A stretch of 57,935 nucleotides of DNA, from IMG/VR virus record IMGVR_UViG_3300025872_000064, positions 1-57,935 of that record. One strand, written 5' to 3'. Within the stretch, counting starts at the first letter, position 1, and each line of letters begins with the position of its first letter. The position numbers were made by a program, and so were the translations under genes. This DNA comes from a virus. Shown here piece after piece: positions 1-57,935 of the stretch. The notes under the pieces were generated by a model that was not told where the DNA came from, did not search any database, and was given only the letters and a program-made list of their open reading frames with translations.

Positions 1-62
1 CGCCGCTCCTCTGGCGTGCAGTCGCAGTTCATCGGCTTCTGGTCGCAGATCGGGCAATACAT
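1..62 (-). CDS. Cys-rich 60-aa protein, N-terminal part (gene crosses the window junction)
   Basis: The first 21 codons of a minus-strand gene start at ATG 62 behind an AGGAGA ribosome binding site and reach base 1 with no stop. Joining base 1 to base 57935 keeps the frame open until TGA at 57815, giving 60 residues in total. The start (MYCPICDQ) has Cys at residues 3, 6, 13 and 15, suggesting metal binding; the rest is charged and helical. Function is not recognised. The gene lies between two attC-like palindromes (57728-57814 and 85-136), like a one-gene cassette. The open frame over the junction is the main evidence that the genome is circular or permuted. Confidence 0.75.
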   Translation of the reverse strand, partial: MYCPICDQKPMNCDCTPEER

Positions 63-84
63 CTCGCTTCTCCTCTACGCTCAC

Positions 85-136
85 AGAACCAGCGGATGAA
101 GCGGACGGCGGAGCCGCCGCTTATCCTGCGTGTTCT
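85..136. repeat. attC-like imperfect palindrome 1
   Basis: The ends AGAAC (85-89) and GTTCT (132-136) are complementary. Between them an unpaired spacer is followed by a GC-rich stem (AAGCGGACGGCGG against CCGCCGCTT) containing two extra unpaired bases. Terminal R-box pair, unpaired spacer, inner stem and extrahelical bases are the architecture of integron attC sites. The stop codon of the gene at 136-468 begins at its right end. The R-box does not match the classic GTTRRRY consensus, so identity as a working attC is inferred. Confidence 0.55.
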
Positions 137-468
137 CAGTCTCCCAGCATTACCGCCACACCGAACAATGCGGCGCAAGCCGCCAAGTACGCCGTCAAAT
201 ACAACGCCCCGCGAAGCGTCCTTGGCGACGCAACCCACGCCAGCGGGTATAGCAACGTCGCCCAGTAAAACGCCTTACACACCGCCACCTTTACAAATGG
301 CGTCCCTTCTCGCACATAACCCGCAAGGCCCATGATGCCAGCCATGAGGACGCCGGGATAGATGACGAGCGGCAGTGACACTGCGACCCACAGCACAACC
401 AGCGCCGCCCGAGAACCAGCGGATGCAGGAGCCGGCTCGGCGCCCCGGTTGATGTTGTCAGTGTTCAT
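136..468 (-). CDS. Small multi-pass membrane protein (cassette-like)
   Basis: 110 residues. After a short polar N-terminus there are about three hydrophobic segments, near residues 22-48, 62-80 and 87-106, so an inner-membrane protein is expected. No family is recognised. ATG 468 is preceded by AGGAGCGGCGAGAC, a plausible ribosome binding site. The start codon overlaps palindrome 2, so the first ~18 residues are encoded by it, and the stop touches palindrome 1. This is the arrangement of a gene cassette in which each ORF is followed by its recombination site. Confidence 0.6.
   Translation of the reverse strand: MNTDNINRGAEPAPASAGSRAALVVLWVAVSLPLVIYPGVLMAGIMGLAGYVREGTPFVKVAVCKAFYWATLLYPLAWVASPRTLRGALYLTAYLAACAALFGVAVMLGD
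413..466. repeat. attC-like imperfect palindrome 2
   Basis: GAAC (413-416) and GTTC (463-466) are complementary ends. The left arm CCAGCGGATGCAGGAGCCGG faces a right arm ending GGTTGATGTTGTCAGTGTTC. The left arm is almost identical to that of palindrome 1 (CCAGCGGATG), while the inner stem differs. It overlaps the start of the gene at 136-468. Confidence 0.5.
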
Positions 469-501
469 GTCTCGCCGCTCCTGATCCTTGGCGTTCTGTG
501 T

Positions 502-720
502 CTACTTGGCGTCCGTTGGCGGGGCAGGGAGCGGCATCCAGTGTGTCGGATTTTCTGCCGTACACTCGCCGTCTCGGTCGTAGTCGTACACGTCCAACGA
601 TTGCCACCCGTCCTCTGAAAAGGAAGCAAGAAACGGGCGAGATTGCCCTTCTGCAAAACAAAGGCATACGTCGTCAACTTCTGGCAGACGCTCCGTCACC
701 GGAATCCACTCCCCGCTCAT
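502..720 (-). CDS. DUF551 domain protein
   Basis: 72 residues. The opening EWIPVTERLPE, the central DGWQSLDVYDYD region and the ending THWMPLPAPP are the hallmarks of DUF551, a small domain common in phages and mobile islands with no known biochemical role. The length equals the usual single domain, so the gene looks complete. It lies between attC-like palindromes 2 and 3, with 36 bases between its stop and palindrome 2. The ribosome binding site is weak. The family call is confident; the function is unknown. Confidence 0.8.
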   Translation of the reverse strand: MSGEWIPVTERLPEVDDVCLCFAEGQSRPFLASFSEDGWQSLDVYDYDRDGECTAENPTHWMPLPAPPTDAK

Positions 721-772
721 ATTCGTAATCCGTCACTTTCCGTTGGTTTTCCAATACGTTCGATTCGCCACA

Positions 773-819
773 GAACCACGCGATGCAGCGGACGAGCCGC
801 TGATCGCTGGCGTTATGGC
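773..819. repeat. attC-like imperfect palindrome 3
   Basis: It starts GAACCACGCGATGCAGCGGAC and ends GCTGGCGTTATGGC. The inner stem is GCAGCGGACGAGCCGCTG. Its last 8 bases, GTTATGGC (812-819), are the exact reverse complement of the first 8 of palindrome 4, GCCATAAC (1041-1048). Such matching half-sites at the two ends of one gene are expected for a cassette exchanged at a core site. The stop codon of the 819-1013 gene begins at its last base. Confidence 0.55.
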
Positions 820-1013
820 TATGAAATGAACCGCACCGCGTGCTTGTGAATCTTCCCGTCGCCGGTGCCTTTGCCGTAGGCGATGATCGTTCGGTATTCA
901 ACCGCGACCCACTCCAGCCACCGGGTTTCGCCGCCGACCGTAATGGGCCAAAACGCGAACCACTGGCTGATTGTGTTCCCTTCGGCTGGCCTGTCGATCA
1001 TCTTCCATCTCAT
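819..1013 (-). CDS. Hypothetical 64-aa protein (cassette-like)
   Basis: 64 residues from ATG 1013, chosen because AGGAGA lies just upstream; longer in-frame starts would run into palindrome 4. The sequence (MRWKMIDRPAEGNTISQWFA...) is rich in Trp and aromatics and looks like a small beta-rich domain. No family is recognised. It is bounded by attC-like palindromes 3 and 4, whose facing half-sites are reverse complements, so this is the clearest single cassette unit in the array. Confidence 0.55.
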   Translation of the reverse strand: MRWKMIDRPAEGNTISQWFAFWPITVGGETRWLEWVAVEYRTIIAYGKGTGDGKIHKHAVRFIS

Positions 1014-1040
1014 CGCTATCTCTCCTGTTGTCTCGCCGCA

Positions 1041-1093
1041 GCCATAACCAGCGCATGAAGCGGACGGCAAGCCGCCGCTTATCATGCGTGTTC
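1041..1093. repeat. attC-like imperfect palindrome 4
   Basis: It begins GCCATAACCAGCGCATGAAG and ends CGCCGCTTATCATGCGTGTTC. The inner stem GAAGCGGACGGC pairs with GCCGCCGCTT leaving one extra base, as in palindrome 1. The stop codon of the HAD gene begins at 1092, inside its last bases. Confidence 0.55.
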
Positions 1094-1391
1094 AGTCGAC
1101 CACATCGACAGCCTCCTCCAGGCTCGCAACCGCCCGATCGTCCACGACGATGTCCGCGACCGGCTTGCCCATCACCAACTGGTCGTATGGGATGCTGCGT
1201 TCAAACAGCCACTGTTCAGTCATCGCCAACTCCGACCACGATCTGGCTGTGTGGATGATGATCCGGTAGCCGGCCGTTCGCAGGCTCTCGAGCATCTCGC
1301 GGGAGCCTGGCAACGCCTTCGCCAGCGACCGCTCGAACGTCGGCCGCTCCTCGCAGATCACGCCGTCCATGTCGATGGCCGCCGTCTTCAT
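1092..1391 (-). CDS. Small HAD-superfamily phosphatase
   Basis: 99 residues. HAD motifs are visible: DMDGV with the nucleophile pair D7 and D9, motif II in IIIHTARS (T48), motif III lysine in GKP (K76) and motif IV VVDD (D84, D85). No cap domain is present, so it is a minimal HAD enzyme of the class often acting on sugar phosphates. Its start overlaps the stop of the TylF-type gene by four bases, so the two are co-translated. A role in the neighbouring sugar-modification block is inferred. Its stop touches attC-like palindrome 4. Confidence 0.85.
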   Translation of the reverse strand: MKTAAIDMDGVICEERPTFERSLAKALPGSREMLESLRTAGYRIIIHTARSWSELAMTEQWLFERSIPYDQLVMGKPVADIVVDDRAVASLEEAVDVVD

Positions 1392-1939
1392 GGCTTCACC
1401 ACATAGACCACCGGGCCTTCGATCACCACCTGCGCGTGGCCGATGAAGAACTCGTCAACAGCCGCCTTCGCGCCGGGGCAGCAGTCCTCGCCGTAGTCGT
1501 CGAACACGATGATGCCGCCGGGGACGACTTGCTCGTAGAGGAACTCCAGGCACGCGGCGTAGGACTCGTAGTTGTCGACGTCCAGGTGGACGAACCGCAG
1601 GCGGCGGCCGGCGAGAACGTCGCCCGTCTCGGCCGGGAATACGCCTGGGTAAACGCTCACCCGCTTGTCGCCGACAAACATATCCATGACCGCCACGGCG
1701 CTCGTGTCACTGAAGGAGCCAATGCCCCACCTTCCGTCCAGCGTCGGATCGTGATTCGGCATTCCCGTGAAGGTGTCGAACAGGAAGACCTTCGACTGTC
1801 CGGCGTTGTCGACGATTGCTCGAGCGCTGCCACCTTTGTAGACTCCGACCTCGACGATGTCGCCGTCGAGCTTGTCCGTCGACTCGAGGAGTGCCACGAG
1901 GCAGTCAAGTTTGTAGGCGTCAATCAGCGATTCACTCAT
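1388..1939 (-). CDS. TylF/MycF-type SAM-dependent O-methyltransferase
   Basis: 183 residues. A class I SAM-binding motif appears as IVEVGVYKGGSARAI (residues 28-42). LDVDNYES, and the acidic IIVFDDYGED in the second half, match the metal-binding aspartates of the TylF/macrocin O-methyltransferase family, which methylates sugar hydroxyls. It is slightly shorter than typical members (about 200-250 aa) but has the core. Its start overlaps the ATP-grasp gene by four bases and its stop overlaps the HAD gene, so the four genes form one operon. A glycan substrate is inferred from family and neighbours. Confidence 0.85.
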   Translation of the reverse strand: MSESLIDAYKLDCLVALLESTDKLDGDIVEVGVYKGGSARAIVDNAGQSKVFLFDTFTGMPNHDPTLDGRWGIGSFSDTSAVAVMDMFVGDKRVSVYPGVFPAETGDVLAGRRLRFVHLDVDNYESYAACLEFLYEQVVPGGIIVFDDYGEDCCPGAKAAVDEFFIGHAQVVIEGPVVYVVKP

Positions 1940-2805
1940 CGGAAACTCTCCGCGTGATACCGCCGCATCGTCAGCGGCGCGATCTTCCAGGGAGGGCCGT
2001 CAACGTTGTGGCCGAGGGCCAGGGCCACAAGCGGCAGGCCAGCGGCGATCGACAGGACGCTGCCGCCGCCGAACCTCGGGTTGACCTCGATGATCTTGCC
2101 GCCTTTGAACTGCACGTTCGCCGGCCCGACGATCCCCAGGTCCGCACACACCGCCGCGGCGTCGATCAGGTAGGACACCGACGCCTCGGGGGCGAGCACC
2201 GTCGACTCGATAACTTCTCCACCCTCGACGCGGTCGCGGCTGCGGGCCACGGCGCCGCGGCACTGTCCGGCGCCCAGGAAGAGGTCGACCGACACCTCGT
2301 CGCCGTCGAGGTAGTCCTGGATCACCCACGACGCCGACATTTCGATCGTCTCGGGGCGATGCAGCACCTTCGTCCCGCGGGAGCCGTGGCCGAATCGGGG
2401 CTTCGCGAACTTCGGATACCGCGTCAGCCGCGGGGCCGGGTAGACGTCTGGGTGGTGCTCCTTCATCCAATTTGCGAAGTGCAACTTGTCGTGGCAGAGC
2501 ATCGCCACGGCGGCCGGCGAGCCGATGCACTGCTCCATGTCGCCGCACACAACCGTGGCCTCGTCCATGAGCGGGACGATATGCGTGATCTTCCGGCGAG
2601 CGGCGAACTCGATGATGTCGGGGCCGCACTCGGGATCGTCGAAGTCCATGCCTTCGACGACCTCCTTGGCGACGTCGGCCAAAGGGACGTCGATGCTCGA
2701 CTCGTAGCCGTAGACGTCGGCGTTCCTGGCGATGAACTCATTCGCCAGCGACACCCGACGTCCACCGCCTACGAACAGGACGCGGCTTTTACGAGGCTTG
2801 CGCAT
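1936..2805 (-). CDS. ATP-grasp ligase (carbamoyl-phosphate-synthase-like)
   Basis: 289 residues from ATG 2805, preferred because GGAGAAAGT directly precedes it; an upstream in-frame start would overlap the aminotransferase by 277 bases. VLFVGGGRRVSLANEF is a Rossmann-like N-terminal domain. AKPRFGHGSRGT and WVIQDYLDGDEVSVD are ATP-grasp nucleotide-binding segments, and IIEVNPRFGGG is the metal-binding end of the fold. Such enzymes couple a carboxylate to an amine; next to a DegT aminotransferase it might acylate the amino sugar made there, which is inference. It overlaps the aminotransferase by 37 bases. Confidence 0.85.
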   Translation of the reverse strand: MRKPRKSRVLFVGGGRRVSLANEFIARNADVYGYESSIDVPLADVAKEVVEGMDFDDPECGPDIIEFAARRKITHIVPLMDEATVVCGDMEQCIGSPAAVAMLCHDKLHFANWMKEHHPDVYPAPRLTRYPKFAKPRFGHGSRGTKVLHRPETIEMSASWVIQDYLDGDEVSVDLFLGAGQCRGAVARSRDRVEGGEVIESTVLAPEASVSYLIDAAAVCADLGIVGPANVQFKGGKIIEVNPRFGGGSVLSIAAGLPLVALALGHNVDGPPWKIAPLTMRRYHAESFR

Positions 2806-3869
2806 ACTTTCTCCACATCGTTCTCGGTCAGGCTCGTGTGTGTCGGCAGGACGAGGCCGTATCGGTACAACGAATCGGCGGCGTATATGCGACGGCCTGT
2901 TCTCCCAGCCCGCTGCACATGCTGGAAGTGACAGACGGGAGGAAAGATCGGTCGCGTCTCGATGCCGTCCTCGCGCATCAGTCGCTCGACATGGCGGGCG
3001 TCCATCGGTCGTCCGTATTCCTTGACGACGGCGAACGCCCAGCACCCGTGCGTGTCGTCCTTCGCGACCTCTTGGCGGCGGAAACGGTCAGGCAGGCGGG
3101 AGTTGTACCAGTCGAATACCTGACGGCGCTTCTCCATGAACTCCGACAGGCGGGAGAGTTGCGCCACGCCGATGGCGGCCTGCACCTCGGTCATCCGGTA
3201 GTTCCACCCCAGCGCGTCGTGGACGTAGCGGGTCGCCGTCATCGCCTGGCCGGCGAGGTGGGCGATCCGCTCCGCGAAGAGCTTCTCCTGCGTGCCGACG
3301 GCACCGCCCTCTCCGGTCGTGATCGTCTTCGACCCGTAGAACGAGTAGCAGTTCATGTCCGCAGCCGGCGCCCACCCGCTGCGGAGGCACCCGATGCTTT
3401 CGGCGCAGTCTTCGATGATGACGATCCGCCGGCCCGTCGAGCGGTAGTAGTCGACCTTCCAGTCATTCAGCGACGGCGCCGGCACGCCGTACAGATGCAC
3501 GGGAATGATCGCCTTCGTCTTCTCCGTCACGGCCGCCGCCATCTCGTTCAGGTCGATCGTCCACGACCTCGGATCGACGTCCACAACCACCGGCTTTGCG
3601 CCGCAGTAGAGAACCGCGTTCACCGTGGCAACAAACGTCGTCGCTGGGACGATGACTTCGTCGCCACGACCGACGCCGGCCGCCAGGAGGGCCAGGTGCA
3701 GAGCGGCCGTGCCGCTCGAGACGGCGTGCATGTGGAGGCCGTTGATGCCGCCGAAGAGCCGCTCGAACTCAGCCACGACGGGGCCACGAGTCAGTTGACC
3801 GCCGCGCAGCACATCGAGCACAGCGGTTTCTTCCGCTACGCCGATGTCAGGTTGCCCGCAGTAGATCAC
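2769..3869 (-). CDS. DegT/DnrJ/EryC1/StrS sugar aminotransferase
   Basis: 366 residues, the normal size for this PLP-dependent family. SSGTAALHLALLAAGVG near residue 51 is the cofactor phosphate region, IIEDCAESIG near 151 carries the PLP-ring aspartate, and K181 in FYGSKTITTGEGG is the Schiff-base lysine. Family members transfer an amino group from glutamate to a nucleotide-bound 3- or 4-keto sugar. No dehydratase making such a keto sugar is seen in the window, so the substrate would come from the host. First gene of the operon with the ATP-grasp, methyltransferase and HAD genes. Confidence 0.93.
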   Translation of the reverse strand: MIYCGQPDIGVAEETAVLDVLRGGQLTRGPVVAEFERLFGGINGLHMHAVSSGTAALHLALLAAGVGRGDEVIVPATTFVATVNAVLYCGAKPVVVDVDPRSWTIDLNEMAAAVTEKTKAIIPVHLYGVPAPSLNDWKVDYYRSTGRRIVIIEDCAESIGCLRSGWAPAADMNCYSFYGSKTITTGEGGAVGTQEKLFAERIAHLAGQAMTATRYVHDALGWNYRMTEVQAAIGVAQLSRLSEFMEKRRQVFDWYNSRLPDRFRRQEVAKDDTHGCWAFAVVKEYGRPMDARHVERLMREDGIETRPIFPPVCHFQHVQRAGRTGRRIYAADSLYRYGLVLPTHTSLTENDVEKVCASLVKAASCS

Positions 3870-4156
3870 TGGATACCCTCAAGAAACTCGATGGCGTCAC
3901 CGGCGCTCGTCACGACCGTCACCGGGCAGCCCGCCGCAGCCAACTCTCGCATCCGGTGCTCCTGAATCCTCGTCGGACTCTCGCCCGGTCGCTTCGCTTC
4001 CATCCAGGCCGCGCGGCCCTCCCTGATGACAAGGATGTCCGGCAGCCCCGCAACGCTGAACGCACTGCCGTGCGTTTTCATCGCCCACCAGCCCCGCTGC
4101 CTTGCGGCAGCGATGACCTTCGCGACGATCGTCTTCTCGAGCGGCCGGTGCGCCAT
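3866..4156 (-). CDS. VRR-NUC domain nuclease
   Basis: 96 residues. The pattern G-L-P-D40-I followed by W-M-E53-A-K55 is the PD-(D/E)XK core of the VRR-NUC family, here as a stand-alone domain as often found in phages. These proteins are predicted or shown to cut branched or flap DNA and probably act in replication or recombination. The start overlaps the next gene downstream (aminotransferase) by four bases. Complete length for a stand-alone domain. Confidence 0.9.
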   Translation of the reverse strand: MAHRPLEKTIVAKVIAAARQRGWWAMKTHGSAFSVAGLPDILVIREGRAAWMEAKRPGESPTRIQEHRMRELAAAGCPVTVVTSAGDAIEFLEGIQ

Positions 4157-4183
4157 CCATGTAGTTTCTGGTCTTGTAGCGTA

Positions 4184-4531
4184 TTAGTCCACAGCGATTT
4201 GCTGGAACGCGCAGCCGCGTCCATCGAAGGCGTAGGCGGGCAGGCTCCACCGACGCTGCCGGGGGCCAACGCGACGACGCTCCTCCTCACCTTCGGGCCA
4301 CGAGGCGCGAATCTCGGCGCAGCGCTGCTCGATCTCCTCTGGACTCGGCGCGTCGCGCTCCGTCACGCTGGGGACGCGGCTTCCCTTGCCGCGGGCTGGC
4401 AATTTGAACCGCTGACGCAGATACCAGAGCGTTCCGCGCGGGACGCCGAGGGCGTCGGCGAGTTCGTCGTTGCGGATGTTCGTGTTCCAAAGGCGGAACA
4501 GTTCCAGCGTGTTGACTTTGACCTTGATCAT
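4184..4531 (-). CDS. Small helix-turn-helix protein, GcrA-like (paralog 1)
   Basis: 115 residues from ATG 4531, chosen for the AAGGAG site upstream. The N-terminal LFRLWNTNIRNDELADALG and the following GTLWYLRQRFKLPAR resemble the GcrA-type helix-turn-helix, in which a short LxxLW helix precedes the recognition helix. The second half has the motif SPEEIEQRCAEIRASW, also found in the protein at 54607-55002, so these are paralogs. A DNA-binding regulatory role is likely; the target is unknown. Confidence 0.7.
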   Translation of the reverse strand: MIKVKVNTLELFRLWNTNIRNDELADALGVPRGTLWYLRQRFKLPARGKGSRVPSVTERDAPSPEEIEQRCAEIRASWPEGEEERRRVGPRQRRWSLPAYAFDGRGCAFQQIAVD

Positions 4532-4535
4532 TTTC

Positions 4536-4763
4536 TCACTCCTTCGAGAGAACCGGGAAGCAACGAAACACGACACCCAGGCCGACGAGGCCGAAGGCGT
4601 TTTTCAGAGTTAGTTGCGGCAGGCCGAAGACCTCGGGGATGACCATGTTCCAGGCCGTCCTCGTCGCCAGCGCAATGGCGACCAGGAAGATCGCGCCGAA
4701 CAGCACGAAGCCGATGGCCGAGAACGCGAATGCGGCGATGTCTTCCTGCTCTTTTTCCGTCAT
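4536..4763 (-). CDS. Small membrane protein, two hydrophobic segments
   Basis: 75 residues. The start at 4763 is fixed by the ATGA overlap with the stop of the upstream gene. A hydrophobic segment at about residues 11-33 (FAFSAIGFVLFGAIFLVAIA) and a weaker one at about 54-70 suggest an inner-membrane hairpin. No family is recognised. It follows a Tat-signal protein and is probably translationally coupled to it. Confidence 0.6.
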   Translation of the reverse strand: MTEKEQEDIAAFAFSAIGFVLFGAIFLVAIALATRTAWNMVIPEVFGLPQLTLKNAFGLVGLGVVFRCFPVLSKE

Positions 4764-5188
4764 GGCACCACCCACACCACTTCGATTTCGTATGTCAGGT
4801 TGTCTCGCTCAATCGTGAACGGCGTGCCGAGGTGCGAAGCATCAAAAACGTCGACTTCCGACACGCACGACACCGTGATCGCCTTCGGAACGCCGATGTC
4901 GGCGAGCGTCTCGACGTAGCCCGTCAGGCCGTGGCCTTTGTCCCTGCGGTACGTCACGCGATGCTCCGGGTATCCGGCGACGCGGTCGATCCTCTCGTAG
5001 GACACGATCCTGCACTCCTTGAGAACGTCAATGACGGCCTGCTGCGCCTCGCAGAGCCGTCGCGGCGCCAGGCCATCCATGACCTTCGGCGCCGCGACGA
5101 GCGATGCGGCGATTTCACCGGACTGCGTCGCCGCCACCATCGCGGCAGCGGCAGACGCGAGCCTCTGAAGAAATCCTCGACGATCCAT
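4760..5188 (-). CDS. Exported protein with twin-arginine signal, unknown function
   Basis: 142 residues. MDRRGFLQRL followed by an alanine-rich hydrophobic stretch and AAS at about residues 26-28 is a canonical twin-arginine signal (RRxFL), predicting folded export through the Tat system. The mature part is soluble with no recognised domain. The phage also encodes a TatA homologue at 8167-8355 and a second Tat-type precursor at 8361-8687, which strengthens the reading. It sits in a run of small envelope-related genes. Confidence 0.7.
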   Translation of the reverse strand: MDRRGFLQRLASAAAAMVAATQSGEIAASLVAAPKVMDGLAPRRLCEAQQAVIDVLKECRIVSYERIDRVAGYPEHRVTYRRDKGHGLTGYVETLADIGVPKAITVSCVSEVDVFDASHLGTPFTIERDNLTYEIEVVWVVP

Positions 5189-5191
5189 GTC

Positions 5192-5473
5192 TCACCAGTA
5201 CCGGATGACAGCGTAGAAGCCACGGCGGCCACGGGCGACGCCGATCTCGCGCGGCGTCAACTGGCCGTGATAGCAGCAGTTGCGGACGGCGGCGTCGGCC
5301 GACACCGTCGAGAAACCGATGCCCTCGCGGCAGCGGCCGTGCCGGCCACGGTGGCCGAAGACGCCGGTGCGGGCCATCTCCTCGGCCTCTACCTGGGCGG
5401 GAACGACGATCACGGTCTGGGCGCTCGCCACGCCGCAGAAGGACAGGGCCGCGAGAAGAATGATGCTCTTCAT
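5192..5473 (-). CDS. Small secreted protein with Sec signal peptide
   Basis: 93 residues from ATG 5473; a GGAG lies 7 bases upstream. MKSIILLAALSFCGVASA is a standard type I signal with an ASA-Q cleavage site. The mature portion is basic and His/Gly/Arg-rich and contains a CC pair. No family is recognised. The sigma-70-like element at 5512-5540 lies about 40 bases upstream and would give a short leader, so this gene starts a transcript. Confidence 0.65.
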   Translation of the reverse strand: MKSIILLAALSFCGVASAQTVIVVPAQVEAEEMARTGVFGHRGRHGRCREGIGFSTVSADAAVRNCCYHGQLTPREIGVARGRRGFYAVIRYW

Positions 5474-5511
5474 GTGGGTGCTCCGAAGGAAGGGTCGAAC
5501 CAACGGCAGGC

Positions 5512-5540
5512 AATATCGCGGAGTGTAGGCTACTCGTCAA
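5512..5540 (-). promoter_or_regulatory. Promoter with GTAGCCTAC spacer box
   Basis: Read on the minus strand: TTGACG, 17 bases, GATATT. The spacer begins with A-GTAGCCTAC, a near-palindrome that recurs at the same distance (about 7 bases) from a GATA-type -10 at several other gene starts. It lies upstream of the secreted-protein gene at 5473. Confidence 0.65.
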
Positions 5541-5754
5541 CAGCACTTTCGACGAACTTCGCGAGCGCCCTGGAGTAGGCGCCGATCGACTCCTTGACCA
5601 TCAGCAGCGCAAAGGCCAGCCCAGTTTCGCCAGCCTCTTTCGACGCCGTCGCGACGGCCTCGCACATCTCTTGGACGTCGCGGAGGCAGTGCTGCGACCG
5701 CACCAGCGATGCCAGCATCTCGATCTTGTCGTCGTCGGTCACACGCGGCTCCAC
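5530..5754 (-). CDS. Hypothetical helical protein (74 aa)
   Basis: 74 residues, acidic and predicted all-helical, with no motif recognised. It begins MEPRVTDDDKIEML and overlaps the end of the acetyltransferase-like gene by 16 bases, so translation is probably coupled. Its end overlaps the promoter element of the next gene, which suggests that a new transcript starts at this junction. Confidence 0.55.
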   Translation of the reverse strand: MEPRVTDDDKIEMLASLVRSQHCLRDVQEMCEAVATASKEAGETGLAFALLMVKESIGAYSRALAKFVESAVDE

Positions 5755-6164
5755 TTCGTCTCGACGACGTCCTGCTTTGCGAACAGCGTCGGGTGGAAGC
5801 CGGCGCGGCGTGCCACGAGGAGCATGTGCGGGTGGAAGACGGCGACAGTCCAGATGTCCAGGGCCGACTTGAGGCCAGCGGCGGCGAACGCGGCAACACC
5901 CATCGTCCGGTAGTCCTTCGCGACAAATGCCTCGAGCGTGCGCCAGTTCACCTCGCCGCCGGCACCGTCGTCGCCTTCAGTCCACGCTTCCGTCCTGGCC
6001 CAGCCAACGATCTCGCCCTGATCACGCACGATGGCGATCTCGCCGGGGCGGCGGCCGGCGAGCAAGGCCCGCTGGAAGTCGCTGTCCGGCTTCGTCAGAC
6101 GCATGACGATCCAGTTGATGTCGATGACGTCGAGGTCGGCGAGGGGGAGGATGGTACAGTTCAT
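5739..6164 (-). CDS. GNAT-like acetyltransferase fold protein
   Basis: 141 residues. IAIVRDQGEIVGWARTEAW, an extended strand with a loop, then YRTMGVAAFAAAGL in place of the acetyl-CoA pyrophosphate loop, resemble a divergent GNAT domain; the canonical Q/RxxGxG/A is only partly kept. A similar layout is seen in small phage GNAT-type proteins. Substrate unknown. The start overlaps the upstream gene by four bases. The family call is moderate. Confidence 0.55.
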   Translation of the reverse strand: MNCTILPLADLDVIDINWIVMRLTKPDSDFQRALLAGRRPGEIAIVRDQGEIVGWARTEAWTEGDDGAGGEVNWRTLEAFVAKDYRTMGVAAFAAAGLKSALDIWTVAVFHPHMLLVARRAGFHPTLFAKQDVVETKWSRV

Positions 6165-6415
6165 TTCTCAAACCTCACATACAGCGGCCCGTTCTCGCCG
6201 ACGTAGGCGCCGAGGGTGTTGAACGACAGAAACTCGTCTGCCTCCTCGGGCGTCATGCCGTCGCGCTCGACGAGAACGTCGATGCACTTCTCGATGTCAT
6301 AGACGGCGACGGTCGGGTGGTGGTGGTTCACGGTGTAGCCCACCAGGGCCGCCTCGAGGCCGTCGGCCAGCAGGGCGTCGGGGTTGAGTTCGGCGAGAAG
6401 TTCGAGCGTCGTCAT
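6161..6415 (-). CDS. Conserved phage hypothetical protein
   Basis: 84 residues. The pattern LNPDALLADGLEAALVGYT, then HHPTVAVYDIEKC and a closing EEADEFLSFNTLGAYVG is a recurring small phage and bacterial protein of unknown function that I recognise by pattern but cannot name. Complete in length. It overlaps the methyltransferase and acetyltransferase-like genes by four bases each, so all three are co-expressed. Confidence 0.75.
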   Translation of the reverse strand: MTTLELLAELNPDALLADGLEAALVGYTVNHHHPTVAVYDIEKCIDVLVERDGMTPEEADEFLSFNTLGAYVGENGPLYVRFEK

Positions 6416-7548
6416 GCAAACAACCTCTCTCGCTCGACGGACTTGGCGATCCGCTCGTGCGCTAACTTGACGTACTCTGGATTCAACTCACACCCGACTC
6501 CGCTGCGGCCGAGTTTCGCTGCAACAGCAAGCGTCGTCCCAGAGCCGGCGAATGGGTCCAGCACAAGACACGGCACTGGCCTGTGCTCTTGACACTTGCA
6601 CGACGGCTGCCACCCTTTTGTCTCGACAGAGACTCCAGCGACGTCGTTCGCGCAGTGGTTTCCAGTACCCTCTTCGCCATGTCTCTTTGTGTAGGCATTG
6701 GGGCGTGGGCGTGTCAGTTCCTTTCGCTCCGTAATCCTGCCCCACGGCGATCCGCAGTGCGGACAGCAGCCCTCCTCGCTCGTGCCGGCGAGAACGCACG
6801 GCTCGACGAGGTCAGGCGGCATGGTTGCGAAGTGCGCGCCTTTGTAGGGCTTTGTCGTCACCGTCCAGACGGATCGACGGTTGCGGGTTGCCTTTTCCGT
6901 ATATGTACGCTCTTGTCTTTGTATTTTCGTCTCGCTCCCGTCAAGAACCCTCCGAGTCGCGTAGGGGATGTTTTTTGCGTCTTTATGCTTTGCTGTCTCG
7001 CTTACAGCAACCGAGTCGTAGTAATACCGCTCGCTCTTAGTCAGCATAAAAACGTACTCATGCGCCTTCGTGCAGCGATCACGCACGCTCTCTGGCATCG
7101 GGTTTGGCTTGTGCCAGATGATGTCCTGGCGCAGCCACCACCCGTCAGACTGAAGGGCGAAGGCGACTCGCCATGGGATGCCGACAAGGTCTTTGTTTTT
7201 CAGTGACTTGCACGAAAGGCCGTTCCCTTTTGGCAGTGAGGGGCACGCGACCTCTGTTGCTGCCTGGAAGGACGTAGAACCGCCACGATTCCCGTTGTAT
7301 GCGTTGTACGAATCCCCCAGGTTTACCCAGCAAGTCCCGTCCTCGCGCAGCACACGCCGCACCTCGCGGAACACCTCCACCATGCGGGCGACGTAGGCTT
7401 CCGGTGTGGACTCCAGGCCGATCTGCCCGTCATGGCCGTAGTCACGCAAACCCCAGTATGGCGGGCTTGTTACGCAGCAGTGGACGCTGTCGTCTGCGAG
7501 CGTCCGCAACCCTTCGATGCAGTCGCCTTGAATAATCCTGTGTTCCAT
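6412..7548 (-). CDS. DNA (N4/N6) methyltransferase, beta-class
   Basis: 378 residues from ATG 7548, chosen because it overlaps the upstream stop (TGATG). The catalytic motif TSPPYWGLRDYG is at residues 27-38 and the SAM-binding DPFAGSGTT at 331-339, the beta-class order (catalytic first) found in DpnA-type and CcrM-type enzymes. A CPHCGSPWG segment followed by CKCQ in the target region suggests a small zinc knuckle. It probably protects phage DNA from host restriction; no partner nuclease is adjacent. A second, shorter methyltransferase is at 56937-57773. Confidence 0.93.
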   Translation of the reverse strand: MEHRIIQGDCIEGLRTLADDSVHCCVTSPPYWGLRDYGHDGQIGLESTPEAYVARMVEVFREVRRVLREDGTCWVNLGDSYNAYNGNRGGSTSFQAATEVACPSLPKGNGLSCKSLKNKDLVGIPWRVAFALQSDGWWLRQDIIWHKPNPMPESVRDRCTKAHEYVFMLTKSERYYYDSVAVSETAKHKDAKNIPYATRRVLDGSETKIQRQERTYTEKATRNRRSVWTVTTKPYKGAHFATMPPDLVEPCVLAGTSEEGCCPHCGSPWGRITERKELTRPRPNAYTKRHGEEGTGNHCANDVAGVSVETKGWQPSCKCQEHRPVPCLVLDPFAGSGTTLAVAAKLGRSGVGCELNPEYVKLAHERIAKSVERERLFA

Positions 7549-7784
7549 CACTCCATCGCCTCCCTGACCTTCCTCGCCACCTCGGGGCTGCGAAACCAGC
7601 CCACGCTCCACGCACACTTCCGCACATCCTCGTCGTCGCCGTGTCCAATCGCGTCCAACTTCGCCACCAGAAACATCACGTTCCGCTCGAGCCGCGCGAC
7701 TCGTTCTTTCGCTTCGTCAAGCCGCCGCCGCAGGCGGCTGTTGCCCTTGATGGCTCCGGTGAGTTCGCGGCGGTAAGTCTTCAT
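7548..7784 (-). CDS. Hypothetical coiled-coil protein (78 aa)
   Basis: 78 residues. The first half (SRLRRRLDEAKERVARLERN) is a basic helix with heptad character, followed by a short conserved-looking VRKCAWSVGWFRS segment. No family is recognised. The stop shares a base with the methyltransferase start, so the two are coupled. AAGGG upstream of ATG 7784 may be the ribosome binding site and is part of the tRNA-like sequence at 7790-7880. Confidence 0.55.
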   Translation of the reverse strand: MKTYRRELTGAIKGNSRLRRRLDEAKERVARLERNVMFLVAKLDAIGHGDDEDVRKCAWSVGWFRSPEVARKVREAME

Positions 7785-7789
7785 CGAAG

Positions 7790-7880
7790 CAGCCCTTGCG
7801 GGGGTCGAACCCGCGTCTCCAGCGCTTTCTGGCGTTTTTCCTTGTCCGGCGTGCGCACATCCGGTTCCAAACTATCGGGC
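7790..7880 (-). other. tRNA-like 3' end (T-arm and acceptor), degenerate tRNA or att-like site
   Basis: On the minus strand, GCGGG-TTCGACC-CCCGC (7798-7814) is a perfect tRNA T-arm with a consensus 7-base loop. It is followed by AAGGGCT and a G in the positions of the acceptor strand and discriminator. About 91 bases upstream, AGCCC pairs with GGGCT, then TA occupies positions 8-9. The D-arm and anticodon arm cannot be folded convincingly and only 5 acceptor pairs form, so a working tRNA is doubtful. A relic tRNA, or the tRNA-matching core of an attachment site, is possible, although the integrase lies 9 kb away. Confidence 0.3.
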
Positions 7881-8075
7881 TGAATCCTTTGCGGCCTCTG
7901 ATCGCTCCATAGCCATCGCCTGCGAAGCAAGGCGTATGGAAAGGTCGCGTATTACGTTCGCTATCCCTGCGTAGTGCTTCACCATTTCGCCGCTTCCGAA
8001 CCTAGCCAAGTAGTCGCAAAACAGAAGGGCGTCCGCAGCGCTGTCGATTGCCTTCGTCTCTTCAAACATCGTCAC
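7872..8075 (-). CDS. Hypothetical helical protein (67 aa)
   Basis: 67 residues, predicted all-helical and acidic-to-neutral (FEETKAIDSAADALLFCDYL...). No family is recognised. Its stop overlaps the edge of the tRNA-like stretch and its start overlaps the next upstream gene by four bases, which supports it as a real coupled gene. Confidence 0.55.
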   Translation of the reverse strand: MTMFEETKAIDSAADALLFCDYLARFGSGEMVKHYAGIANVIRDLSIRLASQAMAMERSEAAKDSAR

Positions 8076-8170
8076 TCCTCAAACCAAGTCGTGCAGTGCA
8101 GTAGCGAGAAATACGTCAGCACGCCGGCCGCGGCGAGAGCGCAGGAGACGTTGAGCCAGGTGTGGATCAC
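8072..8170 (-). CDS. Single-pass membrane mini-protein (32 aa)
   Basis: 32 residues from GTG 8170, chosen because GTGA overlaps the TatA stop. The body is one hydrophobic helix (LNVSCALAAAGVLTYFSLL) with a short charged tail, so it is a membrane mini-protein. Its position immediately after tatA suggests a link to the translocase or to envelope function, but this is inference. The small size makes the call uncertain; overlapping stop and start codons on both sides support it. Confidence 0.5.
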   Translation of the reverse strand: MIHTWLNVSCALAAAGVLTYFSLLHCTTWFEE

Positions 8171-8355
8171 GCCGTCACCTTCGATTCGATGTGACGCTCG
8201 ATCTCGCGGCACTCCTGCTCGACCTCCAGGAAGCCTCGCTTGAACTCGACGACGCTCTGGCCGACGCTGCGGGCCAACTTGGGCAGCCGCGAGCCGAACA
8301 GCATCACAGCGATGCAACCGATGACGACGATCTCGATCGTTCCCAGTCCGAACAT
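8167..8355 (-). CDS. tatA: TatA/TatE-family twin-arginine translocase subunit
   Basis: 62 residues. MFGLGTIEIVVIGCIAVMLF is the TatA transmembrane helix, followed by the hinge FGSRLPKLARSVGQS and an amphipathic helix, ending with a short charged tail. The FG hinge, LP and the K/R-x-x-x-S-x-G-x-S spacing match TatA/TatE. Length is typical of short TatA proteins. In bacteria TatA multimers form the pore for folded Tat substrates. Two phage proteins with twin-arginine signals are encoded nearby (4760-5188 and the adjacent 8361-8687). A holin-like membrane role is an alternative. Confidence 0.88.
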   Translation of the reverse strand: MFGLGTIEIVVIGCIAVMLFGSRLPKLARSVGQSVVEFKRGFLEVEQECREIERHIESKVTA

Positions 8356-8360
8356 GGTTC

Positions 8361-8687
8361 CTACTCCTTGGATGACACAGAACTCACCGGCGCCGACGCA
8401 GCGACGGGATAGCGGATGACATTGAGACTTAGGCCGTGAGGCAGCACGACCATAGGAATGTCGATGGAGTTTTCAGCCAAGAACTCGCGAGCGCTGTCTT
8501 GCAGTGCTTCCAGCCGATCCGGCGAAATCGGATAGTGCAGCGAGAACACCAGAATCGCCTTCTCCTGCGGCAGTTCCTTGACCTCCGCAGTGGCCGCCTC
8601 GGCGTCAACGCCGCCTTCAGGCGACACCGATGCGGCGATGCCGACGGTGCCTGCTGAGAGCCACTGGATGAGTTCCCTGCGGTTCAT
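8361..8687 (-). CDS. Exported protein with twin-arginine-like signal
   Basis: 108 residues. MNRRELIQWLSAGTVGIAAS is a twin-arginine-type signal (RRELI) followed by a moderately hydrophobic stretch and an acidic linker. The mature part has one compact region around SPDRLEALQDSAREFLAENS with no recognised domain. It lies immediately upstream of tatA in the same operon, and its start overlaps the csrA stop by four bases. It is a plausible substrate of the phage TatA. Confidence 0.65.
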   Translation of the reverse strand: MNRRELIQWLSAGTVGIAASVSPEGGVDAEAATAEVKELPQEKAILVFSLHYPISPDRLEALQDSAREFLAENSIDIPMVVLPHGLSLNVIRYPVAASAPVSSVSSKE

Positions 8688-8854
8688 CGCTTCGCCGCCT
8701 CCGAGAGCGCCTGCAACTCCGACCGCACGATCTTCGTCGTGTCCGGTGCCTTGATCGCCAGACGCACCTGGCCGTCGGCGACTCGCGTGACCATGACCTC
8801 GATGTCAGGCCCGATCTGAACCTTCTCGCCTTTGCGGCGCGTGATGACGAGCAT
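8684..8854 (-). CDS. csrA: CsrA/RsmA RNA-binding regulator
   Basis: 56 residues from ATG 8854; GGAG lies 9 bases upstream. MLVITRRKGEKVQIG, then IEVMVTRVADGQVRLAIKAP are the beta strands of CsrA. The RNA-binding L4-x-R residues of strand 1 and the VRLAI strand are present. CsrA dimers bind GGA in hairpin loops over ribosome binding sites and repress or stabilise mRNAs. Normal length is about 60 residues, so it is complete. Transcription probably starts from the element at 8872-8893. Targets could be host or phage; hairpin-embedded AGGAG sites occur before two phage structural-region genes. Confidence 0.93.
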   Translation of the reverse strand: MLVITRRKGEKVQIGPDIEVMVTRVADGQVRLAIKAPDTTKIVRSELQALSEAAKR

Positions 8855-8871
8855 GAGAAACGGCTCCTTCC

Positions 8872-8893
8872 GTTGTCGTGGTGAGTAGCCTAC
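8872..8893 (-). promoter_or_regulatory. Promoter-like element before csrA
   Basis: Minus strand: GTAGGCTAC, 7 bases, GACAAC, in the same geometry as other copies of the box. An alternative reading is TTGCCA, 17 bases, TAGGCT with the box as the -10. It lies about 20 bases upstream of the csrA start codon. Confidence 0.5.
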
Positions 8894-9369
8894 AGACCGC
8901 CAGACCGCTTGGCAAGCCAAGTTTTCACCGCCTCGCGAACGGCAGGGCGTGGGTGGCTTTCGGCTGCCCAGGACAGGTAGTCGGCGCCACGCGGCGTGGC
9001 GGCGGCCTCGTCGAGCGTCTGGCCGGCGTATCGGCCGTCGCGGAACCGGAATGCGTCAGGCGCCGGCTCCTGGATGACGCCGGCTATTGCCTTCGCCTCC
9101 TGCTTCGTCCCGCAGAAACAGCACTCCAGGAGCCACTGGCCGCGATCCTCGTCGAGGATGTCATGGCACTCGGCTACGCAGGCATCGTCGGCACAGACGT
9201 AGGCGTGGTCGATGCGGCCGAGGGGGCGAAGTTCCTTTATAGATTGCGACACATCGAAAGCCGGGACGAACTCGTTTTGACCTCCCCTACTAGCGTCGCG
9301 CTTGCGCGCACGCCGGGGCTGCCTCTTCTGATCCTCCGGCGGCAGCGATGTCTCGAATAGTAGGCTCAT
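8890..9369 (-). CDS. Protein with zinc-binding centre and DUF3820-like C-terminus
   Basis: 159 residues. The middle region has several Cys (CADDACVAECHD... ECCFCGTK) that could bind zinc. The C-terminal FRDGRYAGQTLDEAAAT...GADYLSWAAE matches the small domain seen in DUF3820 and fused to PolC-type exonucleases (pattern FGKYKGKxLxEVP..YLxWL). Its function is unsettled, but it often travels with DNA-repair genes. The start overlaps the helicase stop by four bases, so a DNA-metabolism role is plausible. Confidence 0.6.
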   Translation of the reverse strand: MSLLFETSLPPEDQKRQPRRARKRDASRGGQNEFVPAFDVSQSIKELRPLGRIDHAYVCADDACVAECHDILDEDRGQWLLECCFCGTKQEAKAIAGVIQEPAPDAFRFRDGRYAGQTLDEAAATPRGADYLSWAAESHPRPAVREAVKTWLAKRSGGL

Positions 9370-11006
9370 AGGGGCAACTCCATTGCGTTGGGTTCATCGG
9401 ACTCACAGACGATCAGCCGCTCCTTGGCGCGGGTCACGCCGACGTATTCGATGCGGCACTCCTCGTCGAACGTGGCGGGGTCCAGTTGCCGCTCCTTCTC
9501 GACGCGGGTCGCCGTCTCCGTCGCCAGGACGACGTCCTGGGCCTCCATTCCCTTGGCCCCGTGGATCGTGGACAGCCGCACGTTCGGCGTCGTCGCCACG
9601 CCGGGGCCGTGCTTCTTCGCGGCGTGATACCACTTCGCGCCGCCGTCCAGGAGGTCGGCCCACTTCCCATCGGCAACGTGCTGCGCCAGCAGAGGCGTGC
9701 AGCCCCCAACGGTGACAAGCTCGTCTGCCCCCATGTAGTCCACATGATCCTTGAACCGTCCGTCCCGCCACGCCTTCTTCGCCCCGTGGAGGAGGAACTG
9801 GTCGCCCATCGACCGGGCCGGCGTCAGTTCGATGGCAGTCTGCCACTCGTCGTGGCCGATGCCCTTGCCGTGTTGTAGTTTCCAGTAGGCATTGAACGCG
9901 GTCAATGCCTTCGTATCGTCGCTTTTGGTGATCCTGGCGTGCGGAATCTTCCTGGCTGTGAGGATGTCCTCGAACTTCGCCAGCGAGAAATTGCACCGTG
10001 CCAGCACCAGGGTCGTCCGCGAACCGTCGACCTGGGCGAGGGCGTGCTCAATCGACGGCTCGCGGATCACGCACCCGTCATGCGAGGCCGGAGCGATCCC
10101 GCGGTCGAAGTATCCCGTCCGCATCCGCTTCAGGCACCGCTCGCCCAGTTCCATCACCGCCCGCGGGCAGCGGTAGGACTGCGGCATCGTCCGCTCCTTG
10201 TCGACTTCCCAAGATAGGAAGTTTCGGTAATCTGCACCGCCAAAGCCAAAGACCGACTGGAATGGGTCTGCGGCGAGGAACACCCACTTCACATCCGGCC
10301 CAGAAGCGAGCCGCCGGCAGACCATGTCGACCAACTTCGACGAGTCTTGGGCCTCGTCGAATATCCATGCCTTCACGCCGACGGGCTGGATGCCGTTCGG
10401 CTCGACGGACTCCGGCCCGTCGATGGTGAACCGAACGCCCGAGAACATCGCCAGCGTGTCGACGTAGTCGACGCGGCCGTCGATCTTCTTGGCGTCCTCG
10501 TATGCCTTAACCCAGAACTTCACCGTCTCGAGCGACGGGACGTCCAGACCAGCCACCGAACGCCTGGCGTGAACGTCGGCCAGCGGCTCGACGCGGTTGC
10601 GGGAGACGTCCCAGAGCGACAGGGAAATCGCCGCCTCGTCGTCGCCGACGACCGAGGTGAACCCGCTGTCGTCGACCTTCTTCCACTCCACCCGCACCCG
10701 GAGGCGGTCGGCGATCCACTTCGTGGACTCGTTGTCGGCCTTAAGGAGGTCGCCGTTCTTGATCTCCAGTTGCCGGTAGCACGTTGAATGCACCGTCCTG
10801 AACCACCCATGCTTCTCCAGGACGCTGGGGTGGCAGTCGAACCGCTCCGACGCCCTGGACACCATCTCGGCCCTGGCGGCCTTGGTGAACGACGCAAAGC
10901 CGATCTGCGACGGCTCGCCGATCCGCTCCACGACGTCGCCCATGATCTTGAGCAACTCCGTCGTTTTCCCCGTCCCAGCCCCACCGACAAGCCTCGCTGA
11001 TTGCAT
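9366..11006 (-). CDS. UvrD/Rep-like superfamily 1 DNA helicase
   Basis: 546 residues. Walker A is GGAGTGKT at residues 8-15, with ASFTKAARAEM as motif Ia and WIFDEAQDSS as the DEAQ Walker B. FLAADPFQSVFGF is motif III, TIHGAKGMEAQDVVL is motif V and YVGVTRAKERL is motif VI, so it is a full SF1A helicase. The start is close to the P-loop with AAGGAGG upstream, as in compact phage versions. It unwinds DNA in replication or recombination. It follows the primase-polymerase gene after a 79-base gap in which I see nothing. Confidence 0.93.
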   Translation of the reverse strand: MQSARLVGGAGTGKTTELLKIMGDVVERIGEPSQIGFASFTKAARAEMVSRASERFDCHPSVLEKHGWFRTVHSTCYRQLEIKNGDLLKADNESTKWIADRLRVRVEWKKVDDSGFTSVVGDDEAAISLSLWDVSRNRVEPLADVHARRSVAGLDVPSLETVKFWVKAYEDAKKIDGRVDYVDTLAMFSGVRFTIDGPESVEPNGIQPVGVKAWIFDEAQDSSKLVDMVCRRLASGPDVKWVFLAADPFQSVFGFGGADYRNFLSWEVDKERTMPQSYRCPRAVMELGERCLKRMRTGYFDRGIAPASHDGCVIREPSIEHALAQVDGSRTTLVLARCNFSLAKFEDILTARKIPHARITKSDDTKALTAFNAYWKLQHGKGIGHDEWQTAIELTPARSMGDQFLLHGAKKAWRDGRFKDHVDYMGADELVTVGGCTPLLAQHVADGKWADLLDGGAKWYHAAKKHGPGVATTPNVRLSTIHGAKGMEAQDVVLATETATRVEKERQLDPATFDEECRIEYVGVTRAKERLIVCESDEPNAMELPL

Positions 11007-11085
11007 GGCCCGTTTTCCTCCTTGTTTGGTTTTTTGTGGGCCGGTTTCCGGTCCACCGTAAGTCCTTTATTTCCAGGCACTTTCG

Positions 11086-12834
11086 TCACGTTGGACCGCA
11101 AACCAGCGTTCCCGCGCTCGTCACTGGGTTTTGATTTTCAATTTCCCCCCTATCTATAAGGCCACTTTGCGGGACACCGCCTTCAGGATGGGCAATGTTT
11201 TCAAGATGGGTAATGTGCTTCTGCGTCCACACGACGTACCGGCGCCTCACGCCGGTCGCGGTTCGGTGCCGGTCGATTCTGAACTCCGGCTCGCCGGAGG
11301 CAGCCAGGATGCGTCGCTTGAGGGCGATGCACTCCCCCTCGGCCAGACGCACCTTCCGGTTCTTCTGAATGTCCTCCCAGACACGATTCCATGAGAAGTA
11401 GAGCAGTGGCTCCCCCTCGGCTGAATTGACCCAGGAGGGCCGTCCAGAGGGGTGTGGCGCGGTGCCGTCCGCGTCGGCCTCCGGCCGTACGGCTGCCGAC
11501 AGTCCGTCGAGCAGCCAGCCGGCGACGACGGCGAACCGCTGCTGTTCCGCCGGAGGCCACTCCTCTGTCTTCTCGTCCATGAGTTTGACCTTCAGGCCGC
11601 GGACCCGCGTCCACGCCTTCTCGCCCTCCTTCTTGAAGGAGAAGCCGTTCCAAATCTTGGCCCACTCCTTCGGGTTCGGGTCGGTGACGTCGATCGTCCC
11701 AGTGGCCTCAAGAATCTTGCGGGCCACCGAGATCGGGCTGCTCCAGTCGGCGCTCGAGAGCGAGACATGGACATGGTCGGCCCTCCCGTCGCTGTTGGCG
11801 ACGACCGGAACGTGCAATTTGAACTCCTTGGGGTCGGAATGCACGACCGTCAACTTCCACATTCCAGGGAACCACTCGCCGCCGCGGAACTCGAGGCCGC
11901 TGGCCGCGTGGACGTTCCTGGCCTTCGCCTCCTCGACCTTCTTGTCTGCGTCCTGGTCTGTGCTCGCGATCTTCGTCGCCCCGGCCGCGCGGGCCTTCAT
12001 GCCCCACCGCAACTGGCTCATCCAGATTTGCCGCAGTTCCGGCTCTTCTAGCTCTGGACTGCATTGGGTCTTGTTGAGCGACCGCATAACCATCAGGACG
12101 TTCTGCTGCTCCGCAGGGTCGTGCGGATCGCGCATTCGCATGACTTCAGATGAAATCCACGCCACCATCGAGTCGTGACGCTCGCCCTTCCCCACAACAC
12201 GCTCGAAGAGCGTGTTCTTCGTGATCACGCCTTCTCCAGAAGTCTCGCCAGCGCACGCCGAAATCACGGCCAGCACGAGCGCCTCTGGTAGACGCGCTGG
12301 CTCGATTTCGTCCGGTGATCGCCCCGCATCCCACTTGTAGACGTTCCCGGTGTGGTGGCGGCTGGGGGGGATGATCGACTGCGCCTGCTTTCCGCCGCCG
12401 CCGAATCGAACCTCTAGGCCACCAATCTTCTTGACGCCGCGTGGAATGGAGATCAACCGCTCGTCCATGAGCCAGAGGCGGTGGCCGCCGCGGTTCGACG
12501 AGTAGCCAATTGTGCGGGCGTTGATGATCCCGAACTTCTTCGCCGTCTCGAGCGACTTCTCGTCGTCCCATTCGGTGTCGACCAGGCCGCTGGCAGTGCC
12601 GAGCGGCAGTCCGATGTTCCACCGCTCGCCACCCTCGAACCACGAGGCGATCGTGTCCTCGTCCTTCGTGGCGTGCGGAAGCCAGTCGTTTTCTACAGGG
12701 TGCTTCCCAGGAGTCGCGCATGAGAATCCGAGGCGGCACATGCAGGCACCGTCCTCTCGCATTCCATAGTTCCGCACCAGCGGCCAGCCGAACTCTGCGG
12801 CGTAGTGAGCCGCCGCCTTAAATATGTCTGTCAT
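11086..12834 (-). CDS. Primase-polymerase (bifunctional DNA primase/polymerase N-terminal domain)
   Basis: 582 residues from ATG 12834, supported by GGAGG and an ATGA overlap with the upstream stop. The N-terminal 250 residues have prim-pol features: HYAAEFGWPLVRNYG, CATPGKHP, the acidic SGLVDTEWDDE in the catalytic metal-site position, and SSNRGGHRLWLMDE with SIIPPSRHHTG. The remaining 300 residues are probably a helical primase extension and a DNA-binding tail, without a recognisable P-loop. No separate replicative polymerase is encoded in the window, so host polymerase would do bulk synthesis after priming. Confidence 0.85.
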   Translation of the reverse strand: MTDIFKAAAHYAAEFGWPLVRNYGMREDGACMCRLGFSCATPGKHPVENDWLPHATKDEDTIASWFEGGERWNIGLPLGTASGLVDTEWDDEKSLETAKKFGIINARTIGYSSNRGGHRLWLMDERLISIPRGVKKIGGLEVRFGGGGKQAQSIIPPSRHHTGNVYKWDAGRSPDEIEPARLPEALVLAVISACAGETSGEGVITKNTLFERVVGKGERHDSMVAWISSEVMRMRDPHDPAEQQNVLMVMRSLNKTQCSPELEEPELRQIWMSQLRWGMKARAAGATKIASTDQDADKKVEEAKARNVHAASGLEFRGGEWFPGMWKLTVVHSDPKEFKLHVPVVANSDGRADHVHVSLSSADWSSPISVARKILEATGTIDVTDPNPKEWAKIWNGFSFKKEGEKAWTRVRGLKVKLMDEKTEEWPPAEQQRFAVVAGWLLDGLSAAVRPEADADGTAPHPSGRPSWVNSAEGEPLLYFSWNRVWEDIQKNRKVRLAEGECIALKRRILAASGEPEFRIDRHRTATGVRRRYVVWTQKHITHLENIAHPEGGVPQSGLIDRGEIENQNPVTSAGTLVCGPT

Positions 12835-13346
12835 GTGCTCCTCCTTGGCAACCACTGAACAATGTTTCCTGCTTCGTTCCACAACTCTGCGGAGACGGAA
12901 TGCTGATACGGGCCGGAGTTGCCGTCGCCTGGCACAAAGAATCTCAAGTCATAGTCGCCACCTCCGTCGCCGTGACAGATACAAAACCTCGCGACGTCTG
13001 GAGTAAGGCCGAATCTCCCGCCGGCATCTACGTCTATGGATGACTCATTGCCAAAGTCATCGAAGACACACCCCCACGAAACCCTTGACACAAAATGACC
13101 CCTGAACTCCTCGTCGTCCGAGTAAGGCTTCACCTCGACGTAAAGGTCATGAAATCCACCGCACTCCGAGTGGTGGCATGGAAACTTCAAGTAGAAGTCA
13201 GGCGTCCACCCATCTAGGTCTATTGGCTCGTACCTCCACTCCCATCCGAGAAGGTCGAAGAATGCCGCCCAGCGTGCCTCGAGACGCGAGCGAAACATGA
13301 CGCCGCCGTACTTGGTCTGGTGCGCCTTGATGGTGTATTTCTTCAC
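12831..13346 (-). CDS. PD-(D/E)XK endonuclease-like protein
   Basis: 171 residues. FRSRLEARWAAFFDLLGWEWRYEP, then WTPDFYL and YVEVKPY supply the E, the PD and the ExK of a PD-(D/E)XK nuclease, in the layout of small phage resolvase- or Vsr-like enzymes. The C-terminal half carries CxCxGDGGGDYDLRFF, unrecognised. It probably cleaves branched or unmatched DNA. It overlaps the primase-polymerase gene by four bases. Confidence 0.75.
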   Translation of the reverse strand: MKKYTIKAHQTKYGGVMFRSRLEARWAAFFDLLGWEWRYEPIDLDGWTPDFYLKFPCHHSECGGFHDLYVEVKPYSDDEEFRGHFVSRVSWGCVFDDFGNESSIDVDAGGRFGLTPDVARFCICHGDGGGDYDLRFFVPGDGNSGPYQHSVSAELWNEAGNIVQWLPRRST

Positions 13347-13374
13347 GGCAAGACTTTTTGTTGGTGTAAGAAAT

Positions 13375-13411
13375 CCCCTCCCGGCCCCGCAGTCGCAGGG
13401 GCCGGGAGGGG
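13375..13411 (-). terminator. Strong GC hairpin, probable terminator
   Basis: A perfect 14-base-pair stem, CCCCTCCCGGCCCC (13375-13388) with GGGGCCGGGAGGGG (13398-13411), and a 9-base loop. On the minus strand it is followed by ATTTCTT, a weak U tract. It would end transcripts coming from the 13556-14335 gene before the nuclease and primase-polymerase genes. The rest of the 13347-13555 gap shows nothing else clear. Confidence 0.7.
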
Positions 13412-13555
13412 CGAAGTCGTCCGCTGCCGTGGCGGGAAAGGGAAAAACGCCAGAGGGTCAGTCAGACTTCCTGCCGTTACTAGGCCACAAGCAGGCTGGG
13501 CCTGCCGGTCCACGGTGATGAGTCGTGGTTTGGGCCTCCGGCCAGGCCGCCGTGA

Positions 13556-14335
13556 TCACTCCTCGTCGTGGTCGCCGCCGGCTTCCACAACCGCGCCGGC
13601 CGGGGGAGCGGAGAACATCCGCTTGAGCGGCTCGACGTAGATGCGTCGCGCCACCTCGCCCTGCTCCTCGCTGACGAGGCCGACGACGCGAGGGACGATG
13701 ACGCTGTACGGCTGGCCGCCGCTGCTCTTCGCCTTCTCGAGCTTCAGCCCGATCACGCACTCGTAGTGGAACGATGGCAGACGCTTCAGAAACGGCAGGA
13801 GGCCACGCAGGCTCCCTGGCCCGACCGTCACCAGGATCGGCCAGACGTCGCCCTCGCGGAGGATAGCGATGATCCGGCTCTCCTTGCACCTCTTCCCGGC
13901 ACCGCCACGGGCCGAGCCGTAGCCGAACTCGGGCGAGTTCGCGAGCGCCGTCCAGTCATAGCGACGGTCGCCGATCCGAAACTTCTCGAGCACCTTCGGG
14001 TCGATGTTGCTCCCCAGGTCGTCCGACACGCGGTAGCCGACGAGGAGATCGTTCGTCACGATCACCGGCCGCTGATCCGTCGGGTCGTCCTGGGGCCAGA
14101 GCACACCGCGCTTGGCGATGCCGACGCACAGGCCGACGAGTTCGTCGAACGACTCGTCGTTCCCGTTCACCGGCACCGTCCACTTCGTGCCACCGCCCGC
14201 CGGGGTCTTCACCCTGACGAGGTCTTGCTCGTTCATCGGCTCGCCATCGAGGTTCGCCTCGATGATCCGCATCTGCCGACTGTCAGCCCGCAGGGCTGGA
14301 TAGTCGATCGTCTTCGTCGAAATCGCAGTCGTCAT
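13556..14335 (-). CDS. Conserved phage protein of replication module, unknown function
   Basis: 259 residues with an acidic tail (AGGDHDEE), reminiscent of single-strand-binding or annealing proteins, although no such fold is recognised. Central features are PAGGGTKWTVPVNG, a beta-rich region and CVIGLKLEKAKSSGGQPYSVI. It lies among replication genes, with an isolated terminator after it, which suggests abundant expression. A single-stranded-DNA-binding role is only a guess from size, tail and context. Confidence 0.6.
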   Translation of the reverse strand: MTTAISTKTIDYPALRADSRQMRIIEANLDGEPMNEQDLVRVKTPAGGGTKWTVPVNGNDESFDELVGLCVGIAKRGVLWPQDDPTDQRPVIVTNDLLVGYRVSDDLGSNIDPKVLEKFRIGDRRYDWTALANSPEFGYGSARGGAGKRCKESRIIAILREGDVWPILVTVGPGSLRGLLPFLKRLPSFHYECVIGLKLEKAKSSGGQPYSVIVPRVVGLVSEEQGEVARRIYVEPLKRMFSAPPAGAVVEAGGDHDEE

Positions 14336-14371
14336 GCTTTTCTCCTTGCATGAACCAATCGAACCAGAGCG

Positions 14372-14821
14372 TCAGCCAACCGTGACATGACGCAGCCGGG
14401 GGGCAACGTGCTCCCCGACAAGACCTTCAAACGCAGTTCCAGCGGAGTGGCAGGAGCGGGCATCCCTGCCCGCCTCCTTCGCCTGCTCACGCAGGAGGCT
14501 CTTCAGGCGGGCGGTGTTGACGGTCTGGAGTTGTTCCCAGCACCCAGCCTTCACCGCCGCCTTGATGACGGCCTCCTTCTTGTCCTCCGTAACGCTCATG
14601 TGGTGGTCGAACTCGACCCTCCACGACCTCCCTGCGACCCTGACTCCGTCCAGGCGTTGTGTTGTCATCTCCTCGACGGCCAGCGACTCGAGGTGCTGGC
14701 GGCGAGCCTTGAGTTGGTCGATGCGGTCATTCGCCTCGACCATCTGTATGTCGATGGCGGCGATTTCAGCGAGCACCGTGGAGAGCGTGCTGTCGGTGCT
14801 TGTAGCCTGTGATGAGTTCAT
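14372..14821 (-). CDS. Coiled-coil protein of replication module
   Basis: 149 residues. Residues 15-55 form a coiled coil (AAIDIQMVEANDRIDQLKARR), followed by a small mixed domain (RVAGRSWRVEFDHHMSV, then INTARLKSLLREQ-like helix). Similar short proteins accompany phage helicase and nuclease genes, but I cannot name the family. ATG 14821 has AAGGAAG upstream and overlaps the helicase end by 56 bases. Confidence 0.6.
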   Translation of the reverse strand: MNSSQATSTDSTLSTVLAEIAAIDIQMVEANDRIDQLKARRQHLESLAVEEMTTQRLDGVRVAGRSWRVEFDHHMSVTEDKKEAVIKAAVKAGCWEQLQTVNTARLKSLLREQAKEAGRDARSCHSAGTAFEGLVGEHVAPRLRHVTVG

Positions 14822-16151
14822 TCACGACTTCCTTTCTGTCCCGAAGTGCCGCATAGACCCGGCCGTCCACGGTGGATCGGCCGCTGATCGTTGCGACAAG
14901 GTGGTAGATGACGGTCTTCGCCGTCTGGCCGGGGCGGTGCAGCCGCGCGACGGCCTGCTCGTATTCCGCGAGGCTGTAGCCGAGGCTGTAGAACCAGCAG
15001 TAGGCCGCCCGAGTCAGGTCGATGCCGATCCCGCCCGACTGAATCTGCGCGACAAGGACGGATGTCTTGGCCTGCTGCCAATCGGCCAGTTCGTTGCGTT
15101 CGCCGGAGAGTTCGCTGACCTTCCGCCCGAGAGCCTCGGCGATGCTCTTCGCCGCCTCGATGTCGCTCTTGAACCGACAGAAAATCACTACTGGCTCCGA
15201 CGCGGGCAAGTCCTCCAGCATATCAGACAGCATCTTCGCCTTTGCTGGATGCTCGTCGATTCTGGTGGCCGTCTTCTCGTCGTCGAACCGGACGTAGCCG
15301 CCGCAGATTTGCTGGAGACGGAGAAGCTGCACAAGGGCATTCGTCGGCGTCACCGTTCCGGCTTCGCACACCGCACAGAACTCGTTCTCAACCTCGCGGT
15401 AGAGGCTTGACTCCTTCGGCGACAGGTCGCAGGCAACGTCGTGGAACGAGATCGGCGGGAGGTCGATGACGTCGGTGGTCCGAACGTAGTGCGTCGTGGC
15501 CGCGATCTTCTTGTTGGCCTGGGCCAGATTCTTAAAGCCGACCACGAACTTCTGCGGCCCGTTGGCGAAGACGGCGTAGTTGGCTTTGTGGAGCGTGTAT
15601 GACGTACCGAAAGTGGTACAGTCCGGCGCCTCGACGGCCCGGTAGATCGCCCAGGCGTCCAGGATCGAATGCGGGATGAGCGTCCCGGTGAGGCCGAGGC
15701 GTCTGGCCGTCGGATTGGCCTTCACCATCTTGGCCGCCCAGCGGCTCGCCACGCCCGTGGCACTTTTGAGACGGTGGATTTCGTCCCAGATGAAGCAGTC
15801 CCACCGAGCCTTCTCGACGCTCTTGAGCCGCCAGACGCTCTCGTAATTGCAGACAACGAGCACCGGCGAGGTGTCGGCCAGGGCCGCAGTGACCGCCTTG
15901 TCCTTTGCGGCCGAGCCGTTCTGGTCGAGCGGGACAACTCGCAATTCGGGAAACCACATTCCAATTTGCTTGCTCCAGGCCGGAATCACGGCCTTCGGGC
16001 AGCACACGAGCGTTCGGTTCGCGCCCAGGCGGCGCAGATACTCAAGCGCCGTCCGAGTTTTGCCGCTGCCCATCCCGTGATGCAGGATGGCCGCTTGGCG
16101 GTCGAGCGCCCAGCGAATCGCGTCCTCTTGATGCTGCCAAAGCCAACGCAC
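14766..16151 (-). CDS. SNF2/DEAD-type superfamily 2 helicase
   Basis: 461 residues. QHQEDAIRWAL is the Q-like motif, Walker A GMGSGKT is at 26-32 and DEIH at 123-126. Motif III is LTGTLI, motif V QSGGIGIDLT and motif VI ARLHRPGQ, giving the compact SNF2-like translocase common in phages. It acts on double-stranded DNA in replication or recombination. Transcription probably starts from the element at 16182-16209, about 30 bases upstream. Confidence 0.93.
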   Translation of the reverse strand: MRWLWQHQEDAIRWALDRQAAILHHGMGSGKTRTALEYLRRLGANRTLVCCPKAVIPAWSKQIGMWFPELRVVPLDQNGSAAKDKAVTAALADTSPVLVVCNYESVWRLKSVEKARWDCFIWDEIHRLKSATGVASRWAAKMVKANPTARRLGLTGTLIPHSILDAWAIYRAVEAPDCTTFGTSYTLHKANYAVFANGPQKFVVGFKNLAQANKKIAATTHYVRTTDVIDLPPISFHDVACDLSPKESSLYREVENEFCAVCEAGTVTPTNALVQLLRLQQICGGYVRFDDEKTATRIDEHPAKAKMLSDMLEDLPASEPVVIFCRFKSDIEAAKSIAEALGRKVSELSGERNELADWQQAKTSVLVAQIQSGGIGIDLTRAAYCWFYSLGYSLAEYEQAVARLHRPGQTAKTVIYHLVATISGRSTVDGRVYAALRDRKEVVNELITGYKHRQHALHGAR

Positions 16152-16181
16152 GGCATTCCTCCATCCATGAGCGTGGAGGAA

Positions 16182-16209
16182 TGTATCGGGCCGATAGGCT
16201 ACGAGTCAA
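16182..16209 (-). promoter_or_regulatory. Promoter with GTAGCCTAT spacer box
   Basis: Minus strand: TTGACT, 16 bases starting CG-TAGCCTAT, then GATACA. Same design as 5512-5540. It lies between the end of the regulator gene and the SNF2 helicase start. Confidence 0.6.
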
Positions 16210-16772
16210 GAGACTTTCTTTCGCGGCCGTCCAGGCTTCTTGCCGGCGGCCTCGAGCGCCCGCATCTCCTTGACGTTCTCCTGGCACGAACGCCGCGAGA
16301 TGATGAACACCTTCGACCCTGTTTTCCCCCTCGGGTTCCAGGGCTTCCTGCCGACGACCTTCCCGCTGGCGATGAGCCGCGGGATCAGCGTTTGGTGGAC
16401 ACAGAGGATTTTCGCCGCCTCGGCCATGCCGATGGCGTCGGCGAAGGCGATCGGCGCCTTCACCGCCTTCAGGTGCCGCAGGGCGTCGGGGCGTGTATGG
16501 AGCCACGAGCGTGGCCGACGCTCCGTCCTTCCGCCGGCCGCCCGAAACCGCTCGTCATAGTCCTGGTAGTTGGCCTCACACTCGGCCCCGTCATAGATCG
16601 CGTAGGTGCGGCTGGGATCGTCGGAATACAGCGAGCCGGTGACGAGGTGGGACGTCAACTGGCCCTTCTCCACCATCTTGGCCGGCTGTGTCCAATGAAT
16701 GCCCATGATGGCGGCGGCCTCCGCAGAGCCGACGGCTTGGGCAAGATAGTCAACCTTTCCCGCCTTTGCCAT
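16206..16772 (-). CDS. DNA-binding regulator with two helix-turn-helix units and AT-hook
   Basis: 188 residues. Two helical units look like helix-turn-helix folds: residues 14-40 (GSAEAAAIMGIHWTQPAKMVEKG) and about 113-137 (GMAEAAKILCVHQTLIPRLIASG). The latter pattern, A-A-K-I-L-x-V-x-x-x-x-I-P-x-L-I-x-x-G, resembles excisionase or MerR-type winged helices. The tail KKPGRPRKK is an AT-hook. It is transcribed away from the integrase pair at 16871-17974, with overlapping divergent promoter-like sequences between them, so it may control integration or lysogeny. This role is inferred. Confidence 0.65.
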   Translation of the reverse strand: MAKAGKVDYLAQAVGSAEAAAIMGIHWTQPAKMVEKGQLTSHLVTGSLYSDDPSRTYAIYDGAECEANYQDYDERFRAAGGRTERRPRSWLHTRPDALRHLKAVKAPIAFADAIGMAEAAKILCVHQTLIPRLIASGKVVGRKPWNPRGKTGSKVFIISRRSCQENVKEMRALEAAGKKPGRPRKKVS

Positions 16773-16792
16773 TTTTCCCGCTCCTGATGGGC

Positions 16793-16821
16793 TTGACCTT
16801 CAGTGGAGGATAGGGGATTCT
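16793..16821 (+). promoter_or_regulatory. Putative promoter of the integrase transcript
   Basis: Plus strand: TTGACC, 17 bases, GATTCT, 50 bases before GTG 16871. The minus strand of the same stretch reads CCTAG, 7 bases, TATCCT, pointing toward the regulator gene, so the two promoters would overlap and could exclude each other. Confidence 0.4.
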
Positions 16822-16870
16822 AGGGGGTGGAAGGAAGCAGGAAGCCAAAACCCCGGAAAGGAGGCCGGTC

Positions 16871-17080
16871 GTGGCCCAGCGGACATTTACGGTCCTTGTC
16901 GAATGGGAGGACGGGGAGGTGTGTGACGCCGACGAGTTCACGATCTCGGCGAAGTCTGCCGCCGAGGCAAAAACCATCGCCAGAGCCATGTGGCTCGCCA
17001 CGGCGGGCGGAAGGTATCGGTTTTGCCGGGTGAAAAAAATCTCGATTCTCACGAAACGCATGATGCGCTTGTTTGCCTGA
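16871..17080 (+). CDS. Hypothetical 69-aa protein upstream of integrase
   Basis: 69 residues starting with GTG, supported by AAGGAGG 7 bases upstream. It begins AQRTFTVLVEWEDGEV and has a helix rich in Ala (SAAEAKTIARAMWLA), then a basic tail (RVKKISILTKRMMR). It could be a small nucleic-acid-binding or recombination-directionality protein because of its position just before the integrase, but no motif confirms this. Confidence 0.6.
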   Translation: MAQRTFTVLVEWEDGEVCDADEFTISAKSAAEAKTIARAMWLATAGGRYRFCRVKKISILTKRMMRLFA

Positions 17081-17119
17081 TCGCACGGATGTGGTACTCC
17101 ATTTGGAGGAGATGCCACC

Positions 17120-17974
17120 TTGTTCCTGCACCAGCTACTTGGCGATCTTTACGCCCCGTTGAAGGGGATCAGCGACCGCACCATTCGGCTCTACGGGATG
17201 ACGATCGGCAAGTATCGTCAATTTCTTGGCGGCGTCGAGCCGACAGTAGAGCAACACCTCGACGAACTCGAACTCGCCAAGTTCCTGGCCTGGCGTCTGA
17301 AGACGCGGTCGGTCGGGACGGCGGCGAAGGACAGGGCGCAGTTGCACGCGCTCGCAGAGTTCGCCGCCCGCCGTGGTCTATGCCCTTGGCCGCAGATGCG
17401 CACGATCCGCGTGCCGGAGCGGGTGCCTAGAGCCTGGCTGATCGACGAGTTCAGAAAACTCCTCGTCGCCTGCGATGGAGAGCAAGGCGAAACCTGCGGC
17501 GTGCCGGCGAGCCAATGGTTCCGCGCCATCCTCCAGGCCGCGTACTGGACGGGCGAGCGGATCGGAGGCCTGCTGGCGCTCGAGTGGTCGGACGTCGAGC
17601 CGCAGGCGGTGATCTTCCGCGCCGAGGGGCGGAAGGGGCAGCGGGCCGACATCTACCGGCCGATCCCTCCCGAGTGCTACGAGGCCATCATGGCGACCAA
17701 GACGAGGCGGAAGATCGTCTTCGACTGGGATCGCAGCTACACCCTCATCTGGCACCGCCTCGGCCGCATCTGCGAGCGGGCGGGCCTACCCAATGACCGG
17801 ATGAGCAAGTTCCACCGCGTGAGGAAGACGTCGGCCTCATACTACGCCGCAGCCGGCGGCGACCCGCAGACGCTGATGGGTCACTCGAGTCCGGCCGTCA
17901 CGAGGAAGTACCTAGACCCGAGGATCGTGCGGCCCGACACAAACGCGCCCGACGTCCTGCCGAAAGTCAGTTAG
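17120..17974 (+). CDS. int: Tyrosine recombinase (phage integrase)
   Basis: 284 residues from TTG 17120, with TTTGGAGG about 10 bases upstream. An N-terminal SAM-like core-binding domain (residues 1-90) is followed by the catalytic domain. R147 in TGERIGGLLALEW, K172 in EGRKGQ, H232xxR235 in FHRVRKT, H255 in LMGHSS and the nucleophile Y264 in TRKYLDP form the complete active site. It lacks the extra helix that marks integron IntI enzymes. It should catalyse site-specific integration. Its end overlaps by 8 bases the convergent minus-strand gene. The attachment site is not identified. Confidence 0.93.
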   Translation: MFLHQLLGDLYAPLKGISDRTIRLYGMTIGKYRQFLGGVEPTVEQHLDELELAKFLAWRLKTRSVGTAAKDRAQLHALAEFAARRGLCPWPQMRTIRVPERVPRAWLIDEFRKLLVACDGEQGETCGVPASQWFRAILQAAYWTGERIGGLLALEWSDVEPQAVIFRAEGRKGQRADIYRPIPPECYEAIMATKTRRKIVFDWDRSYTLIWHRLGRICERAGLPNDRMSKFHRVRKTSASYYAAAGGDPQTLMGHSSPAVTRKYLDPRIVRPDTNAPDVLPKVS

Positions 17975-18278
17975 GCTCCACCGGCAGCAACGCCACCGCC
18001 TCGTCCCAAGGGATCACCTCAACGGCAGGCAGCAGGACGGCCTTGTCGGCCGCTTCCCACATCTCATGCAGCCAGCCGCCGGGTTGAATGGCGTGGAGCA
18101 GCGTGGCCGACAGCATGAGCCTGCCGTCTGTGAGTTGGCGAGGGATGGCAACGCAGTCTGGCCTGCCGTATTCGGCGTGGAGTTCCGCAAGCCGCTGGGC
18201 AAGTTCTGGCGTGAACACCAGCGCATGGGCCAGCGAGAACTCTACGGACGGCGGAATGTCGATGTCAGAGAGCGTCAT
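17967..18278 (-). CDS. Hypothetical 103-aa protein
   Basis: 103 residues, no recognised domain. Features are an N-terminal SVEFSLAHALVFTPELAQRLAE helix and a C-terminal half rich in Trp and Ala (GGWLHEMWEAADKAVLLP). It is the last gene of the tail-fibre transcript: its start overlaps the LamG protein stop by four bases, so it might be a tail-fibre accessory or chaperone. This is inferred from position only. Confidence 0.55.
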   Translation of the reverse strand: MTLSDIDIPPSVEFSLAHALVFTPELAQRLAELHAEYGRPDCVAIPRQLTDGRLMLSATLLHAIQPGGWLHEMWEAADKAVLLPAVEVIPWDEAVALLPVEPN

Positions 18279-20563
18279 ACTTGCCTGCTTAGTGCTGTCT
18301 GAAACGCCTGCATTGCTGTGTAGTACGCCGCTGACTGCGCGTCGGTCATAGACAGTCCGATGGAGTACCCGCCGAAACGGCCATCAGAGTGGTAGGCGGC
18401 GGTTCCATTTTCATTCAGTGCGAAAACGTATACGTTTCCAGCATAGGTGTTTGTCGCGGTGACGGCTGACGAGGAAGACGCAAGGCTTCCGTTCTTGTAC
18501 AGTGCAAGGCTGCTGGTGGAAGGCTGCGATGACAGCCACATGGCACCGCCGGTGTAGTTCGGAGAAGTGGCCGATGCCACTGTATTACCGCTGTAGGTTA
18601 TGTATGTGCTTGCTGGATTTAGCGTCTCTAGTTCCCAGTAAAACAATGTAGCGGTCGGGACTCGCGCTCCAATGGATACCCGGTAAGTCCCAGACGACTT
18701 GACGCGCTCATAGACTGCCAAGTGCCGGTCGCCAAGTGCAACGGTGTTTGCCGGAAGCCCAGTGTTCAGGAACTTGGTGCTGCCGTCGCCCTTCAGACCG
18801 CCGTTTGCCCCCGTCTCCGCATAGTCGGTGGCGGCGGCAAAACTAGCGTTTGTGTCGGTAGCGCCTCCGTACTGCGTTCCTGAGAGGCTAGGACCGCGAT
18901 AGAGCGGCGTCCTGACGGCGATAAGCGAGGCGTCAGCGGTGCCGCAGAACAGATTCAGCCGGTAGAAGCGATCCCGAATCCCCGCATTTTCGATGTCCAC
19001 GCAGAACTGGTTCACCGCCGTCGCCGTAGTGGACGAGACGGTGCCGCCGTTTGCGTAGACCCGGTTCACCCAGTTCTGCGCGTCGGCATTGCTAACCTGC
19101 GGCGCAAGTACGGCGCCGTACTTAGCCGCCAAGTAAGACATAAGCCGCGCGGCTTCTGCGTCGGTCAGCGCCCTGTTGTAAGCGCCAAACTCTGCGATCT
19201 GGCCGTTCAGGGGAGCGCTGAAGTCTGTCCAGTTAGCCAGCACAAGGCCCACAGATGTGTTGTTGGTGCCGGGATTGCCTGCGGCCCAGATTGCTTTGCT
19301 GTTTACGGCGCCGCGAGATGTCGCCCCGCTAAACCCTGCCACAACGCAGGCTACCGCACCAGACTGCGCGCCTCCAATATCTATGAAAGCAGAGCCGGCC
19401 CAAGTCTTGAGTGTGTTTGACGAAAGGTTGATGGTCACAATCTGCCGCGTGCCGGGAGCCATGCCGTCTACGATTGTTCCAACCGTTCCCGCACCGCCTG
19501 CTCGTACTGCCGCAAAAAACGTATTGGGCTGCGATGTAGCCATCGGAACCGTCAGTCGCTGCGTTCCAGTTGCTGCGATACCTCGCCGCGACCCGACAGT
19601 CGTTGCGCTAACAGTCAGCCTGCTCGCCCCAGTCGCCTGCGTGGCGTGCCTGTTGTTCCCGCTCTTATCACGCCAATACCCCACCGGATCGCTGGTCGCC
19701 GTTGCCTGTGCGTGGACGCCAGCGATCCCCCACTTCGCCGCGAGGTAGGCTTCGACGCGGGCGCGGTCGGTGGTGGAGAGGGCCACATTGAAGTGGATGA
19801 TCTCCGCGATGTAGCCATTGAGGTATTCGGAGGTGGCCCGCGCGCCAATCGTCACCGCTTGGTTGAGGCTGTGGTCTGCGGTCTGGCCGGACGCGGACGC
19901 GGACACCAGACCGTCCAAGAATCCGTTGGCGGCAGTCGTTGAGGTGACGGTGTAGATTCGCGTGGCGGTCGTCGGGTTGACGCTGGCGGTCAACACCTGC
20001 GACGATCCGGCGTTTTTCTGGAGCATCCACACGGACTGGTCGGATCGCACCGCGAGGCCGAATCCGAGCGTGCCGCCGACCGCGCTCAGTTTGGTGTAGA
20101 CGCCCTTGTTCGCCGCCGACACTTGGCGGAACACAACGAAGTAGGTCACATCGTTGGAATTGAAGTCCGCGTTGGCTGGGACGGTCATGGCGTTGGCCGA
20201 ACCATCGAACGTAACCACACTCCTGCCGTTCAGTCCAGCGGCGGTGAGCGTCGGGCGGGCGGTGGTTGTCGCTGTCGCATGGTTGTTGCGGCCACTCTTG
20301 TCCTGCCACCGCGAGATGACGCCGCCTGGCGCGACCTGTGAGCCGCCGCTGGCCGCGTCGAACATGGAGGTGGCATCGGCACCATCCCACCATCCCACGC
20401 ACCCACTGATCTCCGTAGGTGCCGACACCGCCGTCACCGGCCCAGCGTCGGTGGTGTAGAGCGACGAGGCGTCAGCCGCGTCCAGCCAGAGGGCGAGGCC
20501 AGAGATGGATCGCGGATCGAAGCCGGAGGCGCGGGGACGCAGAAGTTTCGGACTCATGCCCAT
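18275..20563 (-). CDS. Tail adhesin with LamG/concanavalin-like modules
   Basis: 762 residues. Repeated signatures of LamG-like jelly-roll domains appear: LALWLDAADASSL, WWDGADAT, SRWQDKSGRNNHA, VTFDGSANAM, LNGYIAEIIHFNVALS, AYLAAKWG, then a second set (YWRDKSGNNRHATQ, LNGQIAEFGAYNRALTDAEA, SYLAAKYG) and a third, more distant one. Such proteins bind carbohydrates at the host surface. The N-terminal stub WLDAADASSLYTTDAG looks like a truncated extra copy. Codon use is less GC-rich than that of neighbours, as often seen in exchanged adhesins. The receptor-binding role is inferred. Confidence 0.8.
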   Translation of the reverse strand: MGMSPKLLRPRASGFDPRSISGLALWLDAADASSLYTTDAGPVTAVSAPTEISGCVGWWDGADATSMFDAASGGSQVAPGGVISRWQDKSGRNNHATATTTARPTLTAAGLNGRSVVTFDGSANAMTVPANADFNSNDVTYFVVFRQVSAANKGVYTKLSAVGGTLGFGLAVRSDQSVWMLQKNAGSSQVLTASVNPTTATRIYTVTSTTAANGFLDGLVSASASGQTADHSLNQAVTIGARATSEYLNGYIAEIIHFNVALSTTDRARVEAYLAAKWGIAGVHAQATATSDPVGYWRDKSGNNRHATQATGASRLTVSATTVGSRRGIAATGTQRLTVPMATSQPNTFFAAVRAGGAGTVGTIVDGMAPGTRQIVTINLSSNTLKTWAGSAFIDIGGAQSGAVACVVAGFSGATSRGAVNSKAIWAAGNPGTNNTSVGLVLANWTDFSAPLNGQIAEFGAYNRALTDAEAARLMSYLAAKYGAVLAPQVSNADAQNWVNRVYANGGTVSSTTATAVNQFCVDIENAGIRDRFYRLNLFCGTADASLIAVRTPLYRGPSLSGTQYGGATDTNASFAAATDYAETGANGGLKGDGSTKFLNTGLPANTVALGDRHLAVYERVKSSGTYRVSIGARVPTATLFYWELETLNPASTYITYSGNTVASATSPNYTGGAMWLSSQPSTSSLALYKNGSLASSSSAVTATNTYAGNVYVFALNENGTAAYHSDGRFGGYSIGLSMTDAQSAAYYTAMQAFQTALSRQV

Positions 20564-20566
20564 GCG

Positions 20567-20878
20567 TCAGTTCCTCGCCTGTTCCTCGACCACGGCCTTC
20601 ACGAACTGATGCAGTTCGCGCTGGCCGTGCGACAGTTCCTGGAGCGTCATGGCCTGCTGGCGTTGCACTTGCCCGATCTCTTTGAGCGTCTCGGCCGTCG
20701 TGTCCAGAAACTCGACATGGGACTTCACCATCGGCTCGACAACCGTGCCGTGGATGGCGATCGCGGCCTCGCGGCCAAAGAACATCACGACCGCGAGGAT
20801 CACGCACGGCACGCCGAACCTGTCGGCAATGCGGAGAAACGTGTCCAAGACGCTCTGCTTGATCTCCTCGGCCGTCAC
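20567..20878 (-). CDS. Membrane-anchored coiled-coil protein
   Basis: 103 residues. One hydrophobic segment (VPCVILAVVMFFG, about residues 23-36) is followed by a long helix rich in Gln and Glu (TAETLKEIGQVQRQQ...). Class III holins have a single segment, and small phage tail-associated anchors also look like this. No motif decides. It lies between the LamG adhesin and a small structural protein. Confidence 0.55.
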   Translation of the reverse strand: MTAEEIKQSVLDTFLRIADRFGVPCVILAVVMFFGREAAIAIHGTVVEPMVKSHVEFLDTTAETLKEIGQVQRQQAMTLQELSHGQRELHQFVKAVVEEQARN

Positions 20879-20891
20879 GGTCGCCCCCTCG

Positions 20892-21245
20892 TCAGGTCTT
20901 GAGGAGGACGACGCACGACACCGCCGTGCCGGCGGCTTGGCCGGCGACGAGTTTCAACGCTCCGACGCCATAGGCGGCGTCTGGGAGAGCGTAGACGCGG
21001 GCCTCGGTGGCCGACTGGGCCAAGGCGATGTCGGCCGCGCTGCCGCTGGCGTCATAGAGCCGGCCGAACGTGCCGTCCGTCGTGCCGCTGCACCAGAGTT
21101 GAATCGAGGTGGCCGCGGTCGCGCCGGTGCCGAGAAGCACCGCACCGCCGGCAACGTCGTCCCAGCGAATCGTGGTGGCCGACGCGGTCGCCGTGGACAG
21201 CGTGACGGGAAGCGACTTGAACTTCCGCCGAATCTTCGGTTCCAT
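20892..21245 (-). CDS. Small beta-rich structural protein
   Basis: 117 residues from ATG 21245; AAGGAGG lies 8 bases upstream. A basic N-terminus (EPKIRRKFKSLPV) is followed by alternating Thr/Ala/Gly strands and a VYALPDAAYGVGALKLVAG segment, which suggests a virion decoration or tail-tip protein. The general layout resembles the proteins at 28957, 36252 and 36763, although the diagnostic motif is missing. A weak promoter-like sequence (GCTAC, 7 bases, GTATAG) lies at 21307-21324. Confidence 0.55.
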   Translation of the reverse strand: MEPKIRRKFKSLPVTLSTATASATTIRWDDVAGGAVLLGTGATAATSIQLWCSGTTDGTFGRLYDASGSAADIALAQSATEARVYALPDAAYGVGALKLVAGQAAGTAVSCVVLLKT

Positions 21246-21306
21246 CGCAGGCACCTCCTTGTGCGTTGCGGGCCTCTATGGGCCTCACGGGGCGTGCTAC
21301 ACGGGG

Positions 21307-21864
21307 CTATACCACCATTGTAGCGGCCTGTAGCCGGCTCATTGCGGCATCGACGGCGGTCTGGAGGGCGAAAATCCCACCGTCGTTGACGATCTCGTCG
21401 TCGACGTATTCGTCGGGAATGCCGCGCTCGCTCTCGTGGCTCGCCGCTTCGCCGTCCAGAACGCCGAAGCCGGGGCGCACCACCCGCCACACGACGCCGC
21501 CGCGGGCCTTGATAGCCGCCGCCTCGTTGGGGAAGCGGACGTCGGTGATGCAGAAATTGACCCCCGGCGAGGACTCGATCTTCTGCATCGTCGCCATGAC
21601 CCAGATTTCCTCGTGGATCATCTTCCGGCCCCACTCGGTGCCGAGGGTCTGGAGAAGTTTCCGTGGGGAGGCGTCGAGCCAGCCCAGCGGCTGCTCCTTT
21701 CGGCTCCGATCCTGCAACTCCTCGACCGTCAGCCCGGTGATCGCCGACACGGCCTCGTAGATCGGATCGGCAAACGCCAGCGGCACGAACTTATGCTCCA
21801 GGCACAGGCGCTCCGCAACCGTGTTCTTCCCCGCCCCGGCCGCCCCGCAGAGTCCAATGATCAC
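21307..21864 (-). CDS. Deoxynucleoside monophosphate kinase
   Basis: 185 residues from GTG 21864 (GTGA overlap with the deaminase stop); a longer ATG start exists but overlaps that gene entirely. The P-loop GAAGAGKNT is at residues 7-15. FADPIYEAVSAITGL, LLQTLGTEWGR and CITDVRFPNEA match phage T4 gp1-type dNMP kinases, which phosphorylate dNMPs to dNDPs for viral DNA synthesis. Coupled to the dCMP deaminase-like gene. Confidence 0.88.
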   Translation of the reverse strand: MIIGLCGAAGAGKNTVAERLCLEHKFVPLAFADPIYEAVSAITGLTVEELQDRSRKEQPLGWLDASPRKLLQTLGTEWGRKMIHEEIWVMATMQKIESSPGVNFCITDVRFPNEAAAIKARGGVVWRVVRPGFGVLDGEAASHESERGIPDEYVDDEIVNDGGIFALQTAVDAAMSRLQAATMVV

Positions 21865-22364
21865 AGCGTCATCTCCTGGCCGTCGAATCGGATCGTCACC
21901 CCCAGCGGCTCCGCGAGCCACCGCATACTGACGTTCGCCTCGCGTAGCATGGCCTCGGCCTTGACGATGCTTGCCGTCCACCGCTCCGGTGTCGCGGCTC
22001 GCGGCCGAACATGGCCGACGACCTCGGTGATCCCGGCCACGATGATCGCCCTGGCGCAGTCCATGCAGGCGAACCAGGGGCAGTAAAGCGTCGCCCCCAG
22101 CGTCGGCGTGCCGACTCGCGCGGCCTGATAGATCGCCATCCGCTCCGCGTGTTCGATGTAGTCATATTTCGCCGGCCGCGCGAGCCGATCCGGCGCCGCC
22201 CACACTCCCGCCGGCACCTTGTTGATCCCGACGCAGACGTAGGCCGCGGCCCGCGGCACCAGGATCGCGCCGTTCTGGGTGTGCATGTCGTGGCTTCCGG
22301 CAGCGGCCTCCTGGGCGGCGATGCGGAGCCAGTCGAGCGGGGTGTTGTGGTGCAGGGTAGCCAT
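21861..22364 (-). CDS. dCMP/CMP deaminase-family protein
   Basis: 167 residues. Zinc ligands are visible as H72-A-E74 (EHAERMAIYQAA) and C100-x2-C103 in CPWFACMDCARAI, the catalytic pair of dCMP deaminases. An N-terminal TQNGAILV strand fits the fold. It would supply dUMP for dTMP synthesis; together with the adjacent dNMP kinase this forms a nucleotide-supply unit. It shares one base with the metallophosphoesterase gene. The exact base substrate is not determined. Confidence 0.88.
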   Translation of the reverse strand: MATLHHNTPLDWLRIAAQEAAAGSHDMHTQNGAILVPRAAAYVCVGINKVPAGVWAAPDRLARPAKYDYIEHAERMAIYQAARVGTPTLGATLYCPWFACMDCARAIIVAGITEVVGHVRPRAATPERWTASIVKAEAMLREANVSMRWLAEPLGVTIRFDGQEMTL

Positions 22365-23521
22365 TATTCCGCCCCCGCAACGTGCATCGACACCAGGCCG
22401 CCCTCGGGGCGGTAGAGGAACGTCTCCATCGCCCGCCGTGAGCCGATGAACCCGTTCTCGGCGTGCCAGTCATCCGGCGGGCAGAGGGCCGGCGCTGTCC
22501 TCACGATCACGCCGTCGATCGTCTCGATGGGCCGTTGCCACTCTGCGGCCTGCGAGTGGTAGTGGCCTGTGTGCCACTCCCGGCAGACAGCGTTGCTCCA
22601 GTGACGCGGCTGCTCGAGCGCCATGATCTGGCCCAGTTTCCGCTTGGCCTTGTGGCCGTGGCAGAAGCCGATCAGGTTCTTACCGTGCGTCGCGTACTGC
22701 CGGCCTGTCCACGCCTCGGACACCGTGACGCGGCCGTCCTTGCGGAATCGCTCCATCAGCACCCGCTGGAATGCCCAGGACAGCGTCTCGTCGTGGTTTC
22801 CGTTGACCACCAGGACGTCCGTCGGCGCCGTTTCGGCCGACCGCTCGACGATCTCTAGGAGCGTGTCCCAGCCGATCTCGAGCATCTTCTGGAGCCGGCC
22901 GTCCCGCTCGAGTTGCGTGCCGGACGTCGTCTGCCCCTTGGGGTTGTCATAGTGCAGGAGGTCGCCAAGAAACGCGATCGTCCGGCGGGCCGGCTTCAAG
23001 GCGTCGCCGACGGCGAGAAGCTCGCCCGCTGCCTGCCGCACCACCTTCTCGGCGATGTAGAGATCGTAGTCCTCGGCCCCGGTGGTTCCGCGCCAGGCGT
23101 ATTTCCCGAAGTGGGCATCGGCCACGACCACGACTTGCCAGAGGCCACTGCGCTTCGACGGCTTCGGCACGGCCTTGCGGCGCAGGTCTTTCGTCGCCGC
23201 CTTGATCATCGCCTCGACGCACTCGCGGACCCCAGGCCCAGCCTTGGGCTTGAGCCTGACGAAGACGCGATGTAGTTCGATGCTGCCGCCGTTTCCGTCG
23301 CCGCACTCCCACTTGGTGGCTTCAGACGAGGCGACTTCGTATGCCTGCATATCCGCGCCGATATGCCGCAGGAGGTCTTCGACGGTCTTGATCCTTCGCG
23401 AGGTGCTTTTCGCCTCCAGCGTGTCGCCGTCCTGCCGCTGCGTGACCTGTTCGGAGTCCGCGGCCGGCGTTTCCGCAGGCAGCGACGAGATGATCGCCGC
23501 CTTCAGCCCCTTTGCAGCCAT
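22364..23521 (-). CDS. Calcineurin-like metallophosphoesterase
   Basis: 385 residues. Metal-binding motifs occur in order: VVADAHFG (DxH), FLGDLLHYDN (GD), VNGNHDE (GNHD), CHGH and GHYHS (GHxH). About 120 N-terminal residues are a separate helical region. Phage enzymes of this type act as DNA nucleases (SbcD/Mre11-like) or phosphatases. The lack of a partner ATPase makes a stand-alone nuclease or phosphatase more likely. Coupled to the deaminase gene. Confidence 0.88.
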   Translation of the reverse strand: MAAKGLKAAIISSLPAETPAADSEQVTQRQDGDTLEAKSTSRRIKTVEDLLRHIGADMQAYEVASSEATKWECGDGNGGSIELHRVFVRLKPKAGPGVRECVEAMIKAATKDLRRKAVPKPSKRSGLWQVVVVADAHFGKYAWRGTTGAEDYDLYIAEKVVRQAAGELLAVGDALKPARRTIAFLGDLLHYDNPKGQTTSGTQLERDGRLQKMLEIGWDTLLEIVERSAETAPTDVLVVNGNHDETLSWAFQRVLMERFRKDGRVTVSEAWTGRQYATHGKNLIGFCHGHKAKRKLGQIMALEQPRHWSNAVCREWHTGHYHSQAAEWQRPIETIDGVIVRTAPALCPPDDWHAENGFIGSRRAMETFLYRPEGGLVSMHVAGAE

Positions 23522-23838
23522 GCTTCGACTCCTGGGAATCCGATCTTGCAGATGTCGCGCTCGTTGAGTTGCTTGGCAATCGCCTTGGCGAGCGTGCGGC
23601 GAGGCGTCTTGATGGCGCCGGCCCGAAACTGCCGCTTGATCTCGTCCAGTTCCGCCCTGGCTTCCGGTGCCACGTTGTCGATCCAGTACCCGATGCCGTG
23701 GTAGGTGTCGGGGAGCGTGGCGACAACGGCGTCAAGCAGGCTCGTCGCGGAGGCTCCAGAGGACGCGGGAGATGTCGCGGGCGGCCTCGGTAACGTGTTC
23801 TTCGCTGGCCGTTGGGAACGAGACATGGATGCACTCAT
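23503..23838 (-). CDS. Hypothetical protein with helix-turn-helix-like C-terminus
   Basis: 111 residues as written, but the first ~38 overlap the metalloprotease gene and are low-complexity (Ser/Pro/Ala), so the true start may lie further in. The C-terminal region (DEIKRQFRAGAIKTPRRTLAKAIAKQLNERDI) looks like a small DNA-binding helical unit. No family is named. It precedes and overlaps the metallophosphoesterase by 19 bases. Confidence 0.5.
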   Translation of the reverse strand: MSASMSRSQRPAKNTLPRPPATSPASSGASATSLLDAVVATLPDTYHGIGYWIDNVAPEARAELDEIKRQFRAGAIKTPRRTLAKAIAKQLNERDICKIGFPGVEAWLQRG

Positions 23839-24016
23839 GCAGGATCGTCTCCAGGCGGGCGCGGCCCTTGAGCCGCTCGTCGATCAGAATCTTTCGCGGC
23901 ATCTTCGGGTTCTTCGCATCCGGCAAGTACGCCCACCCGGCCGCCCGCCCCCGCAGCCGCGTGAAGCGGAGGAGCCATCTGACGCCGTGGATCGTGAAGT
24001 GGTGGTCGCCGGCCAT
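23732..24016 (-). CDS. Small HExxH zinc metalloprotease-like protein
   Basis: 94 residues. TILHECIHVSF carries H60-E61-x2-H64, the zincin active site, and SEEHVTEAARDI may provide the third ligand (E72 or E73). The size fits a minimal SprT- or ImmA-like protease. In phages and islands such enzymes may cleave repressors, but no repressor is paired here. ATG 24016 sits only about 5 bases after a promoter -10-like GATATT, so the message may be leaderless. Substrate unknown. Confidence 0.65.
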   Translation of the reverse strand: MAGDHHFTIHGVRWLLRFTRLRGRAAGWAYLPDAKNPKMPRKILIDERLKGRARLETILHECIHVSFPTASEEHVTEAARDISRVLWSLRDEPA

Positions 24017-24020
24017 AGGT

Positions 24021-24050
24021 AATATCGTGACAAGTAGCCTAGGGGTTGTC
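24021..24050 (-). promoter_or_regulatory. Promoter-like element with CTAGGCTAC box
   Basis: Minus strand: GACAAC, 18 bases including CTAGGCTAC, then GATATT; box-to--10 distance is 7 bases as in the other copies. It lies immediately before the metalloprotease start codon. Confidence 0.55.
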
Positions 24051-24287
24051 CACGCCGATTCCGATGATTTTACCTAGTTTATTGAGCGCGGCTTGCCGTT
24101 CAGGACACCGGCACGGCGCCCCCGTGATCGCCGAAACTCGCTCCTTGGTAATGCCAACGGACTCCAAGCCGGCGGCGACGTAGTCTCCCAGGCCGCCGCG
24201 GCACTCTCGACGCTCCGTCCTGCCGCCCTCGGGGAGCGGGCGGCGGCAGATGACACACATCCTGCTGTTATAGATGCACCGGGCCAT
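24039..24287 (-). CDS. Small zinc-binding protein downstream of tail-tip protein
   Basis: 82 residues from ATG 24287 (TGATG overlap with the upstream stop). Cys pairs near the N-terminus (CVICRRPLP) and later (CRC) suggest a zinc ribbon. The C-terminal GLGDYVAAGLESVGITKERV...LNKLGKIIGI forms helices. It is coupled to the giant Gly-rich tail protein and may assist its assembly. Not a family I can name. Confidence 0.55.
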   Translation of the reverse strand: MARCIYNSRMCVICRRPLPEGGRTERRECRGGLGDYVAAGLESVGITKERVSAITGAPCRCPERQAALNKLGKIIGIGVDNP

Positions 24288-27200
24288 CACTCAATCCTGA
24301 AGGTGATGTCAGGAAAGCCGCACCGTCGCGTTCGCGTGAAATCGTATTGCACGGACGGCACTTGCGAATTGCAGTAGGCTTGCGTCGATGCCTGAAACGT
24401 ATCCCCTACTGCATGATCGTCTGTGTCCGCTGGCGGCTTGTAGCGGATCAGTTCCCACCCGTTCTCCTCGCTCACTTCTCCGCTGCACTCGACTGTGTCC
24501 AGCGGCTCCACGGTGGCAGTAATCGTCCTATTGAAATACTTTCCGCCAGAGATCAGCGTCACGCTGGCAAGGTGCGTGCGCTGCTTGTAAAACAAACCAC
24601 CGCCGTATATCTCGACGTCCTCAACAATCCCATTGTCGCTGTAGAGATAGCCACCAAACAAGATGTCGACGCTGACGATGGCGCCGCTTTCGTCGGTCGT
24701 GACCGTCGCGTAGGGGTTGTCATACTCTTGGTCGCCACCCGAGAAGATCACCTCGGCGCCATTCTCGTAGCCAGAACCTCCGTCAATGATCGTCACCGAC
24801 GATACCATCCAGTACCCTTCCTGGTACGTTTCCTGGAGGGTCGCCTCCAGCACGGCCCCGCTCCCGCCGGCAACGCTCAACGTGATCGTCGGCTCGACGC
24901 GCCCCGTGCGAAGCACGATCTCCGCCGCCTGGACTTCAGAATCATCTTCGCCAAGCACGATCGCGGCATATTGACCGTCTTCGTATCCCGTCCCGCCGTC
25001 CACGATTGTGACGGACGATATAGACCAGACGTCATTTTCAGAGTCATACGAGTACGCAAGCGTAAAGTTGCCGCTGCCGCCGATCGACAGCGTTGGCTGT
25101 TCGCGGTTGGGGGGCGATGCTGTTGCGATGGCTGGAATTGCCTCGACACCATCGGCGCCGGTAGCCGTGAAGTCCAGCCCAACAGGCTCGTAGTAGCCGG
25201 AGCCGCCGCTGATGATCGACACGGCAGACACATACCAGAACGGATTGCCACTGACGTCGGTGCCGGAAGCGAGCGAAACAGAGAACACGGCGTTCCCTGG
25301 TGGCGCCGTGGCGACGACCGTAGGCTGCGAGTAAGTGACCGTGGTCTTGTAGTTGCTGCGGCCGATGAGGATGCGTGGGTAGTAGGAATAGCCTGGATAG
25401 CCGGGAACGTCCTGAACGGCGATAGACGAAAGCGAGGCGCCACCCCGCACCAACCCTGGCGAAGACACAGATGCCGACTGAATGCCGCCATTTACAATCG
25501 TTGCCAGAAACGATGGCGTATTTACAACATGGCCGACAGAGAAGTTCGACAGCGTAAACGGCCAGTCGCCGTCCGCAAGTGTGGAGCCACCACCTGGCGA
25601 GTTTACTGAAACCGACGTCAGCGTGTAGTTGCCATTACCGGATGAAGTAAATCCAAATGACAGCGATGGCGGTTGGCTGAATCCAGCAACCCCATCAAAT
25701 GAAGTGGCAACCGGAGTCGAGTAGGTGTATTCGACGTCAGCGGGGACGAAGAACGTGTCATCTGTTCCGAGGTTGCCGTTTGCTGGTTGAACATACGCCT
25801 CGTCATCAAATACTTGCGGGACGTATAGGTTGCTCCCAGGCGATGTGATTGTGAATGACTCAAGCCACCACACAGGCTGCCCTGCAAGGTCTTCTGTTTG
25901 CTTGCAGACTGGCGTTAGCACTGGCTGGACTGCCGACGATGGCTGTGTTGGTTGCCAGATTGCCCACGTTCCGGTCGGCGGGACTCTGCTGAAAAGCCTT
26001 CTGGCCCATAACCTCTCGTCGTAGACCGTGCTGCTCGGGACAGACCATGTCATCCCATGATAGACGAAGACATACTCGCCCCCAGGCGTGTAGTCGACGG
26101 AGCGTATGTCTTCCGGCAACGACCGGCCCGCCGGCGAGCCAGTTCCAGCCGCTCCGCTCGTAGACGCCCTGATTGAAAGCGTCCTGTTTTCGCCGTATCT
26201 GTATGTTGTTGGCGGTGTGGTGTTTGTCTGGTTCAGCGAGCCTCCGCAGCCAATACACGGTGCCAGCGGGTAGTCTTCGCTTTCTGTTGCAGAGCAGAAT
26301 CCGAAGTCGATGGCAGTGAAGCACTCCCCGCCAACGAAGTTGAGTCCGATCTCGCCAGACTGCTGCCACATGATGTAGGCAGTGGCCTCGGCCCCAGAGC
26401 CACCGCCGCCTGAAAATGACAGCGCAGGAGGTGCCGAGTAGGAGCCGCCAGACTGGACGCCGACGCTGTAAACGCCGCCAGGCGTGAAATGCGGCGTTGC
26501 CGTAGCGCCAGCCCCACCACCGCCGGAGATTGCCACGGTCGGCCACCCGATCGGGATCGCGCCGCTCGCATTTCTGTAGAGTCCAGGATTCGTGACAACG
26601 ATTTCCGCGACAGAGCCAGAAACCGTCAGCGTGCCGGCCGCGCCGCTTCCGCCACCACCCTCAAAGGCGAGCGGTGCATTGAGCGGATAGCCAGACCCGC
26701 CAGATTGAATCGACACAGAGGCCACGCGGTAGCGGAGAACGGCGACTGCGGCGGCGCCTGTGCCGCCGCCGCCGGAGATCGTGACGGTTGGCGCCGACGT
26801 ATATCCAGAGCCACCGATGACCACCGTCACCACAGTGACTGCCCCATCCGGCGAGATGGACGCCGTTGCAGAACAACCAGAGCCGCCGCCGCCAGATACA
26901 GAGACTGTCGGCGCTGACGTGTAGCCGCTGCCGCCGCTGGCGATTTCGATGGCGTAGACATACCCGGACATGACGGCGGTTGCTTCTAGGCCGGAGCCGA
27001 CGCTGGCCGAAACTGTTGGCGGCGAAGTGTAAAGCGAGCCGCCGTTGGTGACGACAGCCGCCGTTCCGCCACCGCGAACGACAGCAGTCGCCGCAGCCGC
27101 TGTCACCGCCACGCCGCCGGAGATCGTCACGGTCGGGGGCGATGTGTAGCCAGAGCCTCCGCTCGTGACCTCTACTGACTGAAGCGACTGTCGCACTTCG

Positions 27201-27466
27201 GCAGTAAACGTCGCCGTGCCACTGGACGGCGCAAGAGTAGGGGCCGAGGTGTAGCCGCTGCCTGGGGTGTCCAAGGTGACAGCGATGACTGGCGACACGC
27301 CGCCTGCCGGCTGACAGTCAGTTGTGACGGCCCCGTAGTTCCCCTCGGACGCGGCAATCGTCTCGCCGCCATCGCCGCCGTACTCAAGCGACGCTATGAG
27401 CCGCGTGTGCGACCGGTCGGTGCATTTTGAGCAACCGCCGCAGCACGGCGAGCAACCGAACAGCAT
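24287..27466 (-). CDS. Giant Gly/Ser-rich tail-tip or fibre protein with repeats
   Basis: 1059 residues. The N-terminus has a Cys cluster (CSPCCGGCSKC). Residues about 70-370 are tandem units of roughly 30 residues built on SGGSGYTSAPTVTISGGGG, and shorter relatives (DGGTGYEDG, DGGSGYENG) recur to residue ~960. Such beta-prism or beta-helix repeats are typical of phage fibres and host-binding proteins. It follows the tail operon. Codon use is more AT-rich than in neighbouring genes. Expected to lie at the tail tip. Confidence 0.7.
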   Translation of the reverse strand: MLFGCSPCCGGCSKCTDRSHTRLIASLEYGGDGGETIAASEGNYGAVTTDCQPAGGVSPVIAVTLDTPGSGYTSAPTLAPSSGTATFTAEVRQSLQSVEVTSGGSGYTSPPTVTISGGVAVTAAAATAVVRGGGTAAVVTNGGSLYTSPPTVSASVGSGLEATAVMSGYVYAIEIASGGSGYTSAPTVSVSGGGGSGCSATASISPDGAVTVVTVVIGGSGYTSAPTVTISGGGGTGAAAVAVLRYRVASVSIQSGGSGYPLNAPLAFEGGGGSGAAGTLTVSGSVAEIVVTNPGLYRNASGAIPIGWPTVAISGGGGAGATATPHFTPGGVYSVGVQSGGSYSAPPALSFSGGGGSGAEATAYIMWQQSGEIGLNFVGGECFTAIDFGFCSATESEDYPLAPCIGCGGSLNQTNTTPPTTYRYGENRTLSIRASTSGAAGTGSPAGRSLPEDIRSVDYTPGGEYVFVYHGMTWSVPSSTVYDERLWARRLFSRVPPTGTWAIWQPTQPSSAVQPVLTPVCKQTEDLAGQPVWWLESFTITSPGSNLYVPQVFDDEAYVQPANGNLGTDDTFFVPADVEYTYSTPVATSFDGVAGFSQPPSLSFGFTSSGNGNYTLTSVSVNSPGGGSTLADGDWPFTLSNFSVGHVVNTPSFLATIVNGGIQSASVSSPGLVRGGASLSSIAVQDVPGYPGYSYYPRILIGRSNYKTTVTYSQPTVVATAPPGNAVFSVSLASGTDVSGNPFWYVSAVSIISGGSGYYEPVGLDFTATGADGVEAIPAIATASPPNREQPTLSIGGSGNFTLAYSYDSENDVWSISSVTIVDGGTGYEDGQYAAIVLGEDDSEVQAAEIVLRTGRVEPTITLSVAGGSGAVLEATLQETYQEGYWMVSSVTIIDGGSGYENGAEVIFSGGDQEYDNPYATVTTDESGAIVSVDILFGGYLYSDNGIVEDVEIYGGGLFYKQRTHLASVTLISGGKYFNRTITATVEPLDTVECSGEVSEENGWELIRYKPPADTDDHAVGDTFQASTQAYCNSQVPSVQYDFTRTRRCGFPDITFRIE

Positions 27467-27826
27467 CTAGCACTCCGCGACGACGAGGTAGTAAGAGCCG
27501 GTCTGCCCGCGCTGGATACCGACCCACTTGTTCGCGGGGACGTCGCCCCAGTGGTTCACGCAGTCCTCCAGCGTCTCATCGCTGCTTGTCTCGTTCGGCG
27601 GCGTGCCGTCCTCATAGAGTGGGATCGTCATCACCGTGTTCTTCGTCCAAGTGGCCGTGGTCTTGCCGATGCGGAGGCGGTAGCCGCTACCGCCGCCCTC
27701 GTCCTCAAACCGCGTCGGTATCCGCGAAAGCCCTGCTTGGTACGGCATCGAGTCGACGCGCTTCACCACGCTGATGATGCGGTCTGTCAGGACTGGGCCG
27801 AATTGGTAGGACTTGTTTTCAGCCAT
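27467..27826 (-). CDS. Tail-associated hypothetical protein
   Basis: 119 residues, mostly beta (MAENKSYQFGPVLTDRIISV... GSYYLVVAEC). No named family. It lies between the large tail protein (downstream) and a tail structural protein (upstream); its start overlaps the latter's stop by one base. A virion tail component is the likely role from position. Confidence 0.6.
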   Translation of the reverse strand: MAENKSYQFGPVLTDRIISVVKRVDSMPYQAGLSRIPTRFEDEGGGSGYRLRIGKTTATWTKNTVMTIPLYEDGTPPNETSSDETLEDCVNHWGDVPANKWVGIQRGQTGSYYLVVAEC

Positions 27827-28953
27827 CAGACTATGTCGAAGATGCGGACGCCCATGTTGACGAAATTGGGGCCGAATGGAATGGCGTCTTGGGTCAAATA
27901 TCGCTCGGTTAGAACTGGCTCCTCTCCGGCCGGTGGGTTCTGGACGTCCCGCGGCGTGCCGTCAAGGTTGAGCGCGACTGGCTGTGCGGAAGGCCGCTGT
28001 GTAACGGCGCCTTCAGGGCTGCTTATCAGAACCCTTGCGCGCATCTTCTTTCCTTGCGAGTCCTTGGCAAGTTCCGGGGCGTTCGGCCAACCTTTGACCT
28101 TAGAGTCGATGATCTCAAGGTTCAGTGCGCCGTTGTCGACTCCGGCCTCATTCACGCGGTCGTTTTTGATGTTGAATCCCTCGAGCAACTGCTCGGTCCA
28201 CCAACCGCCGTTAGTCTTAATGGAGAACTCATACGTTCTCTGAAATCCACGATAAATCGCTGTCCCGTGAGATTCGACAACAGGGCGTACCGAGATGTTT
28301 CGGAGCATACAAGTGTATTTGTTGATCTGTAGCCCAAGAAACGTGAACTGGTCGCTGTTGACCTTCCCGGAGTCGTCAAGGCGGCGGGTTGGGTAGTTGT
28401 CGAACTGCTCGATGTTGATCGAGATGATCGGCACCAACATAGAGACGCCGTCGTATCTGTCTCCGACTGGATTTAGTGGCGGTTTTGGGGCTTCCAGTAC
28501 GTCCTCAAACGCACCAACGCCGAGAAAGCCGTTTCCGAAGGCACCCGGCCGACGCCCAGGCACCCAGACCTGTCCGATCTTTCGCCACGACTTCGTCGGC
28601 ACCTCCATCAACGACGATGTGATGCTGTATTGCGCCGGCCTGATGTCAGGCGGCTCCTTGTTCGGGTCATTGCCAGGGTCGGCACCAGGCGTGGTGCGGT
28701 AGTTGGCAGTGACGATGCGGACGACGCGGGAGTCGCCTTCTGCCTTTTCCGAGATAGAGACGCACGGGAGTTGCGTGTTTACGGGGTGCGTGTCGCCGAT
28801 GTAGACGCCGATCTCCTTCTGGACGTCATACGCTTCCGCAGGGGACTGGAGGATGACCCGCCATGTCCGCACAGAGACGTCAGCCAACTGGCCGCCGTCT
28901 ACGGAGCGGCTGTTCTCGTTGCCGGACGTTATTTCCTTGACTAACTTCGGCAT
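27826..28953 (-). CDS. Tail structural protein (distal tail/baseplate candidate)
   Basis: 375 residues. No specific domain is recognised, but position (after tape measure, before fibres) and size fit a distal tail or baseplate hub component. Regions such as RTWRVILQSPAEAYDVQKEIGVYIGD and FEFSIKTNGGWW-like strands suggest beta domains. It ends FGPNFVNMGVRIFDIV. Codon use is less GC-rich than in the capsid genes. Confidence 0.6.
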   Translation of the reverse strand: MPKLVKEITSGNENSRSVDGGQLADVSVRTWRVILQSPAEAYDVQKEIGVYIGDTHPVNTQLPCVSISEKAEGDSRVVRIVTANYRTTPGADPGNDPNKEPPDIRPAQYSITSSLMEVPTKSWRKIGQVWVPGRRPGAFGNGFLGVGAFEDVLEAPKPPLNPVGDRYDGVSMLVPIISINIEQFDNYPTRRLDDSGKVNSDQFTFLGLQINKYTCMLRNISVRPVVESHGTAIYRGFQRTYEFSIKTNGGWWTEQLLEGFNIKNDRVNEAGVDNGALNLEIIDSKVKGWPNAPELAKDSQGKKMRARVLISSPEGAVTQRPSAQPVALNLDGTPRDVQNPPAGEEPVLTERYLTQDAIPFGPNFVNMGVRIFDIV

Positions 28954-28956
28954 CGA

Positions 28957-29325
28957 CTAGCCCTCCAGGATGTCGACTCGGAGCCGCGTGCCGGCGACGC
29001 CGACGGCCTGATAGTCGACGCCTGTAGTCAATCGGAACAACTGCGGCTCGCCGGCCTTGATGGTCGTGAATGGGGCGAACGAGCCGCCGGCCGTGATCCC
29101 GACCTGGGCGGTCGCCGAGGTCGCGGTCGACAGGTTTCGAACGAACGCGATGCCGACCGCCGACAGGTTCGCCGTCGAGATGCTGACGGCGTTCGTCGAC
29201 AGCGTGTAGGTGTCGGACTTGAGTCCGGCGATGCCCATGTCTGCCGTCACGCCGGAGGCGTTGACCTGACTCACCAGGAAGCCCTTGTTGACGTTGAGCG
29301 TGATACCGTAAGAAATATCTGCCAT
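28957..29325 (-). CDS. Small beta-structured virion protein (KNxST family)
   Basis: 122 residues. The segment VGIAFVRNLSTATSATAQVG and the later FRLTTGVDYQAVGVAGTRLRVDIL match the pattern of the proteins at 36252-36758 and 36763-37248 (strand, R/KNxST turn, then a hydrophobic platform and C-terminal strand). These look like diverged copies of one small beta-sandwich used several times in the particle. Located directly after the tape measure. Confidence 0.6.
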   Translation of the reverse strand: MADISYGITLNVNKGFLVSQVNASGVTADMGIAGLKSDTYTLSTNAVSISTANLSAVGIAFVRNLSTATSATAQVGITAGGSFAPFTTIKAGEPQLFRLTTGVDYQAVGVAGTRLRVDILEG

Positions 29326-29327
29326 GT

Positions 29328-32300
29328 TTATCCTCTGATTTCCACGACGTCTGCACCGGCCTGTTCGTTGATCGCGTCGATGACGCCTTGCAGCAAATCC
29401 GACTGCTTCTGAAGTTCGACGAGGTTGACGTCCCTGTTTGGATCGTCGCCGCGGAGGAGTCGATTGAGTTCCCGGTTCCCCTCCATCGTCTGAGCGTCGG
29501 CCACGTTGAGCGCCGCCCGCGACGGCCCCTGGAGCATCGCGTTGAGTCGCTCCTCGCGGAAGCCGGCGAGCATCGGGGCGACTTGCTGCATCTGCTGCTC
29601 GGCAAGGCGGTTGAGGGCGGCGTTGCGGCCAGCGACGTCGGCAACGAACCGCTGGCCTTGCAGTTCGACCGTGAACGCCTCGGTTATGTCCCTCGCGCTC
29701 TGTTCGACCTCTCGCCTTGCTCGCTGCGCAGGCGTCATCGCGAGTTCGCGACCACGATCGCCTGACGCTGCCCGCTCCGCACGGCGCGTCATGTCGTCTC
29801 GCCGCTGGCGGGCAGCCTGAACTTCTGGGTTGTTGTTGACGTCGGCGTTGATGCTCGCCTCAAGCCGCCGCCTCTCCTCGCGAGCCGCAGCGCGTTCCTC
29901 GGCCGTTCCGCCTCGAGTGCCGTCGGCTCCGACGCCGTTCGCTGGCGCGGCCAGCATACTGTCGATTTCGCGGAGTCGCTTGAACCTCTTGTCTCCGTTC
30001 CTGACAGCGTCCTGCTCCATCTTTTCGACGGCCGACGCTCGCTTGTCTTCAAACTCCTTCTGCGCTTTTCGCGCCTCCTCCAGGTCGCGCTCTGCCCTTG
30101 TCCTCTGCGCCCCAGTCGCGTTCGTCCCTTGCGCGACGTCCTCGCGCCTGGCCTGCTCGGCCCGCTGCTCGAGCGTCGCGACGTCCTGCGCGACGGACTC
30201 CGACAACCTTGCGAGTTCGGAGCCGAACGTCTTCACGGCCGCGGCGGCGTCGCGGAGAGCGTTGATATGGGCCTTGATGGCGTTGATGTCATTGTTGAGC
30301 GCCCTGGCCTCTTCGACGCGGCCTGCCTGGGCGGCCTCGCCTGCGGCCTTCTGTAACTGGGCCAGTGACTCGGCAAATGCGGCAATCTCGTCCTCGATGC
30401 CACTCGCGCCGACGACGCCATCAAATGCCGAGGCAATGTCGGCCTGGGCGGCGTTCATGGCGTCCGCGATCCGCAGAGCTTCTCTGCTGATTCTGGCGGC
30501 GAGTTTGTCGGCTTCGATTTGCTGAACCTGCGTCAGCAGTTGTTCGCGGAGTTGCTGAAGCGGAAGGATGATTGAACCTTCTGCACCTCGCTGAACAAGT
30601 TCGTCGATTCTTGCCTGAAGAGCGCGGAGTGCATCTTGCGGAGACTGTCCGAGGTTTTGCAGATTGGCGACTTGTTGCTCTGCTCTCGCAGAGCCACCGC
30701 CCATCGTCAGAATCCCGGCTTCCGCTCTGTAGTTAGCCGCCAGCGTGTCAATCACCTGGCTGCGAATACTTCCGCGAGCACGACGCTCCGCATCGCTTAC
30801 GGCCCTCCGCTCTTCTTGCCGCTGCCGCTCTTGTGCTGCCTGAAGTTGCAACCTAGCGCGAACTTGCTGCTCGGGGCTTGTAGCGCTGCCCAATTCTCGC
30901 TCAAACCTTGCGACGTCTCCACGCGCTGCCGCAACGCCGATGTCAACGGACTGAACTCGTTGCTCTCGTGCCTGTCGCTGTTGCTGCTGAATCTCTTCGA
31001 CTTGGCGGCGAATGGAGGCATTTCTCTGCCCACGCTGCGACAGGCCAGCGTCCTGAACGGCCTCCGCGACCTTCTTGTAGGACTCTGCTAGGGCGTCGAC
31101 AACTCGCTTTTGGTCGGCGAGCGCTGCGCTCAACGACTTCGTCTGGTCTTCGGTCTTTCGGCCGTTGTTGTACCAGTTGATCAAGGCCGCGACGAGTTGC
31201 GCGCCGATGGCTGTAGAGATGCCAACAATAAGTCCAGTTGTACCTCCGAGTACGAAGCCAAGCTGCGAGATGTTGTTGCCAGCAGCACGCACTCGCTGAT
31301 CAAGGCCACCAGTAACGCTGAAGAAGTCTTCGATGGCGAACGCCGCCTGCTGGATGGCAAGGCCAGCCCTATCCCCGAAGCCACGCGCGACGTCGCCGGC
31401 TCGCCGGAAGTCTTCGGCGAATCGGCCAGGTCGCACGCCTTCCGCAGCCGCGGCGGTGCGGATCAATTCCTGCCGGGTTCTCGCAACGTCTGCCGCGGCC
31501 TGCTCCGCGCTGTCTGCCGTCCCAGAGAAAGCGCGGAATGCCGCCTGTCTGTAAGCCTCAAGAGCGGCGACGGCCGGGCCTCGCTGCTCGGCAGTCAGCC
31601 GAGACAGTCTGTTCTGGACGAACTCGATCTGCGATCCGACGGAGCGAAGTTGCCGCTCGTCGATGCCCAGCGACAGGCCGGCGACGCCCTCGCCACCGAA
31701 GTTTTGCAGAAACTGCTGGCCGATGTCTCGGCGGCTGTTGAGCGCAGCCTGGATGGCTTGCGTCTCCTGCTGAACTCGCCGCAGTTGGTCAGCCGTAAAA
31801 CCGACGCCGGCGCGGCCGAGGTTTTGCCACCGCGTCGTGAGGTTGTCGACAACCGGGCCAAGCGATCCAGCCAAGTCAGGCAGTTCGCGGAGTTGATTGC
31901 GGACGGCGGTGATCTCACCACCGACTCGGTCAAGGAACGCCTGCTGCGGGTTGACGCGAGACGCTGCCCCCTGATTCGACAACAGGTCCGAACCACGCTG
32001 GTCGACGTTGAGGAACCTAGAAGCTGCTTCGGCCCGCCGCTGGGCGTCGGCAAGTGCCTCCGTCCGAACCCGCGCGTCCTCAAGTAGTTGCAGATAGGCG
32101 CGGACGTCCGTCTGCTGGCCCTCGTTCGCGATGAGGTTCGACTCACGCTGGTCGACAACAAGGAAACGTGATGCAGCCTCGGCCCGCCGCTGGGCATCGG
32201 CCAGTGCTTCCGTTCTGGCCCGCGCCTGCTCAAGCAGTTGGATGTATTCGCGAATGTCCTGCTGCTGGCCCTCGTTCGCGATGAGGTTCGACTCGCGCTG

Positions 32301-33359
32301 GTCGACGTTGAGGAATCTGGATGCGGCAGCGGCGCGCCGCTGGGCGTCTGTCAGCGCCTCGGTTCTGACTCGCGACTCCTCGAGAAGCTGGAGATAGGCA
32401 CGAACATCCTGCTGCTGGCCTTGGCTCGCGAGGAGGTTCGACTCACGCTGGTCGACATTGAGGAACCTGGAAGCGGCCTCGGCCCGCCGCTGGGCGTCAG
32501 CGGCGGCCTCTCTCTGGGCGTTCGCCGCCTGCTGCGACAGCGTGATCTCTCGCTCCAACTGGTCGTTGACCAGCCGCAGTGCCGCCACCTGGCGGCCATA
32601 CGCGGCCTCGGCCGCCTGCGCGTCTCCATTTCGCGTGACGCGGATGCGCTCGAGCGTGGAGAGGAGATTCGCCGCCTCCTGGGCCGCCTGCCGCTGCTGG
32701 CCGACGAGGGCCGCCACGCCGCTGCCTTGAATCTGCTCTGGCGACAGGGCCGCGGCCTGCTGCTGGAGAGCGGCGGCACGGGACGTCTGCTGAAGGAAGC
32801 CAGGGCGCTGGAAGCGGAGTTCCTGGCCGGAGGCGAGGCCCGCGGTCGCCTGGCCCGCCTCGCGGAGGCGGCTCGCGGCCTGCGTGACGCGGTTGATCCG
32901 CGCCTCAAGGTTGGCAAAGTCGCGCTCGCTGACCCTGGCGCCGTTGCCGATTGAGGTGCGGAGTTGCTCGGCCGCCTTCTGCGCCGACTCGAGCGCCGGG
33001 GCGAAGTTCCGCTGCACCTCGGCCGACAGGCCAGCGAGGTCGCCCCTGGCCTGCGAGACGGGCTTGGCGATCCGCTCGGCGGCCTCGGCGAACTGCCGGA
33101 TCGCCTGCACTTCCTGCTGATTGACTAACTTGAGATTCTGGCCGACGCCGACCTTGAGCGCCCGCTGCAACTTTTGCAGCGGGGTCAGGATGTTGTCGAA
33201 CTCGCGGCCCGCGCGGCCCGTGGCGCCGGAGATCGTGCTTTGAATCTTCCTCGCGAACTGCGTGACGTCCTTGGCGCCGGCGTTCAGCCCTCGCGACAGC
33301 CCCTTGGAGTCTGCCGTGAGGATCGCCGAGATTTTGCCGAGGTAGCCGCGTCCAGCCAT
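29328..33359 (-). CDS. Tape measure protein
   Basis: 1343 residues, the longest gene, helical and Gln/Ala/Arg-rich throughout, with a central hydrophobic stretch (FVLGGTTGLIVGISTAIGAQLVAALI, about residues 735-760) typical of tape measures. It sets tail length and is ejected with DNA. Four 50-residue repeats (DAQRRAEAASRFLNVDQRES...) lie at about residues 290-470. It is preceded by the frameshifted tail chaperone pair, the classic order. Confidence 0.93.
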   Translation of the reverse strand: MAGRGYLGKISAILTADSKGLSRGLNAGAKDVTQFARKIQSTISGATGRAGREFDNILTPLQKLQRALKVGVGQNLKLVNQQEVQAIRQFAEAAERIAKPVSQARGDLAGLSAEVQRNFAPALESAQKAAEQLRTSIGNGARVSERDFANLEARINRVTQAASRLREAGQATAGLASGQELRFQRPGFLQQTSRAAALQQQAAALSPEQIQGSGVAALVGQQRQAAQEAANLLSTLERIRVTRNGDAQAAEAAYGRQVAALRLVNDQLEREITLSQQAANAQREAAADAQRRAEAASRFLNVDQRESNLLASQGQQQDVRAYLQLLEESRVRTEALTDAQRRAAAASRFLNVDQRESNLIANEGQQQDIREYIQLLEQARARTEALADAQRRAEAASRFLVVDQRESNLIANEGQQTDVRAYLQLLEDARVRTEALADAQRRAEAASRFLNVDQRGSDLLSNQGAASRVNPQQAFLDRVGGEITAVRNQLRELPDLAGSLGPVVDNLTTRWQNLGRAGVGFTADQLRRVQQETQAIQAALNSRRDIGQQFLQNFGGEGVAGLSLGIDERQLRSVGSQIEFVQNRLSRLTAEQRGPAVAALEAYRQAAFRAFSGTADSAEQAAADVARTRQELIRTAAAAEGVRPGRFAEDFRRAGDVARGFGDRAGLAIQQAAFAIEDFFSVTGGLDQRVRAAGNNISQLGFVLGGTTGLIVGISTAIGAQLVAALINWYNNGRKTEDQTKSLSAALADQKRVVDALAESYKKVAEAVQDAGLSQRGQRNASIRRQVEEIQQQQRQAREQRVQSVDIGVAAARGDVARFERELGSATSPEQQVRARLQLQAAQERQRQEERRAVSDAERRARGSIRSQVIDTLAANYRAEAGILTMGGGSARAEQQVANLQNLGQSPQDALRALQARIDELVQRGAEGSIILPLQQLREQLLTQVQQIEADKLAARISREALRIADAMNAAQADIASAFDGVVGASGIEDEIAAFAESLAQLQKAAGEAAQAGRVEEARALNNDINAIKAHINALRDAAAAVKTFGSELARLSESVAQDVATLEQRAEQARREDVAQGTNATGAQRTRAERDLEEARKAQKEFEDKRASAVEKMEQDAVRNGDKRFKRLREIDSMLAAPANGVGADGTRGGTAEERAAAREERRRLEASINADVNNNPEVQAARQRRDDMTRRAERAASGDRGRELAMTPAQRARREVEQSARDITEAFTVELQGQRFVADVAGRNAALNRLAEQQMQQVAPMLAGFREERLNAMLQGPSRAALNVADAQTMEGNRELNRLLRGDDPNRDVNLVELQKQSDLLQGVIDAINEQAGADVVEIRG
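31980..32515 (-). repeat. Four tandem 150-bp repeats inside the tape measure gene
   Basis: The marker GTCGACRWYRAGGAA-like segment recurs at 32001, 32151, 32301 and 32451, exactly 150 bases apart. Each unit encodes a 50-residue segment with ASRFLxVDQRxSxLxxxxGQ and (V/I)R(A/E)Y. Units are similar but not identical, so the duplications are not recent. Gain or loss of a unit would change tail length. Confidence 0.85.
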
Positions 33360-33363
33360 CGTC

Positions 33364-33678
33364 TCATCCTTGAGGCTTCTGCAACTTCATCAGTTCGGAG
33401 AACATCGCATCCTGCGACTGCTTCGGCCGCTTCGACGCTGGGATGAACACTTCTTCGTCAGGCACACGCTTGTAGTTGCCGGACGCCGCCATGATCGTCC
33501 TGCATATCCTGGCCGTCTGTTGCCAACTGTTCTCCAGCGGCCACCGCTGCTGGTAGGCGTACCACTCCGACAATTCTTGCGAATCGACCGTCTCGAGCAG
33601 TTCTTTGACCGACCGGCCCAGTGCCAGCGCTAGGTCGAAGTAGAACTTTCGCTCGGGGCGGTCTGTGAACCGTTTCCC
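33364..33678 (-). CDS. Tail assembly chaperone, frameshift extension (T-like)
   Basis: This frame has no credible start of its own. Continuing from the -1 slip at GGGAAAC (33672-33678) it reads RFTDRPERKFYFDLALALG and ends QKPQG, adding about 104 residues to the protein from 33630-34004. Like the T part of lambda gpGT, it is expected to bind the tape measure while the G part binds the tail tube. ELSEWYAYQQRW near its middle is typical of such domains. Confidence 0.8.
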   Translation of the reverse strand, partial: GKRFTDRPERKFYFDLALALGRSVKELLETVDSQELSEWYAYQQRWPLENSWQQTARICRTIMAASGNYKRVPDEEVFIPASKRPKQSQDAMFSELMKLQKPQG

Positions 33679-34004
33679 AGCGCATCCACGGCCTCGTCGG
33701 TGAAGGCGTTGTGCTGCCACGCCTTGTCGAAGAGACGGTTGATCACGACGCTGGACTTGCCGCCGAGGGCGTCGATGTCGGCGTCGGCGAACAGCCGCTC
33801 GCCCGACTCGTCGGCCAGCGTCATCACGAGGAAGCGAACGCGGAACGCCTTCATCTTCTGCTCGCTGTAGGCTTCCTCGAACTTGTCGCGTTCGGTGCCG
33901 CTGATGGTGCGGATGTAGACGTCACCGCCCCACTCCGGCACGGGGACCGCTTCGGACAACTTCACATCCTTCGCCGCCAGAATCTTCGCCTTGCTCAACG
34001 CCAT
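33630..34004 (-). CDS. Tail assembly chaperone (G-like)
   Basis: 124 residues in the unshifted product. VPVPEWGGDVYIRTISGTERDKFEEAY and the central FRVRFLVMTLADESGERLFADADI are features shared by phage tail chaperones of this type. Frameshifting near its 3' end produces the longer form. It sits between the tail tube genes and the tape measure gene. Confidence 0.88.
   Translation of the reverse strand: MALSKAKILAAKDVKLSEAVPVPEWGGDVYIRTISGTERDKFEEAYSEQKMKAFRVRFLVMTLADESGERLFADADIDALGGKSSVVINRLFDKAWQHNAFTDEAVDALGNGSQTAPSESSTST
33672..33678 (-). other. -1 ribosomal frameshift slippery site GGGAAAC
   Basis: In the zero frame the gene reads CTG GGA AAC, so the heptamer has the exact X-XXY-YYZ form (G-GGA-AAC). 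Slipping by -1 places the ribosome in the downstream frame that continues to 33364. It lies 13 codons before the zero-frame stop, directly upstream of the tape measure gene, where siphoviruses keep such a site. Confidence 0.85.
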
Positions 34005-34007
34005 GAA

Positions 34008-34391
34008 TCAGGTTCCTGCGTAATCTGTGACCTTGAAGTTTGCAGTCCCTCGCACCAACTCCCCGACACGAGCCTCCGTATTGGCAGACTCAAGAATTGC
34101 CCGTCGCGACACCGTCCACTTGGGCGATGCGAACGTCAGTTGGCCGATGCCCCTGACGATGTCCTGAACGTCTCCGGTAGCCGTCGTGGCGATGAAGTCC
34201 AGGGAGATGCTCCCGCCAGACCACTCGCCCGTCGGGACGAGGATGGACGTCCCAGAAGGGTCGCTTGGAGACGTCATATCGACGATCTCCGCGACCGGCG
34301 TCTCGACGCTGATCCCGACGATGGCTCCCTTGAACTCGCCCTTGGAGCCAGTGAACGTGAATGTCGCCCCTTGGGCAGCGAATCCCGCCAT
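34008..34391 (-). CDS. Major tail tube-like protein (copy 1)
   Basis: 127 residues, beta-rich, starting MAGFAAQGATFTFTGSKGEF. Position just before the tail chaperones in the transcript, and high Thr/Ser/Gly content, fit a siphovirus tail tube. It shares its opening pattern MAG-x-x-AQG-x-TF-x-F with the neighbour at 34395-34730 and has a related layout. Which copy forms the tube and which a cap or decoration is not clear. Confidence 0.75.
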   Translation of the reverse strand: MAGFAAQGATFTFTGSKGEFKGAIVGISVETPVAEIVDMTSPSDPSGTSILVPTGEWSGGSISLDFIATTATGDVQDIVRGIGQLTFASPKWTVSRRAILESANTEARVGELVRGTANFKVTDYAGT

Positions 34392-34394
34392 CGC

Positions 34395-34730
34395 TTACGC
34401 GACTCGGAACGTCGCACTCCCGGAGACGAGGGCGCCGACCGAACCGCCGATCGAAGACGACGCGATCGTCGCGTTGCCGCTGAACGAGATCGGGCCGGAG
34501 ATCGACAGAGAGCCGGACACGCCGGCCGTGAGGATGTTCGTGGAGATGTAGTCGATCTGCACCTCGCGGTCGGTCGCGAAGCCACCGACGTACTCCCGAC
34601 GGCCGTTCGGGGCGATGCCCAGGTGGCTGCCGTCGATGAGGTCTTGGGTGTCATTGACCTGGACCGAGGTGACCGTGAGGTTGGACCCGCCGAACGAGAA
34701 CGTGAGTCCCTGTGCCGAAACGCCTGCCAT
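34395..34730 (-). CDS. Tail tube-like protein (copy 2)
   Basis: 111 residues, starting MAGVSAQGLTFSFGGSNLTV, related to the next gene downstream by its N-terminus and strand pattern. DRDVQIDYISTN-like segment and TAGVSGSLSISGPISFSG suggest an exposed beta sandwich. It has its own weak promoter-like box upstream (34751-34773) and a ribosome binding site AAGGAGGCG. Confidence 0.7.
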   Translation of the reverse strand: MAGVSAQGLTFSFGGSNLTVTSVQVNDTQDLIDGSHLGIAPNGRREYVGGFATDREVQIDYISTNILTAGVSGSLSISGPISFSGNATIASSSIGGSVGALVSGSATFRVA

Positions 34731-34750
34731 GAGTCGCGCCTCCTTGCGCC

Positions 34751-34773
34751 AGTGTCGTGACCTGTAGGGTTAC
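34751..34773 (-). promoter_or_regulatory. Weak copy of the promoter box
   Basis: Minus strand: GTAACCCTAC, 7 bases, GACACT. The distance matches other copies but no -35 is recognisable, so activity is doubtful. It lies 21 bases before the start at 34730. Confidence 0.3.
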
Positions 34774-35195
34774 GAGGCGGCCTCTTGCCACCTGATCTGA
34801 TACAGTTGCCTGACCTCGTAAGCCGGCGGGAGTTGTGCTCCGACGGCCGTAGGATCGAGGAAATCGTCAGTTTCGCTGACGAGCCTCATATCACTGATTG
34901 TAACCCCCATTGCCGTGCCGGTGTTGCCATCCAGAGCAAGCCGAACCTCGTCTCCCAACTCCCTGGCGGCGTCGTGCGTGAGCGCCCAGGAGGCCACCTG
35001 GATGGACAAGAGCGGCATGAACATCGGCCCGGTCAGGCTGGCCTCGCGGATGATGTTCTGCCGCTTGTAGACAATGAAGGGGAACCCTGCCGACTTCGGC
35101 ACGGCGATCGGGTAGACGTTGAAGCCGACGAGGCGGGCGACCGCCGGGACGCTCGTCAGCCGGTAAAAGACGTAGTCCTCGGGCTTGATGATCAC
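34770..35195 (-). CDS. Tail completion protein, DUF3168-like
   Basis: 141 residues. VFYRLTSVPAVARLVGFNVYPIAVP, then LLSIQVASWALTHDAARELGDEVRLAL, match the Gp17/DUF3168 tail-terminator family, which caps the tail and joins it to the head. Order in the operon (after HK97 gp10-like, before tail tube) is as expected. Start overlaps the gp10-like gene by four bases. Confidence 0.8.
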   Translation of the reverse strand: MIIKPEDYVFYRLTSVPAVARLVGFNVYPIAVPKSAGFPFIVYKRQNIIREASLTGPMFMPLLSIQVASWALTHDAARELGDEVRLALDGNTGTAMGVTISDMRLVSETDDFLDPTAVGAQLPPAYEVRQLYQIRWQEAAS

Positions 35196-35938
35196 CGGAG
35201 TTCCTCGATGTAGGTCTTCATGTTTGCGATGAGGGACGCCAGGACGGCCGAGGAGTTCTCGGAGATCGTCTTCTGCATCAGGTTCTTGGCTGGCATGGGG
35301 CGGATTGTCTCGCCCGGCTTCAGCGTGATCGGGTGCATCTCGCCTGGAGCGTCGGAGCCGAAGTCGTGCGGGTAGCCGACGCCCATCTTGGCCTGCCGCG
35401 TCCGCTCATTCTTCGACCCCATGAGGAAGTAGTAGCCGCGGCCCATGCTCGCAAACTGCTCGTTATTGAACGTGCCGGCCCGCTTCATCTTCCCGTTGAT
35501 CATTTGGTGGACGTTGACGTAGGTGCGGCGTCCCTGCGTGCCGGGCTTGCGAGCGCCGGTCCCGAACTCGACCAGCCAGGCGTGATTCCCGCTCCCCATG
35601 TCAGGGTCGGCGCCGACGGGGCCGGTGACTCGCGGGCCGGTGATCGCGACCGTCGCCCCTTCGTACTGCCGAATCCGCGTCGTTATCGACTTGCCGAGGT
35701 TGTCGGTGACGTTGTTGATCTTGGACTTGTAGCCCTTGCGAATGATCTCCGACGCCTTCTTGGCGGCCTTGGCTTTCAGTTGGCCGGGGTCTTTCATGGC
35801 CCGTAGGGCCATCAGCTCAAGCTCTTTTGCGACCTCGCGAGCGCCGGCCGTCTGGATGCTGACGAACCCTTCGACGATCTGCTTGGCAGACTGCCCCCCG
35901 AAGTCACGCGGCTGCGTTGCGTCAATGAGTACCGCCAT
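35192..35938 (-). CDS. HK97 gp10-like tail/neck protein
   Basis: 248 residues from ATG 35938 (TGATG overlap). GHAWLVEFGTGARKPG-type segment (here NHAWLVEFGTGARKPGTQG) is the signature of the HK97 gp10-like family, which helps complete the neck. It is longer than the usual 130-160 residues, with an N-terminal helical extension. Position between the head-closure and tail-completion genes supports the call. Confidence 0.8.
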   Translation of the reverse strand: MAVLIDATQPRDFGGQSAKQIVEGFVSIQTAGAREVAKELELMALRAMKDPGQLKAKAAKKASEIIRKGYKSKINNVTDNLGKSITTRIRQYEGATVAITGPRVTGPVGADPDMGSGNHAWLVEFGTGARKPGTQGRRTYVNVHQMINGKMKRAGTFNNEQFASMGRGYYFLMGSKNERTRQAKMGVGYPHDFGSDAPGEMHPITLKPGETIRPMPAKNLMQKTISENSSAVLASLIANMKTYIEELR

Positions 35939-36255
35939 CACTGCACCTCGCGGGCCAGGATTTCCAAGGCCGTGCGGTTGTCACGCTCGACGACCGCTGC
36001 AATTTCCATCGTACGGCCTCGCCAGACGAGGCGGTTGAGATGCGTGACGTCGGCACGGTAGCGGATGCGGATGCGGTGGGTCGCGATCACGTTGGCCTGC
36101 TGGGCCTGGAGGATGTCACGGCTCGAGAGGCCGCTGACGCTCGCCCACACCGTGGCGACGGTGGTGTCCCAGTCCATGACCGTCTCGCCGGAGGGCTTGC
36201 GCACCTCCGTCTGAGACTTAATCGCGACCCGCTCACGCATGGTCCCGATGATCAT
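35938..36255 (-). CDS. Head-tail joining (head closure) protein
   Basis: 105 residues. MRERVAIKSQTEVRKPSGE and TVWASVSGLSSRDILQAQQ, then THRIRIRYRADVTHLNRLVWRGR, match the SPP1 gp16 / phage head-tail joining family at its usual length. It closes the connector after packaging. Overlaps its neighbours by a few bases on both sides. Confidence 0.88.
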   Translation of the reverse strand: MIIGTMRERVAIKSQTEVRKPSGETVMDWDTTVATVWASVSGLSSRDILQAQQANVIATHRIRIRYRADVTHLNRLVWRGRTMEIAAVVERDNRTALEILAREVQ

Positions 36256-36758
36256 GTGACCGTGCCTTCGCCGATGAACAGAACTTCGTAGGTGCAGGAG
36301 CCGGAGGCGGCCGAGAATCGGGCGGCGGAAGCGGACGCCGAAGCAGTCACGACGACGCCGCTGTCAGTCGGGGCGGAAAACAAGTAGCACCCGCCAGGCG
36401 GGAGCGTGAGCGACAGGTTGATCGGCAGCCCGGCGAACGCGCCAACGCCAGAAATGCCGCCGATCCGAAGGTCTTGCGTTGTGCTCGTGTTCTTCACATA
36501 GACCAACTTGATCTGCGTGAACGCCACCGTCACCGCGGCGCCGTCGCGTGTGTCGGAGAGATTCCAGAGCATCAGGTCGTCGTTCGACGTCGTCGCCGTC
36601 CGCGAGTCGCTCCACACCACCTGCGCCTGGTTGGCCCCGGTGCCGTCTGTGAGCCGAAGCGCGTAGTTGGCCGGCGTGGCCCGCAGCGTCCGCGACAGGT
36701 CGCCGCTGGACGTCTCATGGGCGAGGATGGAGAGGGCGATCTGGGCGGTGAGTGCCAT
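36252..36758 (-). CDS. Small virion protein with KNTST motif (copy A)
   Basis: 168 residues. Pattern: ALRLTDGTGANQAQVVWSDSRTA, then FTQIKLVYVKNTSTTQDLRIGG, then LPPGGCYLFSAPTDSGVVVT and YEVLFIGEG. The same pattern recurs in the next gene, so these are tandem paralogs placed between head-closure and connector genes, where HK97 phages normally have nothing of this type. A decoration or neck appendage is likely. Confidence 0.6.
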   Translation of the reverse strand: MALTAQIALSILAHETSSGDLSRTLRATPANYALRLTDGTGANQAQVVWSDSRTATTSNDDLMLWNLSDTRDGAAVTVAFTQIKLVYVKNTSTTQDLRIGGISGVGAFAGLPINLSLTLPPGGCYLFSAPTDSGVVVTASASASAARFSAASGSCTYEVLFIGEGTVT

Positions 36759-36762
36759 CTAA

Positions 36763-37248
36763 TCAGGTTCCCATGACGTAGATTTCGTAGTTCTGGCCCG
36801 TCGTCCCACCGACGCGGAGGATGCTCCCGCCGGACGTCGTGGCGAAGCCGGCCGAGTTGGGGCAGGACAGCATGAACGCGCCGCCCTCGCGGATCGGGTA
36901 GCCGCGGAGCGTCAGCGCCCCGAGGTTGATGATCGGCGAGAAGTTCCAGGCCGTGACGTCCTGCCGGAACAGGCTGAACTGGCTCCCCGTCCAGCCGGCC
37001 GACAGGGCGATCTGGCTCGTTGTCGACAGGTTCTTGATGCAGAGCAACTTCACCGTGCCGATGCCGATGGCCGAGAAGTCGACCTCGTCTAGCCCCGCAG
37101 AGAACGTGCGGCGGTCGCTCCAAACCTTCGTGCAGTCGCCGACGTCGAAGAAGAACGTCAGCGGGTGGTCGGCAATCTCCGTCGTGAGGCCATTCGCGAG
37201 CTGCGAACGTGCCTGCACTTTTGCCTGCACATGGGCCTGGAGGCTCAT
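36763..37248 (-). CDS. Small virion protein with KNLST motif (copy B)
   Basis: 161 residues from ATG 37248 (ATGA overlap with the connector stop). IADHPLTFFFDVGDCTKVWSDRRT, then IGTVKLLCIKNLSTTSQIAL, IREGGAFMLSCPNSAGFATT and YEIYVMG align by eye with copy A. Function unknown; see copy A. Confidence 0.6.
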   Translation of the reverse strand: MSLQAHVQAKVQARSQLANGLTTEIADHPLTFFFDVGDCTKVWSDRRTFSAGLDEVDFSAIGIGTVKLLCIKNLSTTSQIALSAGWTGSQFSLFRQDVTAWNFSPIINLGALTLRGYPIREGGAFMLSCPNSAGFATTSGGSILRVGGTTGQNYEIYVMGT

Positions 37249-37895
37249 CGGTAGCCTCCCCAGCCGGACGCCGCCAGGAGCGTGTCGAACGTCTGCGGCA
37301 CCGGCAGCACTTGGCTGAAGCCTGTGACCACTGGCTGTCGCATCTCGAACCAGTGGGCGACGAGGAGAAGGATCAGACCCTTGACCGTGCTCGGCACGCT
37401 TGAGCCGCTCGCCCCGTAGCCTGCCGGCCAGCGGACGATGACGCTGTTCTCGTCGCCACGCACCGCCGGCCAGACGCCGCCGAACTGCGGATAGATGCGG
37501 CCTGGTGTTGCGTAGTAGTCGGTCTGAAATGCCCCGGCCGCCGAGGTGATCGTCTGGCTGACACCGGCCTCGTCGCGGTAGATGACCGTCACCGTGCCGC
37601 TTGCCATCGGCGGGCGGGGGAGGATGATCTCCCACAAGGGAAAGCAGTCATAGCGGGCCTCGAGCGTCTGGGAGATGAGGCTGACGTCCAGCACGTTCTC
37701 GACGTACTCCGTCGCCATCGCGATCAGACTATTGAGGTAGGTGTCCTCATCTGAGGTGTCGACGCGGCACTGCGTCTTCGCCTCCGCGAGCGTCACCGGA
37801 TAGGCCGCCGGGGCGGTGTATTTGATGAGGCTGCGGTACGGCGTGACGCCGGCCGACGGGTACTCCGGCGAGCCGTAGGTGATCGAAACGGTCAT
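37245..37895 (-). CDS. Head-tail connector protein (gp6-like)
   Basis: 216 residues. YPVTLAEAKTQCRVDTSDEDTYL, an N-terminal helical pair, and IAMATEYVENVLDVSLISQT match the HK97 gp6-like connector family, which forms the ring under the portal. It is longer than the minimal ~100 residues because it has a beta insertion, as in many Gram-negative siphoviruses. Coupled to the small gene upstream. Confidence 0.85.
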   Translation of the reverse strand: MTVSITYGSPEYPSAGVTPYRSLIKYTAPAAYPVTLAEAKTQCRVDTSDEDTYLNSLIAMATEYVENVLDVSLISQTLEARYDCFPLWEIILPRPPMASGTVTVIYRDEAGVSQTITSAAGAFQTDYYATPGRIYPQFGGVWPAVRGDENSVIVRWPAGYGASGSSVPSTVKGLILLLVAHWFEMRQPVVTGFSQVLPVPQTFDTLLAASGWGGYR

Positions 37896-38089
37896 TTCGC
37901 CTTCCTCCTGGCCGGCTGCGGCATCGTGGCCCGCTCACTCCGCTCCTCGACGGTCGCGGCCTCCAGGCGGCGCTCGCCGATCTCCTCGACCATGCCGCGA
38001 GCGATGTAGATGCGGGCCGCGCCGTCGCCCCAATCAAACTCCTGGCCGGGGCGGTAGCCAGCGAACGACTTCAGTACGCGAATCCTCAT
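37892..38089 (-). CDS. Small basic protein between capsid and connector genes
   Basis: 65 residues. MRIRVLKSFAGYRPGQEFDWGDGAARIYIARGMVEE is a small beta fold often found between the major capsid and connector genes of HK97-type phages, with a basic tail (PARRKAK). Function unknown. Overlaps both neighbours by four bases. Confidence 0.7.
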   Translation of the reverse strand: MRIRVLKSFAGYRPGQEFDWGDGAARIYIARGMVEEIGERRLEAATVEERSERATMPQPARRKAK

Positions 38090-38814
38090 GGCACGAACCC
38101 CCAGGCGCCTTCCGGAGGCTTCTTTCCGTTGTTCCAGAACTCCGTCGTGTGCTGCTGCACCTTGCCGCCTTCGACGCTCCTGGACGGCCAGGTGATCATC
38201 AGTTCGGCGTGGCCGACGCTGACGTTTGTTGCGATGCCCAGGCGGTTGCCGCTGGCGGCGAACTTCTTCCAGAAGTAGATGTCCTCGTCAACATGGCCGC
38301 CCGTGAACGTCCCATCGTCGTTTGCCTCTGCCAGGAACCACGGCTTCGGCATCTTCTTGATGGCGGCGGTGCGGATGAACGTGCAACCGAAGTGCGCCGT
38401 CTCGACAGGCTGGACGACCTTCTGGAACCAGTCATTCTCGACCGTCGTGCGCTCGTCTGGCGTCACGCCCGGCAGGGCGAACATCACCGTGTTCGCTTCC
38501 CGCTTTGTCTGGAGCGGGGCGATGGCGTCGAAGCCCGAGTGCAGAAGGAGGGCGAGGAGCGCCTCCACCGTCTTGGCGGTGAAGATCGTGTCATAGTCGA
38601 TCGTCAGCACGACGTCGTGCGTGTCGATGACTTGCTCCATTGTCCGCTGCAAACACTGACCAAAAAACGCCCCGGTGTATTTGATCGGGGCGATCCCGTG
38701 CGGCGCGAGAGCCTGCGAGATGCAGAAGAAATTATCAGTGAAGCCGAGGCGAGGGACGCTCATCAGAGCGGCTACCTTCACCTCGGCTTCACAATTACCG
38801 ACACGCAGCAGCAT
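38086..38814 (-). CDS. Glycosyltransferase inside the head operon
   Basis: 242 residues. A GT-A-like fold is indicated by the N-terminal sheet, THDVVLTIDYDTIF with the metal-binding D73-x-D75, and AHFGCTFIRTAAIKKM with the acceptor-loop region followed by HVDEDIYFWKK. Short glycosyltransferases with this DxD layout transfer a sugar from a nucleotide donor. The position between decoration/capsid and connector genes suggests capsid glycosylation, but this is inference. The ribosome binding site lies in a hairpin (38819-38836). Confidence 0.85.
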   Translation of the reverse strand: MLLRVGNCEAEVKVAALMSVPRLGFTDNFFCISQALAPHGIAPIKYTGAFFGQCLQRTMEQVIDTHDVVLTIDYDTIFTAKTVEALLALLLHSGFDAIAPLQTKREANTVMFALPGVTPDERTTVENDWFQKVVQPVETAHFGCTFIRTAAIKKMPKPWFLAEANDDGTFTGGHVDEDIYFWKKFAASGNRLGIATNVSVGHAELMITWPSRSVEGGKVQQHTTEFWNNGKKPPEGAWGFVP

Positions 38815-38818
38815 GGTT

Positions 38819-38836
38819 CGCTCCTTGTGAGGAGCG
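38819..38836 (-). promoter_or_regulatory. Hairpin sequestering the ribosome binding site of the glycosyltransferase
   Basis: Minus strand: CGCTCCT-CACA-AGGAGCG, a perfect 7-bp stem whose 3' arm contains AGGAG, 6 bases before ATG 38814. It would lower translation of this gene relative to the capsid genes. The GGA in the stem is the type of site CsrA recognises when looped, but here it is paired. Confidence 0.6.
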
Positions 38837-38890
38837 GGCGCGCATCCTTGCGCCTTTGTCGGCCGTCATGGCCGTCCCGCTTGTACGGGA

Positions 38891-39328
38891 CTAGCCAACG
38901 ACTCGGCCGATGACACCAGCGTCCGCGTTGGTCACGGGCGACTCTTCGCCACGGCCAAGCCGAGCCACGATCGCCACGTTCGCCGTGGCGCCTGGCGTGT
39001 AGGACACCTTCAGGTAGCGCTTCTTGGCCTTCGCGTCGATGTCGAACTTCAGGACGGACGTCAGAGCCGTGCTCGTGACAGCCGGGATCGTGAAGCCACC
39101 GACGCCGCCGCCCACCAGGGCGGTGACGTTCGAGTAGGACGAGTTGTCGTCCGACTCTTCGACCTTCACGACGTTCGCGAACACCGTGCTGGCGTTGCTG
39201 GCCCGCAGCACGGTCACGCTGGCGTGATCGAAACCGAGGGTGTCGATCGTTAGTGTGGCGGTCGCGGTCGCGCCGACAGCCGCAGCCTCGACGTTCGCAA
39301 CGACCTTATGGTTCTGGGAGTGGATCAT
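38891..39328 (-). CDS. Capsid decoration-type protein
   Basis: 145 residues, Thr/Ala/Val-rich beta protein placed directly after the major capsid gene, where decoration or head-fibre proteins are found. LTIDTLGFDHASVTVLRAS and LKFDIDAKAKKRYLKVSYTPGATANVAIVARL resemble small phage beta sandwiches of this position. Between its stop and the glycosyltransferase start two short GC hairpins are present (around 38864-38890), possibly attenuating readthrough. Confidence 0.65.
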   Translation of the reverse strand: MIHSQNHKVVANVEAAAVGATATATLTIDTLGFDHASVTVLRASNASTVFANVVKVEESDDNSSYSNVTALVGGGVGGFTIPAVTSTALTSVLKFDIDAKAKKRYLKVSYTPGATANVAIVARLGRGEESPVTNADAGVIGRVVG

Positions 39329-39347
39329 GCTTCAGAGGCTCCTGTTA

Positions 39348-40697
39348 TCACGAGGCGGCCGAACGGAGAGCGATCACGGGACCGACCTCCGAAGTCGTGC
39401 CAAGGGTGTGTGCGACCGAATCGAACCGCATCGTTCCCTGGAGCAGAAGCTGGTCGGTGGTCGCGTAGACCTGATCGAACAGCCGCACCGAGAAGTCACG
39501 ACGCCGGGCGTAGATGCAGGCGAGGTTCAGGTTGCCGAAGAGCACCTTCACCTTGCTGGTGTCCGCGCCGAGGGTGCTGTTCATCACATGCACCATCCGC
39601 ACGGGGTAGCCGAGGAAGGACTCGCCAGCCGCCGCACCGATGTTCTCGACGGTGTTGCCACCGGCCGCGTACTTCAGGCGGGCGATGCTCGCCGCGTAGC
39701 CGGCCGGCGACACATACCAGGCCGCTCCCTGACGGGCGTAGAGGGGCAACTTGCCCATCACGGCCAGGAAGTCCTCGATGTCCAGCGTCTCGAACGCCGT
39801 GTTGCCCGTCGCGGCCGACACCACCGAAGCGGTGTGCGTACCGTCGTTGATCTTGTTGATGACGCCGTTGATACCGCCGTAGGTGCTCGTACCGTCACCG
39901 ATCCAGCCGCACTGGTCGATGCGGAAGGCCAGCGAGGTGCTGAACTCCGTAGCGACTGCGTCGGCCAAGGACACCACGCCAGCGGTATCTTCCACCACCT
40001 CGGTGCTCATGCGGCAGCCGACTGCGAGCTTCTTGGCGACGAGCGATACGTTGCCGTAGGTCGGCTCGCTCTCCGTCACGCTGGAGCCTTCGCCAACGAA
40101 GTAGGCAGTCGTGCCGGACAGACGCTTCGGGATCACCATCGTGTCCCGGCTCATCGACACGTTCTCGACGGCGGCCGGGTAGGTGCCGTAGGTTTCGACG
40201 AGACGGATCACGCGAGCGGCGAACTCCTCCGGCACCAGGCTGCCTCCGGCCGAGTTGCTGCCCTCGTTGAGGGCGCGGGCCTCGACGCCGTGCTCACGGC
40301 ACCACCGGATGTCCGACTCGTTCTTGAACACCGTGGCCTTGATCCACCGGCCGCAGCGGTAGGCGCTCTCGACGGCATCGGGGCCGTCGTTGAACGCACG
40401 CAGGGTCGAGTGGTGCGGGTTGATCGCCCGAATCTCGACCTTCTTGGGCTGCTCGGCAGCCACGGGTGCGGCGGGGGCCGCCGGGGCCGCAGCCTCGACG
40501 ACAGCGCGGAGTTCCTGCTCCTTCGCGGCGAGCTTGCCCTCGAACTCCAGGTCGGACTTGACCTTGTCGGCTTCGTCGGAAAGCCGACGGAGTTCCGCGG
40601 TCTGATCCTCCGAACGCTCGGCCACATCGGCCAGTTCGGTCATCCGGGCGGCGATCGCCGCGGCACGGTCCTGAAGACGCTTGAGGTTGCTCGCCAT
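39348..40697 (-). CDS. Major capsid protein, HK97 fold
   Basis: 449 residues. An N-terminal coiled coil (residues 1-70, delta/scaffold domain) is followed by an Ala/Pro linker, then the HK97 capsid fold: GGSLVPEEFAARVIRLVETYG (N-arm and E-loop entry), RIDQCGWIGDGTSTYGGINGV (spine and A domain) and C-terminal FGNLNLACIYARRRDFSVRLFD. The delta domain is probably removed by the prohead protease next door. Transcription probably starts at 40831-40859 with a ~130-base leader containing two hairpins. Confidence 0.95.
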   Translation of the reverse strand: MASNLKRLQDRAAAIAARMTELADVAERSEDQTAELRRLSDEADKVKSDLEFEGKLAAKEQELRAVVEAAAPAAPAAPVAAEQPKKVEIRAINPHHSTLRAFNDGPDAVESAYRCGRWIKATVFKNESDIRWCREHGVEARALNEGSNSAGGSLVPEEFAARVIRLVETYGTYPAAVENVSMSRDTMVIPKRLSGTTAYFVGEGSSVTESEPTYGNVSLVAKKLAVGCRMSTEVVEDTAGVVSLADAVATEFSTSLAFRIDQCGWIGDGTSTYGGINGVINKINDGTHTASVVSAATGNTAFETLDIEDFLAVMGKLPLYARQGAAWYVSPAGYAASIARLKYAAGGNTVENIGAAAGESFLGYPVRMVHVMNSTLGADTSKVKVLFGNLNLACIYARRRDFSVRLFDQVYATTDQLLLQGTMRFDSVAHTLGTTSEVGPVIALRSAAS

Positions 40698-40730
40698 GAT
40701 TGGCCTTGCTCCTTGTGAAGCCGGCCAATC
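40698..40730 (-). promoter_or_regulatory. Leader hairpin displaying the capsid gene ribosome binding site in its loop
   Basis: Minus strand: GATTGGCC (40723-40730) pairs with GGCCAATC (40698-40705). The 17-base loop contains AAGGAG, 11 bases before ATG 40697. An exposed Shine-Dalgarno in a stable hairpin just ahead of the start may favour very high translation or be a protein-binding control site. Confidence 0.55.
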
Positions 40731-40806
40731 GCGAAGGTGCGGCGGCCGGCGGGTGGTTTGCCCGCAAGCGCGCCGCGAAATGAATCCTCAAGTCGCTCGC
40801 ACTGCT

Positions 40807-40828
40807 CCCTGCGAAATCCTTCGCAGGG
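40807..40828 (-). promoter_or_regulatory. 5' leader hairpin of the capsid transcript
   Basis: Minus strand: CCCTGCGAA-GGAT-TTCGCAGGG, a perfect 9-bp stem with a 4-base loop, starting 3 bases after the -10 GATATA. It would sit at or very near the 5' end of the capsid mRNA, where such stems slow decay. The loop contains GGA, the CsrA recognition core. Confidence 0.55.
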
Positions 40829-40830
40829 CG

Positions 40831-40859
40831 TATATCTTGATTTGTAGGGTACTGACTAC
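40831..40859 (-). promoter_or_regulatory. Promoter with GTACCCTAC spacer box before the capsid gene
   Basis: Minus strand: TAGTCA, 16 bases beginning GTACCCTAC, GATATA; box-to--10 distance 7. It overlaps the stop codon region of the prohead protease gene, so capsid mRNA can be made separately from the terminase-portal-protease message. Confidence 0.6.
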
Positions 40860-42271
40860 TTGCCGTGCAAGTGAGTCCGCAGCATCGTTGCCTTGAGCGA
40901 CGCGATCTTCGACCGAAAGTGCTCCGTCGAGTCTGACGCAGCAACGCTCGCAGACCTCTCCGAAGTCATCGACAACTTCGACGCCGGGATGACCCACAAC
41001 TTGCAGATGCCTTCCGGGGCGATGTCGCCTTCGACGGCCTCGCACATTCCACCGCCGTCATACATCAAGCAGTTCGCGCACCTCATGCCGGCGTCGGCAA
41101 AGGGGCTTTCCGCCATGTAGTGGGCGCCATTCGGGCCTTCCTGCGGCCACTGGCCCATCTGCTCCGCGATGGATTCTGTGGCATCGAGAAGCGCAGCGTT
41201 CTTCGGCGTGATGTCGGCGTTCTCTTCTGAGTAGTCTTCCATCGTGAGCGGCTGATCGGGCTCCTCGATGGAGCGGCCTTCGGCCTTGTCGAGCGCGGCC
41301 ACCTTCCTGGCAGACCAGTTCTTCGCCGCGTTTCCGCCCCACAGAAGGTGCGCTACGAACCCCGGAGACTCGCTTCCAGGCGTATCCCATCCGGCCTTGG
41401 CGTCGACCGCGTGCCGCGCGAACCAGGCATTCATCTCACGGACCCAGTCGGGATTCATGTTTTCGCGACGGGCGAGGCGATTCGCCCTGGCGACCGTCTC
41501 CGGCTTCAGGCCGTCGCCGCTCTTGCCTTCCTCGTGCAGCTTCAATCCTCGTCGAGCCGCCGCGGCCATTCCGGCCGTAGGTTTGAGACTGATGGCGGCA
41601 CGCTCCTCATCGCCGGCCGCCACCGCACCATCTTCTGGGGAGGCGTTCTCTTCGGCTTCAGGAGCCTGGACAACAGCCTCAACAGCAGGCTCCGACGCTC
41701 TGTGCTCACTGGCGATCTCCGACGCTGCCTTGGTGTTCTCAGCGAGAGCCATTTCGATGGCTCGCTTGCTGACGTAGGTTTCGGTGGCGAGATAGGCCGG
41801 GGTGTCGACGGGGCCGGCGTCCCCGAGATACGAAAACTTCTTGATCCGGCGGATCATTCGGCCGTTGGCGTCGCGTGTCCACGACTCGTCCGCTGGTTTC
41901 GAGCGGAAGGCGAAGCTTGATCCGCGAACGTCGCCTCTTTCGATCAATTCGACGACGTCCGCAGCCGACCGCGGAGGGTCGATTTCGTACCGCAGGCCGC
42001 GCTCGTCGACCGTCAGCCGCATCGTGCCGCTGGTGGTGCGGCCGATGACGCGCTCGTGGTTGTATTTGCCGAAAACGTCGGGATTCGACCGCATGACGTC
42101 GTCGAACGCACCGCGTTCCACGATCTCGACGAAGCCACCCAAGTCCTGCGACTCGGATTCAAAGACGGCGGCGTAGCCGCGAATGACCGTGCGGCCATTG
42201 TCGTCCTGCTTGACAACCAGCCCCGGCACTTCGCCGATCAGGCGTCGCTCAAGTTCGCACGATCCGTCCAT
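40856..42271 (-). CDS. Prohead protease with unusual Cys-containing C-terminal extension
   Basis: 471 residues, more than twice the usual ~200. Residues 1-175 form the HK97 (S78) protease: IRGYAAVFES, H72 in GKYNHERVIGR, and the serine S118 or S119 in DVRGSSFAF. A charged linker follows, then a helical module (AARRGLKLHEEGKSGDG ... FVAHLLWGGNAAKNWSARK) known fused to other phage head proteins. The C-terminus has four Cys in MRCANCLMYDGGGMC...ICKLW, a metal or Fe-S-type cluster motif. Its start overlaps the portal gene by 34 bases. Confidence 0.9.
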   Translation of the reverse strand: MDGSCELERRLIGEVPGLVVKQDDNGRTVIRGYAAVFESESQDLGGFVEIVERGAFDDVMRSNPDVFGKYNHERVIGRTTSGTMRLTVDERGLRYEIDPPRSAADVVELIERGDVRGSSFAFRSKPADESWTRDANGRMIRRIKKFSYLGDAGPVDTPAYLATETYVSKRAIEMALAENTKAASEIASEHRASEPAVEAVVQAPEAEENASPEDGAVAAGDEERAAISLKPTAGMAAAARRGLKLHEEGKSGDGLKPETVARANRLARRENMNPDWVREMNAWFARHAVDAKAGWDTPGSESPGFVAHLLWGGNAAKNWSARKVAALDKAEGRSIEEPDQPLTMEDYSEENADITPKNAALLDATESIAEQMGQWPQEGPNGAHYMAESPFADAGMRCANCLMYDGGGMCEAVEGDIAPEGICKLWVIPASKLSMTSERSASVAASDSTEHFRSKIASLKATMLRTHLHGK

Positions 42272-43872
42272 GACTTCGTCGCCTCCTCATACGGCCTGCC
42301 GGAGCGGTGACACTCCAGGAGGCGGTTCCTCGTCTCTTCCATCCACGCAAGCGCGAACGCCTCGATGTCGCGGCCAGTGGCCTTTGCGGCGTCCAGCAGT
42401 TCGGTCTTCATCCGCTGCTCGTGGGCCTCGAGCCACGCCTGCAACTTTCCAGGCTTGTTGCGGCGCTCAAGAATCCCGTCGGCCTCGACGGCCGCGAGCC
42501 GCCGGAGCGTCGTGCGGAAGAGCACCTCGGCCGAGGAGCGGGTGCTGGTGGCGGCCTCCGCAGGCGTCGGCCCGTCGTTTCCATCGGTCGGCTGGTCGCC
42601 GTTGTCGACGGAGTTGTCTGCCGGAGCGGCGGCGGTCGGAAGTTCAGCCGGCGCACCCGTCGGATTCTCGGCGGTGAAGGCGTCCAGTAGTTGCATATTC
42701 ACCTGGACGAACCGCTTGTTACCGAGGCCGTCGGGGAGCGGGTTGTAGCCGATCTGGCCGCGGATTTCGTCGACACTAAGACAGCCCATGTTGAACATCT
42801 CTCGCAGGAACTGCGAGCGGGCCTGGTAGTCGCCTGCCATGAGCGCCGACATATCGAACTCGACGAAGTAGTTGGCCGAGTCCGCGATCAGGTCGCGACG
42901 GACGGCAAACTGCCACCGCCGGCAGTGCGGGATGAGCGAGAACGTCGCGAAGTCGATGGCCGACTGCTCGACGGAGTTGTAGCGGACGTTGGACAGGTCG
43001 CCGAGTAGATGCAACGGCACCCGATAGCCGCGCGAGATTTCTTCCACGGCGTAGCGGCGCGTGGCGATAAGCTCCGCGTGCTGGTTGTTGACAGGGTCGT
43101 TCTTCTTGTGGAAGCCGAATGGCATGACCACGGTGGAGAACGCTTTGGTCGGGCCGCGGTGGGCGTCGTCCCACTGGCTCTTGAAGTTCCGCAGCGCGTC
43201 AGGCTTGAACGGCTGATCGGTTTCGATGTACGTCCCCGTCTGGGCGCCGTTGCCAAAGAACGCCGACGAGTGGAGTTCCGTCGCCCTGGCGAGGGCGATG
43301 GCGTCCTTGGCGAGCGAGATCGGGATGTAGCCGGTGACGCCGTCGCTCGAGAGCCAGCGGAGGTGGAAAATCTGATCCTGCCGGTACTTCTTCGGCTCGG
43401 CCTGCATCGGCTCGGTGTATTGGTACTGGAGCCGGCCGTTCTCGAGACGGACGATCGTCATCCGGCTGGCGTGCAGGGGGATCAGTTGGTCGACGGCACC
43501 GCGGCGGCCGGGCTTGATGAGGGAGTAGGCGTTGCCCCAGAGGAGCAACTGGCTCATCATCCACTCCCGCCACTCGAAACTCGTCATCCAGTCATTCGGC
43601 TGGTAGGCGAGGACTTCCTGGAGCGGCTGGTCTTCGGCGATTTCCTTACCTCCACCCGGCAGGCGCCGGTAGAGGTTGAATGGCATCGAGGCGATGCTTT
43701 CCGATAGCACTCTTACGCAGCAAAGTACAGCGCTGCACTTCAGGCTGCTCTCGGGGCTGATGGTGACGCCGGCCGTCGTCTTGTTGTTCTCGACGATTTC
43801 CTCGAAGACGCGAGAGAGGCTGGATCGCATCTCTAGGAGATCAGCAACATTTTCGTCGTCGAAGTCCGGCAT
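42238..43872 (-). CDS. Portal protein, HK97 family
   Basis: 544 residues. VLCCVRVLSESIASMPFNLYRR, LLLWGNAYSLIKPGRRG, HLRWLSSDGVTGYIPISLAKDAI and VPLHLLGDLSNVRYNSVEQS are the typical portal segments. The C-terminal 130 residues (from QLLDAF) are an Ala-rich linker plus helical tail found in some portals. It forms the dodecameric packaging ring. Confidence 0.95.
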   Translation of the reverse strand: MPDFDDENVADLLEMRSSLSRVFEEIVENNKTTAGVTISPESSLKCSAVLCCVRVLSESIASMPFNLYRRLPGGGKEIAEDQPLQEVLAYQPNDWMTSFEWREWMMSQLLLWGNAYSLIKPGRRGAVDQLIPLHASRMTIVRLENGRLQYQYTEPMQAEPKKYRQDQIFHLRWLSSDGVTGYIPISLAKDAIALARATELHSSAFFGNGAQTGTYIETDQPFKPDALRNFKSQWDDAHRGPTKAFSTVVMPFGFHKKNDPVNNQHAELIATRRYAVEEISRGYRVPLHLLGDLSNVRYNSVEQSAIDFATFSLIPHCRRWQFAVRRDLIADSANYFVEFDMSALMAGDYQARSQFLREMFNMGCLSVDEIRGQIGYNPLPDGLGNKRFVQVNMQLLDAFTAENPTGAPAELPTAAAPADNSVDNGDQPTDGNDGPTPAEAATSTRSSAEVLFRTTLRRLAAVEADGILERRNKPGKLQAWLEAHEQRMKTELLDAAKATGRDIEAFALAWMEETRNRLLECHRSGRPYEEATKSWTDRANLSDA

Positions 43873-43875
43873 CGC

Positions 43876-45405
43876 TTAGAACACCACCAGTTTCGGGTCT
43901 TCTTCGGGGCCGTGCGTCGCGCTGCTGGCGAGGCCCAAGGCCATGATCAAGGCCACGGCGGCGTCGATCCTTGCTGTCGCGTGAGAGTGTTGTTTTGTAG
44001 GCTTGACGTTCCCGGCGTCATCGACGCGGCACTGCATATTGCTCAAGTGGAGGGCGATCGCCTTGTTGTCGCCGAGTCGGAGCCGGCCTCCCAATGCCAG
44101 CGCCTCAAGCAACTTCGTCGGCGCCGAGAGGCTGGCGTAGCCCTGTCCGTAGGGCTTGACGTCAATCCCTTCAGCCACCAACTGGGTCGTGATATGCGTG
44201 GCATTCCAGCGATCAATAGCCACGGCGCGGACTGCGTTCTTCTCGCAAAACGAGAGGACGTAGTTCCGAACCGCGTCAAAATCAACAAGATCGCCTTCCG
44301 TAAGTGTAACGAATCCGTCCTTGGCCCATTGCCGATACGGCGCTTCCGGCTTGTCGGCGTTCTCCTCTGGGATGAAGAGATGCGCGTGAACGTCGAACGA
44401 TCCGTCATCGTCAGCCCAGACGGCGACGAACGCCGTGGTGTCGGTGTTGCTCGACAAGTCGAGGCCGCAGTAAGCGATGCGGTCGCCGATGGGCCTTGTC
44501 GGCACGAGGCACTTGTCGATTGTGCCGGTGCGGAAGTAGCGGTTTGCCCCGTTTGACACCCACTGGTTTAGGTACAGCGTCCTGAACTTGATCTCCTGGA
44601 CGACGCTCTCGCGGGCGAGCGACGCCTCGCGTTCCATGAACTCCTTCCGCACGGTCGTTCCATAGTTCGGCATGGCGGTGCGCCAGGTGGCCTCGTCGAA
44701 CGGGTCGGCATCGTCGGGGGCCGCGAAGATGCACGGCAGAAACGTCGGATCGTCGATCAGGCCGTCCTTGACCTTCAGCGCCCGCTGCCACTCGTCATAG
44801 CAGGGGCCGACGCGATCCATGCCGGCCGTCGTCACATAGATGACGAGCGGCTCGGCTCGCGCACCCATACCCGATTCCAGCACATCGACCAAATCCCGGC
44901 TGGTCTGGACATGGTATTCGTCCACCACCACCAGGCTCGGGTTGTAGCCGTGCTTGCCCTTGTGCTCGGAGGAAAGGAATTGAATCGTGCTCTGCTTGTG
45001 CGGTATGACGATGGAGTTCTTATAGATTTTGCACCGCTTCAGCAGGCCGGGGCAGGATTCGATGTACCTCGAGCACGCCGTGAACAGGAGGCTCGCCTGC
45101 TTCCGATCCCCGGCGGCGATGAGAATCTGGCCGCCGGCCTCGCCGAAGAACCCCTCGTAGGCGCCGATCACGGCGCACATCGCCGTCTTGCCCATCTTCC
45201 GAGGCAGGGCCAGCAGGCTCCGCTGATACTGTCGCCGGCCGTCCGGCCGCTTGGTATTGAAGAGGCTGTCGAGGTACTCGTCCTGCCAGGGTGCCGGGAT
45301 GAACGGCTGGCCGGTGAACGGGGACTCCGTATGCTTCAGCAGCCGCGCGAACTCGCGGATGTCAACCCGTCGCTGCGTCGTCAAAGAGGGCGTCCACGGG
45401 GTCAT
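43876..45405 (-). CDS. terL: Terminase large subunit
   Basis: 509 residues. Walker A LPRKMGKTA is at 67-75, Walker B LVVVDE at 158-163 and the coupling motif in YVTTAG. The nuclease domain has GLDLSS with D316 and a late DAAVALI acidic motif near 485. It belongs to the HK97/P27-type family, packages DNA through the portal and cuts the concatemer. Its start overlaps the TerS gene by 44 bases. Confidence 0.95.
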   Translation of the reverse strand: MTPWTPSLTTQRRVDIREFARLLKHTESPFTGQPFIPAPWQDEYLDSLFNTKRPDGRRQYQRSLLALPRKMGKTAMCAVIGAYEGFFGEAGGQILIAAGDRKQASLLFTACSRYIESCPGLLKRCKIYKNSIVIPHKQSTIQFLSSEHKGKHGYNPSLVVVDEYHVQTSRDLVDVLESGMGARAEPLVIYVTTAGMDRVGPCYDEWQRALKVKDGLIDDPTFLPCIFAAPDDADPFDEATWRTAMPNYGTTVRKEFMEREASLARESVVQEIKFRTLYLNQWVSNGANRYFRTGTIDKCLVPTRPIGDRIAYCGLDLSSNTDTTAFVAVWADDDGSFDVHAHLFIPEENADKPEAPYRQWAKDGFVTLTEGDLVDFDAVRNYVLSFCEKNAVRAVAIDRWNATHITTQLVAEGIDVKPYGQGYASLSAPTKLLEALALGGRLRLGDNKAIALHLSNMQCRVDDAGNVKPTKQHSHATARIDAAVALIMALGLASSATHGPEEDPKLVVF

Positions 45406-45850
45406 TGACCACCTTCACCGCACCGTACCCGAGTCGGGTGCGGTCGGCTGGGGTGAGGCCCAGGACGGTTTCCAGTTGCCGTAGCTGCTCGTGGCAATGG
45501 TTGCTCTGGGCCTGCCACTTCGTCGGCCGGCAGAACCGCAGGGAGCCGTCGGGGGCGAGAACTTCTCGCCAGCACTCGCCGGTCTTGGCGAGTTGCTGTT
45601 CGGCCTCTTGCCACTTATCCCAGACGATCGCGTATCGCGTGATCACCTGGGTGTCAGAGTTACATAACGTCCCCATCTGCTGTGTAAACTCGCAGACGAG
45701 ACGAAACATTGCCTTCGCCGAGGGCCGCAGCCACTCCGGCGGCTCGGGCAGGGCGGTAGCCGGCGTGCCGAGTTCCTCGCGGTACTTGGCATCTTTCGAC
45801 CCTCTCATCGAGAGGATGTGCTTCGGCGTTGGTGCTGGGCCTCTGACCAT
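45362..45850 (-). CDS. terS: Terminase small subunit, P27 family
   Basis: 162 residues from ATG 45850. RGPAPTPKHILSMRGSKDAKYRE and EPPEWLRPSAKAMFRLVC, then SDTQVITRYAIVWDKWQEAEQQL match the P27 family at its usual length. It recognises the packaging start. No clear ribosome binding site precedes it; GAGCCTAC followed 7 bases later by the start region resembles the promoter box, so the message may be leaderless. Confidence 0.9.
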   Translation of the reverse strand: MVRGPAPTPKHILSMRGSKDAKYREELGTPATALPEPPEWLRPSAKAMFRLVCEFTQQMGTLCNSDTQVITRYAIVWDKWQEAEQQLAKTGECWREVLAPDGSLRFCRPTKWQAQSNHCHEQLRQLETVLGLTPADRTRLGYGAVKVVNDPVDALFDDAATG

Positions 45851-45904
45851 GACACCAGCGTAGGCTCTCGAGCGCCGCTGCCGCAAAGGAGTCCAGAAAA
45901 CGTC

Positions 45905-45933
45905 GAAAATCGCGGCGAATAGCCGTGATTTTC
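45905..45933. terminator. Symmetric hairpin, possible bidirectional terminator or packaging signal
   Basis: GAAAATCGCGGC (45905-45916) pairs with GCCGTGATTTTC (45922-45933), 12 base pairs with one G-T, loop GAATA. A/T runs on both outer sides would serve as U tracts in either direction. It lies upstream of terS, so a terminator needs transcription entering the region; a terminase-binding structure is an alternative. Confidence 0.4.
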
Positions 45934-46217
45934 CAGTTTCGCGAAAGGCGAAAATTGCCGGGGAGCAAATAGGTCATACCTCCGCGAATCCGCGTGGCTG
46001 GGGACAAGCGGTCTGCCGCCCGATCGCCCCCGACGGCGTATCCCCCACCCGTAGGGGGTGTTGTATTTTCCCCACGATTCCCGCGGCAGATGATGCGCCG
46101 CCGCGCGGCGCGCCTTGATTCGTAGACTTCCGGCGCCGTTGTCGCATCTGCTAAGTGTCCGGCCCGAAAATAATTTGAGCCGGCGCGCAAGGCTTGCCGA
46201 TTGGCAGCGTATGCTAG

Positions 46218-46247
46218 TTGACAGCCGGACATCCGGCAGGGTACATT
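46218..46247 (+). promoter_or_regulatory. Strong sigma-70-type promoter with internal operator palindrome
   Basis: TTGACA (46218-46223), 18 bases, TACATT (46242-46247). The spacer contains the perfect inverted repeat GCCGGA-CA-TCCGGC (46224-46237), well placed for a repressor. It should drive the plus-strand small-gene cluster. Confidence 0.7.
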
Positions 46248-46302
46248 GAATCAAGCCGCGGCGGAAACCGCGGCCGATACCTTGAAACGGAGAATTGAGA
46301 AT

Positions 46303-46542
46303 ATGAAACGGGCAACCTACAACGGTATGCGGGAGGAACTAGCGCATATCATCGGCGACGTTCGCATACTGTCGGGCGAGATTGTCGGGCCGTCTGATGC
46401 GACATGGCAGGACGTCGCGGGTACGCTTGCTGTCAACTTGCGTTGCCTTGCTGCCATGCTGGAAGAATGGCGCAAGGGTAACGCTGAACCGTTCTGTAGT
46501 TTTCCCGGATTGGACGACGTTGGAGTTGATGCCCGAGGCTAA
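46303..46542 (+). CDS. Cluster gene a, hypothetical (79 aa)
   Basis: 79 residues from ATG 46303; GAAACGGAG lies upstream. Mostly helical (MREELAHIIGDVRILSGEI, AVNLRCLAAMLEEWRKG). No family. First gene of the plus-strand cluster. The hairpin GCCGCGG-CGGAAA-CCGCGGC (46255-46274) stands in its leader, a simpler relative of the elements before later genes. Confidence 0.65.
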   Translation: MKRATYNGMREELAHIIGDVRILSGEIVGPSDATWQDVAGTLAVNLRCLAAMLEEWRKGNAEPFCSFPGLDDVGVDARG

Positions 46543-46560
46543 CTTGCAAGCCGAGACTAT

Positions 46561-46585
46561 CCGCCGCGGCGCGTTGCCGCGGCGG
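46561..46585 (+). repeat. Intergenic hairpin before cluster gene b
   Basis: CCGCCGCGGC (46561-46570), loop GCGTT, GCCGCGGCGG (46576-46585): a perfect 10-bp stem followed by GAAACCTGAAACGGAG and the next start. Same plan (GC hairpin, GAAAC motif, ribosome binding site) as the larger elements downstream. Confidence 0.65.
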
Positions 46586-46620
46586 GGGACGATTGAAACC
46601 TGAAACGGAGAGTTTTTACC

Positions 46621-47007
46621 GTGGAAACCTATAGCCCCTTCATAATTTCCGCCCGTCTTTTGCCAGCCGTTGACGTCGCCGGCGCGACGGTATCGGTTGA
46701 CCCGACAAGCAACCGCGACCACTACGGGAAGCCGGAGTGGCGCTACTTTATCGACCTACCCGACGGAACCGAGCACACTGGCGGAGAGCTTTACGGGTGG
46801 GGGGACGCGGGGGAAATGCTGGAAACGCTTTTGGCGTTTCTCGGCGCTTGCGGGGAAAGCGTTAACTACCGCGACAGGACAGGCCGCGGCGGGGAAAACG
46901 CCGACATTTTTCCGCCCGAGGTTGCGGCATGGTGCGCCGCTAATTCAGACGCGCTTTCGGTTGCGTCTTTTGAGTGTGAGGAAGCAAACCGCGCGCGGCG
47001 GGAATAG
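46621..47007 (+). CDS. Cluster gene b, hypothetical acidic protein (128 aa)
   Basis: 128 residues starting with GTG; GAAACGGAG lies 13 bases upstream. The protein is acidic with RYFIDLPDGTEHTGGELYGWG and CAANSDALSVASFECEE segments. No family recognised. GTGGAAACC forms its first three codons, so the recurrent GTGGAAAC motif here lies inside the gene start. Confidence 0.6.
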   Translation: METYSPFIISARLLPAVDVAGATVSVDPTSNRDHYGKPEWRYFIDLPDGTEHTGGELYGWGDAGEMLETLLAFLGACGESVNYRDRTGRGGENADIFPPEVAAWCAANSDALSVASFECEEANRARRE

Positions 47008-47010
47008 TCC

Positions 47011-47079
47011 GGCCGCCACCGCAACCCCACGGCGCCCGCGGCCGTGGGGCGACGGTGGCGGCCCGATGGCCGGGCCGCC
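47011..47079 (+). repeat. Structured intergenic element 1 (two overlapping hairpins)
   Basis: Hairpin 1: GGCCGCCACCG (47011-47021) with CGGTGGCGGCC (47053-47063), internal loop CAA/CGA, inner stem CCCCACGGC/GCCGTGGGG, loop GCCCGCG. Hairpin 2: GGCGGCCCG (47057-47065) with CGGGCCGCC (47071-47079). The 3' arm of hairpin 1 overlaps the 5' arm of hairpin 2, so they exclude each other. Followed by CGTGGAAACC and the start of gene c. Confidence 0.8.
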
Positions 47080-47114
47080 CGAACGTGGAAACCTTGAAAC
47101 GGAGACGGGAAACA

Positions 47115-47462
47115 ATGCTGCCAACCCCGAAAACAATCGCGGCCCGTATCGGCTGCCCGATGGAAACCGCCCGCGCTATCCGCCGGGCGATTGAAGCGCA
47201 CGAGCGCAGCGGCGCCCCGTTCGCGGCCGGAACCCTAGACGCTATCTCGGAAATACTGGGGCCGGGGGCATACGGGGCAGAGCTTATCCGCCCCGGCGAC
47301 GGGCCGCGGTCCCATTCGATTGAATACGTCAACCGTGGGGACACTTATGACCCCACGATTCTATATCTCGACGGCGTTTCCCACGGCGGCCGGGCGACGG
47401 GCCGCGGGCGGTGGGCAGTGGGAACGTGGGGAGACATAGTGGAACGGGGGCGCTACGAATAA
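47115..47462 (+). CDS. Cluster gene c, hypothetical with helix-turn-helix-like N-terminus (115 aa)
   Basis: 115 residues from ATG 47115; GGAGACGGGAAACA precedes it. The first 45 residues (TIAARIGCPMETARAIRRAIEAHER) look like a helix-turn-helix, and the rest is a small Gly-rich domain (GAELIRPGDGPRSHSIEYV). A DNA-binding role is possible but unproven. Confidence 0.6.
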   Translation: MLPTPKTIAARIGCPMETARAIRRAIEAHERSGAPFAAGTLDAISEILGPGAYGAELIRPGDGPRSHSIEYVNRGDTYDPTILYLDGVSHGGRATGRGRWAVGTWGDIVERGRYE

Positions 47463-47473
47463 ACCGCCCGGCT

Positions 47474-47529
47474 CCCCCGCAACCGGCGCCGCCCGCGGGC
47501 GCCGGCGACGGGGGCGCCGCGCGGCGCCC
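47474..47529 (+). repeat. Structured intergenic element 2
   Basis: Hairpin 1: CCCCCG (47474-47479) with CGGGGG (47509-47514), internal loop CAA/CGA, inner stem CCGGCGCC/GGCGCCGG, loop GCCCGCG identical to element 1 although the stems differ in sequence. Hairpin 2: perfect palindrome GGGCGCCGCGCGGCGCCC (47512-47529) overlapping the 3' arm of hairpin 1. Then CGTGGAAACGTGGAAACGGAG and gene d. Confidence 0.8.
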
Positions 47530-47562
47530 GGAACGTGGAAACGTGGAAACGGAGTCTAGATC

Positions 47563-47871
47563 ATGCAAACCGAACCCCTACGCTATCTTCGCGACGTCGC
47601 GCCGGATGCGAAAATCTATCGTTCCCCAGTCCGGCCCGACGGGTGGGGGGGAAACTATCCGGGACAGGGCGCCGACGGGTACGGGCGGAAAATATCGACG
47701 GACTACGTCGCCCGATACGGGGGGCGTACCCGACGGGTCTACGTTTGCCAATTCTCCAACGCTGGCACGGCCTACGTTATCGACGGGGGGCGGTGGGCAA
47801 TCGTCGATAACCTCCCGCTAGACGTTCCGCCGCTGCCGCCCGAGTATCGCGGGCGGATTGTCGCCCGATAG
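47563..47871 (+). CDS. Cluster gene d, hypothetical basic protein (102 aa)
   Basis: 102 residues; ATG 47563 with GGAG 11 bases upstream. Tyr- and Gly-rich (GYGRKISTDYVARYGGRTRRVYVCQFSN in part), probably a small beta domain. No family recognised. Preceded and followed by structured elements. Confidence 0.6.
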   Translation: MQTEPLRYLRDVAPDAKIYRSPVRPDGWGGNYPGQGADGYGRKISTDYVARYGGRTRRVYVCQFSNAGTAYVIDGGRWAIVDNLPLDVPPLPPEYRGRIVAR

Positions 47872-47880
47872 CGCCGGCCC

Positions 47881-47922
47881 CGCGCTAACCCCCGGCCGTG
47901 GAAACGGGCGGGGGCGTGCGCG
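47881..47922 (+). repeat. Structured intergenic element 3 (GNRA-capped)
   Basis: CGCGC/GCGCG outer stem, internal loop TAA/CGT, stem CCCCCG/CGGGGG, then CCGT-GGAA-ACGG: the GTGGAAAC motif itself forms a hairpin capped by a GGAA (GNRA-type) tetraloop. The motif recurs at 47950 before gene e. Confidence 0.75.
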
Positions 47923-47970
47923 CGGCCGCCGCGGTGGCGACCCCGATTGTGGAAACGGGAGGAAATGACG

Positions 47971-48342
47971 ATGGAAACGGAAACGGTACATTGTGACGGT
48001 TGCGGCGCGGATTGCGTCCCCACGGGTTGCACAACCGGATACGGGCGAACGGCCGACGGGCGGCGGTTGTGCTTTTCATGCTGCGACGCGCGAGAACGGG
48101 CGGATTTTGCGGCGGCCGATACATACTGCGCGTACGTCTCCGGCGACGGCCGGAGTATTTCAACGTGGCCGGGGGGCAAGCTGGCAACCGTAACCTATTC
48201 CCGCCGCCACCGTGGCGGTTTCGGTGGGGAGTATTTCACGGTTGATGCCACGGCGCCCGACGGTAGCCGCTGGTACGGGCGGGGCGGCGGCCCCGGTATG
48301 TTCGTCCGGCTGAAACGGCGCAAGGCTACAGGCCGAGCATAA
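47971..48342 (+). CDS. Cluster gene e, zinc-finger-like protein (123 aa)
   Basis: 123 residues from ATG 47971; GGGAGG stands 8 bases upstream. The N-terminus has CDGCGADCVPTGC and CFSCCDARE, enough Cys for a zinc ribbon. The C-terminal half (GGFGGEYFTVDATAPDGSRWYGRG) is a small beta sheet. It may bind nucleic acid or protein; function unknown. Confidence 0.65.
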   Translation: METETVHCDGCGADCVPTGCTTGYGRTADGRRLCFSCCDARERADFAAADTYCAYVSGDGRSISTWPGGKLATVTYSRRHRGGFGGEYFTVDATAPDGSRWYGRGGGPGMFVRLKRRKATGRA

Positions 48343-48343
48343 C

Positions 48344-48414
48344 CGGCCCCGCGGCGCCCCCCGACGGTGGAAACCGGCGGGGGCAACCGCGGGGCCGTCA
48401 ACGGGCGGCCCGTT
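48344..48414 (+). repeat. Structured intergenic element 4 (GNRA-capped)
   Basis: Outer stem CGGCCCCGCGG (48344-48354) with CCGCGGGGCCG (48387-48397), internal loop CGC/CAA, stem CCCCCG/CGGGGG, tip CGGT-GGAA-ACCG. A second hairpin AACGGG-CGG-CCCGTT (48400-48414) follows, then CGTGGAAACCGG and gene f. Confidence 0.8.
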
Positions 48415-48471
48415 CGTGGAAACCGGCACGCGCCGGCACGGGGGGAATTTATCTATCGGGAGGGTTTCACA

Positions 48472-48699
48472 ATGCGGAAAGTATCGCGGTACGATTTTGG
48501 TTGCGGGGCCGTGGAGAGAATCGCCCGGCCGGCGGGGGAAGCGACTATTACGATGGAGCACGGCGCCTATATCGTCCGGCGGGCGCCGTGGCATACCGCC
48601 GGATACCGTGTGGTGCCGTGCCGTACCGTCCGGGAGGCGCGGCGGCTTGCGGCCGCGCTTGCGGCTGGGAAGCCGGCCGAGCGTAGGGGGGACCGCTAA
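48472..48699 (+). CDS. Cluster gene f, hypothetical basic protein (75 aa)
   Basis: 75 residues from ATG 48472, with GGGAGGG upstream. Pattern: MRKVSRYDFGCGAVERIARP, then HGAYIVRRAPWHTAGYRVV and an Ala/Arg-rich helix. Its middle resembles gene g (YHVRGADGYRRAGVILGG) in general plan. Not recognised. Confidence 0.6.
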   Translation: MRKVSRYDFGCGAVERIARPAGEATITMEHGAYIVRRAPWHTAGYRVVPCRTVREARRLAAALAAGKPAERRGDR

Positions 48700-48701
48700 A
48701 C

Positions 48702-48770
48702 CGCCCCGCCCGCAACCCCCGTCCGGCGAAACCGGCGGGGGCGACGGGCGGGGCGCCAACGTGGCGCCCC
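48702..48770 (+). repeat. Structured intergenic element 5
   Basis: Outer stem CGCCCCGCCCG (48702-48712) with CGGGCGGGGCG (48745-48755), internal loop CAA/CGA, stem CCCCCG/CGGGGG, tip CCGG-CGAAA-CCGG. Overlapping second hairpin GGGGCGCCA-ACG-TGGCGCCCC (48750-48770). Then CGTGGAAACCG and gene g. Confidence 0.8.
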
Positions 48771-48824
48771 CGTTCGTGGAAACCGACGGCCGATCGGCCG
48801 CCGGATTAGTGGGAGACTGTACCT

Positions 48825-49055
48825 ATGGAAAACTGGAAACTAGAGCGCGCCGGATGCGGGCGCTACCATGTTCGCGGCGCTGACGGCTACCGTCGGGCGG
48901 GTGTGATTCTGGGCGGAAACCGCCGCTACCTTGTCGAGATAGCCGGCCGAACGTGGCCGGGATATTTTCCGTCGGCGCGGGCCGCCGGGGCGGCGCTTGT
49001 CAATCATCACAACACGGCGCCCGGCGGCTGGCCGGTCGTCCATCCAGCACAGTAA
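48825..49055 (+). CDS. Cluster gene g, hypothetical (76 aa)
   Basis: 76 residues; GGGAG lies 11 bases upstream of ATG 48825. Contains GAALVNHHNTAPGGWPVV at its end and two short strands rich in Arg and Gly. No family. Region 49056-49273 after it holds decayed GTGGAAAC copies and a promoter. Confidence 0.6.
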   Translation: MENWKLERAGCGRYHVRGADGYRRAGVILGGNRRYLVEIAGRTWPGYFPSARAAGAALVNHHNTAPGGWPVVHPAQ

Positions 49056-49175
49056 CCCCCGGCCGTGGAAACCGAAAGCAACCCCGTCCGTAACAACCCC
49101 GATTCTCACAATCCCAAGTGTCCAACAATCGCAAACACCGGAGAAAGCCGCCAAAAACTTTTTTTGTTGACGTAG

Positions 49176-49204
49176 TTGACAGCGTATTGCCGAAAGCGTA
49201 TTGT
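49176..49204 (+). promoter_or_regulatory. Sigma-70-type promoter inside the plus-strand cluster
   Basis: TTGACA (49176-49181), 17 bases, TATTGT (49199-49204), 70 bases before gene h. A run of seven T precedes it (49160-49166), which could end transcripts from the first half of the cluster. Another GTGGAAAC motif (49242-49249) lies in the leader. Confidence 0.65.
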
Positions 49205-49273
49205 ATCCCGTGCGGCCGAGGGCAGCGTAGCCCCGGCCGTGGAAACGATTACCCCGAGTGGAGGAACGCGACG

Positions 49274-49549
49274 ATGGGATACGTTGGAAACGCGATGATT
49301 GAACTGGCCGAGGCGGGCGCGGTCATGGCCGAGATGGCCGAGGTGCAGGCGTGGCGGGCTGCCGGCCACACCGTGCCGCTGGTGTGGGTTGAGGTCGATA
49401 CCTACCGTGGCCGGCGCAATATGCCTGCCATGACCCTGGAGACGGCCGAGCGGCTCGCCGGCTGCCTGGACGACGAGGAGGCCCGCGAGGCGCTGCGGCA
49501 GGCCGTGGCGGATGCCCGAAGCTACCGGAAGATGGTCGGTCGCGACTGA
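49274..49549 (+). CDS. Cluster gene h, hypothetical (91 aa)
   Basis: 91 residues from ATG 49274; GGAGGAACG upstream. Two helices (AMIELAEAGAVMAEMAEVQAW and the C-terminal DEEAREALRQAVADAR) flank a short strand region (VPLVWVEVDTYRG). Unknown function. First gene of the second half of the cluster. Confidence 0.65.
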   Translation: MGYVGNAMIELAEAGAVMAEMAEVQAWRAAGHTVPLVWVEVDTYRGRRNMPAMTLETAERLAGCLDDEEAREALRQAVADARSYRKMVGRD

Positions 49550-49640
49550 CGCCGCCAGCCGCCCCGGCTCGTTGCCTGGGCGGTGCGATGATGGGATGAT
49601 TCACCACAACCCCCGTATGGGGGAACGAGAGGAGACGACG

Positions 49641-49889
49641 ATGACCGACCGATTCAAGTTCCTGGCCGTGCGCCGCGCCGGCCGTGTGGCGATCGTGCGT
49701 GTGCTGCACAGCGGCGAGGTGGCCGGCTACGATCCCGTGGCCGACCGCGAGCAGCGGCAGCGGCACTTCAAGATTCACCGCGGGCCTGCGGCATACGATG
49801 CTGCCTTCGGCGACTCGCGGCAGTATGACAGCCTGAAAGATGCCGTGGCCGACGCGGCAGTGTCCGGTCGGTGGGTCGAGACTGCCTGA
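49641..49889 (+). CDS. Cluster gene i, hypothetical (82 aa)
   Basis: 82 residues from ATG 49641; AGAGGAGA lies upstream. RFKFLAVRRAGRVAIVRVLHSGEVAGYDP is a small beta hairpin region, then a helix (DSLKDAVADAAVSG). No family recognised. Confidence 0.65.
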   Translation: MTDRFKFLAVRRAGRVAIVRVLHSGEVAGYDPVADREQRQRHFKIHRGPAAYDAAFGDSRQYDSLKDAVADAAVSGRWVETA

Positions 49890-49961
49890 CCACCGGCCCG
49901 TAGAAACCAGAGTTCGATTCCACCCTGCCGCCCCGTGCGGCGAAACCAGAGGAGAGGGACG

Positions 49962-50207
49962 ATGAAGAAGACACAGATGCTAACGATTCGAAACGCTGAA
50001 GTGCGAATCGTAGACAAGATGGTTGCGGTCGTGTTCAACAAGTGGCAAGAGCACGAGGTTGCGATGATGAACACAGGATTCGGCCCCGTCGCAGATCGGG
50101 CGGTGCTGCGGTCCATCAAGGAATCCGGCGCTGCGAACTGGAGCGATGACGAGATCGCGAAACTGGCTCACCACATCGAGGAGCGGGCAATCCTGTCCGG
50201 TTTGTGA
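49962..50207 (+). CDS. Cluster gene j, hypothetical (81 aa)
   Basis: 81 residues from ATG 49962 with AGAGGAGAGG upstream. KKTQMLTIRNAEVRIVDKMVAVVFNKW then a C-terminal helix-turn-helix-like SDDEIAKLAHHIEERAI. Unknown. Leader contains GCGGCGAAACC, a variant of the GAAAC motif, beside a GCCGC/GCGGC hairpin. Confidence 0.65.
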   Translation: MKKTQMLTIRNAEVRIVDKMVAVVFNKWQEHEVAMMNTGFGPVADRAVLRSIKESGAANWSDDEIAKLAHHIEERAILSGL

Positions 50208-50392
50208 TGCAAAACCGAGTCTCACCATACGAAGCCGGCTGGCTCACGTTCCTTGTCCAGCAGCGGATGGCGACGGCCTCCGAGGCCCGCGAGGCGCAGA
50301 ATCGCGTGGCACAGGACGCCGTCCGCGAACTTGAGGAGCGTCTGCGACAGCGCCGGCTCGAGCGCAGGCGGAAAAAACGCGAGGAGGACTAG
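50207..50392 (+). CDS. Cluster gene k, small helical protein (61 aa)
   Basis: 61 residues; ATG 50207 overlaps the stop of gene j (TGATG). Long basic helix (RELEERLRQRRLERRRKKREED) suggests a nucleic-acid-binding or coiled-coil tail. No family recognised. Confidence 0.6.
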   Translation: MQNRVSPYEAGWLTFLVQQRMATASEAREAQNRVAQDAVRELEERLRQRRLERRRKKREED

Positions 50393-50434
50393 GCTACTGG
50401 CCGATAGTCAGCGTAGGCTACTGGCCGTGATACG
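50389..50434 (+). promoter_or_regulatory. Tandem promoter boxes before cluster gene l
   Basis: Two copies of TAGGCTACTGGCCG lie 24 bases apart. The second forms TAGTCA, 18 bases including GTAGGCTAC, GATACG; box-to--10 distance is 7 as on the minus strand. It is the only plus-strand example of the box found. Confidence 0.6.
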
Positions 50435-50463
50435 GGACCGTGAAAACCAGCAGGAGCAGAACC

Positions 50464-50766
50464 ATGAAGATCGAAGGGTTCAACGACGGGGATCGTGCCT
50501 GGGCGGCGTCGGTGTACGTCAAGGACGGGCTGGGCAGCGAGCCGGCGTCGGCGCTGGCCTATGCCAGCGAGGTGACGATCGTGATGGCGGCCGGGGGCAT
50601 CGTGCAGGAGGACGGTCGGCCGCCCCGCGTCAGCGGAGTCGGCGAGACGTTCCACCAGACGCAGCAGCAGGCCCGAGAGTGGGCGGCGGCTGAACTCCGC
50701 AGGAGCGCCGCCAACCTGTACCGGCAGGCCGAGGAACTGGCCGAGCCGCGCGTGGTGACCGTATGA
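50464..50766 (+). CDS. Cluster gene l, hypothetical (100 aa)
   Basis: 100 residues from ATG 50464, with AGGAG upstream. Beta start (KIEGFNDGDRAWAASVYVKD) and a C-terminal helix (QQQAREWAAAELRRSAANL). Not recognised. It starts a three-gene unit (l, m, n) with overlapping ATGA junctions. Confidence 0.65.
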   Translation: MKIEGFNDGDRAWAASVYVKDGLGSEPASALAYASEVTIVMAAGGIVQEDGRPPRVSGVGETFHQTQQQAREWAAAELRRSAANLYRQAEELAEPRVVTV

Positions 50767-51035
50767 TCTGCCTCGTTCGAGATACCTGGAGGGCCGTGCT
50801 CGTCGTGGTCGTCGCCGTGCTGCTTCGCGGAGTCTTCGCGGAGCGGCCGGCGGCGCTGCCGGCACCCGTGGCCCCTGCGTGGCAACCGGCGGCCGTCCAG
50901 TGGTCGCCCCCGACCGTGGCAACCGGAGCGTGGCAACCCATGCCCGCCCCGGCCGTGGAAACCCAAGGCCCGATTCGCCGTGTCGCCAGAGAACTCGTAG
51001 ACTTGTCCGAAGCCGTTTTAGGAGTGGTTCGATGA
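50763..51035 (+). CDS. Cluster gene m, single-pass membrane protein (90 aa)
   Basis: 90 residues. Hydrophobic helix VLVVVVAVLLRGVFAE near residues 12-27 acts as anchor or signal. It is followed by a Pro-rich external segment (PAALPAPVAPAWQP) and a short helix. Resembles a spanin-like or envelope protein in layout; no identification. ATGA overlaps at both ends. Confidence 0.6.
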   Translation: MICLVRDTWRAVLVVVVAVLLRGVFAERPAALPAPVAPAWQPAAVQWSPPTVATGAWQPMPAPAVETQGPIRRVARELVDLSEAVLGVVR

Positions 51036-51379
51036 ACATCAATACTGACGACTGGTTTCCGCTCGCCGACATTGAGCAGCACTCGAAAACGCTGCGGCAG
51101 CGGACGGCGTATCGCCTCGCCGAGGAACTGCGGCTCATCCATGTGTTCTTCGGCGTGAAGTGCATCCGTAAGGCCGACGTTCATACCCTCGAGTCCAATC
51201 GCCGGCCGCTGGGGAACCGGCAATGGATTGAGTCCTATGAGGCCGCGGCGGCGGCGGCAAAGGCTGCCAACGCAAGCAAGAGCCGCAGGCTCAAAGATGC
51301 AGGGCCGACGCAGGCAGAGAAGAAGCGGAACGCCGGGCTGCGGACGCTCGCTACAAAGACTCGCGGGCAGTCTTCCTAG
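51032..51379 (+). CDS. Cluster gene n, hypothetical possible DNA-binding protein (115 aa)
   Basis: 115 residues from ATG 51032 (ATGA overlap). Residues 10-50 (FPLADIEQHSKTLRQRTAYRLAEELRL) could be a helix-turn-helix; the tail is Ala/Lys-rich. It converges on the HNH gene, overlapping it by 29 bases, so transcripts of both meet here. Unknown. Confidence 0.6.
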   Translation: MNINTDDWFPLADIEQHSKTLRQRTAYRLAEELRLIHVFFGVKCIRKADVHTLESNRRPLGNRQWIESYEAAAAAAKAANASKSRRLKDAGPTQAEKKRNAGLRTLATKTRGQSS

Positions 51380-51665
51380 AGTGGCACCGCCGGCACAATA
51401 GCTGCAACCCCGACAGCGGCGTGGCCTCTGCGGCCTCGTTGACGGGCTTGGCGACAACGTGATCTATCTGACTGTCTCCAGCCCGGTGGCAGACCTTGCC
51501 GCATTCGCGGCAGCAGCCGCCGTCACGGGCGATGACGGCCTTCCGCACCCGCTGCCATGCGGCCGAGCCGTACCCCCGTTCGTGGGAACTGGCGCGGGCC
51601 TGGGCGGCCTCCGTCCGGCGAAACGAGCCGAAGCGTGGCCTAAAGGTTGGGATTCTGCGCGGCAC
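51351..51665 (-). CDS. HNH endonuclease
   Basis: 104 residues. RGYGSAAWQRVRKAVIARDGG, then C52-x2-C55, D68-H69 in SQIDHVVAKP and C91-x2-C94-H95 in LLCRRCHSRKT form a full HNH/zinc module. Phage HNH proteins of this type lie beside terS-terL and assist cutting at packaging sites. Here the terS gene is 5.5 kb away, separated by the plus-strand cluster. Confidence 0.92.
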   Translation of the reverse strand: MPRRIPTFRPRFGSFRRTEAAQARASSHERGYGSAAWQRVRKAVIARDGGCCRECGKVCHRAGDSQIDHVVAKPVNEAAEATPLSGLQLLCRRCHSRKTARESL

Positions 51666-51993
51666 TCGACCACCCGACCAGGAGAACGCGATGGCTCTCG
51701 CGGGCGAACCACCACTCGATCACCAGTTTGATGACCGCCTGCGCGAGCATCGACAGGAGGAACATGGCGACGACGCTGCCGTATCGCTTCCGCAGGCGCA
51801 CCGAGACGCGGGCCTTGACCACCTCTTCCAGGCGATCCGATGGGCAGCCGGCAGGCCACTCCTCGACGATCATCTCCACGATGCGGTCGCGGAGCGGGCC
51901 GTGCATAGCCAGCCGCATTCCGCCGCGTTTTGCGATGTATGCCTTCAGCGGGCGGTAGACCGAATCACTGGCGGGCATGTGCCGCTCGTGCAT
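51640..51993 (-). CDS. Membrane protein with C-terminal hydrophobic segment
   Basis: 117 residues from ATG 51993, with AAAGGA upstream. The N-terminal part is basic; a hydrophobic stretch VVAMFLLSMLAQAVIKLVI at about residues 80-98 is followed by a short tail (EWWFARESHRVLL). Could be part of the lysis region (holin- or anchor-like), inferred from its neighbours. Confidence 0.6.
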   Translation of the reverse strand: MHERHMPASDSVYRPLKAYIAKRGGMRLAMHGPLRDRIVEMIVEEWPAGCPSDRLEEVVKARVSVRLRKRYGSVVAMFLLSMLAQAVIKLVIEWWFARESHRVLLVGWSSAAQNPNL

Positions 51994-52283
51994 GGTGCGT
52001 CCTTTGTCTTTTCCTTCCCGGTTCCATCGCACGCGGCGCAGACCACTGACACGGTTCCATCGCCGAGGCGGCCCTTGCCGCCACACGCGCTACAGACCCC
52101 CGCAGGGCCGGGCTTCGGCGCCGGCGTCGGGCCGACGGCCGCCGACCACACGCCGTAGTTGCCGGTGACGGCGATGAGCGGCTGGAGATTCTCCTTCACG
52201 TTCTGCTCGACGCACCCGACAACCGCGGCGGCGATGATCGCGACAATGGCGACGCCCACGGCGTCAACGACGAGCCATCTCAT
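51945..52283 (-). CDS. Lipoprotein with DnaJ-type zinc motifs
   Basis: 112 residues from ATG 52283 (ATGA overlap). MRWLVVDAVGVAIVAIIAAA leads to VVGC24, a lipobox with the lipidated Cys. The C-terminal region has two CxxCxGxG units (CSACGGKG, CAACDGTG), the zinc-binding module of DnaJ. Such Pro-rich small lipoproteins next to a peptidase gene may be outer-membrane spanins (Rz1-like), but the zinc motifs are unusual for that. Confidence 0.7.
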   Translation of the reverse strand: MRWLVVDAVGVAIVAIIAAAVVGCVEQNVKENLQPLIAVTGNYGVWSAAVGPTPAPKPGPAGVCSACGGKGRLGDGTVSVVCAACDGTGKEKTKDAPCTSGTCPPVIRSTAR

Positions 52284-53278
52284 ACGTTCCCCTTCGCACC
52301 GTAGGTCGTCTGCCGGCGTCGCGGCCACCCGGCGACGCTCGAGAGGGCAATGTTCTGGGCGCGGTCGATGGTGCTCGCCAACGCCCAGTAGGCACCATCG
52401 GGAATCTCCAGGTCGGTGCCGCGCACCTTCCGCGGGCCTTTGTTCCACTTGTTCCAACTGTTCAACCAGCACACGAGCGCCTGCCCGTACTTCTGGTGCG
52501 TCTCTGGGCGATCGTCATAGCCGATGTAGCACTGGCTGTGCTGCCAGACGCCGATCTGCCTGCTGAAGCCATCCTCGTTTCGCGTCCGCTCGAAGCCCAT
52601 CGACGAGCAGTTGAAGATTCCGTAGCCCTGAAAGAGGAAGTCGCGCACGGCCTCCCGGCCCTTCAGGAACGTCGCCGTGCGGGCGATGTGTTTGCTCGAC
52701 TCCGCGAGCCACTTGTCGCCGGGCAACTTCTTCCCGCCGAGGCGGATCGTCTCTTCGGTGTAGCGAGTGAGGTCGAAGCCGAGTTCTTGGTACGGCTTCC
52801 GCACCAGGAACCCGCGCGTCGTCGCCGTCTGCGCAGCGGCGGAACAGAACCACCCGTCGCCGTCGAAACCACGCCACGCGAACAGGCTCTCGCTCGCGAC
52901 CGGGATATTGAGGATGCCGTCGCGCGGCAGTTCCGGTGCGACCTCGACCTGGCCGGTGACTTCGTCTGGGCGGCCGTCGTTGATCTCGAGCGCGAGGCTC
53001 ATCAGCAACCCGTTTGCGCATCCTTTGCTGACACAGTCGCCCCATAGTTGCGTCGGGCCGGGCCAGCAGCCGGGGAACACGCTGTCGACGACGGGCGAGA
53101 GGAGGATCAGTTTGCCTTTGCCGGCGTCCGCGAACTCCCACTCATTGGCGACGTCGGAGCCGTCTGGGTTGCCGCCCCTGCGGATGATGGAGTCGGCGAA
53201 CTGCTCGTCGGCCTGGGGGTTCGGCCGGCAGCCGGCGAACCCACGCGAGTAGGCATCAAGTGGATCGAAATTACTCAT
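52280..53278 (-). CDS. Papain-like cysteine peptidase, candidate lysis enzyme
   Basis: 332 residues from ATG 53278. A papain-like order is visible: Q77 and C82 in QLWGDCVSKGCANG (compare QGxCGSCWAF), H247 in WQHSQCYIGYDD and N273 in CWLNSWNKW (compare NSWG). Length fits a C1-type catalytic core with an extension. No signal peptide is seen. In the middle of small membrane-protein genes it may be the endolysin or a virion peptidase; no peptidoglycan amidase or lysozyme is found in the window. Neighbours overlap by 4-8 bases. Confidence 0.75.
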   Translation of the reverse strand: MSNFDPLDAYSRGFAGCRPNPQADEQFADSIIRRGGNPDGSDVANEWEFADAGKGKLILLSPVVDSVFPGCWPGPTQLWGDCVSKGCANGLLMSLALEINDGRPDEVTGQVEVAPELPRDGILNIPVASESLFAWRGFDGDGWFCSAAAQTATTRGFLVRKPYQELGFDLTRYTEETIRLGGKKLPGDKWLAESSKHIARTATFLKGREAVRDFLFQGYGIFNCSSMGFERTRNEDGFSRQIGVWQHSQCYIGYDDRPETHQKYGQALVCWLNSWNKWNKGPRKVRGTDLEIPDGAYWALASTIDRAQNIALSSVAGWPRRRQTTYGAKGNV

Positions 53279-53753
53279 GGCCGATGCCGAGGCTCCATGA
53301 GAGCACGCCGCACGCCGCCACAAGCCTCGAGCCGACCTTCTCGTCGATCTTTTGCACCTCGGCCCCGCAGGCGTTGATGAACGTCTCGTCGATGGCTTCG
53401 GCGAGGCCGGAGTACTTGCCGACGTTGGCCTTGTCGATCGCCAGACGCAGCGAGCCGCCGTGGAAGTTGGCGAACTGCTCCGTCGAGCCGATGATTGGAA
53501 GTTCACGCTGCCGGTCGCGGATCAGGACGAACGCCATCGCGTCATAGAACGCCGCCAGGTACTGCCGGTCTTTCGGCAGCATCTTCGGCAGGATCGGCCG
53601 CAGCGGTTCGGCCCACTTGAGCAACTCCGCATCGGGCTGCGGCGTGTTGATGTTCTCGTGCGGGGCAGGGGGCCACGGCATGGAGAGGTCGGAACCCTTC
53701 CAGGCGAAGAAGAGAAGCACGGCCGCCACGATCCACCTCGCGTCGATCTTCAT
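53271..53753 (-). CDS. Signal-anchored protein, unknown function
   Basis: 160 residues. MKIDARWIVAAVLLFFAWKG is a signal or anchor. The rest is helical with EPLRPILPKMLPKDRQYLAAFYDAMAFVLIRD and no known motif. Placed just before the cysteine peptidase in the transcript, it may be a lysis or envelope factor; similar anchored proteins are common in phage lysis cassettes. Confidence 0.6.
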   Translation of the reverse strand: MKIDARWIVAAVLLFFAWKGSDLSMPWPPAPHENINTPQPDAELLKWAEPLRPILPKMLPKDRQYLAAFYDAMAFVLIRDRQRELPIIGSTEQFANFHGGSLRLAIDKANVGKYSGLAEAIDETFINACGAEVQKIDEKVGSRLVAACGVLSWSLGIGHE

Positions 53754-54031
53754 AGGTCACTCCCGTCCACGAGCGCCAGCGTCAGCGTGTCGACGGCCTT
53801 CTTCTGCTCGTCGCCGAGCCGGTCGGTGGCTCGCAGCCGCAGGCGCACCGTCGCCAGGTTGGCGATGGCATCGCGGTATGAAGGGGCGATGGCCTCCTCG
53901 AGCGGCTTGGGCGGCGGGACGAGGCTGTCGTCCTGCCAGAGGCCGATCGCCCACTGAATGAGCAGTTGCACCTGCGGGCCGAACGCCACGCACAGTGCAG
54001 CCACGGCGGCGAGGTACTGAAGAATCGTCAC
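53750..54031 (-). CDS. Small membrane protein, holin candidate
   Basis: 93 residues from GTG 54031, chosen because GTGA overlaps the upstream stop. One hydrophobic segment (LQYLAAVAALCVAFGPQVQLLIQWAIGLW, about residues 4-32) is followed by a charged helix. Similar in size and plan to class III-type holins. The call is by position and layout only. Confidence 0.55.
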   Translation of the reverse strand: MTILQYLAAVAALCVAFGPQVQLLIQWAIGLWQDDSLVPPPKPLEEAIAPSYRDAIANLATVRLRLRATDRLGDEQKKAVDTLTLALVDGSDL

Positions 54032-54306
54032 TGCGTCACCTGTGCGATGACCCAGTTGAAGAACGCCTGCCCCTCGGGGGTCTTGAGCACCGCCTCCAGG
54101 TGGAAGAGCGCCTCGTCGTCCAGGCTCGTGGACGACTTGCCAGCGGCCCACTGGAGCGTCTTCACGACGGCGGTGGCCTGGTCATACGGAGTCTTCGCGT
54201 CCATCACCGACTGGAGGCGGCCGATCAGCGGCGCCCACTCGGCGAGGAGTTTCAGCTTCTCGAAGATCGGCAGCCCAGCGCCGTAGATTTCCTCTTCATT
54301 GTCCAT
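54028..54306 (-). CDS. Hypothetical helical protein (92 aa)
   Basis: 92 residues, with CACAAGGAGG upstream of ATG 54306. All-helical (FEKLKLLAEWAPLIGRLQSVMD), no recognised domain. Overlaps neighbours by 4 and 11 bases. Possible member of the lysis or tail-end transcript. Confidence 0.55.
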   Translation of the reverse strand: MDNEEEIYGAGLPIFEKLKLLAEWAPLIGRLQSVMDAKTPYDQATAVVKTLQWAAGKSSTSLDDEALFHLEAVLKTPEGQAFFNWVIAQVTQ

Positions 54307-54490
54307 TCCGCACCTCCTTGTGCTTGTTCAGAAATGCCATGTATTGCGGCGAGAGCGTCCTGCTCTGGCTCGTCAGTTTGCCCCAGTGACTCGGCGGCGG
54401 CTCCGGCACCTTCGACATGAGTGGAGGAGTGTCGTCGCCGTAGCGCGCCTGCAACTCCCTGGCGTCAAGGTGGTCGTCACTCACTGCCAT
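54296..54490 (-). CDS. Hypothetical protein (64 aa)
   Basis: 64 residues, acidic start (MAVSDDHLDARELQARYGDD) and Pro-rich centre. No family recognised. Overlaps the gene on either side by about 11-14 bases, consistent with coupling. Confidence 0.5.
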   Translation of the reverse strand: MAVSDDHLDARELQARYGDDTPPLMSKVPEPPPSHWGKLTSQSRTLSPQYMAFLNKHKEVRNGQ

Positions 54491-54692
54491 GCACGAAGGT
54501 ATTCATCAGGTCGAAGCACCCGTCGAAGATGACGCGAACCATCTCGTTCGCCTCGGTCGAACTCATCTTCCGGTCGAACTTCCAGAGTTCGTCCTCGACG
54601 AAGTCGTCATTCTTCTTCAGGATCAGTCGAGCCTCCTTGGCCCCTATGATCAGGTGTACCTCGGATAGCATCGTTGTCTGGCCCTGTAGCAT
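54477..54692 (-). CDS. Hypothetical protein (71 aa)
   Basis: 71 residues; an alternative ATG at 54671 gives 64. Mixed beta/alpha (LSEVHLIIGAKEARLILKKN), Met-rich end. The start overlaps the GcrA-like gene by about 86 bases, so the true start may be the shorter one. No family recognised. Confidence 0.5.
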   Translation of the reverse strand: MLQGQTTMLSEVHLIIGAKEARLILKKNDDFVEDELWKFDRKMSSTEANEMVRVIFDGCFDLMNTFVHGSE

Positions 54693-55002
54693 TTTCCATT
54701 CTAACAGACCTGGCGGCCTCGAGACGGGCTTCCCGCTCCACCTGGGACCAGCCCGCGCGGATGCGGGCGCAGGCCATCCGTATCTCTTCCGGCGACGGCA
54801 GATAGAACTCCGGCTCCGGCCGGTCGGGGAGGCCGAGGGCGGCGGCGAACGCCAGCACCTCGTCGGACGTCATCCCCATCTCCTCGCAAATCTCGTCATG
54901 CGACGAGTCGCCGGCCCAGAGCCTGCGAAGCTTGCGCTTTTGGTTTGCCCGCTCCTCGGAGGCAGCCAGTTCAGCCGGGGTCATCCGGCGTCGAGATGTC
55001 AT
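54607..55002 (-). CDS. GcrA-like helix-turn-helix protein (paralog 2)
   Basis: 131 residues from ATG 55002 (ATGA overlap with the glycosyltransferase stop). KLRRLWAGDSSHDEICEEMG, then a recognition-helix-like LAFAAALGLPDRP, then LPSPEEIRMACARIRAGW. The pattern matches paralog 1 at 4184-4531 including the SPEEI-x4-CAxIRAxW motif. It is a likely transcription regulator; the shared C-terminal motif may bind RNA polymerase or another protein. Confidence 0.65.
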   Translation of the reverse strand: MTSRRRMTPAELAASEERANQKRKLRRLWAGDSSHDEICEEMGMTSDEVLAFAAALGLPDRPEPEFYLPSPEEIRMACARIRAGWSQVEREARLEAARSVRMENATGPDNDAIRGTPDHRGQGGSTDPEEE

Positions 55003-55853
55003 TTCCAGACAGCGATATACCTGGAGCCGGGATTGAGCCACATCTGCCAGCCTGCCCGCTGCATCAGCCTGTGATGCCCAACGTGCTCGCAGTCCTCGCC
55101 GCTGTAGCCTCCTGCCAGAAACGCTTCCGTCCAATATACCGCGAGGCCGCCGAAGGCCGAGTTCATCGGCAGCGGCGGCGAGCCGACGGGGGGGAGGAAC
55201 GAGGAGAACCATGTGAAGCCGATCTCGTTGCGGCGATCCCGCCACCAGTTCGGCCGCGCGGCCCAGGCGTCATAGTGGGCCACGCCCACATTCCCGTCCT
55301 CCTGCGGCATCCGAATCAGCGAATAGGAGGCCATGCCGCCAGGCGGGGTCGTCGAGCCGCTGGAACGCTTGTGGGCGAGCCAGGCGATGCTGTTGAAGAC
55401 ACCATCGACGCTGAACCCGTGCTCCGGGTCAAGGTCGATGACGATGGTGAACGCGGTGCCAGCGGCGTTCTGCTTCACCCACTCCAGGCACCTGTTGCGG
55501 CAGTGGGCCAGGCGGATCGTCCGCTCCGGCTCGAAGCCGCGGGAGTCGATGCCGCCGAGGGTGTCATGCTCGACCGTCAGCCACGGCAGGAGTTCCGCGG
55601 CCTTGTCCAAGCCGACGTTCGTCCCGTCCGTGGAGTCGTTCTCGTAGACGAACATCCGGCAGTCTTGGAAGCCACGCTGCACCTCGACCAAGAGGTCGAA
55701 CGTGTTCCCCATCGCCGGCATGGCGTTTCTGGCGATCGCCACGATCGTCGCCTTCAGGTCGGCGGCGATGGCGCGGCCCTCGGCCACCTTCGCCGCGTAG
55801 GCGTCGGCGTACTCCTGATCGACGCCCCACACATCTTCCGGTCGCTTAATCAT
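54999..55853 (-). CDS. Glycosyltransferase, GT-A type
   Basis: 284 residues. TIVAIARNAMPAMGNTF begins the fold, RMFVYENDSTDGT is the donor-binding region (ENDSxD), and FTIVIDLDPEHGFSVDG contains the DxD metal site. GGYSGEDCEHVGHHRLMQ near the end is an acidic acceptor-loop signature. It resembles cap- and mannosyltransferase-type enzymes (Cap59/Anp1-like). Coupled to the next transferase gene. Confidence 0.85.
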   Translation of the reverse strand: MIKRPEDVWGVDQEYADAYAAKVAEGRAIAADLKATIVAIARNAMPAMGNTFDLLVEVQRGFQDCRMFVYENDSTDGTNVGLDKAAELLPWLTVEHDTLGGIDSRGFEPERTIRLAHCRNRCLEWVKQNAAGTAFTIVIDLDPEHGFSVDGVFNSIAWLAHKRSSGSTTPPGGMASYSLIRMPQEDGNVGVAHYDAWAARPNWWRDRRNEIGFTWFSSFLPPVGSPPLPMNSAFGGLAVYWTEAFLAGGYSGEDCEHVGHHRLMQRAGWQMWLNPGSRYIAVWK

Positions 55854-56583
55854 TGTTTACCGTCCAGAGTTCAAAAGGCTGCACCACCGGCACCGACGAA
55901 TCGCACCAGACTTCGCCGCCGAGGGATCGAATCGACTCGCAGAGGCCGACGAGGCCGTTGCCGTTCATGCGGGCGCCTTGGCGGATGTACGCGGCGTCCA
56001 GGAGCACCACGCTCCCGACGCTGTCCAGGCGAAACGGGCCGTCCTGCCGGTAGCACTCGTGATATGGTGGCTTGTTGCCAAAGCGGACGCCGTCCTTTCT
56101 GTACCCCCAGGTGTCATAGAAGATCGGCGGGTCGAGCGTCAGTCGTTTCGGCGTGCGGATGCCGAGTTCCGGGTGCGCTGGGCAGTGCGACAGCCACGGC
56201 CAGCCGCCGGCGGCACCGATGGCCTCGGCCCCCAGGCAGTCGGCGTTGCCGAGAGCCACGGCGACGTCGGGGAGCGTGAACAGATCGCTCTCGTGCCAGA
56301 GAACGTGCGTGTCTGTGTCGCGGACGTAGTCCAGGATCGCGTCGCCGGCAGCCGAGAGCCGTGGCAGGCGGTCTTCCAGTTGCTCCTCCGGCTCGACGAG
56401 AATCTCGCACTCCACGCCGCAGTAGCCGGCCATCGCCGAGAGCATGTGCGGCGTCGCGTCCCGCCCCGGCCGGACGGTAAACATCCAGCGGTCGACGTTG
56501 ACCTTCTGAAACAGGTGCATCGCACGATCCGCGAGGTGCTTGCCCGCGTCCTGATACCACATCGAGATGCCGACGATGCTCAT
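55846..56583 (-). CDS. Glycosyltransferase-like protein
   Basis: 245 residues. VGISMWYQDAGKHLADRA, GYCGVECEILVEPEEQLEDRLPRL, and HVLWHESDLFTLPDVAVALG (ESD as metal site) match a GT-A-like enzyme related in layout to its neighbour. No typical DxD, so activity is probable but less sure. Starts ATAGGTC-free; the weak leader suggests coupling to the upstream small gene. Confidence 0.65.
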   Translation of the reverse strand: MSIVGISMWYQDAGKHLADRAMHLFQKVNVDRWMFTVRPGRDATPHMLSAMAGYCGVECEILVEPEEQLEDRLPRLSAAGDAILDYVRDTDTHVLWHESDLFTLPDVAVALGNADCLGAEAIGAAGGWPWLSHCPAHPELGIRTPKRLTLDPPIFYDTWGYRKDGVRFGNKPPYHECYRQDGPFRLDSVGSVVLLDAAYIRQGARMNGNGLVGLCESIRSLGGEVWCDSSVPVVQPFELWTVNND

Positions 56584-56586
56584 AGG

Positions 56587-56790
56587 TCAAATATCCAGCA
56601 TTTCCGAGGGAATCTTGGCTCGCAGCGTCTCGCACAACTTCCGCACGGCGTCAGACGAATCGCCGTGCTTGAGAATCGACCGGCAGTGCTGGTCGATGTC
56701 CCACAAGACCGTCAAGGCGTCGCGGCCGAGGCGGGCGGCGTCATATTCGCCTTGCTCGTCGGGGAGCGTGAATGTGAAGGTGGCTTTCAT
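56587..56790 (-). CDS. Hypothetical protein (67 aa)
   Basis: 67 residues. KATFTFTLPDEQGEYDAARLGRD then a helix with SDAVRKLCETLRAKIPSEML resembles a small phage protein found in several Gram-negative phages (TFTLPDE...), but I cannot name it. It is the first gene after the non-coding stretch at 56791-56936, which holds repeats and a promoter-like sequence. Confidence 0.6.
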   Translation of the reverse strand: MKATFTFTLPDEQGEYDAARLGRDALTVLWDIDQHCRSILKHGDSSDAVRKLCETLRAKIPSEMLDI

Positions 56791-56817
56791 GGCTTACGCC
56801 CGGCAGCGTTCTCGACA

Positions 56818-56891
56818 TTATCCAGCACGTTATCCAGCACCGCCGCGTGTCTCGCGGCCGAACGGCGCATCCCTGCGGCGTGTTATCCAGC
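56818..56891. repeat. Three TTATCCAGC direct repeats
   Basis: TTATCCAGC occurs at 56818-56826, 56830-56838 and 56883-56891, the first two 12 bases apart. Between the second and third lies GC-rich sequence. They could be binding sites for a regulator or replication protein, or remnants of attC-like half-sites (GTTATCC). Confidence 0.5.
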
Positions 56892-56902
56892 GGGACGGGC
56901 GT

Positions 56903-56920
56903 TTATACGGGTCTGTAGAA
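56903..56920 (-). promoter_or_regulatory. Promoter-like element downstream of the methyltransferase
   Basis: Minus strand: TTCTAC, 6 bases, GTATAA, with CTAC-to-TATA spacing like other copies of the box. It points to the 56587-56790 gene, with a leader of about 110 bases that includes the TTATCCAGC repeats. Confidence 0.4.
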
Positions 56921-56936
56921 ACACTGGTTCTCTCCA

Positions 56937-57773
56937 CTACGCCACGTCCATCGGCAACGCTTGTTGCGCCAGCCGTTTCCTGCTGATCTCGACGTATTCA
57001 GGGTTCACCTCGATCCCGATGAACCTCCGCCCCGTCTCACTCGCCATCATCGCCGTCGTGCCGCTGCCGCTGAATGGGTCGAGCACCACGTCGCCTGAGT
57101 TGCTCCAGCTCACGATATGGTCGCGGGCCAGCCGCTCAGGAAACTGTGCTGGATGAAACCTCTTGCGGCTGCTCGTCTCTGGTGCCACGTTCCAAACATT
57201 GAACCGTATTCCGTGCTCTGCCATCCGCTTCCCTTCATGTGATTTGCGGATCAGATCACCGCTCGGCAGGCGAATCGTTCCAGCCTTTCCGATTGCACCA
57301 GCGTAAACGTTCTTCCGATCCCGAATCGGGTTGAACGTCTTCGGCTTTCCTTTGCTGAAAACGAGCATGTATTCACTGCTCGGCCCGTATCGAACACGAA
57401 CCGACCCTACTCCAGTGAAGCACCCTTTGTTCCAGATCATCGTGTCGTGAAGTCGCAGGCCGATTCCCTTGAAATGCAGCGCCTGCGAAAAACTCGTCCC
57501 TGTCTCGTCGCCGTCTTTCGTCTCGTCGTTGACCACCCACACAATGACCCCGCCCGGCTTAAGCAGCCGCTTCAGATTCCACGCCACCCCGTAGAAATCC
57601 CACGAGTGGCCGCCGTAGGTGCGAAGGTCATCGTATGGCGGGCTCGTCACCACGAGGTCAATCGACTCGCTCGGCATCTGCCGCATCACTTCGCAGTTAT
57701 CCCCGCAAATGATTTGATCCAGCGGGAGAGAACCAGCCGATGCAACGGACGGCCCTGCTACGTCATGTGTCAT
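56937..57773 (-). CDS. DNA methyltransferase, beta-class (second copy)
   Basis: 278 residues from ATG 57773; AGAGGA lies 7 bases upstream. VVTSPPYDDLRTYG (catalytic TSPPY) comes before VVLDPFSGSGTTAMMA (SAM binding), again the beta-class order. Compared with the enzyme at 6412-7548 it lacks the Cys knuckle and is 100 residues shorter. The N-terminal ~15 residues are encoded by attC-like palindrome 5. The target sequence is not predictable by eye. It behaves as a gene cassette. Confidence 0.92.
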   Translation of the reverse strand: MTHDVAGPSVASAGSLPLDQIICGDNCEVMRQMPSESIDLVVTSPPYDDLRTYGGHSWDFYGVAWNLKRLLKPGGVIVWVVNDETKDGDETGTSFSQALHFKGIGLRLHDTMIWNKGCFTGVGSVRVRYGPSSEYMLVFSKGKPKTFNPIRDRKNVYAGAIGKAGTIRLPSGDLIRKSHEGKRMAEHGIRFNVWNVAPETSSRKRFHPAQFPERLARDHIVSWSNSGDVVLDPFSGSGTTAMMASETGRRFIGIEVNPEYVEISRKRLAQQALPMDVA

Positions 57774-57814
57774 GGTGAGTCCTCTGGTGGCCGCCGTTGA
57801 TCTTCCGTGTTCTC
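57728..57814. repeat. attC-like imperfect palindrome 5
   Basis: GAGAAC (57728-57733) pairs with GTTCTC (57809-57814). Inner arms CAACGGACGGC and GCCGCCGTTG pair with one extra base; the centre is a 35-base loop, longer than in the others. The left arm (AACCAGCCGATGCAACGGAC) closely matches the other four. The stop of the junction gene starts at the next base, 57815. Confidence 0.55.
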
Positions 57815-57935
57815 TCACTTCGTCCGTTCAATCAACGCCCGCAGCGTGGACACGACATTCGCCTCGCGCCTTTCATCATCGGCGTCTGCTTTGTCGCAAA
57901 GAGCAGCACACTCGCAAGTGAATATCGCTTCCTCA
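57815..57935 (-). CDS. Cys-rich 60-aa protein, C-terminal part (gene crosses the window junction)
   Basis: Continuation of the gene that starts at base 62: it enters at 57935 with REEAIFTCECAALC and ends NVVSTLRALIERTK, TGA at 57815-57817. Two more Cys clusters (CECAALC) strengthen the metal-binding reading. The exact frame match across the ends is unlikely to occur by chance in this length. Confidence 0.75.
   Translation of the reverse strand, partial: EEAIFTCECAALCDKADADDERREANVVSTLRALIERTK

Follow-up and report, generated by a model that had tools for sequence, protein, structure and literature searches.

Conserved two-hairpin RNA elements between small genes of uncultured phages as candidate intercistronic processing sites

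The small-gene region of a group of uncultured phages carries a repeated, structured RNA element in which, almost certainly, the shape is conserved by selection and the sequence of the stems is not. It represents a well-supported RNA family without an entry in Rfam. In the shared plan, an 11-bp outer stem (P1) is followed by a 3x3 internal loop and a capped inner stem, and a second hairpin (P3) uses the 3' strand of P1 again; downstream of P3 come first the motif GTGGAAAC, then a ribosome site and finally the following gene. The reading that we favour is that the elements are intercistronic RNA processing sites of the RNase III type belonging to a phage small-gene operon, one in which we infer the cleavage and to which we give somewhat less than even confidence. 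The findings suggest a rule for how such phages derive separate stable messages from one operon, and that gene-cassette turnover in a variable region of phage genomes can follow repeated RNA elements.

The element was described from a 57,935-base virus record, analysed over its whole length (the window). TerL, portal, protease and capsid genes are located on the minus strand, and neither tRNA genes nor Rfam matches were found in the window. A run of small genes, a to g, occupies the plus strand from 46.2 kb onward, and family searches provided no function for any of their products. A promoter scan identified a sigma70-like promoter for this operon (TTGACA-18-TACATT, 46218-46247, plus strand), and 7 nt past its -10 hexamer lies a plus-strand leader hairpin of the P3 type (46255-46274), at the position expected for the 5' end of the mRNA of gene a (46303-46542, 79 aa, without a family match). 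Gene b (46621-47007, 128 aa, GTG start) matches phrog_21648, a family without assigned function, and is preceded on the plus strand by a P3-type hairpin with a GCGTT loop, recognised in the sequence (46561-46585), with neither P1/P2 nor an evident promoter. These are the simpler hairpins that a preceding sequence-only reading had noticed before genes a and b. The run continues with gene c (47115-47462, 115 aa, without a family match), gene d (47563-47871, 102 aa, matching phrog_3436, also without assigned function), gene e (47971-48342, 123 aa), gene f (48472-48699, 75 aa) and gene g (48825-49055, 76 aa). In four close relatives (L004, L014, L018 and L027) the contigs start no more than 2-3 nt from window position 46000, up to which L027 is 100% identical to the window; these coinciding starts suggest that a physical genome end, for instance a cos site, adjoins terL there, with the small-gene region just past it.

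Five elements, all on the plus strand, occupy the junctions from gene b to gene g. In element 1 the P1/P2 hairpin (47011-47063, 3 nt past the gene b stop, folding z-score -3.6) consists of the 11-bp outer stem, a CAA/CGA loop and a 9-bp inner stem closed by a GCCCGCG heptaloop; its P3 (GGCGGCCCG / CGGGCCGCC, 47057-47079) has 7 nt in common with the P1 3' arm. Element 2 (P1/P2 at 47469-47519, 6 nt past the gene c stop) has an 8-bp inner stem, the same GCCCGCG loop and the P3 GGGCGCC / GGCGCCC at 47512-47529. Element 3, 3 nt past the gene d stop, shows one C.C mismatch in P1, a TAA/CGT loop and a GGAA tip; its second hairpin, GGCCGCC / GGCGACC at 47924-47942, is weak and imperfect and was recognised by eye, the scoring script having picked another short stem. 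Element 4 (P1/P2 at 48344-48397, 1 nt past the gene e stop, z -3.6) carries the variant CGC/CAA loop, a GGAA tip and an imperfect P3 that includes a G.U wobble (GGGCCGTC / GGCGGCCC, 48392-48411). Element 5 (P1/P2 at 48702-48755, 2 nt past the gene f stop) combines the CAA/CGA loop with a CGAAA tip, and its P3 is GGGGCGCCA / TGGCGCCCC at 48750-48770.

A strict two-stem descriptor (outer stem of at least 6 bp, 3x3 loop, inner stem of at least 6 bp) matched the 57.9 kb at elements 1, 2, 4 and 5 and nowhere else, far above the chance expectation (a mean of 0.03 when the region was dinucleotide-shuffled, and 0.1 per window shuffle); these four are present as the sequence-only reading had described them. 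Element 3 belongs to the set as well, and the interval previously given to it, 47881-47922, is too short, missing part of an 11-position outer stem that extends over 47875-47928. A covariance model scores all five: 78.7 bits for element 3, 88.4 bits for element 5, and 39.7 and 36.5 bits for elements 1 and 2, which were outside its building set. RNA folding z-scores at the five junctions range from -1.6 to -3.6, modest at those richest in GC because their shuffles fold well too. The leader motif GTGGAAAC follows element 1 at 47085-47092 (plus strand), with other leader copies at 47535, 47949, 48416 and 48776, and further copies at 47898 and 48367 fall inside the element 3 and element 4 tips; all 12 matches are on the plus strand, against 1.45 expected counting both strands.

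The family extends well beyond the window. A TerL search led to 80 viral contigs, and in those that extend into the small-gene region the hairpins recur, as does GTGGAAAC, with unchanged strand orientation to terL. The resulting catalogue holds 35 distinct copies, namely the five of the window and those of related IMG/VR contigs. Of the 35, 28 have CAA/CGA as their internal loop, and the inner stem is capped by a GNRA tip (15/35), an AAA triloop (7/35) or GCCCGCG (6/35). Of 48 junctions listed, nearly all have a P1 that starts about 0-6 nt past the upstream stop codon and runs in the coding sense; for a few of the junctions the automated calls chose a wrong reading frame. The exact pattern AACCCCCG..CGGGGGCGACGG matched 21 IMG/VR stretches, most of them clear copies, and 55 stretches in bacterial genomes, none of which had the context of the element on inspection. 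Matches of GGCGACGG..CGTGGAAAC in viral contigs were mostly chance coding matches with a few true copies among them, and a heptaloop pattern added just a few true copies, one of them, in L276, more distant.

Selection on folding is apparent in the way the stems vary. Across the catalogue 344 of 385 P1 cells are paired (89%), against 76% when 3' arms were shuffled among copies, and none of 5000 shuffles reached the observed value; for 11 non-redundant copies the figures are 88% and 68% (0/5000), with the caveat that stem-requiring descriptors served to find or retain many of the copies and that kinship among the sequences inflates shuffle tests. The alignment-based covariation score of P1 is 0.163, the shuffle mean 0.037 and the value of slid versions at most 0.039. 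Heptaloop-class inner stems such as CCCCACGGC, CCGGCGCC, CCGCCGGC and CCGCACGGC differ in sequence and are each fully paired around GCCCGCG, and the relative of element 2 in L024 has a C-G pair changed to T-A. Since distinct G-C/C-G, A-T and G-T types occur at the same positions, selection by the analyst or inheritance alone is unlikely to account for the pairing. The compensatory stem differences reported from five copies, and the pairing beyond chance that covariation statistics were proposed to detect, are thus confirmed on a much wider basis. G.U and A.C mismatches are similarly frequent in P1 (10 vs 8, one conserved A.C position set aside), so strand asymmetry alone is no proof of RNA and leaves the strand undecided.

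The hairpins could instead act as DNA, either as a putative operator resembling the ESAS of mycobacteriophages or as a recombination site for cassette shuffling. The elements are indeed repeated across the small-gene region, and junctions are gained and lost at them: L024 lacks the gene d segment, so that a hairpin like element 2 stands directly before gene e (window 47465-47960) and homology to the window resumes within element 3, and L102 has one gene-plus-element more than L103. Common repeats can, however, recombine passively, the arms vary freely with pairing kept, unlike those of a protein-bound palindrome, the orientation is always that of the genes, and the GNRA tips of 15 of the 35 copies appear in the coding sense. 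As no Pfam integrase or recombinase match was obtained among the 20 larger proteins scanned either, a site acting in the DNA is improbable.

Among phages, the nearest described arrangement is the SAS/ESAS of cluster K mycobacteriophages, in which a short start-associated motif and a longer inverted repeat precede a subset of small genes (PMC3203893). The SAS is a 13-bp motif, GGGATAGGAGCCC, and the ESAS has 17-bp repeats that are conserved in sequence, both in many copies per genome (PMC3203893); their authors found little support for RNA base pairing of the ESAS arms. The present elements resemble them as multi-copy combinations of a short motif and an inverted repeat before small genes, but the motif is GTGGAAAC instead of GGGATAGGAGCCC, the element adjoins the upstream stop codon, and RNA pairing is kept by compensatory change. 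An ESAS-type operator was accordingly rejected as the main reading, given the different motif and the maintained pairing.

Small genes flanked by paired structures are also found in integrons. There, attC sites place two stems around an unpaired spacer beside the single small genes of cassettes, and the elements share the two stems, the unpaired spacer and the adjacent single small gene. They differ in carrying RNA-type tips and leaders and, as inspection showed, in lacking the paired RYYYAAC/GTTRRRY boxes; the setting differs too, no integrase occurring among the 20 larger proteins scanned. An attC site was discarded as a candidate because no GTTRRRY was seen opposite CAAC in the 3' arms of the 35 copies inspected.

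The second hairpin, P3, overlaps the P1 3' arm by 3-9 nt. The overlap reported by the sequence-only reading for elements 1, 2 and 5 is exact, and an imperfect version occurs in elements 3 and 4. The pairing score of the P3 tail with the P1 3' arm is 647, against 582 +- 21 with swapped copies (0/2000), and masking of the P1 5' arm increases the predicted pairing of P3 on average from 0.19 to 0.71. P3 covariation and the masking result together indicate that mutual exclusion of the two hairpins is a conserved property and not a coincidence of five copies. The earlier proposal of a conserved RNA with mutually exclusive hairpins is in this respect supported, and its comparison with switches or attenuators fares less well: no terminator U-tract follows the elements on the plus strand, and the predicted unpaired probability of the ribosome site in the two folds is nearly the same (mean of 0.60 vs 0.65).

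The hairpins might still form a two-state RNA coupled to translation, in which a ribosome at the upstream stop codon would cover the 11-nt 5' arm of P1 and release the 3' arm, P3 would form, and translating one gene would set the fold ahead of the next. A ribosome footprint at a stop codon would reach the 5' arm of P1, which begins some 0-6 nt past the stop, and both the release of P3 on masking and the selection on the common P1/P3 strand agree with this. On the other hand, compact junctions alone would place a hairpin beside the stop, and with ribosome-site access barely changed and no terminator there is no visible switch output; such a coupled RNA is therefore unlikely, and a ribosome-site switch was dropped as the main reading for the same similarity of access. 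Two GC-rich, mutually exclusive hairpins ahead of genes also recall a transcription attenuator or antiterminator, with P1 and P3 acting as terminator and antiterminator, or an RNA bound by the polymerase. This is very improbable, since the scan shows no U-tracted plus-strand hairpin among the elements and the tails past P3 are listed without a U-run; an intrinsic terminator was likewise rejected as the main reading, the hairpins having no following U-run.

The distribution of P3 provides a further clue. Many other genes of related phages are preceded by P3 without P1/P2, and a promoter-like site was found upstream of 15 of 39 such P3-only leaders, against none of 26 P1/P2 leaders (p = 1.6e-4) and a background of 0.8% of random 100-nt pieces. 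The promoters before P3-only leaders are TTGAC-type and often lie just upstream of P3; the 24 of 39 leaders without a promoter call, though they include some that are misclassified or spurious, make the split imperfect, as does gene b of the window, and the lack of promoters at P1/P2 junctions is in part due to their very GC-rich sequence. P3 with GTGGAAAC thus looks like the ordinary 5' leader of these phages, with P1/P2 added at leaders that lack their own promoter, and this appears to be a new clue to the role of the element. Some promoter-like sites of small genes (L093:350-400, L101:220-280 and the minus strand of L024 near 5300) have a core near GTGCCGATGCTA between the -35 and -10 hexamers, perhaps a phage-specific promoter type.

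P1/P2 junctions are intercistronic within same-strand gene runs, with no promoter detected, and their duplex extends over about two helical turns, made of the 11 positions of P1 and an inner stem of at least 8 pairs and broken by the 3x3 loop. Adjacency to stop codons, the promoter split and this helix geometry favour RNA processing over a switch or attenuator. RNase III cuts leave a 5' phosphate and a 2-nt 3' overhang. In such a processing site the RNase III of the host, or a double-strand endonuclease equivalent to it, would cut the 3' strand near the internal loop, leaving the inner hairpin as the end of the upstream mRNA. For the downstream mRNA the start would be at about CGACGGGCGGGCCG..., near CGACGGG; this mRNA could no longer form P1 and would refold into the P3 leader, acquiring the same protected 5' end as promoter-driven genes. 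The overlap of the hairpins would let one strand serve before and after cleavage, and cutting of the long message would give each gene its own stable mRNA. That the elements thereby constitute a novel type of cis-acting phage RNA, a processing element that reuses one strand, first in the cleavage hairpin and later, refolded, as the standard 5' leader, is a more tentative proposal; if true, each gene of a polycistron would obtain the end structure of a promoter-driven mRNA.

Processing of this kind is well known in phage T7, whose early mRNA is cut by RNase III at five sites to yield functional mRNAs (PMC4858673). The hairpin of the R1.1 site, 60 nt in length, contains a 4/5 internal loop, and a single RNase III cut divides it into 47 and 13 nt (PMC6121014, PMC4858673). 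Like the T7 sites, the elements are intercistronic hairpins of about 54-60 nt in polycistronic phage RNA; as in R1.1, upper and lower stems flank an internal loop, and the 14 nt found 3' of the inner stem correspond to the 13-14 nt 3' of a cut that is known in T7 and proposed here. Unlike R1.1, the elements have a symmetric 3x3 loop, a conserved CAA/CGA and a very GC-rich sequence, and their 3' arm refolds into a leader hairpin with GTGGAAAC. The T7 site may accordingly be regarded as a functional analogue by likeness of shape, from which we infer cleavage without claiming membership.

Hairpins at gene ends may also simply protect mRNA. REP sequences are stable palindromic hairpins located after genes within operons, a trait shared by the elements, and P1/P2 might be a REP-like 3' hairpin that blocks exonucleases, fused in tight space to a 5' leader hairpin, with neither specific cleavage nor switching. 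Very stable hairpins immediately past stop codons and a P3 near the expected mRNA 5' ends would suit such passive stabilisers. Yet REP copies keep their sequence, whereas the elements keep shape and vary in stem sequence, and passive protection leaves unexplained the near-fixed geometry of 11 bp, 3x3 loop and inner stem, the conservation of CAA/CGA (28/35) and the sharing of a strand by P1 and P3; we consider it quite unlikely.

The sequence-only reading knew of no described element with this plan, and this remains so: Rfam, at the gathering threshold and at E<=1, gave nothing relevant to the element, and no description was found in the literature searched, which leaves out most subscription journals. 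The covariance-model search that it had proposed for phage and planctomycete genomes was productive on the phage side, with matches in six phage records, and the same tool gave none in 392 planctomycete genomes, a large search in which stricter filters applied. TerL shares only 37% identity with its best match among planctomycete prophages and about 38% with its best match among named phages. A planctomycete host is hence unsupported.

Other features of the window were noted in passing. The stretches 1936-3869, 6412-7617 and 56937-57818 encode a DegT-type aminotransferase, an ATP-grasp protein and two N4/N6 DNA methylases. A small reading frame at 50763-51035 contains GTGGMAAC-type repeats (CCCCCGACCGTGGCAACC, CCCCGGCCGTGGAAACC), with arrays like these also in L006 (about 5924-5737) and L035 (about 7594-7506); to judge from these repeats, the motif seems to multiply outside leaders as well.
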